Under the pieces are notes generated by a model. That model was given only the letters and a program-made list of their open reading frames with translations. It did no database searches and was not told where the DNA came from. Of a stretch of 64,000 bases of DNA, positions 1 to 64,000 are shown piece by piece. Numbering within the stretch: position 1 is the first letter of the stretch; the number at the start of each line of letters is the position of its first letter. The stretch covers positions 80,178,925-80,242,924 of the forward strand of contig CM038225.1 of the NCBI GenBank assembly GCA_021442155.1, given 5' to 3'. Position numbers and translations under genes: made by a program. This DNA is from Cymbidium sinense. Taxonomy: Eukaryota > Streptophyta > Magnoliopsida > Asparagales > Orchidaceae.

Positions 1-289
1 TGACCGCAATTGTTCGCGGTTCTTTTCTTCAGATCACCGGCCAGGTTGAGTCAACTTTGAGGAGCGTAATGACTTCCGTCAATGCCCGTAATATCGATGC
101 GCCCGTGCAAAGATATCTTGATTTTACGCGACTCGATTAATCGACGAACGATCCCACCTTCACCTTCGCGATGGATCAACTTCGAGATAGGAAGACAAAT
201 TACATCTTCAACCGGAGAAGCCCTTTCGTGAGGCATCCTCATCTCGTAGTCAAGTTCTCGATGTTGAGGGTTACCGACGAAAATGGCTT

Positions 290-720
290 GCTTGATATAG
301 ACGCTTGTTATCTCGTTGATTCCCACTTACCACCGATGCCACCGGTGTCGAATTTCATCTTGAGGTGAGGCACGATGTGACTGCCAATATATCGGAGAGG
401 TCTCCCAAATATTGCATTGTACGGACTCGACTTGACTACAATAAATTGTATCAAGTGGGTTGCGTCGGAAATTCTCCAAGAGTTACCCGATTGTCCCTTC
501 CACTAATAATGGATCGATTATCAAATCCATACAAGGGACCGCCGCTGGGTTGAAGCTTCTTTTCTATACCCATGCTAAGGAAAGTGGAGTAAAAAAGAAC
601 ATCAACCGAACTCCCATTGTCGATCAATATCCTTTAATATTGAAGCATGGATCACCACCCTGACCGATGACAAGGGGATCTTGATGTGGGACGAAGCCCT
701 CTAGATCTAAATCATCAAAG
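290..720 (-). pseudogene. Retroelement aspartic protease remnant
   Basis: Minus-strand translation at about 720-650 reads SITFDDLDLEG then PHQDPLVI, the usual lead-in to the protease of Tat-type elements. After a frameshift, the motif IDNGSSVDVLF falls at about 625-590; D-N-G-S-S is the position of the retropepsin active site (normally D-[ST]-G). Further on, YNAIFGRP and HLKMKFDT appear in a shifted frame. At least three frame changes and stops separate the blocks. In an intact element the enzyme would cut the Gag-Pol polyprotein. Confidence 0.7.
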
Positions 721-999
721 GTGATAGAATGGTCAACCCGAGACTTCTTCTTCGCTCGCTCTTGAAAGGCAATGAATATTTAGATAACACCGCCCTCCCG
801 CAATTGTTTCTATCTCCGACCGCCATGTTCCTTCCGAGTCGGTTGCCCCAAAGATTTGTCGGACGAGGGTTGGTTTTGTATAAATGGCCTAGACCTCGAC
901 GTAGTCTTTCAATCTCCTCCTTCGGGTGGCACTCTGGTTGCCTCTACGGAAAGTGGCGTAATTTCTCTTGATTTCCACTTCCGTTTTAAAGGTCGCCAC

Positions 1000-1850
1000 T
1001 GACTATCCTCTTCCGAATAGAGGGATGTTCGCATGACGAGAGAGTCAGATATTTCCGATTGAGTCATCCAGGTCGCCGCCGAGGAGGTTTTGGGGAGGTT
1101 GTCGCTTCTTTTTTTTCTCGAGATGTTTGAACATCACCTTTGGGAACCTTCTTCCGCTTGCTTGGTGGTTCAAACTGCTGTCGATGAGCACCGATAGCTT
1201 TCCGAGATTTGCCTCTATTCGGTGGACCGTGTCGATAGAATGGACTATCTCCGCATTAATGATGAATAAGTATCCCGTCGGAGTCCGAGAAGCACGCCTC
1301 AAAAGTTCGGATCTACTCCCGGTATCTGCGCTTCGTGAGGAGAACCTCGGAAGTATTCTGAGGGACTCTCCATCGCTCGGATTCGAGAGATGTGATGAAT
1401 CGATGATTCTCTTGTTCGCCAGAACTATTCTACAAAAAATCGAAGCTCTCCAAATGATCTGACGGACCCTCAGCTTAATAGAACCAAGTACGAGCCGTCC
1501 TTTGAGAGTCGGGAATACCGACACAAGATGAGTCATTTGACGAATGTGCATGATCGTTCAAAGTGATCGATATGCTCGACGACGGTTGTGCCATCGTAGT
1601 GGTCCATGCCGGAAGCTTGAATCTCTCGAATCGGGTATTGAGAGAGATGATCTCGCCGAAGGGACGAAGTTTTGGAAGAGGCGGCGGAGAATGGATCATT
1701 CGGTTGTTTGCCGAACTCTTCCCCGCACTGCCGTCGTAGTTCATCGCGCATAAGATGACGTGGAGTTTCACCGATACGAGGTTGAGCCATTCGTGTGGGG
1801 TGAGTAGAACTGGCGGTATCCAGAAGTTCAGCATCTGGATGTGGTGCCAA
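1000..1850 (-). pseudogene. Retroelement gag (capsid) remnant
   Basis: Two overlapping minus-strand frames together give a gypsy Gag pattern: a MDHYDGTT.. block followed by HIDHFER near 1600, the usual start of the Gag core, then DSQRTARTWF in the neighbouring frame near 1490, matching the 'GSAQRWF' region of plant Gags. Further down, NKRIIDSSHL and GESLRILPRF match the 'S..L..I.Q...ESLR.FL.RF' block. Frame switches at about 1560 and 1480 break the gene. Plus-strand open frames across the same bases are antisense shadows. Confidence 0.68.
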
Positions 1851-2604
1851 GGGGTTCTCTACTTGTTGATCCGCATTCCTGCAATCATTCTCGTGAAGAA
1901 AATCGGATTATGCGAGGGCGGGAACCGGCTCTTCCAGCGTGTTGGAACGCTTTGGTCCTCTCGCAGAGTCAAGAATTTCGCTCGGGAATCCTCCATCCTT
2001 GAACGATCTTCCAAAGAGGGCTGACGGACCTCACCGGGACGTAAGTCTATATGTAGAAGTGTTGGAGACTGCCCTGATCCCGAGAATGAGGAGCTGGAGC
2101 AAACCCCGCTTACCAACCATATTGGAGATATAGCAATGGGGAACCGAGATTCCCACAGACGCTAAACTGCTGCTAGAGAATTTTATTCAGATGCTAGATC
2201 TTCGCCGTAGCCCAAAAATTATCCAACACACAAGTGATGAACACGTGGGTTATAATGGAAAACCCGTATGGAAACCACGGCCTTGCCTCAGAACTTTCAC
2301 TATGTGTTCAAAGATACGTGTCCTCGCTTCGCTAGTTGAGAAGAAGGTGTTTACATGAAACAATATTCCGAGTGTAGAAAATACACATCGGCCAACTCCA
2401 ACCCAAGGGAGAAGTTTCCCAAAAGCGTGAACGGATCTTCCGGGAGCAACCTCTTGATCTTCGTGAGAAAGGAGCGAACCGGTCTTTTCTAGTCCTCCGA
2501 TCTCCTAAGGGCGAAGCTCGATCTTCGTGCACCAGGTGGTAAGGTGGTGCTGGGGATCGTCAAGGCCAATCGACCGAGGTTCTCGAGCTCGGTCTTCAAA
2601 TCGA

Positions 2605-2645
2605 CTGGTCCTAAGGTGAGAATGAAGCTCTATTTATAGATTTTG
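2605..2645 (-). promoter_or_regulatory. LTR TATA box and probable transcript start
   Basis: On the minus strand TCTATAAATAGAGCTTCATT runs down from 2641. A TATAAATA box followed about 25-30 bp on by a start-like sequence is normal for plant LTR promoters, and it lies upstream of the gag remnant in the same orientation. A similar block occurs at about 63265-63300. Confidence 0.5.
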
Positions 2646-3234
2646 GGAGTGGCGTGCCTTGTAAATTGTGGAAAACTCCAACCACTCCAACCACTCCATC
2701 GGACGGCCCAAGGCGATCCCCGACGGTGTATTTTGATGATCCGTGCCTTAATGATGTGAATTGGGTGATCTTGGATTCGTTGGATTCGCCTTTGACGAGC
2801 CGCCGACCGACTATAAATATGTCGCTTTGGTGACCATTTGGCGGATCGTGATCCATTTTCATGCTCGATAGCGATCCGATGATTCGAGTTTGGATCACAT
2901 GCTTGATGTTGTATGTTCGTCATCGAAGGTCGCTGTAAGCTTGTCAAATCGGTGATTAGATCAAGCATTTCAAAATGCCTGAGATTCGTTGATCGCATTA
3001 ATTTTCCGGGACGACAAAGTTCATAAGAAATTTACAATAAATTTGAAGGCTTGTTAATAAGTGCAAGAGAGAGATTTATTGAATATTTGAAATTAATTGA
3101 ATCCAAAAAATAAATGCAAATGATGTGTAATATTCTCAATTATAATATAAATCTAAAGTGATTCACACTACGGATCACAACACATACATGCAAGTGAACA
3201 TAAAGCATTGATGAAGGTTTTGAATGAATATTTA

Positions 3235-3530
3235 TATGCATTACAAAGTAGCCTCTCATTTTAAGTCAAATGCTTTGAAATGCATGTAGGCACTTGAATG
3301 AAATAAATTCATTGTTAAGTATTTTAAAATGATCTTACGTTATATTCAATTGCTTCAAAGCTTTCGAGAGGAAAGAGTAAAATGCTTACACATATTACAA
3401 GATAACTTTATCTCATTACATCAAAATGCTTGCAAGGGATCTTAAAGTACATAAATATGTATGTATTGCGAGTGAACTGTGGTCAGTCCCATTTCATCAA
3501 AATGCATGCAAGTGATTTAAGAAATAAGTA
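3235..3530. repeat. Three diverged short direct repeats
   Basis: Copies of a block like TCTCATT..AGTCAAATGC, then TGCATG or TTGCAAG, then a short AT-rich spacer, start near 3250, 3400 and 3480. The TCAAAATGC..GCAAG core recalls the minisatellite 1 kb to the right, but the match is loose. Confidence 0.3.
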
Positions 3531-4555
3531 AATTTCTCCAAAATTCACATAAGCATCTACAATTAGCACCCACATGGATCCTAATACAATGCTAAATGTT
3601 TAAATTCAATGTCGAGAAAATTATGGGTTAACATAAAATAAGTTTGAGTATGCTTACATGTGCTCCAATTAGTGTGTTAAATAATTAATTATAAGGTCGA
3701 GAATGTTATAGTTGAAATCAATATTAATCTAAGTTCAATCTCATCTCAAGAATTATGCATATATTTTTAAGGAATAATAATTGCTTTCTTTATGAAAGTA
3801 TAAGCTTTTGGTATTCGAATCTGAATCTAAATTAATCAATTATGTGTAATCTCAAATGTGCCTTTTCACTCGTCTTGAAAGTCGTAAATCGTACTTAACC
3901 AATCCTATCCTCCTTATAAGGATAGAAGTTGACATGATTAGCTGCAATTTAATTGCTCAATCACTAAGAAGATAATTTGTCTTTATATTCACATGCAACT
4001 ATCAATAATGACAATAAATTGTTTAAATAAAATATTCAAATAAAATTTATCATTTAAAACTTTAAAGCAAAAATCTTATGAACGCTTAGGGAAAAAAGCA
4101 CCTTGAAATTTTTGCCATTGTAGGAGATGTTTGGGAGTTCATTCTTCATGAGATAGATTATTTTTTATTCAATCATATTTTCCCTAACATAGATATTAGG
4201 GTTTATTTTGATTTGGATTCTACTTATTATGAACGAAACATCTATAGTTAATTGTCTGTTTTACTGCAGTAGGATAGCACTCTCAATTAAGGAAATAAAT
4301 AGACAATAATCCTCAACGTAAATCAATGCTTAGTGGTGTAGTGTGGATGAGTTGGGGTATAAGAGAGTAGTCCCGATCAAGATCTCATCGTTCTGTCATC
4401 CACGGACTACTATTATTCTAGTATACCAATATTAGAAGGCTATTAGTCGTAATGTCCTGGGAACATGATTAGCAACCATGGGTTGCTTCCTCCCAGGAAT
4501 CCGAGTGGATTAGGGTTGTTGTGCTAGTGTTTATTGAATTATTTAGGCTAAAATT
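3531..4555. other. AT-rich intergenic DNA, no gene seen
   Basis: No frame with protein character. It contains a perfect 12-bp palindrome TCCTTATAAGGA near 3908. The less AT-rich stretch 4330-4540 (GTCCTGGGAACATG and CCCAGGAATCC arms) may be an old element end, but I cannot name it. Confidence 0.5.
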
Positions 4556-5545
4556 AACTTACAAGTCTACCCTATAATTCAATTTTATGAAGTCTATATT
4601 ACAAACGTACGCAGAGCTTACATCCATTGAAATGTCATGATTTGAGTGATTAAAGTCTGCATTGCAGGCGTATATAGAGTGGCTTACATCTATTGGAATG
4701 CCATTTTGAATATGATTGAAGTTTGCATTGCAAATAAATCTTGGCTTACATCCATTGGAATACCGAGTCTGAAGTGATGTTTGCATTGCAAATATAGGTT
4801 GAGCTTACATCCATTGGAATGCCTGTGTTTGGAGTAATGTTTGCAGTGGAAACATAGGTTGGGCTTACATCCATTGGAATGTTGATTTGGATTGATGTTT
4901 GCATTGCAAACACGGGTTGGGCTTATATGCATTTAAATACCAGTTTTGATTTGACTTACATTTTTTTAGAATGTCGATTTTGAGAGTAATATTTGCATTG
5001 CAAACATGGGTTAGTCTCACATCTATTGGAATGCCAATTTGGATCGATGTTTGTGCTGCAAACATCAATTAAGCTTATATCCTTTTGGAATGTCATAATT
5101 TTAAATGTGTAGTTTGCCTTATGAAGAATGACTGCGCTTACATTTATTAGAATGCCATCATTTGAATAATTAAAGTTTGCATTGTAGACATGTATAAGAC
5201 TTACATCCATTGGAATGTCATGTTTGAATGATAAGTCTACATTATAGGCATGTATAATACTTGCATCCGTTGGAATGCCATGGTTTAATATGTTAATTGA
5301 AGTATGTATTGTAGATAAATATTAGATTTACATCCATCGGAATGCTATTGATTTGAAGTTAGGTTTGCATTGCAAACATAGGTTGGGCTTACATCAATTG
5401 AAATGCCATGATTTGAATTATTAAAGTCTACATTACAGACATCCTAGGGCTTTCATTCATTGGAATGCCATGATTTGATATGTTACTAAGGTATGTATGG
5501 CAAACATACCTTGGTGTTAATAATCGTTGGAATGCTAATTTTTTA
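4556..5545. repeat. Minisatellite, about 16 copies of a ~62-bp unit
   Basis: The landmark CTTACATCCATTGGAATGCC recurs, with changes, near 4617, 4683, 4744, 4803, 4863, 4921, 4964, 5014, 5073, 5135, 5200, 5260, 5328, 5389, 5452 and 5517. Spacing is mostly 58-68 bp, with one short pair at 43 and 50. Most units also hold TTTGCATTGCAAA, a short inverted repeat with one central base, followed by CATAGGTTGGG. On the minus strand several units read through without stops (repeated 'NGCKPN..C..CKH' peptides), which follows from the unit structure and is not evidence of a gene. Confidence 0.88.
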
Positions 5546-6285
5546 TGCGGAATATTTAAAATGATTTAATTTTATTTTATGTTTAGGATGAAACTTTGAT
5601 TTAATCTCATTTTTATATTTTGAGATGAATCTTTGATTTAATCTTGATTTATGTTTGAGATGAATTCTAAATTTATTAGAATCAATTTTAATGTATTTTT
5701 TATCTTTAATATTTTGTGTCTAATTTGATCAATTAGACTGCATCTATTGCAATCCCACAGTTGAAGTTTCAATATTATTATCCGAATGCAACAAGTCTTA
5801 GATATTTGATCGGTTCATCTTGATTTTTACATTGATTGTTAGATTATATTCTAGGCCTTAACACATTGTGTTTGATCCACTGAATAATTAATAATTGTTC
5901 ATGATTATGTTAGAATATAACTATGCTATTGTCGTTTCATCATTCAATTTATTCGTTAATGTACTTAAGTCTAACAAAGGAATTGAAGGTCTAAGTTTGG
6001 ATCTTTAAGCTTTTAATATGCAATTAATTAAATATTATTATTTTAATATGAGAAAAGGGAGTGTAATTTAATTGTATTTAATAATTGTAATATTTGATTT
6101 ATTTAATGTTTATTGTTAATATGAATGATTTTTTTTTATCATATTATAAAGTTCATTTTTCCTCATTTTAATGATTTTTATGAAAAATATTTAAGTTTAA
6201 TAAATTCCACGAAATTTCAGCAGTCTGACAGCTTAGAAGTGTTATATTTTCACGAAATTTAGTATGATTGACACTCTTCTCTTCT
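5546..6285. other. AT-rich DNA, no feature seen
   Basis: Long A/T stretches with scattered stops in all frames. No repeat edge or gene recognised. Confidence 0.5.
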
Positions 6286-6287
6286 GC

Positions 6288-6640
6288 TTTATATCCAAGA
6301 TCAACAGAGTGAGGTAATTTCATCTTGCACTAAATGCAAGATCAACAGTGAAGGTTTTCGTAAAATTCTTGGCTAGACCCAAGAACAATGGGCGTAGGTC
6401 TTTGAATTTTAAAAACATGTGATTTAATTAATTTCAAATAATTTAAATTTTGGGTTTATTATTTTTTATTTTAGAAAAAATAGGCATTTTGCGAAATAAT
6501 GCACTTGCACCTGCTCCCTTACTTTGGATTCAAGATTGATAGAGAGGTAATTTCATCTCGCACCGAACCCAAGATTGACAGTAAGGTTTTCAATTATTCT
6601 TGATTGGACCTAAGATCGATGGTATGAGTCTTTAATTTGT
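6288..6640. repeat. Diverged direct duplication, offset about 236 bp
   Basis: The blocks at about 6290-6405 and 6526-6640 share the same order of phrases: '(C)AAGAT..A(C/T)AGAG..GAGGTAATTTCATCT.GCAC', then 'AAGAT..ACAGT.AAGGTTTTC', then 'CTTG..T.GACC.AAGA.C.ATGG' and 'GAGTCTTT.AATTT'. Copies are visibly diverged. Function unknown. Confidence 0.55.
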
Positions 6641-6659
6641 TAAACTTGTAAATACAAAA

Positions 6660-7330
6660 TTCTTGTTTTTTTTTGAGTTTAGAAGCCATAATACTAGGTG
6701 GAAGTCTCCAATTTCCTAAAACACCCCCACTAATTTCTTTAAAACCCTCGGCTAGGTTAGAGTATGGCTTCGATATTTCACACGACAAGAGGGGTTTTGG
6801 CCTTGCTTGCCTTCACACGAGAATGGATCGCTCGGCTTCACGTAAGAATAGGGGATCGTCCAAGTTATTTCATGAGGCAAGGAGTGTGGCTTGGTCTCGG
6901 CTTCTCCACACGATGGAAGGAGAGGTGCTCGAATAGGGTTAGGGCTCAATTTCATGTGAGAATGGGGAATCGGCTAGCTCAGTTTCACGCAAGCTAGGGA
7001 ATCAACTCCAGCTAGGGTTCTCACTCTCTCGATTTTCTTGGTTTCGATCGCATGAGCAAGGTATCTCCTTGGTTGACCCTCTCATCTCCAATTTATAGAA
7101 GGTTGAATCATAACAAATCATAATCGTTTGCGCCTCTTATGGGCAGATGGTTTTAATTGCTAGGGTTTTAAATTTCTCTCATTTTCCTTCCTCTCTCTTT
7201 AATTTTTTAGTTGCAAATGTCCAACCAACCATCCACAATGTGGGCTCCAAAAATTTGTCACAATTCTTAAAAAAGTGATTTTATATCATTTAAATTTTAG
7301 AAGAAAAAAGAGATAAAACATTACCTGGAG
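6660..7330 (-). mobile_element. LTR-like fragment (uncertain)
   Basis: A less AT-rich block holding four or five irregular copies of a TTTCACG..AGAATGGG.ATCGGCT phrase between about 6770 and 7005, then near 7100 a minus-strand TTCTATAAATTGG box. The combination resembles an LTR promoter read on the minus strand. No partner LTR, primer site or coding region was found, so this is a tentative call. Confidence 0.3.
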
Positions 7331-7380
7331 ATTTCGCCCTCATTTTGTGAGGACTTTAGATCCGGTTCTAAGTTTGCAAG
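7325..7380. repeat. Short repeat shared with 26976-27035
   Basis: GAGATTTCGCCCTCATTTTG followed by .GAGGACTTTAGAT is nearly matched, inverted, at 26976-27035 (GAGATTTTGCCCTCATTTTG, then AAAGGACTTTAGAT). At the second site it is the DNA immediately outside an LTR, so it is probably an older repeat into which that LTR inserted. Confidence 0.6.
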
Positions 7381-7518
7381 CACCTATAGTTACTTACCCC
7401 TTCTAATGCTGAGAGAGAACTTTTGATTAAGGCTAATGTATCGCTAAACGCTAGTGTATCAGAAGACACTGTGGAGTATAAAATTCATCATTTTAACTTA
7501 AAAGCGGATGATTGGGGA

Positions 7519-7540
7519 ATGACGCTAGGGGTGAGCATTC
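7519..7540. repeat. hAT left target-site copy and TIR
   Basis: ATGACGC (7519-7525) followed by TAGGGGTGAGCATTC. Pairs with the right end at 13779-13800. Confidence 0.82.
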
Positions 7541-7914
7541 TATTTGGTTATTATTTGGTTTTGTTCCAACCGAATAAACCAAACTATTATTTTAAAAAAA
7601 ACCGAACTGACCAAAGTAGCACAAAAAAACCATATAAACTGAACCAAATAAATCGAATTAGAGTTCGGTTTATTCTCGATTTTCCTAAACCAATTATGAG
7701 AGAGATTAAAAAATTTTTTTTAAGTTAACAAACAAATAATAGAAATTTTATTAACTAAAGTTAAACTACATATACATATCGATACAATGTATAACGTAAA
7801 TAGTTTTTCATATTGATACAAATATACAATTTATGAATGTAATGTAAATAAAAAAATTATAAACAATTAACAAAGAAAGAAAATAAAATAGTACAATATA
7901 ATTCAATTGTATAC

Positions 7915-8460
7915 TAAACGAATCCCCATCAATTGAAATGTGATTATCGCCATAGAAAGCTATCAAATTTTCAAGACCCTGCTCAAAGAAGAGAGCAAAC
8001 TTCATTCAAATGCCTCCATTTGACAACCATCTCCAAGAATAACATATCTAGAATAAAAAAATATTATTCATGTTAATAAGATAGTATATTCTACAAAGAA
8101 TTATATAATATGAACCTAATGATTGAAGAATGATGAATAATATTATGATAAGGTCGACACAATCTCATTATCGATCAAATGAGTCTGATGTCTCTCATCA
8201 AGTGCCAATCCAACAGGCAACAGCATTGGCAATTCCCTGACCCAGAGGACCTATCCATAAAAAAGAAAAAGAAAAAAAAATTTACAGAGATTATTAATTG
8301 CTCAACAAAATCCTATGCTACATACAATGATAACTAAATGTAATTTGAAGCAAAGCCAGGACTTCAACACCGATGTTTCAAAATTCTGGTGACCAATGAC
8401 CAGTGTTCGCTTCCCCGACTAAGTCGTAAGTCCTGAACCGTCAAGTCTTCCTCCTAACTC
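7915..8460 (-). pseudogene. Captured transketolase gene fragment (three exon pieces)
   Basis: Minus strand, inside the hAT element, in the normal exon order. Piece A (about 8460-8360) gives EEDL..FR, then GHQNFET and GVEV in shifting frames, matching the plant transketolase stretch before the 'GPLGQGIANAV' block. Piece B (8250-8152) gives GPLGQGIANAV, then GLALDERHQTHL and DNEIV. Piece C (8047-7921) gives YVILGDGCQMEA and, after a frameshift, GLENLIAFYGDNHISIDGD. GDG...N is the thiamine-diphosphate binding motif. The gaps look like introns: AG acceptors precede B (TTTTTTATGGATAG) and C (TTTTTTTATTCTAG). So this is a piece of genomic DNA, not a cDNA copy. Frameshifts and the missing remainder of the enzyme exclude function. 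Confidence 0.85.
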
Positions 8461-10019
8461 CAAAGAAATCAAAGTAGAACATGAAAAGCTTTGCTAATCA
8501 AGAATGCCTCATAAATTTGAACTAGCTCGACAAAAAAATAAATACATGGTCGCCAATTGTAACTACCAACCGGTAATGTTGAGTTCATTAGAAATGATTA
8601 CAATAAAATAATAAAAAAAAACAAACCCGTGAGATTATGAAAATCAGATCACATTAATAATATGCACCATAAAGTATAAATTTCCAAAACTAAATCCATA
8701 CTTACAACAAGCAAAATATACTATCAAACATATTTGTCCACTTCATTTGTGCAATTTTTTTCTACTTTATTACGTTAAAGGCAACCCATGAATCTCTAAT
8801 CACATCCCAACAAATCCCAAATCATAGCCATTCCAAATTCCAAAGGCACGCCAGAATCTATAAAATCACACAATCTAACTAATTTTTTTAAAAAATAAGA
8901 TCCACATCCCAACAAATCTCAAACACCAAACTATTTAAAGCAAGAAGAAAATCAACACCAAATCACCTGACGCTATCAGAATAACAGATGCGAGCTTACC
9001 GTAGTAGAAAAACCAAAGCCATCAGAATGAAAGATGAACTATAAAGCTATATCCATATAGGAGGTTAAAACCATAACAAAAAAAAAACAAAGCAAGAGGA
9101 AATCAAAATATAGTCACAAAGAACACCAAGAAGTTCCCAAAAGAGTCACCAAAGGAGCAGAAAACTAGCCAAAATAGCCATCCCTCTAACCAACCTATAG
9201 CCAATAAGTACAATAACTGATCCAATAGAAGTCAAAGACAAAAAGATAAAGCGAAAAGCCCAAGAAGACAAACTACAAGCCAACTGAATAACATCAAAAG
9301 GCACCCAACCAAGCCACCAAGACACTAGCCAACTAATAGCCACCAAATATCCTTCAACCAACCATGAATAATATATACTTACATATATTTGTAATTTGGA
9401 TTTAGGAGCTCAAGCTCAACTATAAAAATATCTTTTGTTAACAAGATTCAAGTATAATATTTGAAAAATATGATCACCATATATACATACGAGATATGAA
9501 TAATTTTGGGAATCGCCAGCTCTAAGCCTTTAAGACTTAAGAGGGCAATAACACCAAAAAAAGTCACCACCGCATGTATACATCGATCATTCCATCATTG
9601 CTATCATTGCCCCTAAACCCTAAAAAAAAGCCTATTTGTAAAAAACCTTAAGATAAAACTAACGTACCAAACCAAAATTACAATCCAACAAGAAGATATA
9701 AAAATGTAAAAAAAAAAAAACATAAGATAAACTAAAATCAGACCATTGACCAATGAAAATTTGAAATCTATAAGTCTCTAAGAATATATCCCATGGAATC
9801 GGAATCAAGATTCCGCAATCCTCATCATAATTCAAGCTGAAGTTTGAGTTTCACTTAAGCTAAATGTAAACAAATAAATCATTAATTATTCATTTATTCT
9901 AAATTTCTAATTACGATTAAAAAATAAATCATTATAAATTTCAAAGATAAACAATACCTTCATCAAACTTCAATGTCATTAATATTTTCTTTCACATTTA
10001 CTGGATTTACCCATTTTGC
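8461..10019. other. hAT interior between transketolase piece and transposase
   Basis: AT-rich. It contains one hydrophobic minus-strand open frame of 71 codons (9361-9146) with two or three membrane-like stretches (GYLVAISWLVSWWLGWVPF and others), which I do not recognise. Further along in the same direction a GGTAAGC donor-like site lies near 9000. A telo-box-like CCCTAAACCCTAA lies at about 9612-9624, upstream on the minus strand. Together these could be another captured gene start, but no homology supports it. Confidence 0.3.
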
Positions 10020-11830
10020 TCATCCAACTCGCAATATATTAGAGCTTGTGCAATCTTTGGGATAATGAACTTCTAAATGCATCAAGAATACCACCATCAA
10101 AAACCGACTCGGCAACAAATAAATTGGAAATAAAAACATCACGAGCCATGTATGAGAATAGAAATCTTGGTGCATTAACCTTCCACCTTAAAATATCAAA
10201 CCGACGTCATCACTTGCACTCACCAAATACTTATCTAGACCGACATTATCTATATCATCCTTCCCAAAATTGGATCTTTTGAATTTCTATCATCAATATC
10301 TTGTCCCGAAGATCTGCAGTAAAACACTAACCCTTCGTAAAAAATTTTGTTTCTCTGGACCACTTCCTATTCGGCTTTCACCAAGAACTTTTATTTTGTA
10401 ATCAAAACATATCAAGCATTTGACCTAATAAGAGCAACGCCATCGGTCCTTCATACATATCCATAATAAGAACTCTACATAACTAAGCGGGATCTAAAAA
10501 ACAAGCAAAGATATATATTCAAATTCATTTTTCTATGACCCCAATATTTAGCAAATTTTGTCATCATTTTAAAGCCATACTTCTCACATTTTGATCACCA
10601 TCCATTTGCCAACTTTGAAGTACAAAGAACTTCGCAATTTCATAAAAAAAAAGTATTTGATGTCACATACAAAGAACCATAAAATTCTTAAAGTGAGTTC
10701 ATAAAATTTTTTCCAAGAAAGGGAGCAATTTTAACATTATTCCAATCATCATCACTTAAAACACCATTTACAATATGACTTTCATCATCATCCTTCTCTT
10801 GATTTAAATTGAGTATCAATCTCCTCATACCTTTCAAAAGCTCTCCAACTTAATCGCCGCACTTAACATTAAAATGTGGAATTCCATCAGAACATCTAAG
10901 CATAATATGCTTTTAGTTTTAATTTTTCAATTTCAATGCATTCTTTAAATTTCAGAACTGCGGTGATTGACGAATATATCTTACGCTTCAACATGACGCA
11001 TGATTGATATCTCTTTCGCCATCTTGCAATTAAGTTAACAATGATATGCATCTCATATGAATACCATCTAATACTCCTTTTCCAAATTTTTTTTGTAGAG
11101 CGTGATGATGCCATTATTAGAACTTGCATTATCAACAGTCACAGTAAAAATTGCTTCAATCCCCCAATCTACAAGACACTTCTCAACTTGTTGACCCAAT
11201 TTTTCCCTATGATTATAGAGGACAAAAGTTTATAACTCTTTATTGAGCCAATCATCATCAATAAAATGTGCGGATACATATAATATCAATTGATGTCCAA
11301 GTTTAGTAAGACAAACTCGGGCGTGACTTTTGAAAAGATTTTTTAAAATTCTCTCATCCCGATAAAATTTAAAACAATCACGTCAATCGTCCACCGTGAA
11401 GGTATTTGAAACATTGGACAACACCGAGACATGAAATATTTAAACCCCAACCTTCTACATAAGGTAATTCATCTAATAACCATTATAAAGCTTCCTTACA
11501 TTTTCTTGGTCAAATCTCCATGCCTTAAGATTTGCGTAATGCTCCTCACCTTTACCACTAAATTGAAATGCAAGTTTAGTTTGATTTGGTTCATTTTAAG
11601 GATTCTTGACATAAAAAGAAAATGTCTTAAGTTTGTCATTAATCTTTGGATCACCGTGATATGATTTCCCACAATAATTACATTTACTCATTTTTTCTCC
11701 TTCCTCATTAAGATATACCTCACAAAGTGATCCCAAACTTCGATCTAGTTTAGAGCTTTTCTTTTTTTGAAATTGGTGGTTTCATCACCGACACTAGCAT
11801 CTCCGTGAAGTAACTAATAATACTAGTCAT
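10020..11830 (-). pseudogene. hAT transposase, broken
   Basis: DNA-cutting enzyme of the element, read on the minus strand. N-terminal BED zinc finger at about 11745-11620: VWDHFVRY, then CNYCGKSYHGDPK in the next frame, then NLRHFL. RNase H-like core: FTVTVDNASSNN at 11148-11111, where the Asp of TVDN is a catalytic position in hAT enzymes, followed by HIVNLI and FKECIEIEKLK (11075-10920). C-terminal hATC dimerisation domain at 10200-10041: FDILRWKVNAPRF, MARDVFIS, VAESVFDGG, LDAFRSSLS. Overall length suits a plant hAT enzyme of 600-700 residues. Many stops and frameshifts make it inactive; the nearest relatives would be BED-type plant hATs. Confidence 0.86.
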
Positions 11831-12589
11831 ACTTGAGAACTAACAACTATCTCCAACTTGACATGTTTCTACTTCTAGAATAAAAAAATTAAATAAATTA
11901 AAAAAGAATTAAAAGAAAACATGCTTTAATAAATTACATTAACAACTTACTTCAGTTAAAGACGCTACAATATCGGTAAAAAAAAAGACATGAATCGTAT
12001 AATTGAACAATGTTAATTCATGTGAATCATGTTAACAAATTGTAATGCTCAATCACCAATCATCCATCTAGAATGTATCCCAAATATTATAATATAATGT
12101 CACATTTCAACATTACCGCTTCAATATTATTTTATTAAAGCCATCCCAATAAATCAATTTGTATTACTTGCATGCATTTAAAAAACACTAAGATAAAAAA
12201 AAAATATCATAAGGCTTACTTTATTTTTCCAAGACATGCATCATCGATCTACATACTACTACATGTCATACCAGAATGAAGCATAAACCATTATCCTCGA
12301 GACAGCATGAGATAGAGTAAGTTCAAATCATATGTTATACTATAATCGATATGATAAGAATGAGCCAATGATGTAAAGACTAAAGAGCATGTAATTCCAT
12401 CGCTAAGACTTCTGAGCTAAGATGTTCATACTTCATAGTTGCAGAAGTAGTAGACACAAAGTGTAACCGCATCGACAAACACAAACTTCATAGGCTATTT
12501 TTTTTTCTTTATCAATAAGAAAAAAAAAATTCAGAAACTTCCAGTAACCAACATGATAGATAACATAATACCCTAAACCATCAACAACC
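11831..12589. other. hAT 5' untranslated region, AT-rich
   Basis: No coding signal. It lies upstream of the transposase remnant on the minus strand and likely belongs to its leader or promoter side. Confidence 0.4.
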
Positions 12590-12939
12590 AATAAAGTCCA
12601 CGACAGTGACGACACAATCACAATTCACACAGGCTCACAATAAACCAAACCGAATAAATCAAACCGACCCACTGCTCACCCAGGCATGAATCAAACATTC
12701 AAACCATTAACAAAATTTCAACAAAGGAAGGAGTAGAGAGAGAGAGAGAGAGAGAGGAGTTGAGATAATGTGATTTTCTTCTTTGGGCCGTTACTCTCAA
12801 AGAATAAAGTCCAATGGCGACACATCCACAATTCACAGTGCTCACAAATCACAATAAACCAAACCGACGCTATCACCCATCGCCACCCAGTAATCAAACA
12901 TTCAAACCATCAACAAAATTTCAACAAAGGAAGGAGTAC

Positions 12940-12980
<41 letters not shown>

Positions 12981-13215
12981 TTGAGATAATGTGAGTTCTA
13001 CCGCTGGTACCTCTCAAAGAATAAAGTCCACAATTACCACAAAGGACGATTACACCCACAAGTCACAATAGCTCAAACCCATCCATCTGCCACCCAAAGA
13101 ATCAAACATTCAAAACATTAACAAAATTTCAACAAAGGAAGGAGAGAGAGAGAGAGAGAGAGAGAAAAAAGAGAGGAGTTGAGATAATGTGATTTAGTTC
13201 TACCATTGTACCTCT
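12590..13215. repeat. Tandem triplication, ~205-bp unit with a GA tract
   Basis: CATTCAAACCATTAACAAAA starts at 12696, 12899 and 13107 (periods 203 and 208). Each copy continues TTTCAACAAAGGAAGGAG, then a (GA)n tract, then GAGTTGAGATAATGTGA, then CTCTCAAAGAATAAAGTCCA. GA tracts differ in length (about 25-45 bp), as expected for a mutable microsatellite. It lies in the right subterminal part of the hAT element, upstream of the transposase on the minus strand. Confidence 0.9.
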
Positions 13216-13778
13216 CAAAGAATCAAAAGACTTAAATTCAAATCGATGGGAAGAAGAGTGAAGACATAAGTCAAACGTAGATGTAGATGCTAATATCCGG
13301 CATCCGCTGGCAAAAAAAATAAAAGGAAGGAGAAGTCGCCGCAATGAAAAGTGACGAAAGTGAAAGCCCAAAAGATCGAAATCGAGATTCTAATCGCCGG
13401 GTCTGAACTGAATGCCAATGCCTTATGCGCCGACTCGAGACTCTCCATCCTCAAGAAGTGTATGGCATCGATCGCCATCGAAGAGTCGAGGAATGAAAAC
13501 TCAACCCGGCGTCTCTAAGTAAATCGACATTCGACTCGCTGCCACTCAACTCATCCGCGACTCGACTGACGACGACTAAAATAAGCTCTCCGGCGCCATA
13601 CGCCCGCTCTAATCTATAATCCAAATAAATCTTAACCGTAAAATCAAATTTAATAACTTAAAATCAACCAAAACCATAAAACCGTATTAACCCATAATTT
13701 CAACCAAAATCAAATAATGAATATAAAATCGAACCAAACCGACCAATTAACATCGGTCGCCGATTTTTCTTTTAATCG
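13216..13778. other. hAT right subterminal region, GC-richer core
   Basis: 13380-13610 is unusually GC- and CpG-rich for this window (GCCGACTCGAGACTC, CATCCGCGACTCGACTGACG). 13620-13760 is a row of AACCAAA/CCGAACC motifs, typical of transposase-binding subterminal DNA in hAT elements. The GC-rich block could be the transposase promoter and leader on the minus strand; no frame is convincing. Confidence 0.4.
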
Positions 13779-13800
13779 CCTAATGCACACCTGATGACGC
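13779..13800. repeat. hAT right TIR and target-site copy
   Basis: CCTAATGCACACCTG followed by ATGACGC (13794-13800). Pairs with 7519-7540. Confidence 0.82.
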
Positions 13801-15240
13801 GTCATCAGATCCCATGGTTCAATCTTCCGATCGCGTCTGGTCTACTCGAGGAGAATGATCCGATTTGATCGAAGGATTCTTGTCGCCAGTATATATCATC
13901 GCCCAAGAGAACCTCAGACTGTATTTGTTCAAGAAAGCTTGTTTACCTAGTTAATAGATGACTTTTGCCTATCGCAATCCCCATGGTCATAACTTAAAAC
14001 ATTTACAGTGAGCATAGGCTACGTGATCATAATACGATGATGATTTACAAGAAACCACCCTACGTGACTCTCATAACCGCATCATGTGTGGAGCCTATTG
14101 ATTAAATCACGTGGATAGAGGACATGAGTCACGTTCTTTCTGGCATGAGATTATTTGATAGAGAATATAATATAATACTTGATTTGACATTAGCTTCTTT
14201 GTGAGTTAGAGATATTTGATTTAAGTTAATTTGATTTGAAATTATGATTATATTTTGACAGAAGTATCTCCTTTGGTTGAAATCTCCATTCAACACAATC
14301 ATCATGTATATAAGTCTTTGATCATTTAGTTTATTCTAGATCCCGCCTATTACGTTAATTTAATAATAGATGATCGAGATTTATATTTCGGCGATTTTGA
14401 ATTGGAATATCAATATAAATATCTTTAGATATTTTGATAATAACATCCATCCGATTGATATCTTCAATCAACTCGCCTATCATCGGTTAGGAGATAGTTA
14501 TATCGCCATACGTAATTAGGATTTTCTGAAGAAAACAACATCATTATGTTTTGTTAACACGGATTCAGTTCACATACCCAACCGGGAATCAACCCGTGCA
14601 GCATCCTCAGACACTACGTTTAAACCTTTATACTGCATCGGGGCCCATGCGAGTGTATTTAAGAATACTTGCACACTTTTGAGGCATTGAATTTGAAATT
14701 TAATCATACTTCATGATGTGTGCAAAGCTCATCCTATTAGTTTATTTACATGCATCTCGACACTATAAATTTAAATATATGATTGCCTCGTGATTTGTGT
14801 ACTATTCATTTCATTAAAATTTTGATTATTTGCATGTATTTTGACGATAAGCTTGAATAGCTCACTGTAATGCATGCAATAGTTCGCTTAAGCCTTAATT
14901 AACGCTCTTATCTCGCACGCATGGATTCGGCGTAAAAGATTTTAAATTAATATATTACTTTTAACTTGATTCCATTTTAGATTCTATAATACGCTCTTTC
15001 AAAATTTTTTTATTTGGAAAAAATTTGTCTTATATAACTTATTTTATTTTAGGCGGCCCCACAAAGCATCTTTTCTGAAGTTCTTTTTCAAAATTCATTT
15101 TATTTTATAGATTCTCTTTTTATTTATTCTTTGTTGTAGTTGTTATTATGCTTTTTTTTAGTTTATAAAATCTTGCTCTCAAGTTTTTAGTTAAGCTATG
15201 TTTAGATCGTACTTATATTCTTTTGAGTTTATTGTTAGTT
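13801..15240. other. Unassigned intergenic DNA
   Basis: This is the right flank of the hAT insertion. No protein-like frame and no recognisable element. A less AT-rich stretch near 14560-14660 (AACCGGGAATCAACCCGTGC) could be an old element end. Confidence 0.4.
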
Positions 15241-15640
15241 CAAAATTCGGTAGTCTCCCAATGTCATCCTCGATATGAGCTGACGAGCTTTTTAGCCTTT
15301 TCCATCACCTCTACCGAGCATAACGGTCTCTAAAATTACGGTAGTTTCTATCCTAAATTTACCGAGCATAGGTCTTCAAATAACTGCAATTTCTATTCGG
15401 ATTTTAATTTTGAGCTTAGAGTTCATTTTATGTTAAATTAATTAAGTTCTTAATTTTCAAAATTTCTGCTGCCTTCCCACATGGAGTCGTCGAGGTTATT
15501 AGTCTTCCGTTATTTATCGAAAGATAACGGTTAGTGTCTCGCGATACTAATCGTTTTCTACCCGTTACTGGCGGATAACGGTCGCCTCTCGTGATACTAC
15601 GGCTTTGGCCATTAGCTCTATTGAGCATAACGGGATCTTC
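15240..15640. repeat. Irregular short repeats with ACCGAGCATAACGG
   Basis: Phrases such as ACCGAGCATAACGGTCTCTA (15316), ACCGAGCATAGGTCTTCAAA (15361) and TTGAGCATAACGGGATCTTC (15621) recur, as does GATAACGGT...CTCGCGATACTA (15525 and 15574). The last copies overlap what should be intron just past the donor site of the VMS1-like exon. Origin unknown. Confidence 0.5.
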
Positions 15641-15646
15641 AAATAC

Positions 15647-16254
15647 CTGTGGAATGATACCTTCCCTGCCAGCGAAGCATTGCAGCATGAGCATAACAGA
15701 TCGTTAGCTGAACCTTTCGTATTTGAATTGTTTACTGCTGTGTTTCCCTCATTCTTCTTGGCGGTGATTCTCCTTTCTATTGCAGCTGCTCTTTTCTCTC
15801 TCTCAGTTGCAAGAGCTAGTTTTTCTTCTTCTTGCTTTGAGATTGCCACAACATTTGATTTTGGTTGTTGTCGCGAAAGTGCCACCCGCACGATGCCCTC
15901 CTCTGAGATTTGTTTTCTAGCATTAGATAGCGGTTGTTGTTTAGAGGGTTCTACGGACACAGAGGCCTCCTGTTCCTTGACTTTTTCTTTTAGCTCTGGC
16001 AACTTCTTCAGTACTTTGGCTTTAGCTTTCCTCTTAGCATCCTTCTCTGCCTGTTTGGCTGCTTGAGATTCCTCCATTTCCTTCGTCAATGGACTGAGTA
16101 CGCAAGCAGCATGCCAATCCCATCTATCGAGATTTGTGCAGCCATAAATCTTCTAAAAGTGTTTCTAACTTCCTTCTCTGTTGCCAACATGTATGGAGTT
16201 CTACCTCTTTCATCTTCTAAGCAATGATTGCAACCTTGTTCAAGAAGCTCAAGC
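15647..16254 (-). pseudogene. VMS1/ANKZF1-like gene, single broken exon
   Basis: The minus-strand translation gives LELLEQGCNHC and DERGRTPYMLATEKEVRNTF (end of an ankyrin repeat), then in a shifted frame RWDWHAA..SPLTKEMEESQ, a long Lys/Glu/Ala-rich coiled coil, and LCSCCNASLAGKVSFHR, a C-terminal Cys-rich finger. This order is that of the C-terminal half of plant ANKZF1/VMS1 homologues, which release stalled peptides from ribosomes (ribosome quality control) and bind Cdc48. The exon has an acceptor (TGATAG|GC) and a donor (CACAG|GTATTT), so it is genomic rather than reverse-transcribed. The frameshift near 16120-16150 and the absence of the other exons make it a pseudogene. Confidence 0.85.
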
Positions 16255-16421
16255 CTATCAATTATGCACATTCTTGGGTAGTAGCCGACTCATTTTGTGG
16301 AGGTCATAGGTCTTAGTTGATTAATCAAATCCTTCTAGGACCAAAGTTGATAGGATTGATCATAAAAATTAACAATTATTCTTTATGTGAAAATTTTATT
16401 CTTCATGGGTGATTAAATCAT

Positions 16422-16797
16422 TTAAAAGAGTGAATGTTTTAGATATTTCGGGTCTATTATTCAAAGTGATGGTGATATACATGGGGATGTTATTAATAGA
16501 ATTCAAGTTGGATGGATGAAGTGGAGGAGTGCATTAGAGAGAGTTGTCTTAGATGGTTTGATCACATAAAATGCTGATTGTTTGATGACCTAGTTAGGAG
16601 AGTAGATGTTTTAAATTTGGCCTATATTTAGAAAGGTAAAGGTAGAGCTAAAAAGTCTTGGTTTGAAAGTATTAAAAATGACTTTAATTTATTATGCTTA
16701 AATGAGAATATGACACCTAATAGGACACATTAGTGAAAAAGATTCATATAGCCGACCCCATGTAGTGGGATAAAGGCTTGTTATTGTTGTTGTTACT
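16422..16797 (+). mobile_element. RTE-type LINE, internally deleted 3' end
   Basis: Matches the LINE at 29950-30945 but with an internal gap. The first part corresponds to the block around 30330-30440 (RYFGSIIQSDG-like, WMKWRSA), then it jumps to the block starting near 30690 (LDGLIT) and runs to the conserved tail with GCCGACCCCATGTAGTGGGA and a (TTG)n end. Broken by stops. Confidence 0.8.
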
Positions 16798-16799
16798 TG

Positions 16800-17875
16800 C
16801 ACACGACCATCAAAGGCCCTAATTAAGAAATTTCGCATTCAAGATTACAATATCTCTATCTTGAGATCACGCGCCGATAAACTCAAATCACAGATTAGAT
16901 CCTCTTTGTTTGAAATAGAGTTGATAAAATCCACCATGTAAATTTTTTTTCAATACATTTAAACCACAAATTATAGACCCAATTCTTCGCAAGCAAACAA
17001 ACAGAGATGACAATGTCTATATCCCAATGATGATCATGTTGATTGAAGACTTCAATCGGAGGGGTTTATTACTATCGAAAATCTCTAAAATTCTATCATC
17101 AAGTTATCTTAAATTCAATTGTCAACCAATCAGGGAGTGATCACAAATTTTAATCAGGACATATTAGTCAAATAAAATTCATTATTTAAAGTTGTAAAAA
17201 ATCCATCTAATTTGGATTCTCTAATTGCTTGTCAGGGGTGACAAATTTAAAAAAAATTAATTAAAAAAAAATTAATATTAAGTCAAGTGTATTTCTATAT
17301 TTACTCTCAATAAATCTCATCTTAGTAATGACATGACTTATGCTCTCTGTCTGTGTGGTTTTTCTTCTAAATGATATCACAAAATAGCTTATGATTAGAG
17401 CACTCTAATAAGGTGATTTGACCACCGGCTCTACTAATCTATGGTTATGATTATACCGTGAGTTCTCCAATGATTTTACTCTTTGATTCATGAATTATGT
17501 AAGTTTCATAATAACTTAAATTTGTCTTGACAAACATCAACTTAGATCTATGGTTTTTCGAACAAAGGAACACATGGTCGTCACAACGAGGATCCTCAAT
17601 CAGGTTTGGTGGATCACCTCTTCTAATTATATAGACCAAGAACTATGACAGCTTAGGACGAAGAAATCATGTGATCTTGATTAGGCGTGCCATCTTTTTC
17701 CTAACCATACGCTTTAAGTTAATGATGAATTTTTTAAATTTTAAACTCCATTTGTTATAACTATATCCTAAGCAATTAGCAACCTAACTATTAGCCTTAA
17801 TTGAAAGTTTTCTTTCATCACTAAGAAGGTTAAATAATTATAGGTTTATAGAGTACTCATTCTACCGGAGGAATA
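16800..17875. other. Unassigned AT-rich DNA
   Basis: No gene recognised. If the minus-strand LTR ending near 17876 was a 5' LTR, its internal region should lie here, yet no primer site or gag-like frame is visible, so that LTR is either a 3'/solo LTR or its neighbour is lost. A minus-strand TCTATATAATTAG box near 17620 is promoter-like but isolated. Confidence 0.4.
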
Positions 17876-18428
17876 CCAAGCTTTAAAGTATTCCAAAACG
17901 GATAAAGAAAAATTTACATAACAATTTCAATCTTAAATAAAATTTCCAATCATACAAGAGCTACTACAATCCACAATGATTTAACATCATTCACATATAT
18001 ATATATACTAACAAAGTTAAATACACTTTAAACGAACTCACATAATCGACATAATACCTATCTCCCCAAGTCCTTTATGGCGATAAATACGACTTTTTCT
18101 TCTATCACCATTTGGGCTAGATTACACTGAAAAAAATTAAAGAATTAACAAATAAATAACATTCGTTGGGTTAATTATCGTTACACTATAGTAGTAAAAT
18201 AAGATAACTAAGATATGCGAATTTTTTTATTTTTCACATATACATAAAGAAATTTGCTCAAACAATCAAACATATGGGTGAGATACATAAACATTTTGTA
18301 TGAACTTTACCTTACATTTATCATCCGTCTTGAGTCACCATTAAAACCTTTACCAATACTCATCCAAAGGAAAAGTAATATTACTATTCCAATTTATCAC
18401 CTTTTTCATCATTTCACGACGTATATCA
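17876..18428 (-). mobile_element. LTR of chromovirus family B, outer part (split by insertion)
   Basis: The minus strand from 18428 downward matches the 3' part of the LTR at 43037-44996: CTTTTGGATGAGTATT, GGTAAAGGTTT, ATATGTTTGATTGTTTGAG, and finally TTATCCG...TTGGTATTCC near 17880. The rest of the same LTR continues at 25917-26970, on the other side of the 7.5-kb insertion. Confidence 0.8.
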
Positions 18429-18429
18429 G

Positions 18430-20213
18430 TGTAATATCCAATTAGTTTATTCCTAATTAATTTTGTTTTTAATTAATCCGCCATTATCAGGAATCATCAG
18501 AAGACCTAAGTACGCAATGATTAAAGCATTCGACGCACGATTGGTCGGATCGATCGAAAGGTAATACGCTCATTTATTTCATTTTCATAATAGCGCCTCG
18601 TTCATGCGATCGAAGACCTCTCCTTTCTCGCTGGCTTCGATGGATTGCCCTCGCGGATTACGAACGACGAGCCGAATTCGGCTTCACAGAACCGCCGCTC
18701 GCTGTCGGCAACGAGTGCCGCTCCCGTGGCGCAGATCGCTGAGTTGGAAACCACGCTTGACGTCGACCTCACCTTCGACGTCCTGAACCGCCGCACGCAG
18801 TCCTTGCTCGTTGGGAAATCTCGGAACCGACGGCCGGCCAGGATTTCGCTCGGCCGACGGGAAAACTTGGGAATTTTGTGATGAATTTCTTTCCCTATTC
18901 CTTTTCTTTCAGGCCCTTCCTCGGTGTTGAAATGCTGACGTGAGTTCAACTGCTTTGTGAGTCAGAATTATTGTGTATTAAAATGTTTAAGATTGGCATT
19001 TTGTTAATTTTAGTTTAATTTAATCGTAATTAATATCGGCAAGACATTACTGAGTCGCTCCAGATTTGAAAGATTATATGAGACATCAATTTCGCGTAAG
19101 TAGCTTTAGTCGGTATACACTGATTAATTATGAGTTTGTTTTAGAAGTAGTATAAGAAGATTATTTCATTAAGGTGCTCGGTGAATCGGACATCACCAGA
19201 CCCAGATGTATTAATCGGTGCACATAATCGCTAATTTAAATTCGCTTTATACATATAAATACCATTGTTTTACCGATTTTTATAAATTGTATGAAATACA
19301 TCTAGATATTCTTGTCATATCAGATGCTATTACAACCTCAATGATGTTCCGCCATATTTTCTTTATTAAGATACGATTTCGCAAGATATATTTAAAATAC
19401 GTTAAAATGTTAACGCAAAGAATGATAAACATAAACGCCGCGAAAATTGGATAGAAGCTATATTATGTAAATCGCAGAGCAAAGAAAAGCTCGACGATGA
19501 GCCGCGAAAGGGGGATCTTAAGATCCCCGACTCGACATTTTGAGCGGAGTTAGTCCGTCTAACCCAACCGTCGTACATAGTAGAAGATGGTTCCCACCGC
19601 TTTACCTTCACTTTAGCCGACGCCGTGACGACCCTTATATATTTAAGTCAAAACCTATGCAATTATAAATGACATTTTTAAAATGATTGACATGTAACCG
19701 AAATGACTTTCATTAAATAATTACTCCTATTACGACATCGACAATACAAATCTACAAAGATATCGTTCGCCATATCATATCTTCAGAAGATTGTTTACCG
19801 CTTTACTCTTCAAAATTTACACGCATTACGCATGATATTCCATCTTCTCGCTAGCTTACTTTAAAGATTCTTCTCACAAAGTTTTAAATTACGATGCTAC
19901 CGCTGATAATTTCGCGAAAAGACGAAATAAAGCAAATCGCTTTGTTGATTGTACGCTAAAGATAGTTTTAAGATTAACGCTTTTGCACGCATAAAATTTT
20001 AATATCGATTTTAGCTCAGATTTATTTACAAACTTAAAGATTTCATACTTCTTGTGATATGAATTAATTAAGATATGAATTTTAAATTTTTGACGATGAT
20101 TGATAGATACAATTAATTTGCCGCAAGAAAGTGTTAGAACGCTTGGAATCTATGTCTAATCGAATATCCTATTCTATTACACTCGACCCTAATAAAAGGG
20201 GTCATCCTGTGCA
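18430..20213 (+). repeat. 5' LTR of the 18430-25916 element
   Basis: 1784 bp, similar end to end to 24129-25916 with many small indels. Shared landmarks include GGTAATACGCTCATTTATTTCA, GGATCTTAAGATCCCCGACT and CCGTGACGACCCTT. Right after it, AAAGTGGATCGAAATAAGGC is a worn version of the tRNA-Met primer site. GC-rich short open frames at 18600-18950 are LTR sequence, not genes. Confidence 0.88.
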
Positions 20214-20429
20214 AAAGTGGATCGAAATAAGGCGAGAACATAGCAAAAAAGATCGATGAGCAATAAGAATGCATGATTCGATTTAATAAGTGTTGAATCG
20301 ATCAATACGAGCTATGACGATTAATTTTGATTAGAATCCATATGTTCTTAATTTCATGCATGTATGATATTTAATAAATATGTATCAAATAAATAATTTT
20401 TATAATTACGATTAATTCTTCAAGAAATG

Positions 20430-23400
20430 CCGAAATGTTATGGTCGGCCCTCCACTAAATGCACTCAACTACGCCGAGATAATTCTAACATGAGTGAAAT
20501 ACAACCTGAAAGCAAGTGGTGAAGGTAGATCCGATGAATGAAGGGAATTCACCGATCACAAGTGTTGATAAGCAAAGATCATGAAAAAATCGCGACCAAG
20601 GCACAACTGAAGTTTGTCTGTGGACCAACAAGGGATATTTCAAACGCTCAAACCACCAAAGATTCCGGCGATCCTGGCGGTTGACCGCGCTTAAAATTAA
20701 AAATTTTGATGGGATGATTTGCCCCGACAAATGTAAGAGTAAGATCACTTTTGTATTACGAGATAAAGGTGGCGTGCTCAACACGGAAAGATTTGAAATG
20801 ATACCCATTACTGATCAAATGGGATGAGTTTGTCAAAAGATTCAAAGATTGGTTTATTCCTCCATCGTGACAGCTTTTACAAGACAAATTTTTCAATCTA
20901 ACTCAACGATCAAAAACTATAATGCATGGTTAGTTCACTTCTCTTCTGATACCACATTATATCAAGATACGCGAAGAGAAATGTCATGATTTCATGGCCG
21001 AGATCAATTAAGACGCACCAAGACCATTCGATATCGGAAGTTCTCAATGTTAGTTGAAAGGCTAAAAGCGAAGTTTTGCTATCACTCGCAAAGAAGGCGA
21101 ATCAAATGAAGTCGCATGCTTAAAATTTCGATCATTTCGTTCGCCTGTTTGATTGCTTCGCAGATTCGCTCATTTCGATTTCTTTTCACCGCTTACTTGA
21201 TACTATTTATTTCACACCGTATTGAATGCAGAATGCCTTCGCGATAATAATACAAAGAAATGTGTTGTTGACATTAACATTCAAGATAAACAATTTCCTA
21301 CGGAACTAATTATCTTACCAATCAGACATTTTGACGTTATACTAAGTATGGATTGATTGATCAAATATTTTGCAACAATTGAATGCTGGAAGAGGAGAGT
21401 GAAATTTTGCATGCCTGGTGAAAAATCATTTTATTTTTCTGTTAAAATGTCGTCTTCTTCGACAAGCAAAAGTTGAGTAAATATTTAAGAAGCGGTGAAA
21501 TTGTATTTCACCAAATTAGAATAAGGAGGTGTTGAAAAATATTCCATTATTTCTGAATCGATGTGTTTCGAGGAATTACTGTGGTCACCACCAACACGAG
21601 AAGTGGAGTTGATGAAATACAACCCGGTACAACTTCTATACATAAATCTCCTTACGTGACGACTCCTAAAGAATTGCGAATTGAAGTGTCGGCAGAATTG
21701 ATGACAAAAGGATTTATTCGCCCAAAGAACTCACCGGAGTGCACCAAGATATTTGTTAAGAAAAGGATGCCTACGCGACATCGACATTGCGGAGTTAAAT
21801 AAAGTGACAATCAAGAACAAGTATCCACTACCGGTGATCGATGGTTTATTTGATCGTTGGAAGGAGCCACCAGATTTTGAGATTCAGATCCTGATATCAT
21901 CGTGTGTTAAAGATGCGATATTTTAAAATAAATTGGAACCGTGTATGGACATTATGAATTTCGTTATGCCATTTGGTTTAACTAATGCTCCCGCAGCCTT
22001 TACAACTTAATGAATCGTTTTCAAGCCCTGGTGACCAGGTTATCATCTTTATTGATGATATTTTGATTTATTCTAAACCGACGAAGAGTACGCAAATCAT
22101 TGGATTGCTTTTAGAATTAAGACAAAATCAATTATATGCCAAATTTTCAAAATGTGAATTTACGATACGTGATTTCTAGTCACATTATCGCATAAGGAGT
22201 TTCATTGATCCTTAAAAAAGTAAAAGCAATTTTAGAATGGTCACATCAAAGAATGTACCGCAATTTTTCGCTAGCAGTTATTACGAAGTTTGTCAAGAGA
22301 TTTTCATATGCAACGCCTCTATCTAATTTATCGAGAGATATCAAATTCCAAGACAACCGAATGCGGCAAGTTTTCAAGAATCAAAAGATTTCGCTATTTA
22401 TTCCATCGACCGGATTCCAAATATTTAGTGATGCATCTTTAAAAGGTTTGGGTTTTTAATGCAAAATAGAGTAATCTTATGCCGAGACAATTAAAACCTA
22501 CGAAAGAAATTATCCCGCTGATCTAGAAGTTAAGCGTGATTTTGCTCTTAAAATTTGGAGACATTACTTGTATGGAGAAATGCAAATTTTATCGATCATC
22601 GAGTCTTAAATATATCTTTATACAAAAAAGAATCAAATCTAAAGAAGATGCTTGAGTTTATTAAAGATTATGATTTAGATATTTAAGATATCCAGAAAGT
22701 TTTAATGTGGTGACGATGCATTCCAAGTCCACGAAATGCCATGGATTATTACTCAAAAGTCGAGTTGATCGAGAAATTCTACGCCTAAGTTAAGATTCAA
22801 ATGATACTGACATTTATATCAATCGACAGAATCAACTTTATTCGATAATCAAAGTCGCACGTAAACCGGATCGCGATATCAAAATTCATCGAACAAATCC
22901 GCAATGTAAGCAATTTTATAGATGCATGGGTGTTATTTGGAAGAATTCACAATTAGTACGATGTGAATCGAGACAAGAAATTTTGCGGAGGCTCATCTAC
23001 GGATATACTATTCATCCGTAGTTCAAAATATATAAAGATTTAAAAGAAAGATTGGTGGTCGTATGAAGAAAGACATATAAATGTCTCTAAATGTCAAGTT
23101 TGTCGATTAAAGCGAGCATCAAAGACCCGGGATTATTACATTACCTATACCTAAGTGGAAGTGGAAGAAATTGCAATGGATTTTGTTGGATTTCCTGATC
23201 CAGTGCGTCGCGGATAAGATCTTTGTGGATAGATCGACTAAGTCGCCATTTCTTACCTATGAAACGTATTGTTGATAAATTGTCCAGATTATACGTTAAA
23301 GAAATCAGAGACTTCATATTAAAAGTGATCATCTCGAGAGATGGTAGATTTACTTCCGATATGGAAAGGAAGAGAGGCGCACGCTACACTTAAGTACGCC

Positions 23401-24060
23401 TTTTCATCCTCGACCGATGACAATCGAAAGAACAAGTCCCAAGATTTGGATTTGTTTTAGATTTTGAGGTAAATGGAAGATCATATTCCTATGATCGAAG
23501 TTACAATAATAAATTTACCAATCTAAGATTCGATCTTCGTATGAAGCATTGTATGGTCGAAAGTGTAACTCTGAAGCCGTAAGGGGAGAAAGACATTGTG
23601 GCCCGTGAGATTGAGTTTCTGCAGAAAATCGATTAATCGAGATAGATTGAAGTCGCCGATCGCCGCAAGTATACGACTTAAAGCACAGAATTTCAGAGAA
23701 TTTGTATTCTTGAAAGTCAAACCTAAAGGAATTAGTAGATTTGGTCACGGAGGTAAATTGAGCCCTGTGTACATGTGACCTTTGAAATCAGGCGATGAAT
23801 ACGGCTTACAGACTTGCTTACCCATTGAATCGCGACATTCACAACGCCTTTCACATTTCAATGTTGAAAAATGGATCACGATGCAGAGCGTAAGATTCCA
23901 TATACAAAGTTTGAAATACAACCGATTTGACTTATGCACGGAGTAAAAGATTTTGAAATTTGATGAAGAGATTACAAAATGTAATAAATTTCCTATGTTA
24001 AAATTAAATGGAAGCACGACCAATCAAAGAAGCTACTGGGAGGTGGAACAAGAGAAGACG
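20430..24060 (+). pseudogene. Gag-Pol remnant of the 18430-25916 element
   Basis: Plus strand, all three frames used. Protease-end block at about 21270-21440 (FPTELIILPIRHFDVILSMD). Reverse transcriptase 21590-22460: [49 protein letters not shown] and the catalytic IFIDDILIYS (22041-22074). RNase H 22400-22760 (FSDASLKGLG). Integrase about 22880-23650. A C-terminal piece at 23910-24060 (DLTYARSKRF, then IKEATGRW) fits the chromodomain that steers integration into heterochromatin. Stops and frameshifts appear every few dozen codons. Confidence 0.85.
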
Positions 24061-24128
24061 TAAGTTTCCTTCCCGTTGAATGATTCGTAAGAAATTTCGA
24101 GGACGAAATTTTGTTTAAGAGGGGAAAT

Positions 24129-25916
24129 TGTAATATCCAATTTTATTCTAATTAATTTTGTTTTAACTAATCCACATTCAGAAATTATCAGAAGACCTAA
24201 GCATGCATTGGATTAAAGCACGGGATCGATCAAAGGTAATACGCTCATTTATTTCATTTTTCATACCGGCCTCGTTCACGATCGACTCCTCCTTTCCTTC
24301 CGGCTTCAAGATTGCGCCTCCGACGGAGAACGACGAGTGGAATTCGCATCGGCTTCACTCAGAACCGCCGCTTTCCATCGCCTTCGACAAGGAGTGTCGC
24401 CTGCAGATCGCGGTCGAACATGGAAACGCCGGTCGCTGGACCGACCTCGCTTCGACGCCGTCGAACTGTCGCACGTAAGCTGCGGTTGAAATCCGAACCG
24501 ACGGCGGCCAGGATTTCGTTTTCGTCGATCGGGAAATTTAGAAATTTTGAGTCGAATTTCTTTCCCTATTCTTTTTCTTTCAACCACGCCTTCCTCGTGT
24601 TGAAATGCGATCGGGAGTTCAACTGCTTGGCTATTGAGTTGAATTATCACAGATTAAAATGGGTTTAAGATTGGCATTTTGTTAATTTTAGTTTATTAAT
24701 TTAATCGAATTAATATCGGCTAGAGATATTACCTCGGAGTGCTCAAAGATTGAAAGATTATATGAGGAGACATCAATTTCGTAAGATTGCAGCTTAAGTT
24801 TGGATACTACCGTTAATTATGAGTTTCATTTATGAGTTTCACGTATTAAGTATTTAAGAAGTTATTTCATTATGTCACACTGGCGAGGAAATCGGCGAGC
24901 ACATCACCATTAATGTATAAACACGAGGTATATCCGCTAATTTAAATTCGCTTCTATACCTTATAAATGCCATGCTTTACCGATTTTATAAATCAGACGA
25001 TACATCTAGATATTCTCACATATCAGATGACATACAACCGCTTCAACGATTATGCATAGTTCATTTTCTTTATTAAGATATGATTTGTTGGCATATGTTT
25101 AAAACATGCATTATTAAATGTTAAATGCAAGAATGTGATAAAATGCGAAAATGTCGTGAAAAATCATGATAGCTTATGATAAATCGCAGTGAAAAGCTCG
25201 ACGAGATGAGCCGCGAGGGGATCTTAAGATCCCCGACTCGACATTTGGTTGGAGCCGTGTCTAACCTGGGTCGTCGTTAGGTAGTAGATGGTTGCCCTAC
25301 CGCTTTACCTTCAAATTTTAGTCGACCGTGACGACCCTTTGTTATGAAGTCAAACCTATGCAATTATAAACGACATTTCTAAAAATGATTTGATATAACC
25401 TATGACTTTCATTAAATAATCGCCTCTACGACATCGACAAGACGAATCTACAACATATTTGCTCACATTTATCTTCGCAAAGATTGTTTACCGCTTTACT
25501 CTTCAAGAATTTATACGTATACGCACGATTGTTCTATTGTCTTATTCGAGCTTACTTTAAGATTCTTTGTCTCCAAAGCTTTAAATTTTACGACGCTATC
25601 GCTGATAATTTCGAAAAGCGAGTGTAGTTAGTCGTTTGTTGATTTGCAGCAGGATAGTTTTGAAGATGGCTTTTAAGACGCATAAAAATTTTAATACGAC
25701 GCTTTCTTCTCAGATTTATTTACAAACTTAAAGATTTACGCTTCCAATTTTGGATATGAATTAATTAATATAGAATTTTAAATTTTGTAATGATTTGATT
25801 AGATACAAATTTCACTTCGCTCGTTCGCAAAGAAGACAGAACGGGACCATGTCTAATCTAGTCATCCTATTCTCTATTACGACACCCTGAATAAAGGTAG
25901 TGGGTCATCTGCGACA
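24129..25916 (+). repeat. 3' LTR of the 18430-25916 element
   Basis: 1788 bp; starts TGTAATATCC right after the purine tract at 24117-24128 and ends ..GCGACA before TATCA. Partner of the LTR at 18430-20213. Confidence 0.88.
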
Positions 25917-26970
25917 TATCAAGGCCCCCAGCACTATGTAAAGGAACTCCACTTTCAACATACACATTCATGACACAATTTACATCTATGATTTTAATTC
26001 ATAACTAACAAGAATCAATTAACTTTATAAGATTTAAACGACAATATGATCTAACATTCGTTATTATCAACATGAAAGATACAAGAAACTATATCACAAT
26101 TTAGAAATAAAATAATCACAACTTACAAAGGTGAAATAATCATAATCATATAAACAATTTCATCACAAAGAAATTAAAGATATTTTTTTTACCATAAATG
26201 TAACAATTACCTACTTTAATTTAGCTTCCTCTCAACCTCCTTTCCTTTAACGCTTCATTCCTTAATCAAATTCCTATAATCAAATTTTAATTGTTAGTGA
26301 CTTAATATATTTCATTAAATATTTATCATGCCCCTTAAAATAATTCTAATTTAATTAACGCATTATGATAAATTTTATTTTCATTTGTTTAATATTTCCT
26401 TAAAATGATTTTAATCTAGTTAACGATAATATAACTAAGATAGGTTCAAAGTTTTATTAAATTTACAATCATATTTCATATGTGAGGATTTAATACTTAA
26501 ATTACTTAACTTTGATTCATCATACATATTTCCAATTTACATTTATGGCTGAAATCTATAGACCCTAAGTTAACCTTAAAAATCCTAAAATAAACTTGAA
26601 ATAACATTAAAATCAAAGCTAATAACACTAAAATTAAATTTCAATTAAACATATATTTATAAAATTTAATTACTTACCCCTCCTCTCGGTTTTGCCCTAG
26701 ACCCGTGCCCGTCGGCTTCTAAGTCACGCATGCATGCTTCTTCCCTTTTCTTCCTAGGTCGACGGCACACGCAGGACTTGGCTAGCCCGTCGCTCTCCTC
26801 CTTCTTCCTTGGTCATCGACGCACGACTTGGGCACGCAGGTGAGTCTCCTCTTCTTCTCCCTTCCTCTTTCCTCTCGAGTTTTGGGGTTGGTGACAACCC
26901 CAAACCCTTCAATTTCTTCTCCTTATGGCTAACCGTCGCGATGGTTGCATTTTTTTTTTCGATTATTACA
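25917..26970 (-). mobile_element. LTR of chromovirus family B, inner part (split by insertion)
   Basis: The minus strand from 26970 begins TGTAATAATCGAAAAAA, then CAACCATCGCGACGGTTAGCC, as in the family B LTRs at 43037 and 49260. It continues with GAGGGGTAAGTAATT and AATATCTTTAATTT, then GTTGATAATAACG..GTTAGATCATAT. It stops at 25917, where the TATCA target copy of the inserted element lies, and resumes on the far side at 18428. Confidence 0.85.
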
Positions 26971-28180
26971 ATAAGAAACCTGAAATCATATCTAAAGTCC
27001 TTTCAAAATGAGGGCAAAATCTCTGAGTAGTGTCTTATCTACAATATTGTCTGTTTTCTAAAAGTTTGATGCTCATCGAGAGTTTGGGCACGGATTTTAA
27101 GAGCCCACATTTTTGTTAGTCACATATGGGATCTCCTATTTCTAAAAATCAAATGCTTTCCATGGTTATAATTATTCTATTAGAATTTCAGCACATTAAT
27201 TCTAACGAATTCCCTGATGAGCTTCCTCTTATGAGGTTATTTAACATGTTATTGATTTTATATTGAGGAGTAGTTTAAAAGCACTGAGTATAATGTGATG
27301 CATAATGATTTTTTTTTTAATTCAATGTGCAATGCACAAAGTGAAGTGATGTTTTTACTAACTAAATCACTCATGTCTTGCATATGATACATATGTATAT
27401 TATGTGCACATAATAATTATTTTATAAATTGAACTTAAACCACATTAGGTTATACTTTATTAGAAAATATAATGATACATTCAATAATAATATTAATATT
27501 TAGTTATTCAAAAGTCAAAAAATTCAAAGATATAAATGATACAAATAATGATTGATGCAAGAATATACTTTAAGTTAAGAATATATTCATGAGATTAACT
27601 AACTTGAGATAGAGAGGTAGAGGTAGTGTGGCAAGAGAAAATGTATGGACATGAGACTTCAAAAACATTCTTGAGAAGAAGCTATTGAGCTAAAAGCTAC
27701 TAGTGCCAACATTAAAAACTAGTGGAAAACGTATAAAAACTAGATAGGTTTGGAGCATGAATAAAAAAATCATCAAGAAGTGACTTTTTCTAGTGGGAGA
27801 GAACAAAGAATCAAGAATGAAGACTTAATGATTACATGAAAAAATGAAGGAAAAAAATAATCATGCCCTATTATTTTGGTATATATTTAACCAAACCATA
27901 AAATATATACCATGATTTTGCTCTAAGTAGGATTTGAGCGTTGAGCTATGAAAGGTAAAGTAGTGTTAGGCACATGCTTTATTATGAGCTTATGCTTCAT
28001 AGACAAGCGATACACAAGGTTAGTGCTTTGCTTCGCATCACTCTTAAAGTGCATTTTGAAGAGTGCTTGTATTAACATTGATCTTGAGTTCACAATTATC
28101 AAATTTATCACAATATAGAATGAACCCAATAGAGCGTGCTAAAGTCACACATTAGGTGGATGGACTAATATTGAAAGGAC
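26971..28180. other. AT-rich intergenic DNA
   Basis: Starts with the short repeat shared with 7325-7380 (26976-27035). Beyond that no gene or element is recognised; 27600-27860 is A-rich with no usable frame. Confidence 0.45.
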
Positions 28181-28184
28181 TTTT

Positions 28185-29930
28185 GCGAGAAAATTTAAAT
28201 CCATATTTTATCCCCTCACTATAGATGCCAAAGGAGGATGCTTATTGAGATTATGTGTTTATTGTCACATAACAAATTAAATTACTATAAAATGCAAATT
28301 TTTTATATCTCAATTGGATGACATGATTGATATGATATCTAGGCGCTTCACTTTTTAAAAGTTGATTTGCATAATGGGCACCACATATCCAAATTCTCTC
28401 CAGTGATCAGTGGAAAACATTATTTAAGACAATTGATGGGTTATTTGAATGGTTTTTTATTTCTTTTAGATTGTCTAATTCATCATGTACTTTTATGAAA
28501 TTGATGAATCATGTGTTGACCATTCTTTTGTGGGTTTCTAATAGTCTGTACTTTGATGATGTTGATTTACAGCTTGTCCAAGGCCGAGCATAAGATTGTG
28601 ATACCTCTTGTATTGTAGGTGGCATTTTTAGCCAGAATGTCACCTTGCTACTCGCTTTAGTCCAAAGTTGAATGAAGTCTAACAAAAGTATTAGTGTTCT
28701 ATTTAAGATAAATAATTTTATGCTCTTATTCTAGTTTTAAGATTTTGCTACTAAAGAAATTCATTCTCATTTTTTATCAGCTATCCTTGAAATATTTAAA
28801 TTCTCAAATGAAATTGATCAATTGACATGTTAGTCGGATTAAATATCTTTAGGATTACACCTAATGTCTAAAGCAAACACCTGACATTATTAAACAAGTT
28901 GGCAAATTTGTATCTCTGATTTCATTACTCTTAACCTTTATGCACATTAATGTGCTTTGTTTTAACTGACTACGAGATGATATGTGAGATGTTCTAACCT
29001 TGACTTGATTCATTACAATAACATGGATTTGTCCTTTGTTCATTTTTTTTACTTATATGATCCGAGAAGGATGTTTGTCTATAGGTATTAGGCTTTACAT
29101 TCTTAGGACCTCTCTTCATGATCTTATTGTTTAGCAAATATGGTTTGGTGGAATGATAGGTGACGTTGGTCAAGATTAAACTTTGATTGAGTTTAGATTC
29201 TATTGGCCATCAGTAAGAAGGGATTCAATTTGGATGCGTTGTCAATTTTGTTCATACTAAATGGGAAAGACTGTTAAACAACAGGTTGTCTTTGACTCCC
29301 TAAGTTCATTTGTTTATGAATTATTTGGATGACTTGAAGCTGTTCATATCTATGATAGTATATTTGTGGTAATCGATAGAATTTTTTTTTAAAATGTTCA
29401 TTTCTTTTAATGCACCAAGACTACTGATGTGTCTTATATGACAACATTTTTTTAGGAAAATAATTAATCGTTTCATAAGCTATTTAAGATCATAGTATCT
29501 TATAAAAATGTTAGATTTATTATTTATTTTTAAAAGACTTAATGAACATTATTAGCTGCTATTTTTAGATTTTTATTTATATCTCTCTCTTAAACTAATG
29601 GTCAGATTGAGTTAGTAAATACATTGAGATGTTTGGTTAAAAAAAGTTTAAATAATTGGGATTTGTATTTTTCTATTGTTAAGATTGCATATAATAATAT
29701 TATATATAAATCTATAAACAAGATACTATTTAAAATTATTCAAGGACTAAACCTTTGATAGCTTGTAGATTTTGTTCCTTTACCTCCATGTATATATTAT
29801 GATTTTGTTGTATCATTTGCACAATATAAATTGTTTACATACAGTTAGAAAGGATATTGAATTAAGTAATAAGAAATATTATGGTATTATAAATATTTAG
29901 AGAAGCACTTGAGAGCATAATGAATGAGAT
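28185..29930 (+). pseudogene. Ty3/gypsy pol remnant, second chromovirus-like element
   Basis: Reverse transcriptase 28220-28600: MPKEDAY (KDG..R region), DQWKTLFKTIDGLFEW, SFRLSNSSCTFMKLMNHVL and SLYFDD, the catalytic Y-x-D-D box. RNase H region 28640-28900 in pieces. Integrase 29100-29760: HDLIV..IWFGGMIGDVGQD.TL..FRFYWPSVRRD, then IFVVIDRIF (first catalytic Asp region) and NNWDLYFSIVKIAYNN. The 'STFM' and 'YWP.MRRD' style suggests a Reina- or Del-like chromovirus distinct from the two fuller ones. No LTRs seen; many stops. Confidence 0.75.
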
Positions 29931-29949
29931 TTTGGCATGATTTGCATAC

Positions 29950-30945
29950 ATCTTAAATATTTTGTGCAAATTATATATAAAAAATTGCATGCAAGAGACC
30001 CTTTTAAAATTAGTAGTGAAATTAGTTTTAATGTTTCCTATTTCAGTTGGATTACATCAAGGATCAACTTTAAGCCCTTATCTTTTTGCTTTAGTTATGG
30101 ATGTTCTTACTAGGCATTTACTGGAAGATGTACCTTGGTGTATGTTTTTTGCTGATGACATTCTTCTTGTTGATAAGACTAGAGAGGCAGTCCAAGAGAA
30201 ACTTGAATTATGGAGGTCAACCTTAGAGTCTAAAGGTTTTCGTTTAAGTAGATCTAAAACCGAATATATGGAGTGTAATGTTAGTTGTAGAAGTTATAGT
30301 GGTAGTGTTACATTAGGTGAACAAGGAATTAAAAAGAGTGAGCGATTCAGATATTTAGGCTCTATTGTTCAAAATAATGGTGAAATAGATGGAGATGTTA
30401 TTAGTAGAATTCAAGTTGTATGGTTGAAGTGGAGAAATGCATCTGGCCTATTGTGTGATAAAAAGGTAACGCTTAAACTTAAGGGAAAATTTTATAAGAT
30501 GGTGGTAAGACCTGCAATGATTTATGGTGCAGAATGTTGGCCAATAAAAGAGAAGCATGAGACTAAGTTAAGTGTTGCAGAGATGAGGATCCTTAGGTGG
30601 ATTAGTGGCTTTACTCTTAGAGATAAAATGCGAAATGTGTATGTTTGGGAAAAAGTTGGAGTAGCTCTAGTGGCAGATAAGATTAGGAGAGTCGCTTTAG
30701 ATGGTTTGGCCACATAAAGCGTTGGCCGTCCAATGACCCGGTTAGGAGAGTAGATGCATTAGATTTGCTTTATGTTAAGAAAGGTAGAGGTAGACCTAAA
30801 AAGACATGATTAAGATGTATAAAAAATGATCTTAGTATACTTGAATTGAATGAGAATTTGATATGTAATAGGACACAATGGAGACGAAGGATTCATGTAG
30901 CCGACCCCACTTAGTGGGATAAAGGCTTGTTGTTGTTGTTGTTTA
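29950..30945 (+). mobile_element. RTE-clade LINE, 5'-truncated, with (TTG)n tail
   Basis: Non-LTR retrotransposon inserted in the gypsy remnant above. It starts inside the reverse transcriptase palm, keeps the whole 3' end, and ends GCCGACCCCACTTAGTGGGATAAAGGCTTG(TTG)n. Plant RTE elements typically end in TTG repeats. Four further pieces of the family are in this window (16422, 33085, 34332, 35055). Confidence 0.9.
29962..30717 (+). CDS. RTE LINE reverse transcriptase, C-terminal part, 251 codons
   Basis: The longest open frame in the window. Reads FPISVGLHQGSTLSPYLF (fingers/palm), PWCMFFADDILLVDKT (catalytic F-A-D-D motif), LESKGFRLSRSKTEYMEC, RFRYLGSIVQNNGEIDGDV, LKGKFYKMVVRPAMIYGAEC and LSVAEMRILRWISG, all standard plant RTE blocks. 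The endonuclease and the N-terminal half are missing because of 5' truncation; the first Met is just where the frame opens. The frame ends early at 30717, where related copies continue, so one small change has shortened it. Not expected to be functional, but it is the best-preserved transposon coding region here. Confidence 0.85.
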   Translation: MCKLYIKNCMQETLLKLVVKLVLMFPISVGLHQGSTLSPYLFALVMDVLTRHLLEDVPWCMFFADDILLVDKTREAVQEKLELWRSTLESKGFRLSRSKTEYMECNVSCRSYSGSVTLGEQGIKKSERFRYLGSIVQNNGEIDGDVISRIQVVWLKWRNASGLLCDKKVTLKLKGKFYKMVVRPAMIYGAECWPIKEKHETKLSVAEMRILRWISGFTLRDKMRNVYVWEKVGVALVADKIRRVALDGLAT

Positions 30946-31785
30946 TATTTTATATTTACTTGATATGTTTATTAGTGTTATTTTTAATATTGAAGTATTT
31001 ATCTTATCGAGGAATATTCGATTCTAGAGAATTGTTTGTTGATTCTTCTACTTGAAGGATTTCTAATACAGTTGTTGATTCCACAGATCCCATCATTTCA
31101 CTTTCAGATGCTTTCTTGGATATTGAAATATCATTTCAAACAAAGTGATATTTAGAAAAAAAATACTGAGCTTAGATTTTTGTATAGGTGCAAAGGCAGA
31201 TTTCCTTTATAAGATATATCTTAATGATCAAGAAGAATTACAAAAACTTGCTCCTAAAAGACGAAGTTGTAATAGGCCAGTTATAAAAGTAAAATCAGAC
31301 CATAACATAGTTTAACTGGGCTAGTTTTGATGCTTTTTAAGGACTATTTTTAAATATGAATGATTCTCATATTTTTTTTTCAAATTTGAATTATTATATT
31401 GGATTTTATTTTCTCTTGGATAAGCATATGCTTAAATTTGAATGTTTGTACTAGATAGAACTTGTTTTGTATTTAAATGTTGGTCTTATTCTTGTATTTC
31501 TTTTTATAAATAATGATCCATGATGAGTAATTGGAATATTATTGATTGATGATTGAATGAATAAATTATTTGTTATCAATTTAGTGCTCTCTAGATCCAA
31601 TTTGTGTGCATGAATTGCTCTAAATAGAGTTTTTTTTCTTCCTTCAACATTCTCTCTCTCTTGCTCACGCTTTTTTGTTCTCAAGCCATTCACTACCTTC
31701 ACAACTACTAATTTATTTAAATTTTTTTAAAAAAAATTTAAGGAATTGTAAGAATGTTTCATTTCAAAATTAAATATTATTATTA
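30946..31785. other. AT-rich DNA, possible gypsy 3' remnant
   Basis: 30990-31330 has a weak plus-strand resemblance to the end of a gypsy polyprotein (YIRGIFDSREN-like), as expected if the LINE split the element at 28185-29930. No LTR found. 31340-31785 holds nothing recognisable. Confidence 0.3.
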
Positions 31786-31988
31786 GGAGAAATTATTAGG
31801 TGTGATACACGTGTGTTTAGATAGCGAATGAGGAAGCAGTACACAATTAAGAGGGTAGGTTTTTTAAATGGATGTTAGATGGGTCGTTAATTATGAGGGT
31901 AGTTTATGTCTCACACTGCTATATATTACTTCCCCATTGGCTATCTGAATGTACATATATGATGTTATCCACTCCTAACAATTTCTCC
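31786..31988. mobile_element. MITE-like element with ~60-bp TIRs
   Basis: Left arm GGAGAAATTATTAGGTGTG, then TTTAGATAGCGAATGAGGAAG; the inverse of the right arm reads GGAGAAATTGTTAGGAGTGG, then TTCAGATAGCCAATGGGGAAG. Total about 203 bp, no coding capacity. A 3-bp TTA precedes the left end and lies 2 bp beyond the right end, which would suit a PIF/Harbinger (Tourist) MITE, but the duplication is not certain. Confidence 0.75.
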
Positions 31989-33084
31989 CTTTAGACCCTA
32001 CACAACTTAAAATATCTTCCAAAGACATGAGGCCTTGATGTTCTCTAATACCCTACCAACAATTATGTTTCTGTAACACATCAATCATCAAACCCAATTT
32101 TAATCATGTGCTTATTACACTTTGGTTCCCATCCCACTTTCTTAAAAAGTGGCTTAATATGCTTATGGAAACTTGTTAGACTTATTTTAGTGGAACTTTC
32201 TCAAAATTGATGCAAAAAACATCAAATATTATGTGTTCTAACGCCTCAAGCAAAATTGTCATCTTCTTTCTGAACATTTCCTTTGATATAATTTTTGTAT
32301 TTTATTGTTATATGGAAGAAATCATGTGAATGTAATGGCACTACTGAGAGGGGTGTGGATTAATTTATTTATAAAATTCTCTTTAAATTTTAAAACTTTC
32401 ATTCATAGTAATTATTACATCAACAAGTGAGCAATTATTTTTGTTGCTTCCTATCAAGATAGTAACAGTCAACAAACAAATAAAATATTTTGTTCTCTCT
32501 TATTTATATCATAATTTAATTGATATGAAGACATGAATTCAAGTATGTGATCATTAACCTAAACTTTTGATTCTCTTTTTCTTTTTAAAGTAATATCATA
32601 AGCAATCTAGTAATTTGGTATTTCCTCTGCTTCATTTCAGAACAAAGTCATAAGCAAATTAATAGCATAATGTTTAGTAATGATAGAGCAATATTAATGA
32701 TTGCAAGAATAAAAGTGATGGTAAGTCAAAAGTGTGGAAATGTAAGAAGTAGGTAAACTGGGCTATAGTAATTCACCTACCCTAGTGCTTACATCCTCTC
32801 TTCGAGTCTTAATTTTGAGATTTTTTGTATTTATTCTTTGGTAACGCATGGTAGATAAACCTCCCTTTTTCATGGTTGCCCTGCTCTTCTACTCAAAGAA
32901 GTTTGTCACACCTAGCATAACCTACTAGGTCACAATGTCCAACTTGAAGGTCTAGAACCACTCACTTATAGAACTTGCTATTTAATATCCATTTTATAAA
33001 TAACACTTTTGAAATCAACAATCCCGATCTTGAAACTAGAGAAAAAAGCCTTATATAATGTAGACGCACACTCTTGAGGATTAA
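31989..33084. other. Unassigned DNA
   Basis: No gene seen. CACTACTGAGAGGGGTGTGG at 32340 resembles the start of a dispersed plant repeat that often reads 'GAGAGGGGGGTGAAT', but I could not define its extent. Confidence 0.35.
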
Positions 33085-33160
33085 CAACAATAACAAGCTT
33101 TCATCCTACTAGGTGGGGTTGGCTACATGAATTCTTCTTCTCCATTGTGTCCATCGGGAT
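33085..33160 (-). mobile_element. RTE LINE 3' end, minus strand
   Basis: The minus strand reads GGACACAATGGAGAAGAAGA, then TCATGTAGCCAACCCCACC and GGATGAAAGCTTGTTATTGTTGTT, the same tail as the LINE at 29950. It stops at the left edge of the family B LTR; the next LINE piece in this orientation lies just beyond that LTR (35055). Confidence 0.8.
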
Positions 33161-33164
33161 AAAA

Positions 33165-35049
33165 AATTATTATTATTCCAAACTTACGCTGACGGTTGCA
33201 GTAGATGAATCGAAAGAGAGGGGAGGGGTCATCGGCTGTCAAATGAGCTTCCAACACGAGAGAGAGAGAGAGGGGAAGACTCTACCCTGTGTGCCTGCCC
33301 TAATCGAGTGAGACGGCTTCATTGCCGCTAATGCCGAGCTGTCGCGAGCCATTGTTGATGCCGCCAGCGAGCCACCGTCGATGCCGCTAGTCTATAGTCT
33401 CCCGTAGGTGTGCGATCGAGGAAGAAGGTGCTAGGGCAAGTTGGGTGTGCGTGCGAACGAGAGCTAGAAAATTGATTTAGAAATTAAAATAAAGGAATTA
33501 AGTAAATTAAAATATTTTAGATATACATAGTAATCATCTAAATAAGAACGAGAAATTGATTTAGAAAATTTAATGTCTCTAATGAACTAAAATAAATAAT
33601 TATAAATTTTATCATAAGAAAGATACATGTTTCAATAATATACTTTAGATAGTTATGAGTATTGATCAAGTTAATATTTCTAATCATAGAACTTTAGTTA
33701 AAGAAATATTTTTTTTCAAAGGGAAGGAGATTTAAGAAGAAGTTTCACACTAAAGTGAGTAATTATGTCTTATATTTATGATAAAAGTTTACTTATTTTT
33801 GTGATGGAATACATTGGTACATAATTATAAATTATCTCTGTATTTTAAATTGTCTCCGTATTTCAAATTATGATTTATGTTTCCATCTTCTCCATATTGA
33901 ATGAACACCGAATATAATGTTACTTTACGTTATCAGATAATTAACCGATTTTCTATCTTGAGCAAATATGATAGATTCATAAATTTATGTATAAATGATA
34001 ATTTGAAAATGGAGATAACCCTCTTACAGACCTACGAATGAATATGCGACGAAAAGTAAATGGAAATTGTTACTTGTCCTTTGGATGGATTTTAGAAAAG
34101 GTTTTCTAAAAAAAGGTTTGCATAACCACTCTTGAAATGATTGATAAATTAGAAATAAAATTTCTAAAAAATATTTATTTTCATTACCTCTTATATGTTG
34201 GGTTTTTTAAACACTTTTTACATAATGTTCATATTTATAGTAGATCGATCATAGATATTAGTTTTGTTTTCTTATTTTATTATAGTAAAAACATAATTTA
34301 TCCACTAATAATATTATTCATTTATAAGTTGTTGGCCAATAAAAGAGAAGCATAAGACTAAGTTAAGTGTTACAGAGATGAGGATGCTTAGTGGATGAGT
34401 GGCTTTACTGAGAGATAGAATGCAAAATGAGTATGTCTGGGAAAAAGTTGAGTAGCTCCAGTGGTAGATAAGATTAGGGAGAGTCGCTTAGATGGTTTGG
34501 CCACATAAAGCGCCTAGTCCAATGACCCGACAGAGAGTAGATGCATTAGATTTGCCTTTATGTTAAGAAAGGTAGAGCAGGACCTAAAAGACTTGGTTAA
34601 GATGTATAAAAAATGATCTTAGTATACTTGAATTAGATGAGAATTTGACACATAATAGGACACAATGGAGACGGGATTCATGTAGAACCTAGTGGATTAA
34701 GGCTTGTTCTTGTTGTTGTAAGTTGTTTTATATTTTTTTTCAGATAATCTTCCTAACTAAATGGAGAATAGAAAGGAGGAATATTTTTACAGTCGTAAAA
34801 GGACTTCAAAAGATAGGTACTATGTTAGTTTATATTTTAGATTGTGTTTTATATGACTTTAGTTGGTGGATAATTTATATGTGTAGACAAATTTGTTAAA
34901 TATGGTTTGATGCTCTTTATATGATTTGAAAAATATTATGTAGTTTATATTCTATTAGATGTGTTTAAGTGAAGGTTTTTTTTTTTTTTTTTCCGTCCGA
35001 CTGCCCGTTCTCGTCTTGGTATTCCAAGCAACCGGGCCAGGTCGTGACA
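33165..35049 (+). mobile_element. Solo or stranded LTR of chromovirus family B
   Basis: Matches the LTRs at 43037 and 49260: CTGACGGTTGCAG near the start, a GC- and GA-rich zone, then AAATAAGAACGAGAAATTGAT, TATGATAAAAGTTTACTTATTT and, at the end, TTTTTTCCGTCCGACTGCCC with GGTATTCCAAGC and GTCGTGACA. No internal region follows. A LINE copy (34332-34718) is inserted in it, so the LTR proper is about 1.5 kb. Confidence 0.82.
34332..34718 (+). mobile_element. RTE LINE 3' fragment with 7-bp TSD
   Basis: Begins TTGGCCAATAAAAGAGAAGC (equal to 30538 in the longer copy) and runs to a TTG-rich tail. TAAGTTG stands on both sides (34325-34331 and 34719-34725), a target duplication that fixes both ends. 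Inserted into the family B LTR, so it is younger than that LTR. Confidence 0.88.
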
Positions 35050-35054
35050 CGGTC

Positions 35055-35175
35055 GACGCTTTATGTGGCCAAACCATCTAAGGCGACTCCCTATAATCTT
35101 ATTACCACTGGAGCTACTCCAACCTTTTCCCGAACGTATTCATTTCCCAAACACTGCCTTTTCCGAGTCTAAAGT
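35055..35175 (-). mobile_element. RTE LINE internal fragment, minus strand
   Basis: The minus strand reads GAATACGTTCGGGAAAAGGT, TGGAGTAGCTCCAGTGG and GATGGTTTGGCCACATAAAG, matching 30630-30720 of the longer LINE. It directly abuts the right end of the LTR at 33165-35049. Confidence 0.75.
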
Positions 35176-35179
35176 CCTA

Positions 35180-37040
35180 GATGTGAAAAGTGGAGGGTTG
35201 CGTTAGGTAGTCAACAACTAGCATAAAATTTGTCAAAATAATCATGACATGAATCCTTTAAAACACTCTCGAGGATTAGAAGAATAAAAACAAGGTGACT
35301 TAGTGTGGCTAAAATGCACTATCTTAATATTCTTTTTTCAAACTTACATATTTATTTATTCTCTTTGGGCTTCCATAATTATCACATGCCATAAAACATT
35401 TGGCTCATAATAAAAAAAAATCAATAACTAAGTTGATTGAAAATTAAATTTTAAAACACAGGTTGATTTGTACTACACAATCTAGATCGTATAATCAAAT
35501 CAATTTGATTCCCATTATGAGTTAAATAAAGTTCAAACTATACAATCTGCATCGTACAATACTATTCATATGTAAATTTGTTGAATCAAATTATGGCTTG
35601 ATTGATCCATAGAATATTAATTTAAATTTAGACATACATCATACTGTTGACTTCTGTTGTATAGAATGATTCGTAGGTAGATTAACTTAATTTAATTAAT
35701 GCTTGTTTTAATTTTAGAATATGTCAAATTATTTGATCTATCATACAAAAAGATCCCTAGATCGTCTAAATTAAAACAAAATACATTATTAATCTACTAA
35801 TTGAATGTCTAATCTAACCTGATCATACTATACTATCCAACATCATATGGTATAATTAATCATGAAATTTTTAATACTAATTTTTTTATTATATGAATTT
35901 TCAATTTTATGAGTGAGTGCTAGTTATCTTAACTTTCTTAACACTTAAATAATAATATTTTGACTAAAAAATAAATAAAATATATATTTTTTCTTGATGC
36001 TTGATTTTGCAATGTCATTTACTTGCACCCAAGCTTATGGGGCCATCATTTCAGTTGAATTATAAATGCACTTTAGTGCACTTGTTACTTAAATTGTAAT
36101 TTAACTTCTTAAATTAGCTTTCGATTTTTTTAAGTACTTTAGCTCTCACCTGCACTAATTTTAGGTAGAATTATTACTACATATCAAATATGATTGTGAT
36201 CAGCAAAATTATAATTACAAGGTAAACTCATGGGGTTAACATCATGGATTTCAACCTTGAAGTCTTGTACTTTTATGGGTACCTCTAGTTCAAGTGCAAA
36301 TTACATACTTATATGTTTTATAATCATGAGTTTTGTGAACGGAGGTAATTGGGGTCAGGATATCAAATTTAATTAGAATGTACTTTATAGTTATCAGATT
36401 TATTTTGAAGTGAATGTAATATAAAATTTGATTGATTATTCATGTTTTTTCACTTATCTCAATCCCAATCTGATAGCTATAATATTCTTCCTGACTAAAT
36501 TTTGATTAGGATATCCTATCTTAATTTTTTTCTTTGTTAATTAGAGATGTTAGTTGATGAGTAGTATTAAAGGCTTTTGATTTTCATAAATGGCCATGAT
36601 TAACCCATTAGGCAGCATTTAATTGCTTCCACCATAAAGACATCCTCTTTTTATCTTATTTTTAATTCAGAAAAATTCGTTTTTTTTATTGGATTTTTTG
36701 AAACTTAGTAGATGTATTGAATTAATCTTAACAAGTGTTCCTACAAAATAAATGCTTTTTTTCTCTTAATCAGTAGCCATTTTTAGTTTGGGGTAAGGAG
36801 TTCACCTAAAGATTGGCTTGCAATGAGACTTTTCTTATAATGGAAATGTAGCATAAATTAAATTTATGCAATTTTTAACAAGAAGATTGAGCTTGAATAG
36901 TTGAGAATAAGGCTAATGATGATGAAAATGACTATGATTGATTGTTGTTGAAATGCAACGTTCGAAGCATATTTAATAATCACCAAAAACAAGTTCCCTA
37001 AGAGTTAATTTTTTATAGAATATATAGGCTTTATTTCATA
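35180..37040. other. AT-rich intergenic DNA, nothing recognised
   Basis: No protein-like frame, TIR or LTR seen. Base composition is the window's background. Confidence 0.45.
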
Positions 37041-37043
37041 TTC

Positions 37044-37442
37044 TTATGTTGTGTTCAGCTTCATTTGATATATAAACTCCTTGTCGTGTGTTGAAATTTG
37101 TGCTATTTTTCTTGATTGTAAGAGAATACGATTGGCTTTTGTATTTGATCCAAAATCTGCCTCTGTTGTAGTGCCTGGCGTGTTGTTCTGTTCAGCAGCA
37201 GCAACGAGAGATGTGCTTCTTGTCCACATAGAATTAGGCATCAGTGGAAGCAGGTCCGGAATTGCAGAGAAAGAGATCGTCTGAAAAGCAAAAAGGAGCC
37301 AATTCAAAACTATAAAAACAAAATGACCATATGGCTCATATTTTTGTTTCTGAACCATGAAATTCAAACTACTGCAGATTTGTGATTGATGGCAACTTTT
37401 GTTCCTCCTGTGGATTGGATTTGTTATATATTTTATTACCAT
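37044..37442 (-). other. Unrecognised 132-codon open frame
   Basis: Minus strand. The part from 37285 downward is locally less AT-rich and starts right after TTTTTGCTTTTCAG, a good splice-acceptor shape. It would read TISFSAIPDLLPLMPNSMW.. then a Ser/Thr/Ala-rich tail. It could be a last exon of a small secreted protein or just chance; I recognise no family. The opposite strand is also open for 67 codons here, which weakens the case for either. Confidence 0.15.
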
Positions 37443-37679
37443 ATATTAATGCATAACCTGTGTTTTTTGATTATTTGATTATTAAAATACTTACTCGAAC
37501 TGTAGCGTATACTTTGATGCCTAATTACCTTCTTCAAGGTCGTCTCTTTTCGTGGTGTTTGGCCGCCATTGTTGCTTGAATTCCAATGCTGTTAAACGAG
37601 TTTAGAAGTGAACTTTAGATGGAGGCTCTAATGCTTCTCTCTCTAAATTACAACAGTTTAACAGCAAAAAGAATGGCTA

Positions 37680-38260
37680 ATTAATTTTTATATTACACTC
37701 TTTTTAAAAGTAGAGAAATTTACATAGAATATAATTTATATATATTTATATATCTCTAATATTTGAAATTTGATATTTATAAATATAGCATTTTTCCTAT
37801 ATGAAAAGGTGAATTTCATTTTAAATAAGTTATGATGGTTTTATTTTTTGATATAATATTTGATATTTAAGCATTATTTATGTAAATATAAAAGTTTAGG
37901 AGTTAATTATGTAAAATAAGAATTATGTGCTATGATGTAAATGCTCCAAAGTATTACAAATATATTATATGAATAATGAATTAATTTTTATATTATACTC
38001 ATTTTAAAAGTCAGGATATTTATAAGCATACAATTGTTATGCATTTATTTATTTAACATTTAAAGTTTTGATATTTATAAATAAAACTTATTTTCTACAT
38101 ATATGAAAAATATGAATCTCGTCTTAAAAAAAATTGCTGATAATATTATTTTTGATATAATATTTAATATTTGAGCATTATTTATGTAAATTTAAAAGCT
38201 TAGGAGTTAGATATGTAAATAGATAAGAATTATGTGTCATGTGTGTGATTGTCTCAAAGT
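37680..38260. repeat. Tandem duplication, ~300-bp unit
   Basis: TTAATTTTTATATTA.ACTC begins at about 37680 and 37980, and both copies end in TTAGGAGTTA.ATATGTAAA..AAGAATTATGTG. The end of the unit recurs at 61690-61760. Confidence 0.75.
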
Positions 38261-38500
38261 AAATTAAAGGATTTTAGGGTCTATCTTAATTTAATTTTCA
38301 TCAATAAATTCCGGCATTTCTTATTATTTATGGTTCTGTATTTGATGAAGACATTGATAAGAATCATGAAAGTAGCATTATTTGTTGTCATGAATGTAAT
38401 TTGTTAAATGAATGCCAGCTGCTTCAAAAACATACTCTAACAATTTTATTTTATCTTGAAAACTTGAGGATTAAATTTTCAATAACATTTTGAAGGCTTC

Positions 38501-39773
38501 TGATAGGGTCTTAATTCCTTGAATTGAGTCTGGTCCGGTTAGGCTTGAGTTTGGTGAGTCGACTCAAGTGGTCAACCCTACCGAAGCATGATAATTGGGG
38601 AGGGTTAGCGCTTTCAACCGCTGGATTAGTGCTGCTGGCCGGATCTAATCACTTGGATTGAGTTTCACTTGAGCTGAGTCTTGAACCGTCGGATGGCTTG
38701 TGTTCTTTTCTGCCCTTGGATGGTGTCTTTAATCAAGCGGTTCTTGATGCCTATGGGAATTAGTGGATTACACGGGTTGCTTATCGGACGGCTTGATCCC
38801 GTGCCTCAGTTTGTGTTCCTTGGGAGTGAATCTGAGCCTTTGCTTTGGGTTTGGATGGCTTTCTCTGGGCCATGGGATGAATCTTTGGGGAGAAGCTATC
38901 TTTAATCAGGCTTTTGTTTCGTTCCTTCGACCTTTCGAGCCGTCGACGCTCCTGAGAGAAAATGAGAGCTGAGGGCAGAGGAAAAGGGAAACCTTAGGGT
39001 TTCTGATCGGTGAGGATGGCGGTTCCCGGCGAGATAACCAGGAGAAGGGAGGAGCCGGAGGAAGAGAAGAAGAGGAGGAAGCTTGAAGAAGATAAGTTTT
39101 TATAAATTGTTCATTTTTTTTTTCTGTTTGGCTTCTGATTCTATTTATACTTTCTGTTTTACCTTCTTTAGCTTGGATCTGAGCTATCTATGCTAACTAC
39201 TCATTACTGCTACGTCATATCAAACTTGTTTCACCGTTTCGCAGGGTATAAAGCAATGTTATCTTACCATTACTCTTCTTGTTTTCTTGCTATCGAAAGC
39301 TCCTTCTTATTCTTTCGCGCTTATTTCTATTATGGACTTTACTTTCGGAATGCTTTGCTTTAGTTGTTTTAATTCTTGTTATTCATAGTTATGGTTATGT
39401 TTCAGAATGATCCGGCTTTGTTGGAGATTTAATGTTGCTATTTATATTTGCCTGGTTTCTATCTCTGGATATTATTGAAGGCTTTAATCTAGAAATAGCA
39501 CCTCCTCTTATTCTGACATCCGTAGTGTTGGTTCAGAATGCTATTCTTGTTATTGCTCTCTATGGTCTTTCGTGATGTTTAATTTAGGCTTATTATTGTT
39601 GTAGTTGATATCATCCAACTGCTTATTTGTTGTTGCTAAAATGCTATATCGGATTAGTTAAGTCCTTGTCAGATTCAATTGAGTTATATTCTATAATTTC
39701 CTTTTGTACTATTTCTATTGTAAATGATGGATGTATGTTCTAATTTGACATTAGAGGATTTTGAGTCATATCA
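38501..39773 (-). repeat. 3' LTR of the 38501-42435 element
   Basis: Starts TGATAGGGTCTTAATTCC on the plus strand and ends ..GAGTCATATCA. Open frames at 38681-38972 are LTR sequence; the partner LTR breaks them, so they are not genes. Confidence 0.85.
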
Positions 39774-40329
39774 TTACTCCTCCCCACACCGACTTGCCCT
39801 CAAGGTCACCATTATGACTTGCCCTTTTATGATCAATTCCTACCCAGATCGACTGATAGCAATCCTTTCCCTGACTCTCTCGCTTGCCATAGGGTCTTCG
39901 CTCTACTAGGGTCTTTATTCTACCTGTAGTTCCTGCCCCTTGTTGTAGTACCGCTTCTACCTCTCAGATACCCTGTAATGTGGCGATTGTTGATCAGATT
40001 CTCGTGGAAATTCTTTGTGGCCCTTTATTTGAGATTGGTAAGTTGTGCCATAAACTTATACTTATAATTCGCATTTCTTCTTGCACTATGCCTATGGTAT
40101 TTTATAGATTTGGGCTATATCTGAATTATAATTCTAAGCTAAGTCAGTGATTAGAACTATTTAGAATGTTTATAATTATACAACCTCTATGTCATTTGTC
40201 TTAGCCTGGATTGAATGGTTGATAGTTGAAGCTTGTTTCTAATACTTCTTCTTGTATCCACTTTCCGTTGAGTATCTTGTCAGATACTCTTGGTCCTCAT
40301 CAATTCATCATGAAGGCAAACAATTTGGC

Positions 40330-41200
40330 TTGACATATATGTCCTCTGTGATATTTTTCCTCACAATTGAAACACAATCCTTTCTTTCTTCCATTTGTAG
40401 GTGTCAACCTCTCGAATTGCTATTAGCTTATTTTGATTGTTGTGTTGATTGGTGTTTGTGGAGTAGTAGATGAGTTGTCATTGTAATTGAGGTTATTTTA
40501 CTGAGATTGACGATCTTGTAGTGGTCATGTGAATATCATCGCCTATCTTCTATTAGTTTGGCCAATTGAAATGCTTCGAAAGAACCGGGTAATGCTCTTA
40601 CTTCTCTCTCGATATCATGTTTAAGCTCGATTCAAAATGCTTTGTAAAATTCGTGTGGAATGCCTGAAATTTGATTGACTAGTTCTTCAAAATCATTGTA
40701 GAAGTTCTCAATCATTGTTGTCAATTTGGTTAATTTTTCCTCTCAAATCTCTCAGATAAAGAGGGACCAAATCTCAATAACCCGTTTTAAATTGTGTCCA
40801 TGAATGCAACCGATTATTTAAGTGCATATATTGATACCATAAGTGCGTGTCCATCCATGTAAACCGAGATAATTATAAACTTCGTTTCTTCGATAAATCA
40901 ATTATTGAAAGTACGGTCTGCTTTTGAACAAACCTTTAGGATTGTCTCCATTATACTTTGGCATATCTACTTTAATAGTCTAATGTTTTGTGTTTGTGAT
41001 CTATTTGGAGGATAACATTCAGTATGATGATGTACATACCGGGATTGGATTTGTTGTCGTCTTGAGAGTTTTTTTTAATTTTTCTTCTATAAAGATAGTC
41101 TTCAAACTTCATTTAATATCATGAAATTGAGGACATTTGCTCCGCTTTTGTTTAGCCACACATTCTTCTATTTTGATGTGTCTTCTTTCTCGCCATTTTC
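40330..41200 (-). pseudogene. Gag remnant with zinc knuckle
   Basis: The minus strand begins MARKKTHQNRR just inside the 5' LTR and, after many frame changes, ends in LCFNCEEKYHRGHICQAKLF at 40378-40320. That is a CX2CX4HX4C zinc knuckle in the style of chromovirus Gags. Stops throughout. Confidence 0.7.
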
Positions 41201-41229
41201 TCGAGTGTTGTAGTCAACAAGAGCACCAA

Positions 41230-42435
41230 TGATGGGTCCAATTCCTTGAATTGAGTCCGTCCTGCAGTTTTGAGTTTGGTTCGAGTCGACTCACCGAGTG
41301 GTCCAACCGACCGAAGTTACCGATAATTGGGGGAGGTTAGGGTGCTTTCAACCGCTGGATTAGCGTGCTTGGCCATTGGATCTAATCACTTGATTGAGTT
41401 TCTGAAGGAACCGTGATGGTTTGTGTTCTTTCTCTCGCCTTGATGGTGTCTTTAATCGCTTCTTGATGCCTATGGAATTAGTGGATTACACGCTGCTTTA
41501 TCTGACGGCTTGATCCTGCCTCGCCAGGTTCCTGGGAGTGAATCGAGCCTTTGCTTTGGGTTTGGGTGGCTTTCTCTGGGCCGTGGGATGAATCTTCGGG
41601 GAGAAGCTATCTTTAATCAGGCTTTTGTTTCGTTCCTTCGACCTTTCGAGCCATCGACGCTCCTGAGAGAAAATGAGAGGAGGGTGAGGGAAAAGGGAAA
41701 CCTAGATCTGAGAGGATGGCGTTCCTGAGATAACTGAGAAGGGAGAGCCTGGAGGAAGAGAAGAAGAGGAGGAAGCTTGAAGAAGATAAGTTTTTATAAA
41801 TTGTTCATTTTTTTTCTATTCGCTTCTCGATCTTATTTATACTGCTTTACCTTCTTTAGCTTGGATCTGAGCTATCTATGCAAGCCTAACTTTCAACTTA
41901 TCAAACTTGCTTCTCATTCGCGAGGTATGAGCAACTGTTTTATACTTACTCTTCTTGTTTTCGCTATCGAGCATCCTCTTCCGTTTTGGGCGTTATTTCT
42001 ATTATGGACTTTACTTTTAGTCACTGAATGCTTTCTCTAGTTGTTTTACTCTTGTCGTATTCATGTATATTTATGGTTCTGCTTTGTTTCGCTCGCTCGT
42101 TGGAGATTTAATGTTCCGCTTATATTTGTCCTGTTGCTCTGATATTATCAAGGCTTTAACTGAAATAGACCTCCTCTATTATTCGCCATCAGAGTGTTGG
42201 TTGTAATGGTTATTCTTGTTATTGCTTTCTTGGTCTTTCGGATGTTTAATTTGGGCATTAGTATTTATCATATCATCCAATCTTATTTGTTGTTGCTAGA
42301 ATGCTATACCGATTAGTTCGAAGTCCTTGTCGTATTCAATTGAGTTATATTCTGTAATTTCCTTTTGTCTATAGTTCATTGTAAATGATGGTTGTATGTT
42401 CTAATTTGGCACTTAGAAGATTTTGAGTCATATCA
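41230..42435 (-). repeat. 5' LTR of the 38501-42435 element
   Basis: Partner of 38501-39773; the two share GGAGAAGCTATCTTTAATCA and GAAGCTTGAAGAAGATAAGT, among other stretches. Confidence 0.85.
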
Positions 42436-42615
42436 CTTCATTTAACCGCAAGTCTAATTAGGGCTTTGATGTATAAGTAGAGGGATCGCTTATTTTCTTC
42501 GACCCATAATAAAAAATGAACGGCCCAAAGCTTAACATGATTCTCTTTGATCCCTTACCCTTTCCCTTGCGCTATGTTCCATCCATCATAAGGAATAGGA
42601 TGAGTTCATTATATT

Positions 42616-42807
42616 CAATGGTGGAATCAAAATTTAAAGAGAGGAGTGACAAAATCTAGAGATGACGATTGCTCACTCAACTAGAGGTGACAAAAACTAA
42701 GAGAGTAATTAATATGTTATATAATATTAAGAGTTTAGTAAAAATTTAAGGGTGACGATTAGCCCCCACACCTCAATCACCCCAGCCACCTCCTAGTTCC
42801 GCCATTG
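42616..42807. mobile_element. Small MITE, 192 bp, with perfect 8-bp TSD
   Basis: ATTATATT stands on both sides (42608-42615 and 42808-42815). Ends: CAATGGTGGAATC on the left and, inverted, CAATGGCGGAACTAGGAGG on the right. An 8-bp duplication with CA..TG ends suits hAT; because the next base (C) also matches, a 9-bp duplication (Mutator-like) cannot be excluded. No coding capacity. Confidence 0.85.
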
Positions 42808-43036
42808 ATTATATTCATACCAATGCACTGTAAATTCCATTAGAGCAACTTAGTTTTTCTTTTCATTGATCACCATCTCATACCTAATGTGTTAGTTTTT
42901 TAAAGCACAATTAGTCAAGAGATTTCTTCTTTTTTTTTCAGGTTAGTGAAGAGAAACATACCAAATACTTAATAGACACACTCAACCATCGAGAATAAAG
43001 AATATCTCGACTTTCAATGTTTCAAGACATATAAAG

Positions 43037-44996
43037 AATAACCGAAAGTTAGAAAAAAAAAGAAGAAAATAAAAATAAAATAAAAAATTCAACCGGCATG
43101 ACGGTTGGCCATGGAGTGGAAAAGTCAAAAAAAGAAGAAGAGGGGAGTTCCGTTTCATTTTGCCGAAACAGAAACGAAACAGAACTCCCAACGAGGGAGA
43201 GAGGAAACGGGAGAGGGAGAAAGAGAATAGGGAAAACTTTATGCGTTCTAACCGAGTGTGTCACCGAGGAAGAAGAAGGAAGAAGAAAGGAAAGTGTGCG
43301 TTCTAGTCTTCCGCAGTCAGTAGGGAAGAAGAAGGAGGAGTTCGTGCCCAAGCCGAGTGAGAGCCCGTGCGCAAGCAACTGAGAGGAGGGAGAGACTTGC
43401 GTGCGTGCATCACATTAGAAGCCGATGGGAGCTTAGGGCAAGCCGAGAGGTAAGTTTTTTTTTCTTTTGGCTTTTTTTTATAATAAAGGAAATACATTTT
43501 ATATTATAAAAGAGAATGTATTTATAGTATATAGGTTTCAATTTCAAAAAGAAGTGCAAATCCAAATGACTATTTTACTATACAAATGCCTACATAAGTA
43601 TTTCAATATACAATATATTTTAATTATATTAAAGGTTATGTATGTAAATCATAGATATGTTGAATAAATATGTTAAAAAATTTGTGAGAATAATTAAGTT
43701 ATTAAATTAAAACTTATAAATGAAATGCTTATAATTTAGATGAATGTACTAAAAATATGATTAATGGTATGAATAGATGGAGAGCATAATTCTATTTTTG
43801 CTTATACAAACCAAACTTAATTATTTAAATATATTTATAGAGTGAAAATGATTATGTTACATACATAATAGTAAAATTATAATTTAAATTTAGTAATGAT
43901 TAAAGTGAAATTGATAATTGATAAAGAATTTAATAAATTAAAGTATTATAGATAAATATCGATCATTTAAATAAGAATGAGAAATTATGTAAAAACTTAA
44001 TGCCTCTAGAACTAGTAATTATGAGATAGTTATATTTCAAGATCAGATACACTTATGATAGATATTGAAGTTATTATTTTTAATTATAAGAATTTCAATT
44101 AAACATTTAAACAAAGGAGATTCGAAACCGCAAATTAAAAGTAATTATGTTATTACATGGTAAAATATCTTTAATTTTGTGATAAACGATATTTATCGAT
44201 TATGACATTTTCTAATCGCAGTTGTGATTATTTCGCTTTCAAAATTGTGATGTAGTTTCCTGCTTTTATAAATTGTGATGTAGTTTCGCTTTTTTACGTT
44301 GGATAATAACTCAACGCTAGATCATATTCACATCCTCATTTTATAAAGTTAACTAATTTTTATCGCATGAATTAATACGATACCGATAATTGTATGCTTA
44401 ACGCCAGATGTTAAAGTGGAGTTCACCCCTTACGATAATCGGGGAGAATGCATGCGAAAAATCGAATAAATGAATGGTAACTACTTGTCTTTTGGATGAG
44501 TATTTAGTTTTCTTTGGTAAAGGTTTACAATGACTCTAAAATACGATAAATGTAAAAGTCACATAAATGTTTATGACTTACCTCTCATATGTTTGATTGT
44601 TTGAGAAATTTTTTTATGTACATGTGACAATAAAAAACCATACGCATACTAGTCAACATTCTTGTTTATATTATAGTGCAACATAATCACCAATTATATA
44701 TTCAATTATAATTGTTAATTTTTTCGCGTAACCATTCTAACTAAATGACCGATGTAGTTATAAGCATGTTTATTACGTAGAGACTTGAGATAGGTAATTC
44801 TGCTAGTTATGTTAAATTATGTTTAAATCAGTGTCATATAAACTTAAGATATATAGGACAAATTGTTAAATCATTTGTGGATTGCTCTATGACGGAGATT
44901 TTATTTAAGTTTGGAAGTGTTATGTAAATTTTTTTTTATCCGTCCGACCGTCTATTCCTGCCTTGGTATTCCAAGTTCTCGGGTCGTATCGTGACA
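43037..44996 (+). repeat. 5' LTR, family B
   Basis: Begins AATAACCGAAAGTTAG (the first bases TGT seem lost) and ends CCGTCCGACCGTCTATTCC.. GTGACA. It contains a GA-rich GC island at 43090-43440 and a GAGAGGTAAG motif. Frames at 43098-43382 on both strands are LTR sequence. Confidence 0.85.
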
Positions 44997-45000
44997 AGAG

Positions 45001-45012
45001 TGATATCAGAGC
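45001..45012 (+). promoter_or_regulatory. Primer binding site (tRNA-Met type)
   Basis: TGATATCAGAGC, one base away from TGGTATCAGAGC, the usual plant gypsy primer site. Confidence 0.8.
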
Positions 45013-45129
45013 TAGATTTTATATTTAGGGACATAAATATGATCATAATCAAAGAGCCATTAGGAAGAAGATAAATTTTATGAAGAGATTTACATATGAT
45101 TATATTGATTGATGCGTAATGATTATAAG

Positions 45130-46050
45130 TAATTTGTACTTCTCAGGCCTATGGAATTAATTTAGGAAGTTGTTATGGGGGAAAATAGAGAAGCACAAAT
45201 CGCTGAGCACCAGAATTTGGTGCAACTGCCTTCACTAGCCATAGATGCATTTACATAAATGATAAGAAAGCAACATACACAAATTAGTGGAAGTGGTGGG
45301 ATTCCTATTGACAAATACCTGAAATTATTTCAGGATATGAGGCCACCTCTTTTCTCGACGAGGACCATATAGAATCGAAAACCGGATGTGGATGAGAAAA
45401 CTTTAGAAAGATGGCATGCCCTTAAAGAAGAGTTGTTTTGACTTCTTTACTTTTGAGGGCTGAGTCGAGATATGGTGCATGGGATTCAAAGAGAAGTTTG
45501 AAGGAAGGCATTGTAATCTTGGGACTTTGTGAAGACTTTTAGAGATTGGTTTGTACCTCTCTCGCATGAGACAAATGCGACAAGTTCATCGACAAGTACA
45601 GAGAGATCGCTTCTATAATGCAAGATGAAGTCGAGTTTACAATACTTTCTGGTATGCACCTCAATTGAGACCAAATGTAAGAAAATACCATAAGTTTCTA
45701 TCTGACTAAAGGATGTAGTCCCCTGATTCCTCCTTGATGACGATGCTATACTCGGGTGAGGCTAGAAGGATAAAATTGATTTGCAAGCTACCGAGGATGA
45801 GAGATATTCGTAATAGAGGAATGATGATAGCCAAAATCCGTAATGTTCAAATTGAAAAATCAAACTAAGAAGCCTAAGTCGATACCAATGCCAAAGAATA
45901 GCGGAGATAACATGCCCAAAAATAAAGAGCACATAAAGGAGAGTGCCTCTCAGGCACAAATACTTGCTATTGGTGCCATCAGTTAGGACATATGGCAAAA
46001 TCTTGCCCTAACTTGAGTCAGAAATCTTCAATGGATACTAGGACAAGTAT
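45130..46050 (+). pseudogene. Gag remnant of family B
   Basis: Pieces of capsid followed by TCYWCHQLGHMAKSCP at 45962-46015, a CX2CX4HX4C zinc knuckle that would bind element RNA. Frames broken. Confidence 0.8.
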
Positions 46051-46279
46051 TTAACCTCCCCAGAAGACTATTGGTAGACAAAGGGTGACTGAATCGACTG
46101 CATCAGTTCCATCTCAAACTTAGAACCGACATAACACACAGTCTTGAGTTTATGCACTCACGCAGCAAGAAGAAAAAGACTCGTCTGATGTTATTACAGG
46201 TATGTCTTTATTTAAATTAACATTGTTACAATTTTATATTGTGCTAGATATATTTGTTTTATATGTCTACCTATTTATA

Positions 46280-49200
46280 GGTATCATCTTTATAAAGAAA
46301 TCGCTGAGTTTTATTTGATACTAGAGCATCACATTCATTTATATCCGAGAAATGTGTGAGAATTTTGGGATTGAAGTTATGAACATGTTTGTTGTACTTT
46401 CAAGAAGAATGCCAAATGGTCTCAAATGAATGCTAAATATTTGCGTGAACCTAAATATCTGAAAGAAGTTGATGCGATTTAATAAGATCATTAATATAGA
46501 ATGATTGGAATGATACATTCTAAACATTATGCTACTATGATTGTAAAAAGATAGTCAAATTCAATATTCTGAGAAGAAGAATTCAAATTTATGGGGCATA
46601 AAGGAGTATTATATGATGTCCTGCTGAAAGTTCAAAAGATGCAAGAAAGTGAAGCTTTCTTACTCAAGTTAATCGATATTACTAAAGAGGTAAAAGAAAT
46701 TGGATATATACCAAGAGTAAAGGAGTATCGAAATTTTTTCCGGATGATTTACCGTGTTTACCTCCAAATGAGAATAGATTTCTATTGATTTAATTCAAGT
46801 GCAAAAATCAGAGAAAAATACCATATAAAATGACGATCAAAGAATTACAAGAGTTGAAGAATCGCCTACAAGAATTATTGAGAAGGGATTTATCGCCCAA
46901 CACATCTCTGGGAGCTCCTCAGATATTTGGGAAGAAGATGTAAGCTTAAGGCTATGCATGATTATGAGCTTAACAAACTTACATTGAAGAATAAATATCC
47001 TTGCCAAGAATTGATTATCTTTTGACCAACTGAGTTTTATTTTCAAAGATTGATTTAAGATCGGTTATCATCAATCGAGAATCAAAGAAGAAGATATACC
47101 AAGATCGCATTAATACAAGATATGATATTATGAGTTTGTGGTGATGCTTTTGGCTTAACAAATGCTTCAAATTATATGATCTCATGAATAGAATAATCTT
47201 TAAACCTTTTAGATTCATTTGTGATATTCATATGATATTCTAATTTATTCCAGATGAAACAACTCATGAAAACCATCTTCACATTATTTTACAAGCTCGG
47301 GAAATGAATTGTGCAAAATTTTCAAAGTGTGAATTTTGGTTAAATAACATCATATTCTTGGGGCACATGATTAATAGTGAAGGTGTTTCAGTGGATCGAA
47401 GAAAGTCGAAAGAATACCGAATGTACCAACCACCGAAGTCGTAAGTTTCGGTTGGTGATATTACAAGATATTCAAGGGTTTTCACAGATTGTCATGCCAC
47501 TATCGGCTAACTGAAAGTCAAGTTTGAATGATCAATCAAGAAAGAGATTTTTTAAAAAATTGAAGAATTGTTTAACGACCGCAGATAACTATTCCATCGT
47601 GGAAGGATTTCAAATTTATAGTGATGATCATTAAGATGCTTGATGCGTACTTATGCGAATGGAAGAATGATTCATGCTTCCGCAATTGAAAAATCATGAA
47701 AAGAATTATCCAACCCATGATCTAGAGCTAAGTGGTATTTGCTTTAAAAATTTAGAGCATTATTTATATAAGGTGTGAAGTTTTCAATCGATCATCAAAT
47801 ATATCTTTACTCAAAATGAGCTAAATTTAAGCAAAGGAGATGAAACTCATTAAAGATTACAATTTGGATATTCAATATCATCCAGGAAGGTAAATATACT
47901 GGATCAAGTAGTATCTAAGTTTTATGATCTCTCAACGAAAGTTGATTAAAGATTTAAAAAATTAGAAATTTTAATTATTAAATCTATATGATCATATTTT
48001 ATTGTTAAATCAAATGCTATACAATCAAATTTGAAAGATAGAATACGTGTTTTACCTCAAGATGACGACTTTGAAAATTTTAGATTTAGTAAAACTAGTC
48101 ATACAAAAGATTTTGAAATCGAAGAGGACATCAAATATCACAGGTTTGCATTCCAGATATCGGAGATTTAAGGAAAGACATCTTACATGAAGACATCATT
48201 CTAATTATACAATTCATAAGAAAAAATATATCAAGATCTTAAAAATATTTGGCAAGAGAAAGTGCAAATGAATTTATCTATAAATGTCAATCTGTCGATT
48301 GGCAACATCGTGGTTAAATTTTACTTTGCCAATACTGTAAGAGGTCTGATGCTATTTGGGTCATTATTGATAGGTTGACTAAATCGCACTTTATACCTAT
48401 CAAACAACTCGCTTGAAAAGCAAAGGAAGTATGTTGATGAAATCGTGAAGTTACAGGTGCCAAAATCTATAGTGTCCGACGGATGATTGATTTACATCTA
48501 GTGATGAAAAATTCAAGCTTTTAGTAAGTTTTTACTTTCAAGATCGATTCCATCCTCAAACCGGGCCGAAAGAATAATTCAAACACTCAAGATTAGACTT
48601 TATATCCTCGATTTTGGGAAATTGGAAATTTATTTGTCTTTGATTGAGTTTACTACAATAATAACTTTCAAGCAAAGATTGATACTATGAAGATATAAGA
48701 AATGCGAACACCATTTTGTTGGATGGAAAAGAAGAATCATCAAGAAATGTAGATGAAGACTAAAAAAGATCGAGATTGATAGATTAAAAGTCGCCCAAGA
48801 TAGCAGAGAAATACTACGACGCTAAACATCAAGAATTTGAAGTGAGAATTTATATTTCTTAAAGTCAACCATGAAAGGTATAAAATAATTTGACAAAGTT
48901 GGAAAGTTATATTGGCCCATATAAAATCTTTGAAAGAATTGTGTGGTTTATGACTTTTACCTTCTCACATGCAAGGATACAATGTGTTTCATATTTCTCT
49001 CATAAAATATATTAAATGAAGAACAAAATTATCGGATCCTATTGATATTCAACCTAATCTCACATTCATGGAGAGGAATTATAGATTATGACAAGCAAGT
49101 ATCTTGAATAAGGAAATTCCATTTGTCTATCCGTAAACATGGATCGATCGAAGACGTGGAAAGAATAAATGCTAGAACTTTATCCTAAATTGTTTAATTA
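46280..49200 (+). pseudogene. Pol remnant of family B (protease to chromodomain)
   Basis: Protease: DTRASHSFISEKCV near 46318, where the expected D-T-G-A-S has Arg for Gly. Reverse transcriptase about 46800-47520: IPYKMTIKELQELK, then AKFSKCEFWLNNIIFLGHMI. RNase H to about 47900, ending LIKDYNLDIQYHPGR. Integrase about 48090-48900 with WVIIDRLTKSHFIPI. C-terminal chromodomain-like piece near 49030-49150 (DIQPNLTFMER). Frame changes and stops are frequent, so no protein is possible. Confidence 0.82.
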
Positions 49201-49259
49201 AATATATGTTTATTTCTATTATTGTCATTTAATTTGAAGAAATTTTATAGAGGAGAGAT

Positions 49260-51075
49260 TGTAATAAAGTTAGAAAAGAGAAAACAAAAATAAAATGAAA
49301 ATCCAACCGCACGACGGCTGGTGAGTGAAAAAGTGGGAGGGGGAGTTCGGTAGTTTTTCAAACAGAACCCCAACGAGAGAGAGAAACGAGAGGGAGAAAG
49401 AGGAGGAAAACTTTATGCGTCTAACCAAGTCTTCCGTGTCGCCAAGAAGAAGAAGGAAGAGCATGCTAACCGAGTCTTCTCCAGTCAGAGGGAAGAAGGA
49501 GGCGTGTCTGAGTGAGGGCTCCACCGCTCGACATGAGTCACGGAGTCTGCAAGCAAATGAGAGGAGGGAGAAAATATGCGACATGACAGTCGACGAGAGC
49601 TTAGGGTGCGAGAGGTAAGTTTTTTTTCTTTTGCCTTTTTTTTTATAATAAAGGAAATGCATTTTATATTATAAAAGGAATATTTATAGTATATAGTTTC
49701 AATTTCAAAAAAAAAATGCAAATCCAAATGACCATTTTACTATACAAATGCCTACATAATCATTTCAATATATAATATATTTTAATTATATTAAAGTTAT
49801 GTATATAAATCATGATATATTGAATAAATAGAAAGATCAGAATAATTAAATTATTAAATTAAAATATATAAATGAAACGCTTATAATTTAGATGAATATA
49901 CTAAAAATACGATTAATGATGAATATATGGAGATAATTCTACATATACAAATCAAACTTAATTATTTAAATATATTTATAGATAAAAATGATTATGTTAC
50001 ATGCATATTAGTAGATTATTATTTAAATTTAAGAATAATAAAGTGAAATTGATAATCGATAAAAAATTTAATAAATTAAAGATTATAGATAAATATCGAT
50101 CATTTAAATAAAGAATGAGAAATTATTAAAAAAACTTAACGTCTAACGAAATAAAGAATTATGAGATACATGTTTATATACACTTATAATTAAGAGATTT
50201 GATGTTAATATTTTTAATTACGAATTTTAAAAAGAATTAAAAGAAAGAAATTAAAGAGAAAACCACAAATTAAAGTTTAATTATGTTTACATTTATGATA
50301 AAAATATCTTTAATTTCTGATTTAAACGACGTTATACGATTATGACTTTTCCCATACTACAACATGATTATTTTCTGTTTCTTCATAAATTATATATTTT
50401 TTTATGTTGGATAATAACCCTAACGCTAGATCATATCATTACTTCCTCATTTTATAAAGTTAACTATTTACTATTAATTATGAATTAATACCCATATAAT
50501 CAGAGTATGAATGCCAGATGTAAAGGAAATTCACCACAGACCTACGACAATATTCAAGACAAAAAAATGAAACGAAATGATAACGACTACTTTCTTCTTG
50601 AGATTGAAAATTTTCTTTTGATAAAGTGACTGATAAAATGAATGATAAACGTAAAAATAAAAATGCTTATTCGAAACCTTCCATATATTTTTTTTTAAAT
50701 TCTTTATATAGATAAAAAACCATATACATTAATTCTACATTCTTATTTACTATAATGTAACAAAGATAATCAACCTCAATTATATTCAATTGTTAGTTGC
50801 TTAATTTTTTTTCACATAACCATCCCAACTAAACGACGATGTATAGGTTATATTTATCGTAGAGACTTGAGATAGATAATTATATTTTATTGAATTATAT
50901 TTAAATCAGATATATATAAATTTGTTAAGATATATACGCTGACAAATCATAAATCATTTGTGATCAGAAATTATATACGAAGATTTTATTTAAGAAGTTA
51001 AGTAAGTTTTTCTTTTATCCGTCCGACCGTCTGCTCCCGCCTTGATATTCCAAGCTCCCGGGTCGGGTTGTGACA
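49260..51075 (+). repeat. 3' LTR, family B
   Basis: 1816 bp; begins TGTAATAAAGTTAG and ends CCGTCCGACCGTCTGCTCCC.. GGTTGTGACA. Its plus-strand promoter would point at the COBRA gene from the 3' side, giving antisense transcripts if active. Confidence 0.87.
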
Positions 51076-51082
51076 TAAACGA

Positions 51083-51090
51083 TTTTATTC
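51083..51090 (-). terminator. Probable COBRA polyadenylation signal
   Basis: The minus strand reads GAGAATAAAATCG about 215 bp past the stop codon, with AATAAA only some 10 bp before the LTR edge (51075). Poly(A) cleavage usually follows the signal by 10-30 bp, so the cut would fall at the border or inside the LTR. Weaker signals upstream may be used instead. Confidence 0.45.
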
Positions 51091-51305
51091 TCCATTTTCC
51101 ATCAAAATCATGCTGATATAATTGAAATAAAGCTCCATTTACTTCTCAGATTATATTCGCCTGTTGCAATAATCAAACTCTCTGATTTTACTTAAATCAG
51201 TATTATACAACGTATAACATGCTTACAACTTATCTGACTTCACAAGCTTGGAGACCAAATATAGACTAGACAAAGATGGAAAATTTTTCACAGCATTGGG
51301 TTCTG

Positions 51306-54300
51306 CTACACAGAAATGAATAAGCATGCTAAAGTCGTCCAGAAGAACAGCAATGGAAGAAGCATTGGGCTAAGAGACAAAGGACCTGCATTTGGCAGCC
51401 ATGGATATGCATCTGGAGCCGGCATTACGCAGAGGTCACCATTGAAGTATATTCGTCGAGGGAAAGCCCATCCCTTCTGGAAAGTGAAGGTCGAGTCATC
51501 CTTGCGAAAAAGCAGTTCAGATTGAACATTTCCAGCAGGACCAGCTTCCATGAGCAAGTCATTGTAGTACTTCATCCCCCATAGCATTGCAGTATCATCT
51601 AAGAAAATCAAATTTGCAAACAAAACAGTTAGAACCCAACCAAACTAAACTTTGTATCAGGTGATCAAGTTTCAGTACATACTTATGCCACCGTAAGGAG
51701 TAAGGGACTTATAATCGAAGCTAAAGATCTGTGTGATATTATCAAAATTAGGATGCTGGACAACGAGGTTCCACTGTGTGTAGTTCATCCTGTAGTTGAA
51801 GTTTGTAATTGAGATTTTTGATCGCCAATATTCTTTGTAGTTGAGCTTAACATGCCAATGAACCCTTATAGGGCACATATGAGATGTGCACTGAACTAAC
51901 GGTACGAGGCTATATTTTCCAGGGCCGTTGACGACAGAAGCGAGATAGGGCGAATCTTCCCTGCGAAAAGAGACGAAAAGAGTGTTATTTTGGTTCTTCT
52001 CTACACTCCAATGGCATTTGGAGGTAAAAGATTTTAAGATATGAGCATAATATATAGTTCTTACTCTACACAGCTCCCTGGTTGAGTAATGTTGTTTTGG
52101 CAGCCACAGGAACATGTTGGGCAGTCGACAATTGTGTCATTGTAGAAGGATGAAAGAGAGACACAGCATGAAGGGGTCTTCTGAGAAAGGAATTGGGAGT
52201 ACGTACATGTGACGTTCCATGTCACTGAAACAATAAATAGCAGACATTTCAGCTTCCTATAATGAAATAAAATTTGTTTTTATAAACTATCAAGAAACTG
52301 ATGAGAGTAGCAGAGATGGAATCAGAAGCACATGAACAAAATGCATTTTCTGATTCTCATTGTTGAGAGGGGTCTACGTTCCAACCATAAAACAAAATCT
52401 TTACACAAATAGGCAAGATATTAGAGTGTGACCCCTGTACTGGGCCATAAAACATTAATCCTTTCATCACTAGTCGAGAAGAAAATAAGGCTGTAATTGT
52501 AATAAAGTGATTGTGGAATGAACGAAAATCAATAAGCCAAACACCAAAGACATGGATTCCATGACATTTGACCAAGTATGACTTAATCTTCCCCTTTCAA
52601 AAATTTTGTGGCTCCCTATGTATTTCCTATGGGTTCATCAAGAGGAAACATATATTAATATTATGAAACTATGAATTACCCGTTAACATTCACCATTAAA
52701 AAACTTTTTATTCCCATCTCAAAACAAACAAAGCAATGAAGGGATTAGTAAAAAAAGGAGTTTTTTTGATTGCACGTCTCAAAGTAAAGCTCCTCAAGTT
52801 CTCTAATCATCAATGTAACAAGCAAACAAACAATTACACAATACAAAACTACATATACAAATTATTAGTGAGTTAACTGCATCCAATGAATTTAACTTAC
52901 TCAGTGCTTGGGTTGTTCTCCTGCCATCTTGTGAAACAAATTGGGTTTGTTTCACAATCTTTGCCGCACCACAAGTATACCCAGGTCCAGGCGCTTTGAG
53001 AGTGAAATTCTTAGGCACACGAACTGTCTTATTGGTCGTTCCTGCAGCTCCAACACTAACCTGGAATGCACTAACGGCGTTTGGTGGATCCTGAACCCAT
53101 GAACTAATCACTCCTCCCTTGCAACAATTAGCAATCTGCATGTTATATGGAGTTCCAGGCAAGAGATCGACGACTGTTGGATCTTTCTTGCAGCAGTGGG
53201 GAATGTTTGCCTTAAATTTTGAGCAGTCTCCCTGTTCTGTGGTCTGTGCACCAACCATGGACCATATAACCTCCTTCTTAGGCCATGTCCAGCCTAACGT
53301 CCATCCTGGCGATTGGATGTGGCGGTATTGCTGGTAGTTGTTTATCGTAACAACAGCCTAAAAGTTCATGTAAGTTTGTTTAAGCTTCCTGCTTTTAAAA
53401 TTATACTGATAGCATCGAGAGAGCTAAGATCTATCGATTACATAAAGAATTAAATTCATAAGGAATAAGGTTTTGTGCTTACAACATAGCCATCTGGAGT
53501 CCATTGCATTATATCCCATTTGATGGTTATGTTACCATTTGGGTCAAGAGCATCAAAAGCTTCTGCAAGTAGTAAAATTTTTTTTTTGTCAAATTTGTAA
53601 ATTGATCCTGAAATTTATTCAAGCAATGAAAAAGGGAATAGCTGTTATAATCTCAAATGTAACAAATCTCATTAACTACAATTCAAGGCACTGTTTAAAG
53701 CCTGAAGTGCAAACTATTAATGGCTGTTTGGCTACAAGAAAGATTTAGAACAAGGAGTTGGTAAATTCTGGGTGTATTAAATCTTGAGAATGGTTGGGCA
53801 TAGTAGGTTCTAAGTCTGGATAAATTTTGATGAATTGTTTGGCTATTTTTTTGAACGATTAGTATTTAACAGAATATGATATTTAAACAACAAGAACACA
53901 TCATGAGATACTTATAAGCATAGTTTGACTATGCATTTAAATAAATTGTCCACAGTTATATAATTTTTTGTCATTATAGCATGTTAAAAGTCACAATGGC
54001 TTCTTCCTCATCCCCTTTTTTCTTCATCAATCCAGGAACGCATCACAGATCCCTGCTCTAATTAGAACACAAAACAGAAGAACTCTGATCTCCTCCTCTC
54101 CTCCCTGAAGGTTAGCAGTTTTTGCCAAATACAATGGCGGAGGCAATGGAAGCGGAAAGGCATAAACTTTTTCTGGTTAAGCTGACCAGAATCATGAAGC
54201 GCGCTGACGAAATGCTGCTTCTGGTTGCGTATAAAGTGGTCAGGGCGGCATTACAGATCCCTCACTTTCCTGAGATCAAGTGAAATCCGGCTCCACATAG

Positions 54301-55352
54301 GATTTTAAAAAAAATCCTAAATTTAGAGGTAAACTAGAATTATATATATTTTAGGATTTAAAGATGCCAAAAAATTGATTTTGAAAAGATTTAAGCCAGC
54401 CTTAGTTAAATCCTGCCTAATCTTTGCTATCAAACAGTCCCTTAAAGCTAAAATTGAACAGATTTTGCTATCAGAGCCTGTATTATTGTCCCGAAGCCCC
54501 TCTTATAAACGAAGTCTTGTGAACTGACAATCATTCATATCATGAAAACAACAATATTCAGATGGACACAGGAATTTCCCCCTAAATATCGGCCATGAGT
54601 AAAATTCATGCAGAAACTGTGACAGTTCATCGTTCCCCACTAACTTCGATGACCTATGTTTATATGGAATGCTTCATGGAGCAAATATCAATTATTGGAA
54701 ACAAAAGTAAAGCGTATTTCATATGTCGTTCAGCTACCTTGAAATTGATGTAATAGGCACAGTGGATAAGAGAATGAAATAAATTGCAAACGTTCCTATC
54801 AGAACTTGTTCGGATGATGAGAAATTGATTCCCAAGGCACTGAAAATATGCCATTCGAAAGGATGAAGGCCAGGTCCAAAGAAATTGGAATGGTTTTCCT
54901 TTCCCAATCAACGGATATTAAATAACTTAAACGCTAGTTATTCAACAAGAACAAAGCAATCATTTTACAATCAAAGGGAACTAATAAATTGCAATGGAAA
55001 GAGTTGGACATGAAAGAACACTGAAAATCAGATGACCAAAACATGCTGAGCTAAACGTAATTTAAAGAAAAAAAAACACCAAATTTTAAATATGAGAGGC
55101 CAAATAAACAAATGTAGAATCCAGAAACTAGGCAAATATTGCAACATCAATGAAACCTTAAAACCGCAACGGTAAATTTTACAAGGATCAGATAGGGAAA
55201 TAGAGGTTGAGAAGAAGTAGAAAAGTTATGTACACACCAATAGACTTCAAACTGAAGAAGAGAAGGAAGAACAAATGAAAACTGGCGAAATGCGCGAGCT
55301 TTGAGATGGATCTGCGACTATTGAGGGATAAAAAACTGATCCCCAACTCCAT
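51306..55352 (-). CDS. COBRA-family GPI-anchored cell-wall protein
   Basis: The only intact host gene seen. Coding exons (minus): 55352-55238, 53562-53483, 53357-52901, 52224-52065, 51960-51683, 51598-51306. All introns are GT-AG, the phases fit, and the sum is 1383 nt (460 residues plus stop TAG). The N terminus MELGISFLSLNSRRS.. followed by ASFHLFFLLFFSL is a signal peptide; the mature part starts EAFDALDPNGNITIKWDIMQ, the carbohydrate-binding COBRA domain. The family signature CCVS lies in TPSCCVSLSSFYND, with a Cys-rich CPTCSCGC after it. About nine N-x-S/T sites. The tail PWLPNAGPLSLSPMLLPLLF is a GPI-anchor signal with the likely cleavage site at Asn. COBRA proteins sit on the outer membrane face and guide cellulose deposition. 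The 460-residue length fits the short subgroup (COB/COBL1/COBL4, rice BC1-like), not the ~650-residue COBL7 type; I cannot assign the exact orthologue. Start: the only Met before the signal peptide. Confidence 0.95.
53721..54441. mobile_element. TIR element inside COBRA intron 1
   Basis: Left end TGGCTGTTTGGCTACAAGAA; right end, inverted, GGGACTGTTTGATAGCAAAG; both continue into AGATT(T)A. TTAA lies outside both ends (53717-53720 and 54442-54445). The TTA/TAA-type target copy suits a PIF/Harbinger-derived element, though a TTAA target would also suit piggyBac. AT-rich arms surround a GC-richer core (54000-54290) with a short open frame. It lies wholly in the intron and leaves the coding exons intact. 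Confidence 0.65.
54134..54283 (+). CDS. Short open frame in the intronic TIR element, 49 residues
   Basis: ATGGCGGAGGCAATGG... to TGA, with a favourable AATGGCG start context. It would encode MAEAMEAERHKLF, a basic LTRIMKRADEM stretch and ALQIPHFPEIK, probably one amphipathic helix. No family recognised. It lies antisense to COBRA, preceded by a CT-rich stretch (54090-54108) and a GGTTAGC donor-like site. It may be a captured exon or a relic of the element's own gene; coding status is unproven. Confidence 0.25.
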   Translation: MAEAMEAERHKLFLVKLTRIMKRADEMLLLVAYKVVRAALQIPHFPEIK

Positions 55353-55500
55353 TGCAATCTTTTCAACTGAAAACTTTCAGATCTTCAACAGCCCAGCAAT
55401 GGTGGCTGAAGAAGGAAGAGAGTGAGGAAAGACCCCAGCCTCCTTTATCATGTGCCGACGATGGCTGGCTTATTTGTATTTGTGATTCGTGAAGTGATGC
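55353..55500 (-). promoter_or_regulatory. COBRA 5' leader and proximal promoter
   Basis: Upstream of the start the minus strand is CT-rich (CTTTCCTCACTCTCTTCC), common in plant leaders. No clear TATAAA box is seen within 150 bp; ATGATAAAGG at about 55445 is the nearest candidate. Confidence 0.35.
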
Positions 55501-57650
55501 TATTACTAATTCGCAATTTAACTTTATCCTTTACATTTTAATAACTTTTTCATCTCCACCTTAACAATTTTATCATAAATTTAAAATAATTATTAAATAT
55601 ATTTTGATATAATACTTTTAAGTATCAAAATAAATCAAGACAAATCTAAGCCATTTGGCTTGAGAGTTAAATATTCTCTTTTTTTCAACTTAAATTTAGG
55701 AGTTTTTACAAGTCAATTATTTAATTTATATATATTTATAATTTAATCATCTATTATATATATATATTTTTGAACTATCTGATCAATATATTTGTGCATG
55801 TCACGTTCAAAAGATCAAATATTTTATAAATTTGAAAAATATAGATTGGGATTTTGTTATGAGAAACCTACAATAAGTGTGTTTGATCACTCAAATTCAT
55901 TAAGTAAATCATATCATGATAAATTGAAAATAATGTAACTATTTCTAATGCATTCCTATGTTACGAAAATAATTCAATTTGAGGCACTTTAATAAAGCAT
56001 TGTTATTATTTTATAGTTGAAAATTATGAAATAAAATAATGTAGTTTCAATTACAGTTCAGTATGAATAGATGAAACTATATTTCTAACTCTTTGAATTA
56101 TAATATAACACTAGTTAGAAATAGACATGATATATGATCACATTATATGAAATTTCTATACTACACATCTATACTTAATCTATGTCGTTAATCATATTGA
56201 TTTAGTGATCGCTAATAGATCTTGTTATAGAAAAATTATAACAAAGATTACTTTGATTATAAGTCAATATTATTAATGAACCGTGATTCCTAAATATTCC
56301 TCTTAAAATAACAAATATTGATTCTTAAAGTATTTAATAATAATTATCAAACAATATATATCCAAGAGAAATTATTGAGAATTTTGGATGCTATATATAA
56401 ATTTAATTATATATTAGATATTATTTTATTTTTAAGCCTATTAATTATAATCAAAGATTAATAATTTTTTAAACTTTTGGCGATCTTATTAATTTTATAT
56501 GAATTATCAGTAGAGATCATATATTTTATTTTATTTTAATGATGAAATAAATAAAATGAAATGTAATCAAGATAAAATAAGATACGATCCCTATTCTAAA
56601 ATGACGGTTCTTATCTTTCTTGATCCTATCTTTAAATGAAAATAATCTCTCTCATACACCATTTTTATAAGTGTGGAAGTCAAAATTTTTTCTACGAATT
56701 CAGACGCTCATTAAATCTCAATCATTTGACATGAGTTCCGAATATAATAAATTTAATTTTCTCTTTACATATTTTCTAAAGCGTACCATTAGTTTCTCCT
56801 CATGTCAATGTTGCTTTAATATGTCAGCATGATAACCTGTTAATTATTTAATTGCATTTTTATATTTAGTGCATATATATATATTAGTAATTTTAATGAA
56901 TTTGATTGCAATCACTAAAAATAAATTACAAAACAAAATTAAGGTAATTATAACCATCCAACTCACATGATAATTATATATATTCTGTAATTGCGATAAT
57001 TGGGTAGATGGTAATTAATCAAGCAAGTCAAGTTTCCTTACGTCAAGATATTTTTTCTACGAAATTTTTTAAAAGACTAACTAAATCGGGTTAGGCACTA
57101 ATAATCGTGTCGGTGAGGCACATGTGGAACCCACCTCCATTATTGGTAGTTTCCAAGTCGCTTTCAGGGCTTATAACTAGTTAATAACGACAGCTTGGCT
57201 GTCACATTCTTGATCCACCTGATCAAGCGATCCTGACCGTCTGATCTTGCAGACCAAAGACCAGATGCTCCATTATGATAAGGGGACGGCGTTCCTCTGG
57301 TATGGAATTGTGACCATAAGCGATTAAATATAAAATGACATTTCTTAGGCCCTTAATTTAATTAATTTATAGTAAATTGCATTAAAATATTAAAAACAAA
57401 AATAGTTGGCCCACGTGTGGTGGGACCGTAATTTTCAGGAGTGGTTGAATGAGTTACAGGAAGGATACAGCTAAAGAAGCGTTGAAAGTGAAGCATAGTG
57501 GGAGGCCACTTGCGCATTCAGAAGAATCCTAATCTTTCAATTTATATTTTATTAGTAAATTAATTTTTTACTATTATACTTTATATTTAATCTTAACCGC
57601 ACATCATCAAAAAGATTATTAGCTATATATATATATATATATAAATAGAT
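55501..57650. other. COBRA upstream region, AT-rich
   Basis: No gene seen. 57080-57300 is noticeably less AT-rich (for example TCACATTCTTGATCCACC) but has no usable frame; it could be distal regulatory DNA or an old element. Confidence 0.4.
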
Positions 57651-57654
57651 ATAA

Positions 57655-57945
57655 GAGGTGTTTGATTGAAAGAATTTAAAATATATCGTAAAATAAATAC
57701 AGAAATTTTAACTTTTTTTTTTTTGATATTGAAAGTAAAGTAAATTTAAAGTAATATAATGCATTTCAAATATATTATATATATCATTTTTTTGGTGTAT
57801 TTGAAATTTATCGATTTGGAAATTTTAAATGTAGATTAATGTAAAGTGATCTGGCGTCGTTCTTGGCTAGCTTTCGTCGTGTGCCTTAGCCGTACGAAAA
57901 ACCTTCAAAATACTTTACATTACATTTCTTTACCAAATAAAAAAA
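57655..57945. mobile_element. Possible MITE with GC-rich core
   Basis: GTGTTTGATTGAAAGAATTT on the left and, inverted, TATTTGGTAAAGAAATGTAA on the right, around a core near 57850-57895 with GGCGTCGTTCTTGGC. The end similarity is partial and no target duplication was found. Confidence 0.35.
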
Positions 57946-58756
57946 ATCAAAGTGATGAATTTATAAAATTTCAATTAAATAATTATAAATTAATCATATA
58001 ATATTCTTTTATATTATATTTTTTTTTATACTGTGTTCTTTTTTCAGCTAACCAAGCAGTTTTATAATAATTTTGATATTTAATTGCTCGATTATTTAAT
58101 TACCTGATTATTTGATTTAAATATTTCAATTTAGTTGCTCGCTGGATATCTAGAATCCCATAAGCTTCCTTATTTAATTGGTCAAATGTATTAAATCTTA
58201 GGGCGGTCGACTGTGCCTCAAACAAACCCACCGTATTAAAATTATTCGGCTTTGGTATTCAAATTTAGGCATTCAAAAATTTGCCTTATAATTTATTTGA
58301 GGCAGATGTAATTTTTTTTAAAAATAATTATAAATTTATTATAGAAAAAATAATTTTTTTAAAAAATTATTGTGTATATCATAAATATTTTTTTAAAAAA
58401 ATTTAAAAAATAATTTTGATAATTATTACATTCTAATAATTTTAATTCTCAAAATAGTTTTTTTAATATGATTTTTTTTAAAAATAATCAAAAAAATTAA
58501 TAGTCAAATAAAACTATTTTATTTTCTGATTATTTTTTTAAAAAATAAAACAGCTAAAAAACTATTCTATAATTTATAAAAAAGCTCTCGTAGTTTAGCG
58601 CTTCACGAAGCCGCGAAGGTAACCTACGTCTTTTCTTGTCTTTCCTCGCAGCTCCCATCTGCTTTGCGCACTTCGGCTTGTCTAAATCCCATATCAGGTT
58701 TTAGTAAAATCGGATTTAACATTTAACCATGCAAAAACCGAATGTAGCGGACTATA
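57946..58756. other. AT-rich DNA, no gene
   Basis: Mostly A/T runs. 58590-58680 is GC-richer (GCTTCACGAAGCCGCGAAGG). GCTTGTCTAAATYC occurs at 58676 and again at 59870, near the two outer edges of the foldback element. Confidence 0.4.
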
Positions 58757-59874
58757 CAAAGCTGTAGCTAGTGGATTTAGTAAAGGTCAAAATTTTAAAT
58801 TAGATATAATTATAAATTTAATTAGTAAATTAGGCACGATAAAATGCTTGCTATTTAATTCGACGATCGATATGTCACATCACGCCAATCAACGGATGAC
58901 GATATCGCCTTAATTTTTTTAAAAAAAAACTTGTGGCAACTACAATATTTTTCTCATATCTGACTCATCCGTAATCGATTTTGGAGATTGTTGGAATCAT
59001 AACAAAACTCAACGATTTTCATGTAAAAAATTGCATTATGGTCCCAGATGCAATTCACAAATACGCAAAGACTACTGACGACTTGAAATATTGGAGCAAA
59101 TCCGCCTCAATTTATCCGGTGTCAAAATTGAGTGAGTTTTATATAGTTAAATGAAATTTCATGACTTTCATAACCAAAAAATTTACACCGGCCATATATA
59201 CATTTTTTTAAATAAAAAACTACTACTTAAATTTGATCGCCTCTTATTTTGCCACTATTACTCATCCGATGTCGAATTAAGCGCTTGATATCGTTGGAAT
59301 CATAACAAAACTTTACGACTTTTATGTTGGAATTATAATGAAATCTCCACGATTATGGCGGTTCGACGAGATGTGCAAAATAAGAGGTTGTGTTCACACA
59401 CCGTAGTTTTCCAGATTAAAAAAAGATGCATCAGTCACATTATAATTTTGGTAAACATAAAAGTCGAGGAATTTCACGATTGAACAATAATAATCACTCT
59501 ATTCGACAGTCCGGATGAGTGCAAAGTACAGAGGCTCTAATATTTCAAGTCGGCAACGTAGTCTTTGCATATTTGTAAAAACTACTGAGTATTGGGCAAC
59601 AATCGTAATTTTTGGTCAACATAAAAGTCGACGCTGCTTTAATTCCAACGAATCAACCCATGCTCGATTCGACAATCAATGAATGTATATGGGCAAAATA
59701 ATGTACCGCCATTTTTTTTTTTTTATGCCGCCCATTTAACACGGCATTGATTGGCTGCGGGCTACCACTATTTTGCTAATTTTTTTGTCGTACCTAATTT
59801 GTTAATTAAGTTTATAATTAGACCTAATTTAAAATTTAGCCTTTAGTAAGTTTGAATTTAACCAGCGAAGCTTG
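58757..59874. mobile_element. Foldback element, ~1.1 kb inverted repeat
   Basis: Left arm and the inverse of the right arm match over most of their length. Outer blocks: TTTTAAATTAG.T.TAATTATAAA.TTAATTA (58792 against 59830). Middle: ACAAATACGCAAAGACTAC then GACTTGAAATATTGGAGC (59058-59098), mirrored by GCTCTAATATTTCAAGTCGG.. GTAGTCTTTGCATATTTGT (59536-59578). Inner: CCTCTTATTTTGC (59241) mirrored at about 59378-59390. The centre is near 59315. A module like TTGGAATCATAACAAAACTT then ACGACTTTTATG appears three times forward (58993, 59150, 59303) and twice inverted (59450, 59610). No coding capacity. Long arms suggest a Mutator/foldback type; no target duplication is certain. Confidence 0.85.
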
Positions 59875-61690
59875 TCTAAATTCTAAAATTGCCTCGACTT
59901 TCCTCCCAACTTGCTTCATTTATTTTGTAATATTTTTATTGCATTATCTACTCTCTATATTTCTTATATTTTAAGTTACTTGTGATTAGATATATTTATA
60001 CATTTTTGTATTATGTTCATTATTATTTTGAAAATCTTAAAAATACTAATTAGGCCAATCCTCGTCTTTTTTTCTTTTATTTTTCAATTGATATTAGTGT
60101 CTTAGCTCATTATTTTGCTTAATTACTAACATTAGATCCATATGACACATAATTTTTATTAAACACTATCAAAGAGCACTTCATCCATAAAACCATTTTC
60201 CTAAATAATGTTTCATTTGATTATTGAAATTATAAAATGAGTAAATTTCTAATAAGACAATGTTGTTGATTATATAATATGCTCATAATAGATTCTAAAC
60301 CCCCTTATAAATTAGTCGATGATGTTAGGATCAAAAATTTTTCTAAATGGACTCTATGTAAGATTAATCTCTATATATATTTAACTTCTAAGGCATAAGT
60401 GACTTTTATAGTCTTCTAAAATTTGATGATTACATGAGAATTTCTACATATAAAATTATAATAGAAATATAAAAAAATTTATAAGCACTTATAAGAGAAC
60501 CAATGAGGTTCTATATGCTAACATATTAAAACTCGAGCAGGACTTTAAATTATTTAATATAAAAAATATTGAATATATTTCTAATTTGCACACTATATTT
60601 GTGAAGGCTATATATTCCTCACATCCACTCACATCCACTTGATATAATTCATAAAAATGTTACCTTAGTTTATAGTATTTTATGACCCTTTCTTAAGGAG
60701 TAGGGTCTTATGGTGGCCATCATTATGGAATCTAATAATTTATAAACTTAAGTATTTTATCAGCTTCATGACTTTTTGATAACATGTAAATATTCTATTA
60801 AATTTAGGTAAAATAAGAGGTCAAGAAGCATGAGAACGAGCAAAAATCAAAGGAGACAAAATATTAAGAATTGAAGGAGAGTGGATGAGCTTGCCATGAT
60901 TTGAAAGAATCTTGCATAGTTACAATCTACAAAATATGAGAGATAATGGATTGAATATTTTACTTGAAAACATTCATACATTCTGAGAAAACTAATATTA
61001 TTGTGCTAATATGAGTGAGACTTTATTATGTGGGAGGTCAAGATGATTTCGCAAGGAATCATAAATTTATACTTATTAAGTTAAGATATTATATTTTGTG
61101 ATTGATATGAAAATTCAAGCATTTAATAAAGATTTAATGATCTCAATATTGAGTTAATTTTATGTGACATGTTATTCTTTTTTTTAGCTTTGATAAGAAA
61201 AAAAATGTTTGATAAAATTCTATTATGTGGATTTCTAAAGTTGACTTTATTATTTTAGATGATCAACTTGATAATTATATTATTGATTGAAATTGATGAT
61301 ACAAGTTGAAAATTATTGAAGAATTGTATAAAAGTTAGTAGAGATAAAGATAAATGATGTTTATCTATATATGTTAATAAAGTTGTTTTGGTATTTCCAA
61401 TCGCTATAACAATTGTTAAACAAATATTTTTTCACAATCAATATTGTAAAGAATCATTTACAAAAGAATGAGAGATTCTTCAATGACAATTGTCTCTATA
61501 TATATTGAAAAGATATATTTAATTGTGTATAATTGATTCTATAATGATTTCAAAATATAAAAACTCAAAAAAAGAAGTTATAGATGTAATATATTTTGAG
61601 AAATATCATTTTATTCTCTCTAATAAAATAATATCACATCAAAATATCACTTTATTCACTTTTAAATGTACCTTTTAAGCAGAAAATGTT
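59875..61690. other. AT-rich intergenic DNA
   Basis: Stops in all frames; no element edges or genes recognised. Confidence 0.45.
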
Positions 61691-61760
61691 AGATAAGTAA
61701 ATATCTAACTTTAGGTGTTAGATATGTAAATACATAAGAATTGTGTGGTATGTATGTAAA
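61690..61760. repeat. Partial copy of the 37.7-38.3 kb repeat unit end
   Basis: TTTAGGTGTTAGATATGTAAAT then ACATAAGAATTGTGTGGTATG matches the unit end at about 38200-38250 (TTAGGAGTTAGATATGTAAA, then AGATAAGAATTATGTGTCATG). Confidence 0.6.
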
Positions 61761-61763
61761 TCC

Positions 61764-61893
<130 letters not shown>

Positions 61894-62129
61894 CACAAAT
61901 TAACATTAAATGTTTCTCTTCGGTTTCTCATATCGTTTCTCGTTTATTAAATTTGAATTATTTAATTCTCCTGTAAGCTCCATTATTTAATTATTATGAT
62001 TATTTATTTTTCTCTTGAGTTTCTAAGCTTTAAATTATCTCTTGTTGCTCTTTTAGCATCCTAAATCCTATAATAATAATATTAATTGACTTAGGCTATT
62101 GGTCAGAGTGATAAGTAAACTAAATGAGA

Positions 62130-62450
62130 ATTTAACTTTAAGTTTGGTGTTTTGGAAAGAAAAATTTCAACGATTTGAAATACATTAGAATGATTAGATA
62201 TTTGGAATTCGATTTGGAATTCCAAATACAGCAGTAAAGTGTTTGCTGACGTCGCCATCGCCTCACGCCTCGGTTCTCCTCCTCCGCCATTTCAGCCGGG
62301 TCGCCTGCCGCCACCGGTGCCGCCCCCATCGCACCCGCCACCGCTACCGATTGATCGATCCACCGCACACGCCTCAAAAACTTTATTATATTTATTTTAT
62401 CAAAAAAAAATGAACTATATATAGTTTTTAACCAAACAATCTAAAGTAAT
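62130..62450. mobile_element. Possible TIR element with GC-rich core
   Basis: The AT-rich arms contain GTTTGGTGTTTTGGAAAG (left) and, inverted, GATTGTTTGGTTAAAAAC (right). The core 62246-62370 is strongly GC-rich (CCGCCACCGGTGCCGCCCCC), quite unlike its surroundings. A palindrome TTTGGAATTCCAAA can form near 62200-62226. The GC core may be a captured 5' exon or CpG-rich leader; no frame is convincing. Confidence 0.35.
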
Positions 62451-62929
62451 CCAAATATATTGTATTTTTTTTTACATGTATTTTTTATATATTCTTCTTT
62501 CAGACAATCAATAGCTCAAGGTAACTGAAAAACATTCGATCTTCTTCAAAAAATAATCCAACGTTAATTCATATATGCAATATTCAACATCAGCAAACTT
62601 ATGAGGATTATAAATTTAATCTTGTTGCTTGAAATTTTCCTCTCTTGTCACCTTCATCCCTAAAAATCCATTCTAAAATGAAATTTCCTTAATGTATTTC
62701 ACCTTATTGATCCGAAGTTCTCCCATATCCTAAATTTTCTATCATCTAATTTAATTAGAATTTGGTATGTATGCAAGTTGCATGCCATTTTTTAAAATTA
62801 TTTTACAAAATTTTAATGATAATATTTGTTATGTGCGAGAAAATTAATAACGGTAAAGTGAAAATCTTTAAATCTTAGCTTAGTAAGAAAATCTAATCCA
62901 CAAATAAATAATTAGAGAGAGTATGAGAA
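62451..62929. other. AT-rich intergenic DNA
   Basis: No gene, repeat edge or element recognised. Confidence 0.4.
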
Positions 62930-63840
62930 AAACTAAAATTTTAATGTGAAAAATTCTAGGAAAAAAACAAACCACATAAACTAACCTAGTACAGATAATC
63001 ATTAAGTGTTTTGAAGTTCAAATTGCAACTATTCTCCTAGAATAAAAGAGACGAGATTACAAAGTTGTGCATAAAATTAGGCATTAATAATCTTTAAATA
63101 AGGTTACAACATTAATACTGTGTTAGTAAGGCTGTAATGGCCACTGGTAGTAGTTGGTGATAGCTGTCAGAGTTGGATGATGACTGTTGATGGTGGATCG
63201 TTTCAAGCTTTCAAATTTAGCTCTTCACCTCTCTTATAAGCATCTTTTTACTCTCTCCTTCAAGGTGAGAATAGAGTCCTATTTATAAAATTTTGGGAGA
63301 AATATTTTGGTTACTTTAGCTAAAATTTCAAGATACTCCATCAGACAGTCAATATTGATTCATTTGATTGTAAATTATTTATTGAGAATTTAGATGTCTT
63401 TCACTTTTTGATCTTGGGATTGTTAAATTCCTCCCAGCGGGCCTTTCGATTCGATAATAAACAAATTAGATATGGTGATTATTTGACTATTTCACTAATA
63501 TTTTGAAGTTTTCTCAAATATACTTCTAAAACTTGATTTGAGATTATTTGGAATTAGATCGACCAATTCTTGGTGTTGAAAAATTCATCTTGTCAAGACA
63601 TTCTTGTATTTGATATGATAAATTTTATTTTAATGTGCTATATCATTGTTCTCTTATTTTTGAACGTCAAAATTTATTTCATCAACACACACATACATAA
63701 AATATGTGCAGAAAATCAATTCTAGTGTTTCAAAGCATATACAGAGCAAATGAAATCAAAGTAAAAGCAATCACATTAAAGACATCATATTTAACGTGGA
63801 AAACCTTAGAACAGGAAAAAACCACTGAGCCACATCACCA
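62930..63840 (-). mobile_element. LTR-like fragments
   Basis: 63253-63350 carries CAAGGTGAGAATAGAGTCCTATTTATA, then ATTTTGGGAG and CTCCATCAGACAGTC. The same phrases, in the same order, are at 2610-2705 in the LTR promoter of the left-edge Tat-like element, so this is probably a related minus-strand LTR. Separately, TTTAATGTGAAAAATTCTAGG..AAAAAACAAACCACA (62940) and TTTAACGTGGAAAACC..GGAAAAAACCACT (63788) are two copies of a motif common in plant LTRs. No coding region accompanies them. Confidence 0.45.
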
Positions 63841-64000
63841 AGAAATCCACTATGAAAGAAAAATTGAGGAGATTAGTATAAATTATATTTGTCTGGATTC
63901 TCTCTACACTTTAGTCATTTTAGAGCATTGATTTCACTCTCTCACACAAGAGAATTTGACAAAACATTCAAAAAATTGTAGAAATAATTGCTTAAATATG
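63841..64000. other. Window end, unassigned
   Basis: Continues from the LTR-like motif; probably the same element running out of the window. Confidence 0.3.

Follow-up and report, generated by a model that had tools for sequence, protein, structure and literature searches.

Transketolase gene DNA inside copies of a hAT transposon family of Cymbidium sinense

A hAT element with a transposase relic and transketolase exons

The window analysed here, a stretch of 64,000 nucleotides (C12:80178925-80242924 of the Cymbidium sinense genome), contains a hAT element of 6,267 bp at positions 7526..13792 on the minus strand, within which transketolase (TK) gene DNA and a transposase relic both lie on the minus strand; its bounds are based on the target-site duplication (TSD), the terminal inverted repeats (TIRs) and homology across copies. 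Elsewhere in the window, we observed a COBRA-like gene on the minus strand (52803-53357 and 51672-52136, each in an open frame; Pfam COBRA E 1.1e-64, COB_C E 7.5e-24) and, on the plus strand, an open frame with a reverse transcriptase domain (29941-30717; RVT_1, E 4e-16), a retrotransposon remnant.

A first-pass annotation of this DNA had proposed the capture of TK exons by a hAT transposon, and had given no TIR or TSD coordinates for the element ends. Specifically, the 3' end maps at 7526, where the element begins with TAGGGGTGAGCATT (TAGGGGTGAGCATTC as read on the plus strand), and the 5' end maps at 13792 (AGGTGTGCATT as read on the minus strand), where AATGCACACCT is followed by GATGACGC. 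The latter sequence, at 13793..13800, shows one mismatch to AATGACGC at 7518..7525, left of 7526, with 7/8 TSD bases matching. A TIR and TSD combination equally good was obtained in 2/300 shuffles of an 11.5-kb stretch, in which the script sought both features. In addition, in 15/20 other copies the homology extends out to 13791-13789, with a query that ended at 13792, and TSDs adjoin the equivalent of this end in other copies. On these grounds, we place the right end of the window element at 13792.

A right end at 12672, beside a perfect GGGTGAGCA at 12673-12681, was rejected, being located inside a tandem array and showing a best TSD with three mismatches. The array (12585..13222, 5' of the transposase) is composed of three units of about 200 bp with GA tracts, the first of which includes this misleading TIR-like GGGTGAGCA; array DNA is matched in 18/20 other copies and therefore belongs to the element. 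Motifs of the CGGTT/TTTGGTT type are concentrated at both ends, numbering 7 in 7500-7749 and 6 in 13500-13749, compared to a window mean of 0.44 per 250 bp. A sub-cut-off Pfam match to fvmX6 (13273-13619, E 0.004) was taken as chance.

The transposase relic maps to 9956..11801 on the minus strand and covers residues 25-716 of P0121, a relative of 717 residues, with many interrupting frameshifts and stops (score 825, compared to 77-86 in five shuffles). The number of frameshifts relative to P0121 and P0124 ranges from 18 to 57, varying with the relative and the penalty chosen. Eighteen plant hAT transposases (P0121-P0138, several of them named RICESLEEPER-like) matched at E<=0.001; they possess BED, RNase-H and dimerisation domains, as found in the present family, while the relics here are broken and identity with these hits is limited to 24-59% across portions of the query. 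For the window copy itself, the sole domain match was to RNase-H, at E 0.045, below the cut-off. The transposase gene named in the capture proposal thus survives here as a relic with dozens of lesions: the window copy is an old, broken hAT element.

On the minus strand, positions 8457-7915 hold broken pieces of a plant transketolase, including EEDL..NFET.GVEV and YVILGDGCQME..GDNHISIDGD. Three exon remnants can be distinguished, namely exon 2 at about 8354..8457 (EEDL..GHPENFETPGVEVTT), exon 3 at 8155..8251 (GPLGQGIANAV..DNEIV) and the first part of exon 4 at 7915..8058 (YVILGDGCQME..DDNHISIDGD), which ends at the capture breakpoint. A protein-to-DNA alignment allowing frameshifts and introns reached a score of 280 with the best of 120 TK homologues, all of which have the anchor motif used, compared to 51-79 for 20 shuffles of the same DNA aligned to the best-scoring protein. 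The Pfam Transketolase_N match (E 5e-4, 19.6 bits) lies under the curated cut-off of 22, and the closest PDB chains are the plant transketolases 1itz and 8ci0, at E about 3e-5. The two gaps between the exons are intron-sized and fall where plant gene models show intron-related errors: an insertion in P0020 at EVTT/GPLGQG, deletions in P0001 and P0054 near HYT/YVILG, and an insertion in P0033 by EDLK. Moreover, the introns in the window align with those of a TK gene on C10. These data bear out both the TK match and the three pieces with intron-like gaps annotated at 7915..8460.

The limits of that span fared unequally. Its start is the exact capture breakpoint, the 3' junction being located from sequence at 7915/7914 in the window and read as such in other copies. 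Its end proved too short: beyond 8460, captured intron-1 DNA continues up to 8954, visible only when donor DNA is used as the query. Blastn of the donor against the window element aligned element positions 4839-4982 and 4997-5870, corresponding to window 8954-8811 and 8796-7923. The surviving captured DNA therefore occupies 7915..8954 on the minus strand and matches C10:80042971-80044125 with gaps, the exon-1 part being largely lost. At the protein level, extension of the match past 8460 was not significant (61, shuffles 53-83). A TK-like score at 7721-7640 (43, compared to 26-42 in 20 shuffles) lies past the junction, where the donor has no match, and was set aside as chance. A Pfam search of the plus strand revealed no other captured gene in the window element.

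Copies across the genome

A profile search of the genome (3,525,751,733 bases), in which 120/143 candidates were scored so that counts are lower bounds, returned at least 81 Transketolase_N stretches, comprising whole genes and short dispersed matches; the window copy is itself absent from these 81. Twenty-nine short dispersed matches were chosen by eye as ending at profile positions 180-196, where the TK piece of the window stops, and 20 of them were fetched and compared, giving 21 copies with that of the window, all ascertained through the TK piece.

All 20 fetched loci contain the hAT element of the window, in copies of 2.2 to 6.8 kb, and none of the fetched fragments was seen outside it, in support of the proposed capture by a hAT. 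Homology begins at element positions 2-4 in 15/20 loci and reaches position 6267 in 14/20; because only the element served as query, such matches give the reach of the homology and not its limit, and the ends rest on TIRs and TSDs. Among the 18 copies with both ends located, 10 start exactly with TAGGGGTGTGCATTA and 7 finish exactly with GAATGCTCACCCCTA; short TIR ends of such form are typical of hATs.

Other copies bearing the fragment thus exist, with TSDs of their own. For each locus, 81 placements of the ends were compared and the best TSD was retained; a perfect match is then expected by chance in about 0.1% of loci by our own arithmetic. Identical 8-bp TSDs flank 9/20 copies (L009, L011, L012, L013, L014, L016, L018, L019 and L026); these nine all differ from one another in TSD, and therefore represent separate insertions. 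A single mismatch was observed in two loci (L022 and L010, the latter with a poorly placed 3' end), two or three mismatches in seven (L015, L017, L021, L024, L025, L027 and L028), none of them convincing, while in L020 and L023 the 5' end was not located.

Near-full-length transposase relics are present in 13/21 copies, that of the window included, and partial ones in 5/21. The short copies L014, L017 and L024 gave scores of 40-67, below the range of 77-86 obtained from shuffles under different penalties. The best-kept transposase is that of L012, in which zf-BED, hAT-like_RNase-H and Dimer_Tnp_hAT all exceed the Pfam curated cut-offs, but which still shows three stops and three frameshifts relative to a diverged relative; an intact transposase frame was found in 0/21 copies examined. 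In L012, no further captured gene was found by Pfam between the transposase and the TK piece (both strands) or in the 5' part (plus strand); in the same searches, a sub-cut-off match to MRAP (E 0.046) was taken as chance. In conclusion, the TK piece has been carried, mostly beside a transposase gene, to at least 21 genomic loci, by a family that shows 8-bp TSDs, short TIRs and, in L012, a BED/RNase-H/dimerisation transposase, as is the case for hATs. Elements bearing both parts were presumably once autonomous.

The copies fall into two subfamilies. Subfamily 1 comprises ten copies, including that of the window, in which exons 2-4 are kept and introns measure 92-108 bp. In subfamily 2 (L014, L016-L018, L021, L022 and L024-L027), no donor match was found over exon 3 in 10/10 copies, and GDS replaces GDG in exon 4 in 9/10; some of these copies also show repeated pieces of TK intron 1. 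In FastTree trees, the subfamily-2 copies group together both on the 3' block, where 10 copies do so at 0.994 and L013 is their sister, and on the transposase, where 7 copies do so at 1.000; L013 is intermediate between the two subfamilies.

Donor gene and breakpoints of the captured DNA

The family majority, introns included, was compared with three intron-bearing TK genes, one on C10 and two on C4. Identity is 698/739 with the C10 gene and 507/735 and 462/705 with the C4 genes, counts that take in 60 nt past the junction, and of the three genes that on C10 is the closest to every one of the ten subfamily-1 copies. Over 658 sites up to the junction, introns included, at which at least 6/10 subfamily-1 copies agree, the majority lies at a K2P distance of 0.017 from the C10 gene. 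Judged from these alignments, the C10 TK gene is the donor or a near-identical relative of it, and a donor gene with matching introns, as the capture proposal called for, has thus been traced in the same genome.

The donor stretch covers approximately C10:80042808-80044125, and its layout (C10:80042810-80044125) is part of exon 1, a 600-bp intron, exon 2, a 112-bp intron, exon 3, a 101-bp intron and part of exon 4. Hence, what had been described as three exon pieces is larger in the family, where it comprises three introns and portions of four exons. The three introns of the captured piece align with those of the C10 gene, and their retention points to transduplication at the DNA level and excludes a retrocopy. 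A separate group of sequences, L001 and L002 (C3:194654487 and C7:72860261) with their neighbours on C3, C7, C4 and C8, shows Transketolase_N running through 700-800 bp with no intron breaks, in some cases with in-frame stops; these are processed copies or intron-poor TK-like sequences, distinct from the three intron-bearing genes.

At the 3' side, the donor match reaches C10:80044125 in 15/21 copies, while in the other six it stops at 80044105-80044120. The junction itself, GCGTTTA/RTATACAATTG (the slash marks the breakpoint), was read in eight copies belonging to both subfamilies, one of which has GCATTTA; in L009, L012, L015 and L020 it reads GCGTTTA/GTATAC. This common breakpoint argues for one capture, inherited and spread.

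The 5' breakpoint falls within CCGGGG near C10:80042808 and is kept only in L009, L012 and L015, donor similarity beginning later in the other copies. In L009, element DNA ending in ..TTAGTTGGCCTAGGGTACTGG is followed by GGCTGCC.ATGGGTTGC, encoding GLPMGC as in other transketolases. In each of these three copies, ATATTTGGTGGCTATTAG or a closely similar sequence is present in duplicate, with one occurrence immediately ahead of the TK piece and the other about 540-560 bp further upstream.

The C10 gene shows no stops relative to P0009 across the aligned stretch and, as assembled, one frameshift in exon 1, where about 11 bases are missing (C10:80042807-80042810, L032) that L009 keeps in its GLPMGC. 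This gap may represent damage after the capture or an assembly error, or else the capture drew on a near-identical gene or allele. It lies near the 5' limit of the DNA carried by the transposon.

Origin and fate of the captured DNA

All together, these data support a single capture, at the DNA level, of about 1.3 kb from the C10 TK gene or a near-identical relative by a transposase-bearing hAT, followed by spread and decay, a reading to which we assign a probability of about 0.93. In such a course of events, a hAT with a full-length transposase gene would have acquired this stretch by DNA copying, without mRNA, between the transposase gene and the 3' end of the element and in sense orientation. 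The enlarged element would then have moved as a unit, using transposase from family members, leaving at least 21 TK-bearing insertions whose copies later decayed.

The TK piece could instead have arrived in a second element, a Pack-MULE, hAT or Helitron, nested in the ancestral hAT, and its location away from the transposase gene, in DNA that tolerates nested insertions, is compatible with this. In the decayed window copy, however, a scan around the TK piece for nested TIRs with TSDs of 8-9 bp gave none (one was found in 1/10 shuffles), and no Helitron-like hairpin/CTRR end appeared on either strand; we hold a nested origin to be improbable.

Nearly the same low standing belongs to the hypothesis that the TK exons were co-opted, as part of a functional chimeric protein or a second element protein under selection. 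The sense orientation of the piece and long clean TK stretches in some copies would agree with it, as would the exon-4 block, which with about 300 bp after it is among the best-conserved stretches, between subfamilies too. This conservation is not codon-specific, since the block continues past the breakpoint into non-coding DNA, with a value of 0.94 between the subfamilies over window 7942-7793. In subfamily 1, codon positions 1, 2 and 3 show nearly equal numbers of differences, at 100/102/104 for the exon-4 part and 500/428/563 for exons 2-3, compared to 5/3/36 between the host genes L029 and L030. A mild third-position excess is observed among subfamily-2 copies (182/154/258) and when the two subfamilies are compared (408/316/491), which could be counted in favour of co-option and which we tentatively read as mutation bias. 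Furthermore, most of the enzyme is missing from the piece, and the loss of donor-like exon 3 and the GDS substitution in subfamily 2 speak against a retained function. From the about even codon positions and the extension of the conserved block beyond coding DNA, we conclude that the TK piece probably decays mainly as a passenger, about neutrally.

Several independent captures, from this TK gene or from paralogues, could account for the difference between the subfamilies around exon 3, but the 3' junction base is identical in both of them, as read in eight copies, and all ten subfamily-1 copies have the C10 gene as the closest of the three genes compared, making repeated capture very improbable. 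Finally, an old host pseudogene at this site, with hAT ends mis-assigned or derived from two insertions, would be suggested by the mismatched TSD and the tempting false inner end of the window copy alone, and can practically be dismissed given TK and element DNA together at 20 further loci, nine of them with identical TSDs that differ between loci.

Returning to the single capture, subfamily-1 copies lie at K2P 0.023-0.083 from the majority of the others, and the window copy at 0.128; the divergence of the latter is about 1.5-fold that of the next most diverged copy among the ten, and it shows many small indels. The donor-majority distance of 0.017 is smaller than these divergences, and the spread of the TK-bearing element therefore seems to have followed soon after the capture.

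As for the copying step, we favour template switching while an excision break was being repaired, because each of the three copies with a surviving 5' junction shows a repeat of element DNA immediately ahead of the TK piece; the donor-like gene still in place also inclines us towards copying. An alternative is the fusion of two neighbouring insertions, the model proposed for Pack-TYPE elements and retold in PMC13317346.

Gene capture by hATs is a process already known, and what is above average here is the resolution, with exact bounds. Pack-hATs of maize and rice hold host gene fragments between hAT TIRs flanked by 8-bp TSDs (PMC8903248, 2022), and the present family resembles them in that a TK gene fragment lies between the TIRs and has been duplicated to new loci. 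In contrast, the Pack-TYPE pipeline described in that paper classes any element matching a transposase as autonomous and so excludes those with both transposase and fragment, as are most copies here; only the short L014, L017 and L024, whose transposase scores do not exceed those of shuffles, would qualify. Closer in this respect are the Hatvine-6 elements of grapevine, hATs with common transposase and TIRs whose copies carry sequences matching host exons and introns (PMC2528002, 2008), and the first-pass view of cargo beside a transposase as a rarity among hATs has to be tempered. According to that report, the variable region of Hatvine-6 is often unique or present in few elements, whereas here one donor and one 3' breakpoint are common to 21 copies, found through TK. 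The Ulp1 domain of MULEs and CACTA elements offers a further likeness, as a captured host sequence inherited with the transposase gene (PMC2528002, PMC13317346); the MULE piece is described as ancient and conserved in eudicots (PMC13317346), while the TK piece decays about neutrally. A literature search, judged by title, found no plant paper on transketolase with transposon, pseudogene or capture.

One genome thus offers a hAT capture whose donor is known and whose 3' breakpoint is exact to the base, with a cargo of about 1.3 kb and many later insertions. The mechanism by which cut-and-paste elements acquire gene pieces becomes testable in this family once TK-free relatives are found, the repeat at the 5' junction being a first hint. 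In addition, elements with transposase and gene cargo, set aside as autonomous by one Pack-TYPE survey, can be multi-copy. With the TK exons lying as sense cargo at the 3' side of transposase-coding hATs, read-through, chimeric or small RNAs of the family could conceivably have acted on the C10 TK gene in the period of its activity, a prospect that we regard as unlikely; if true, the cargo would have been a regulatory liability or advantage, beyond a passenger.
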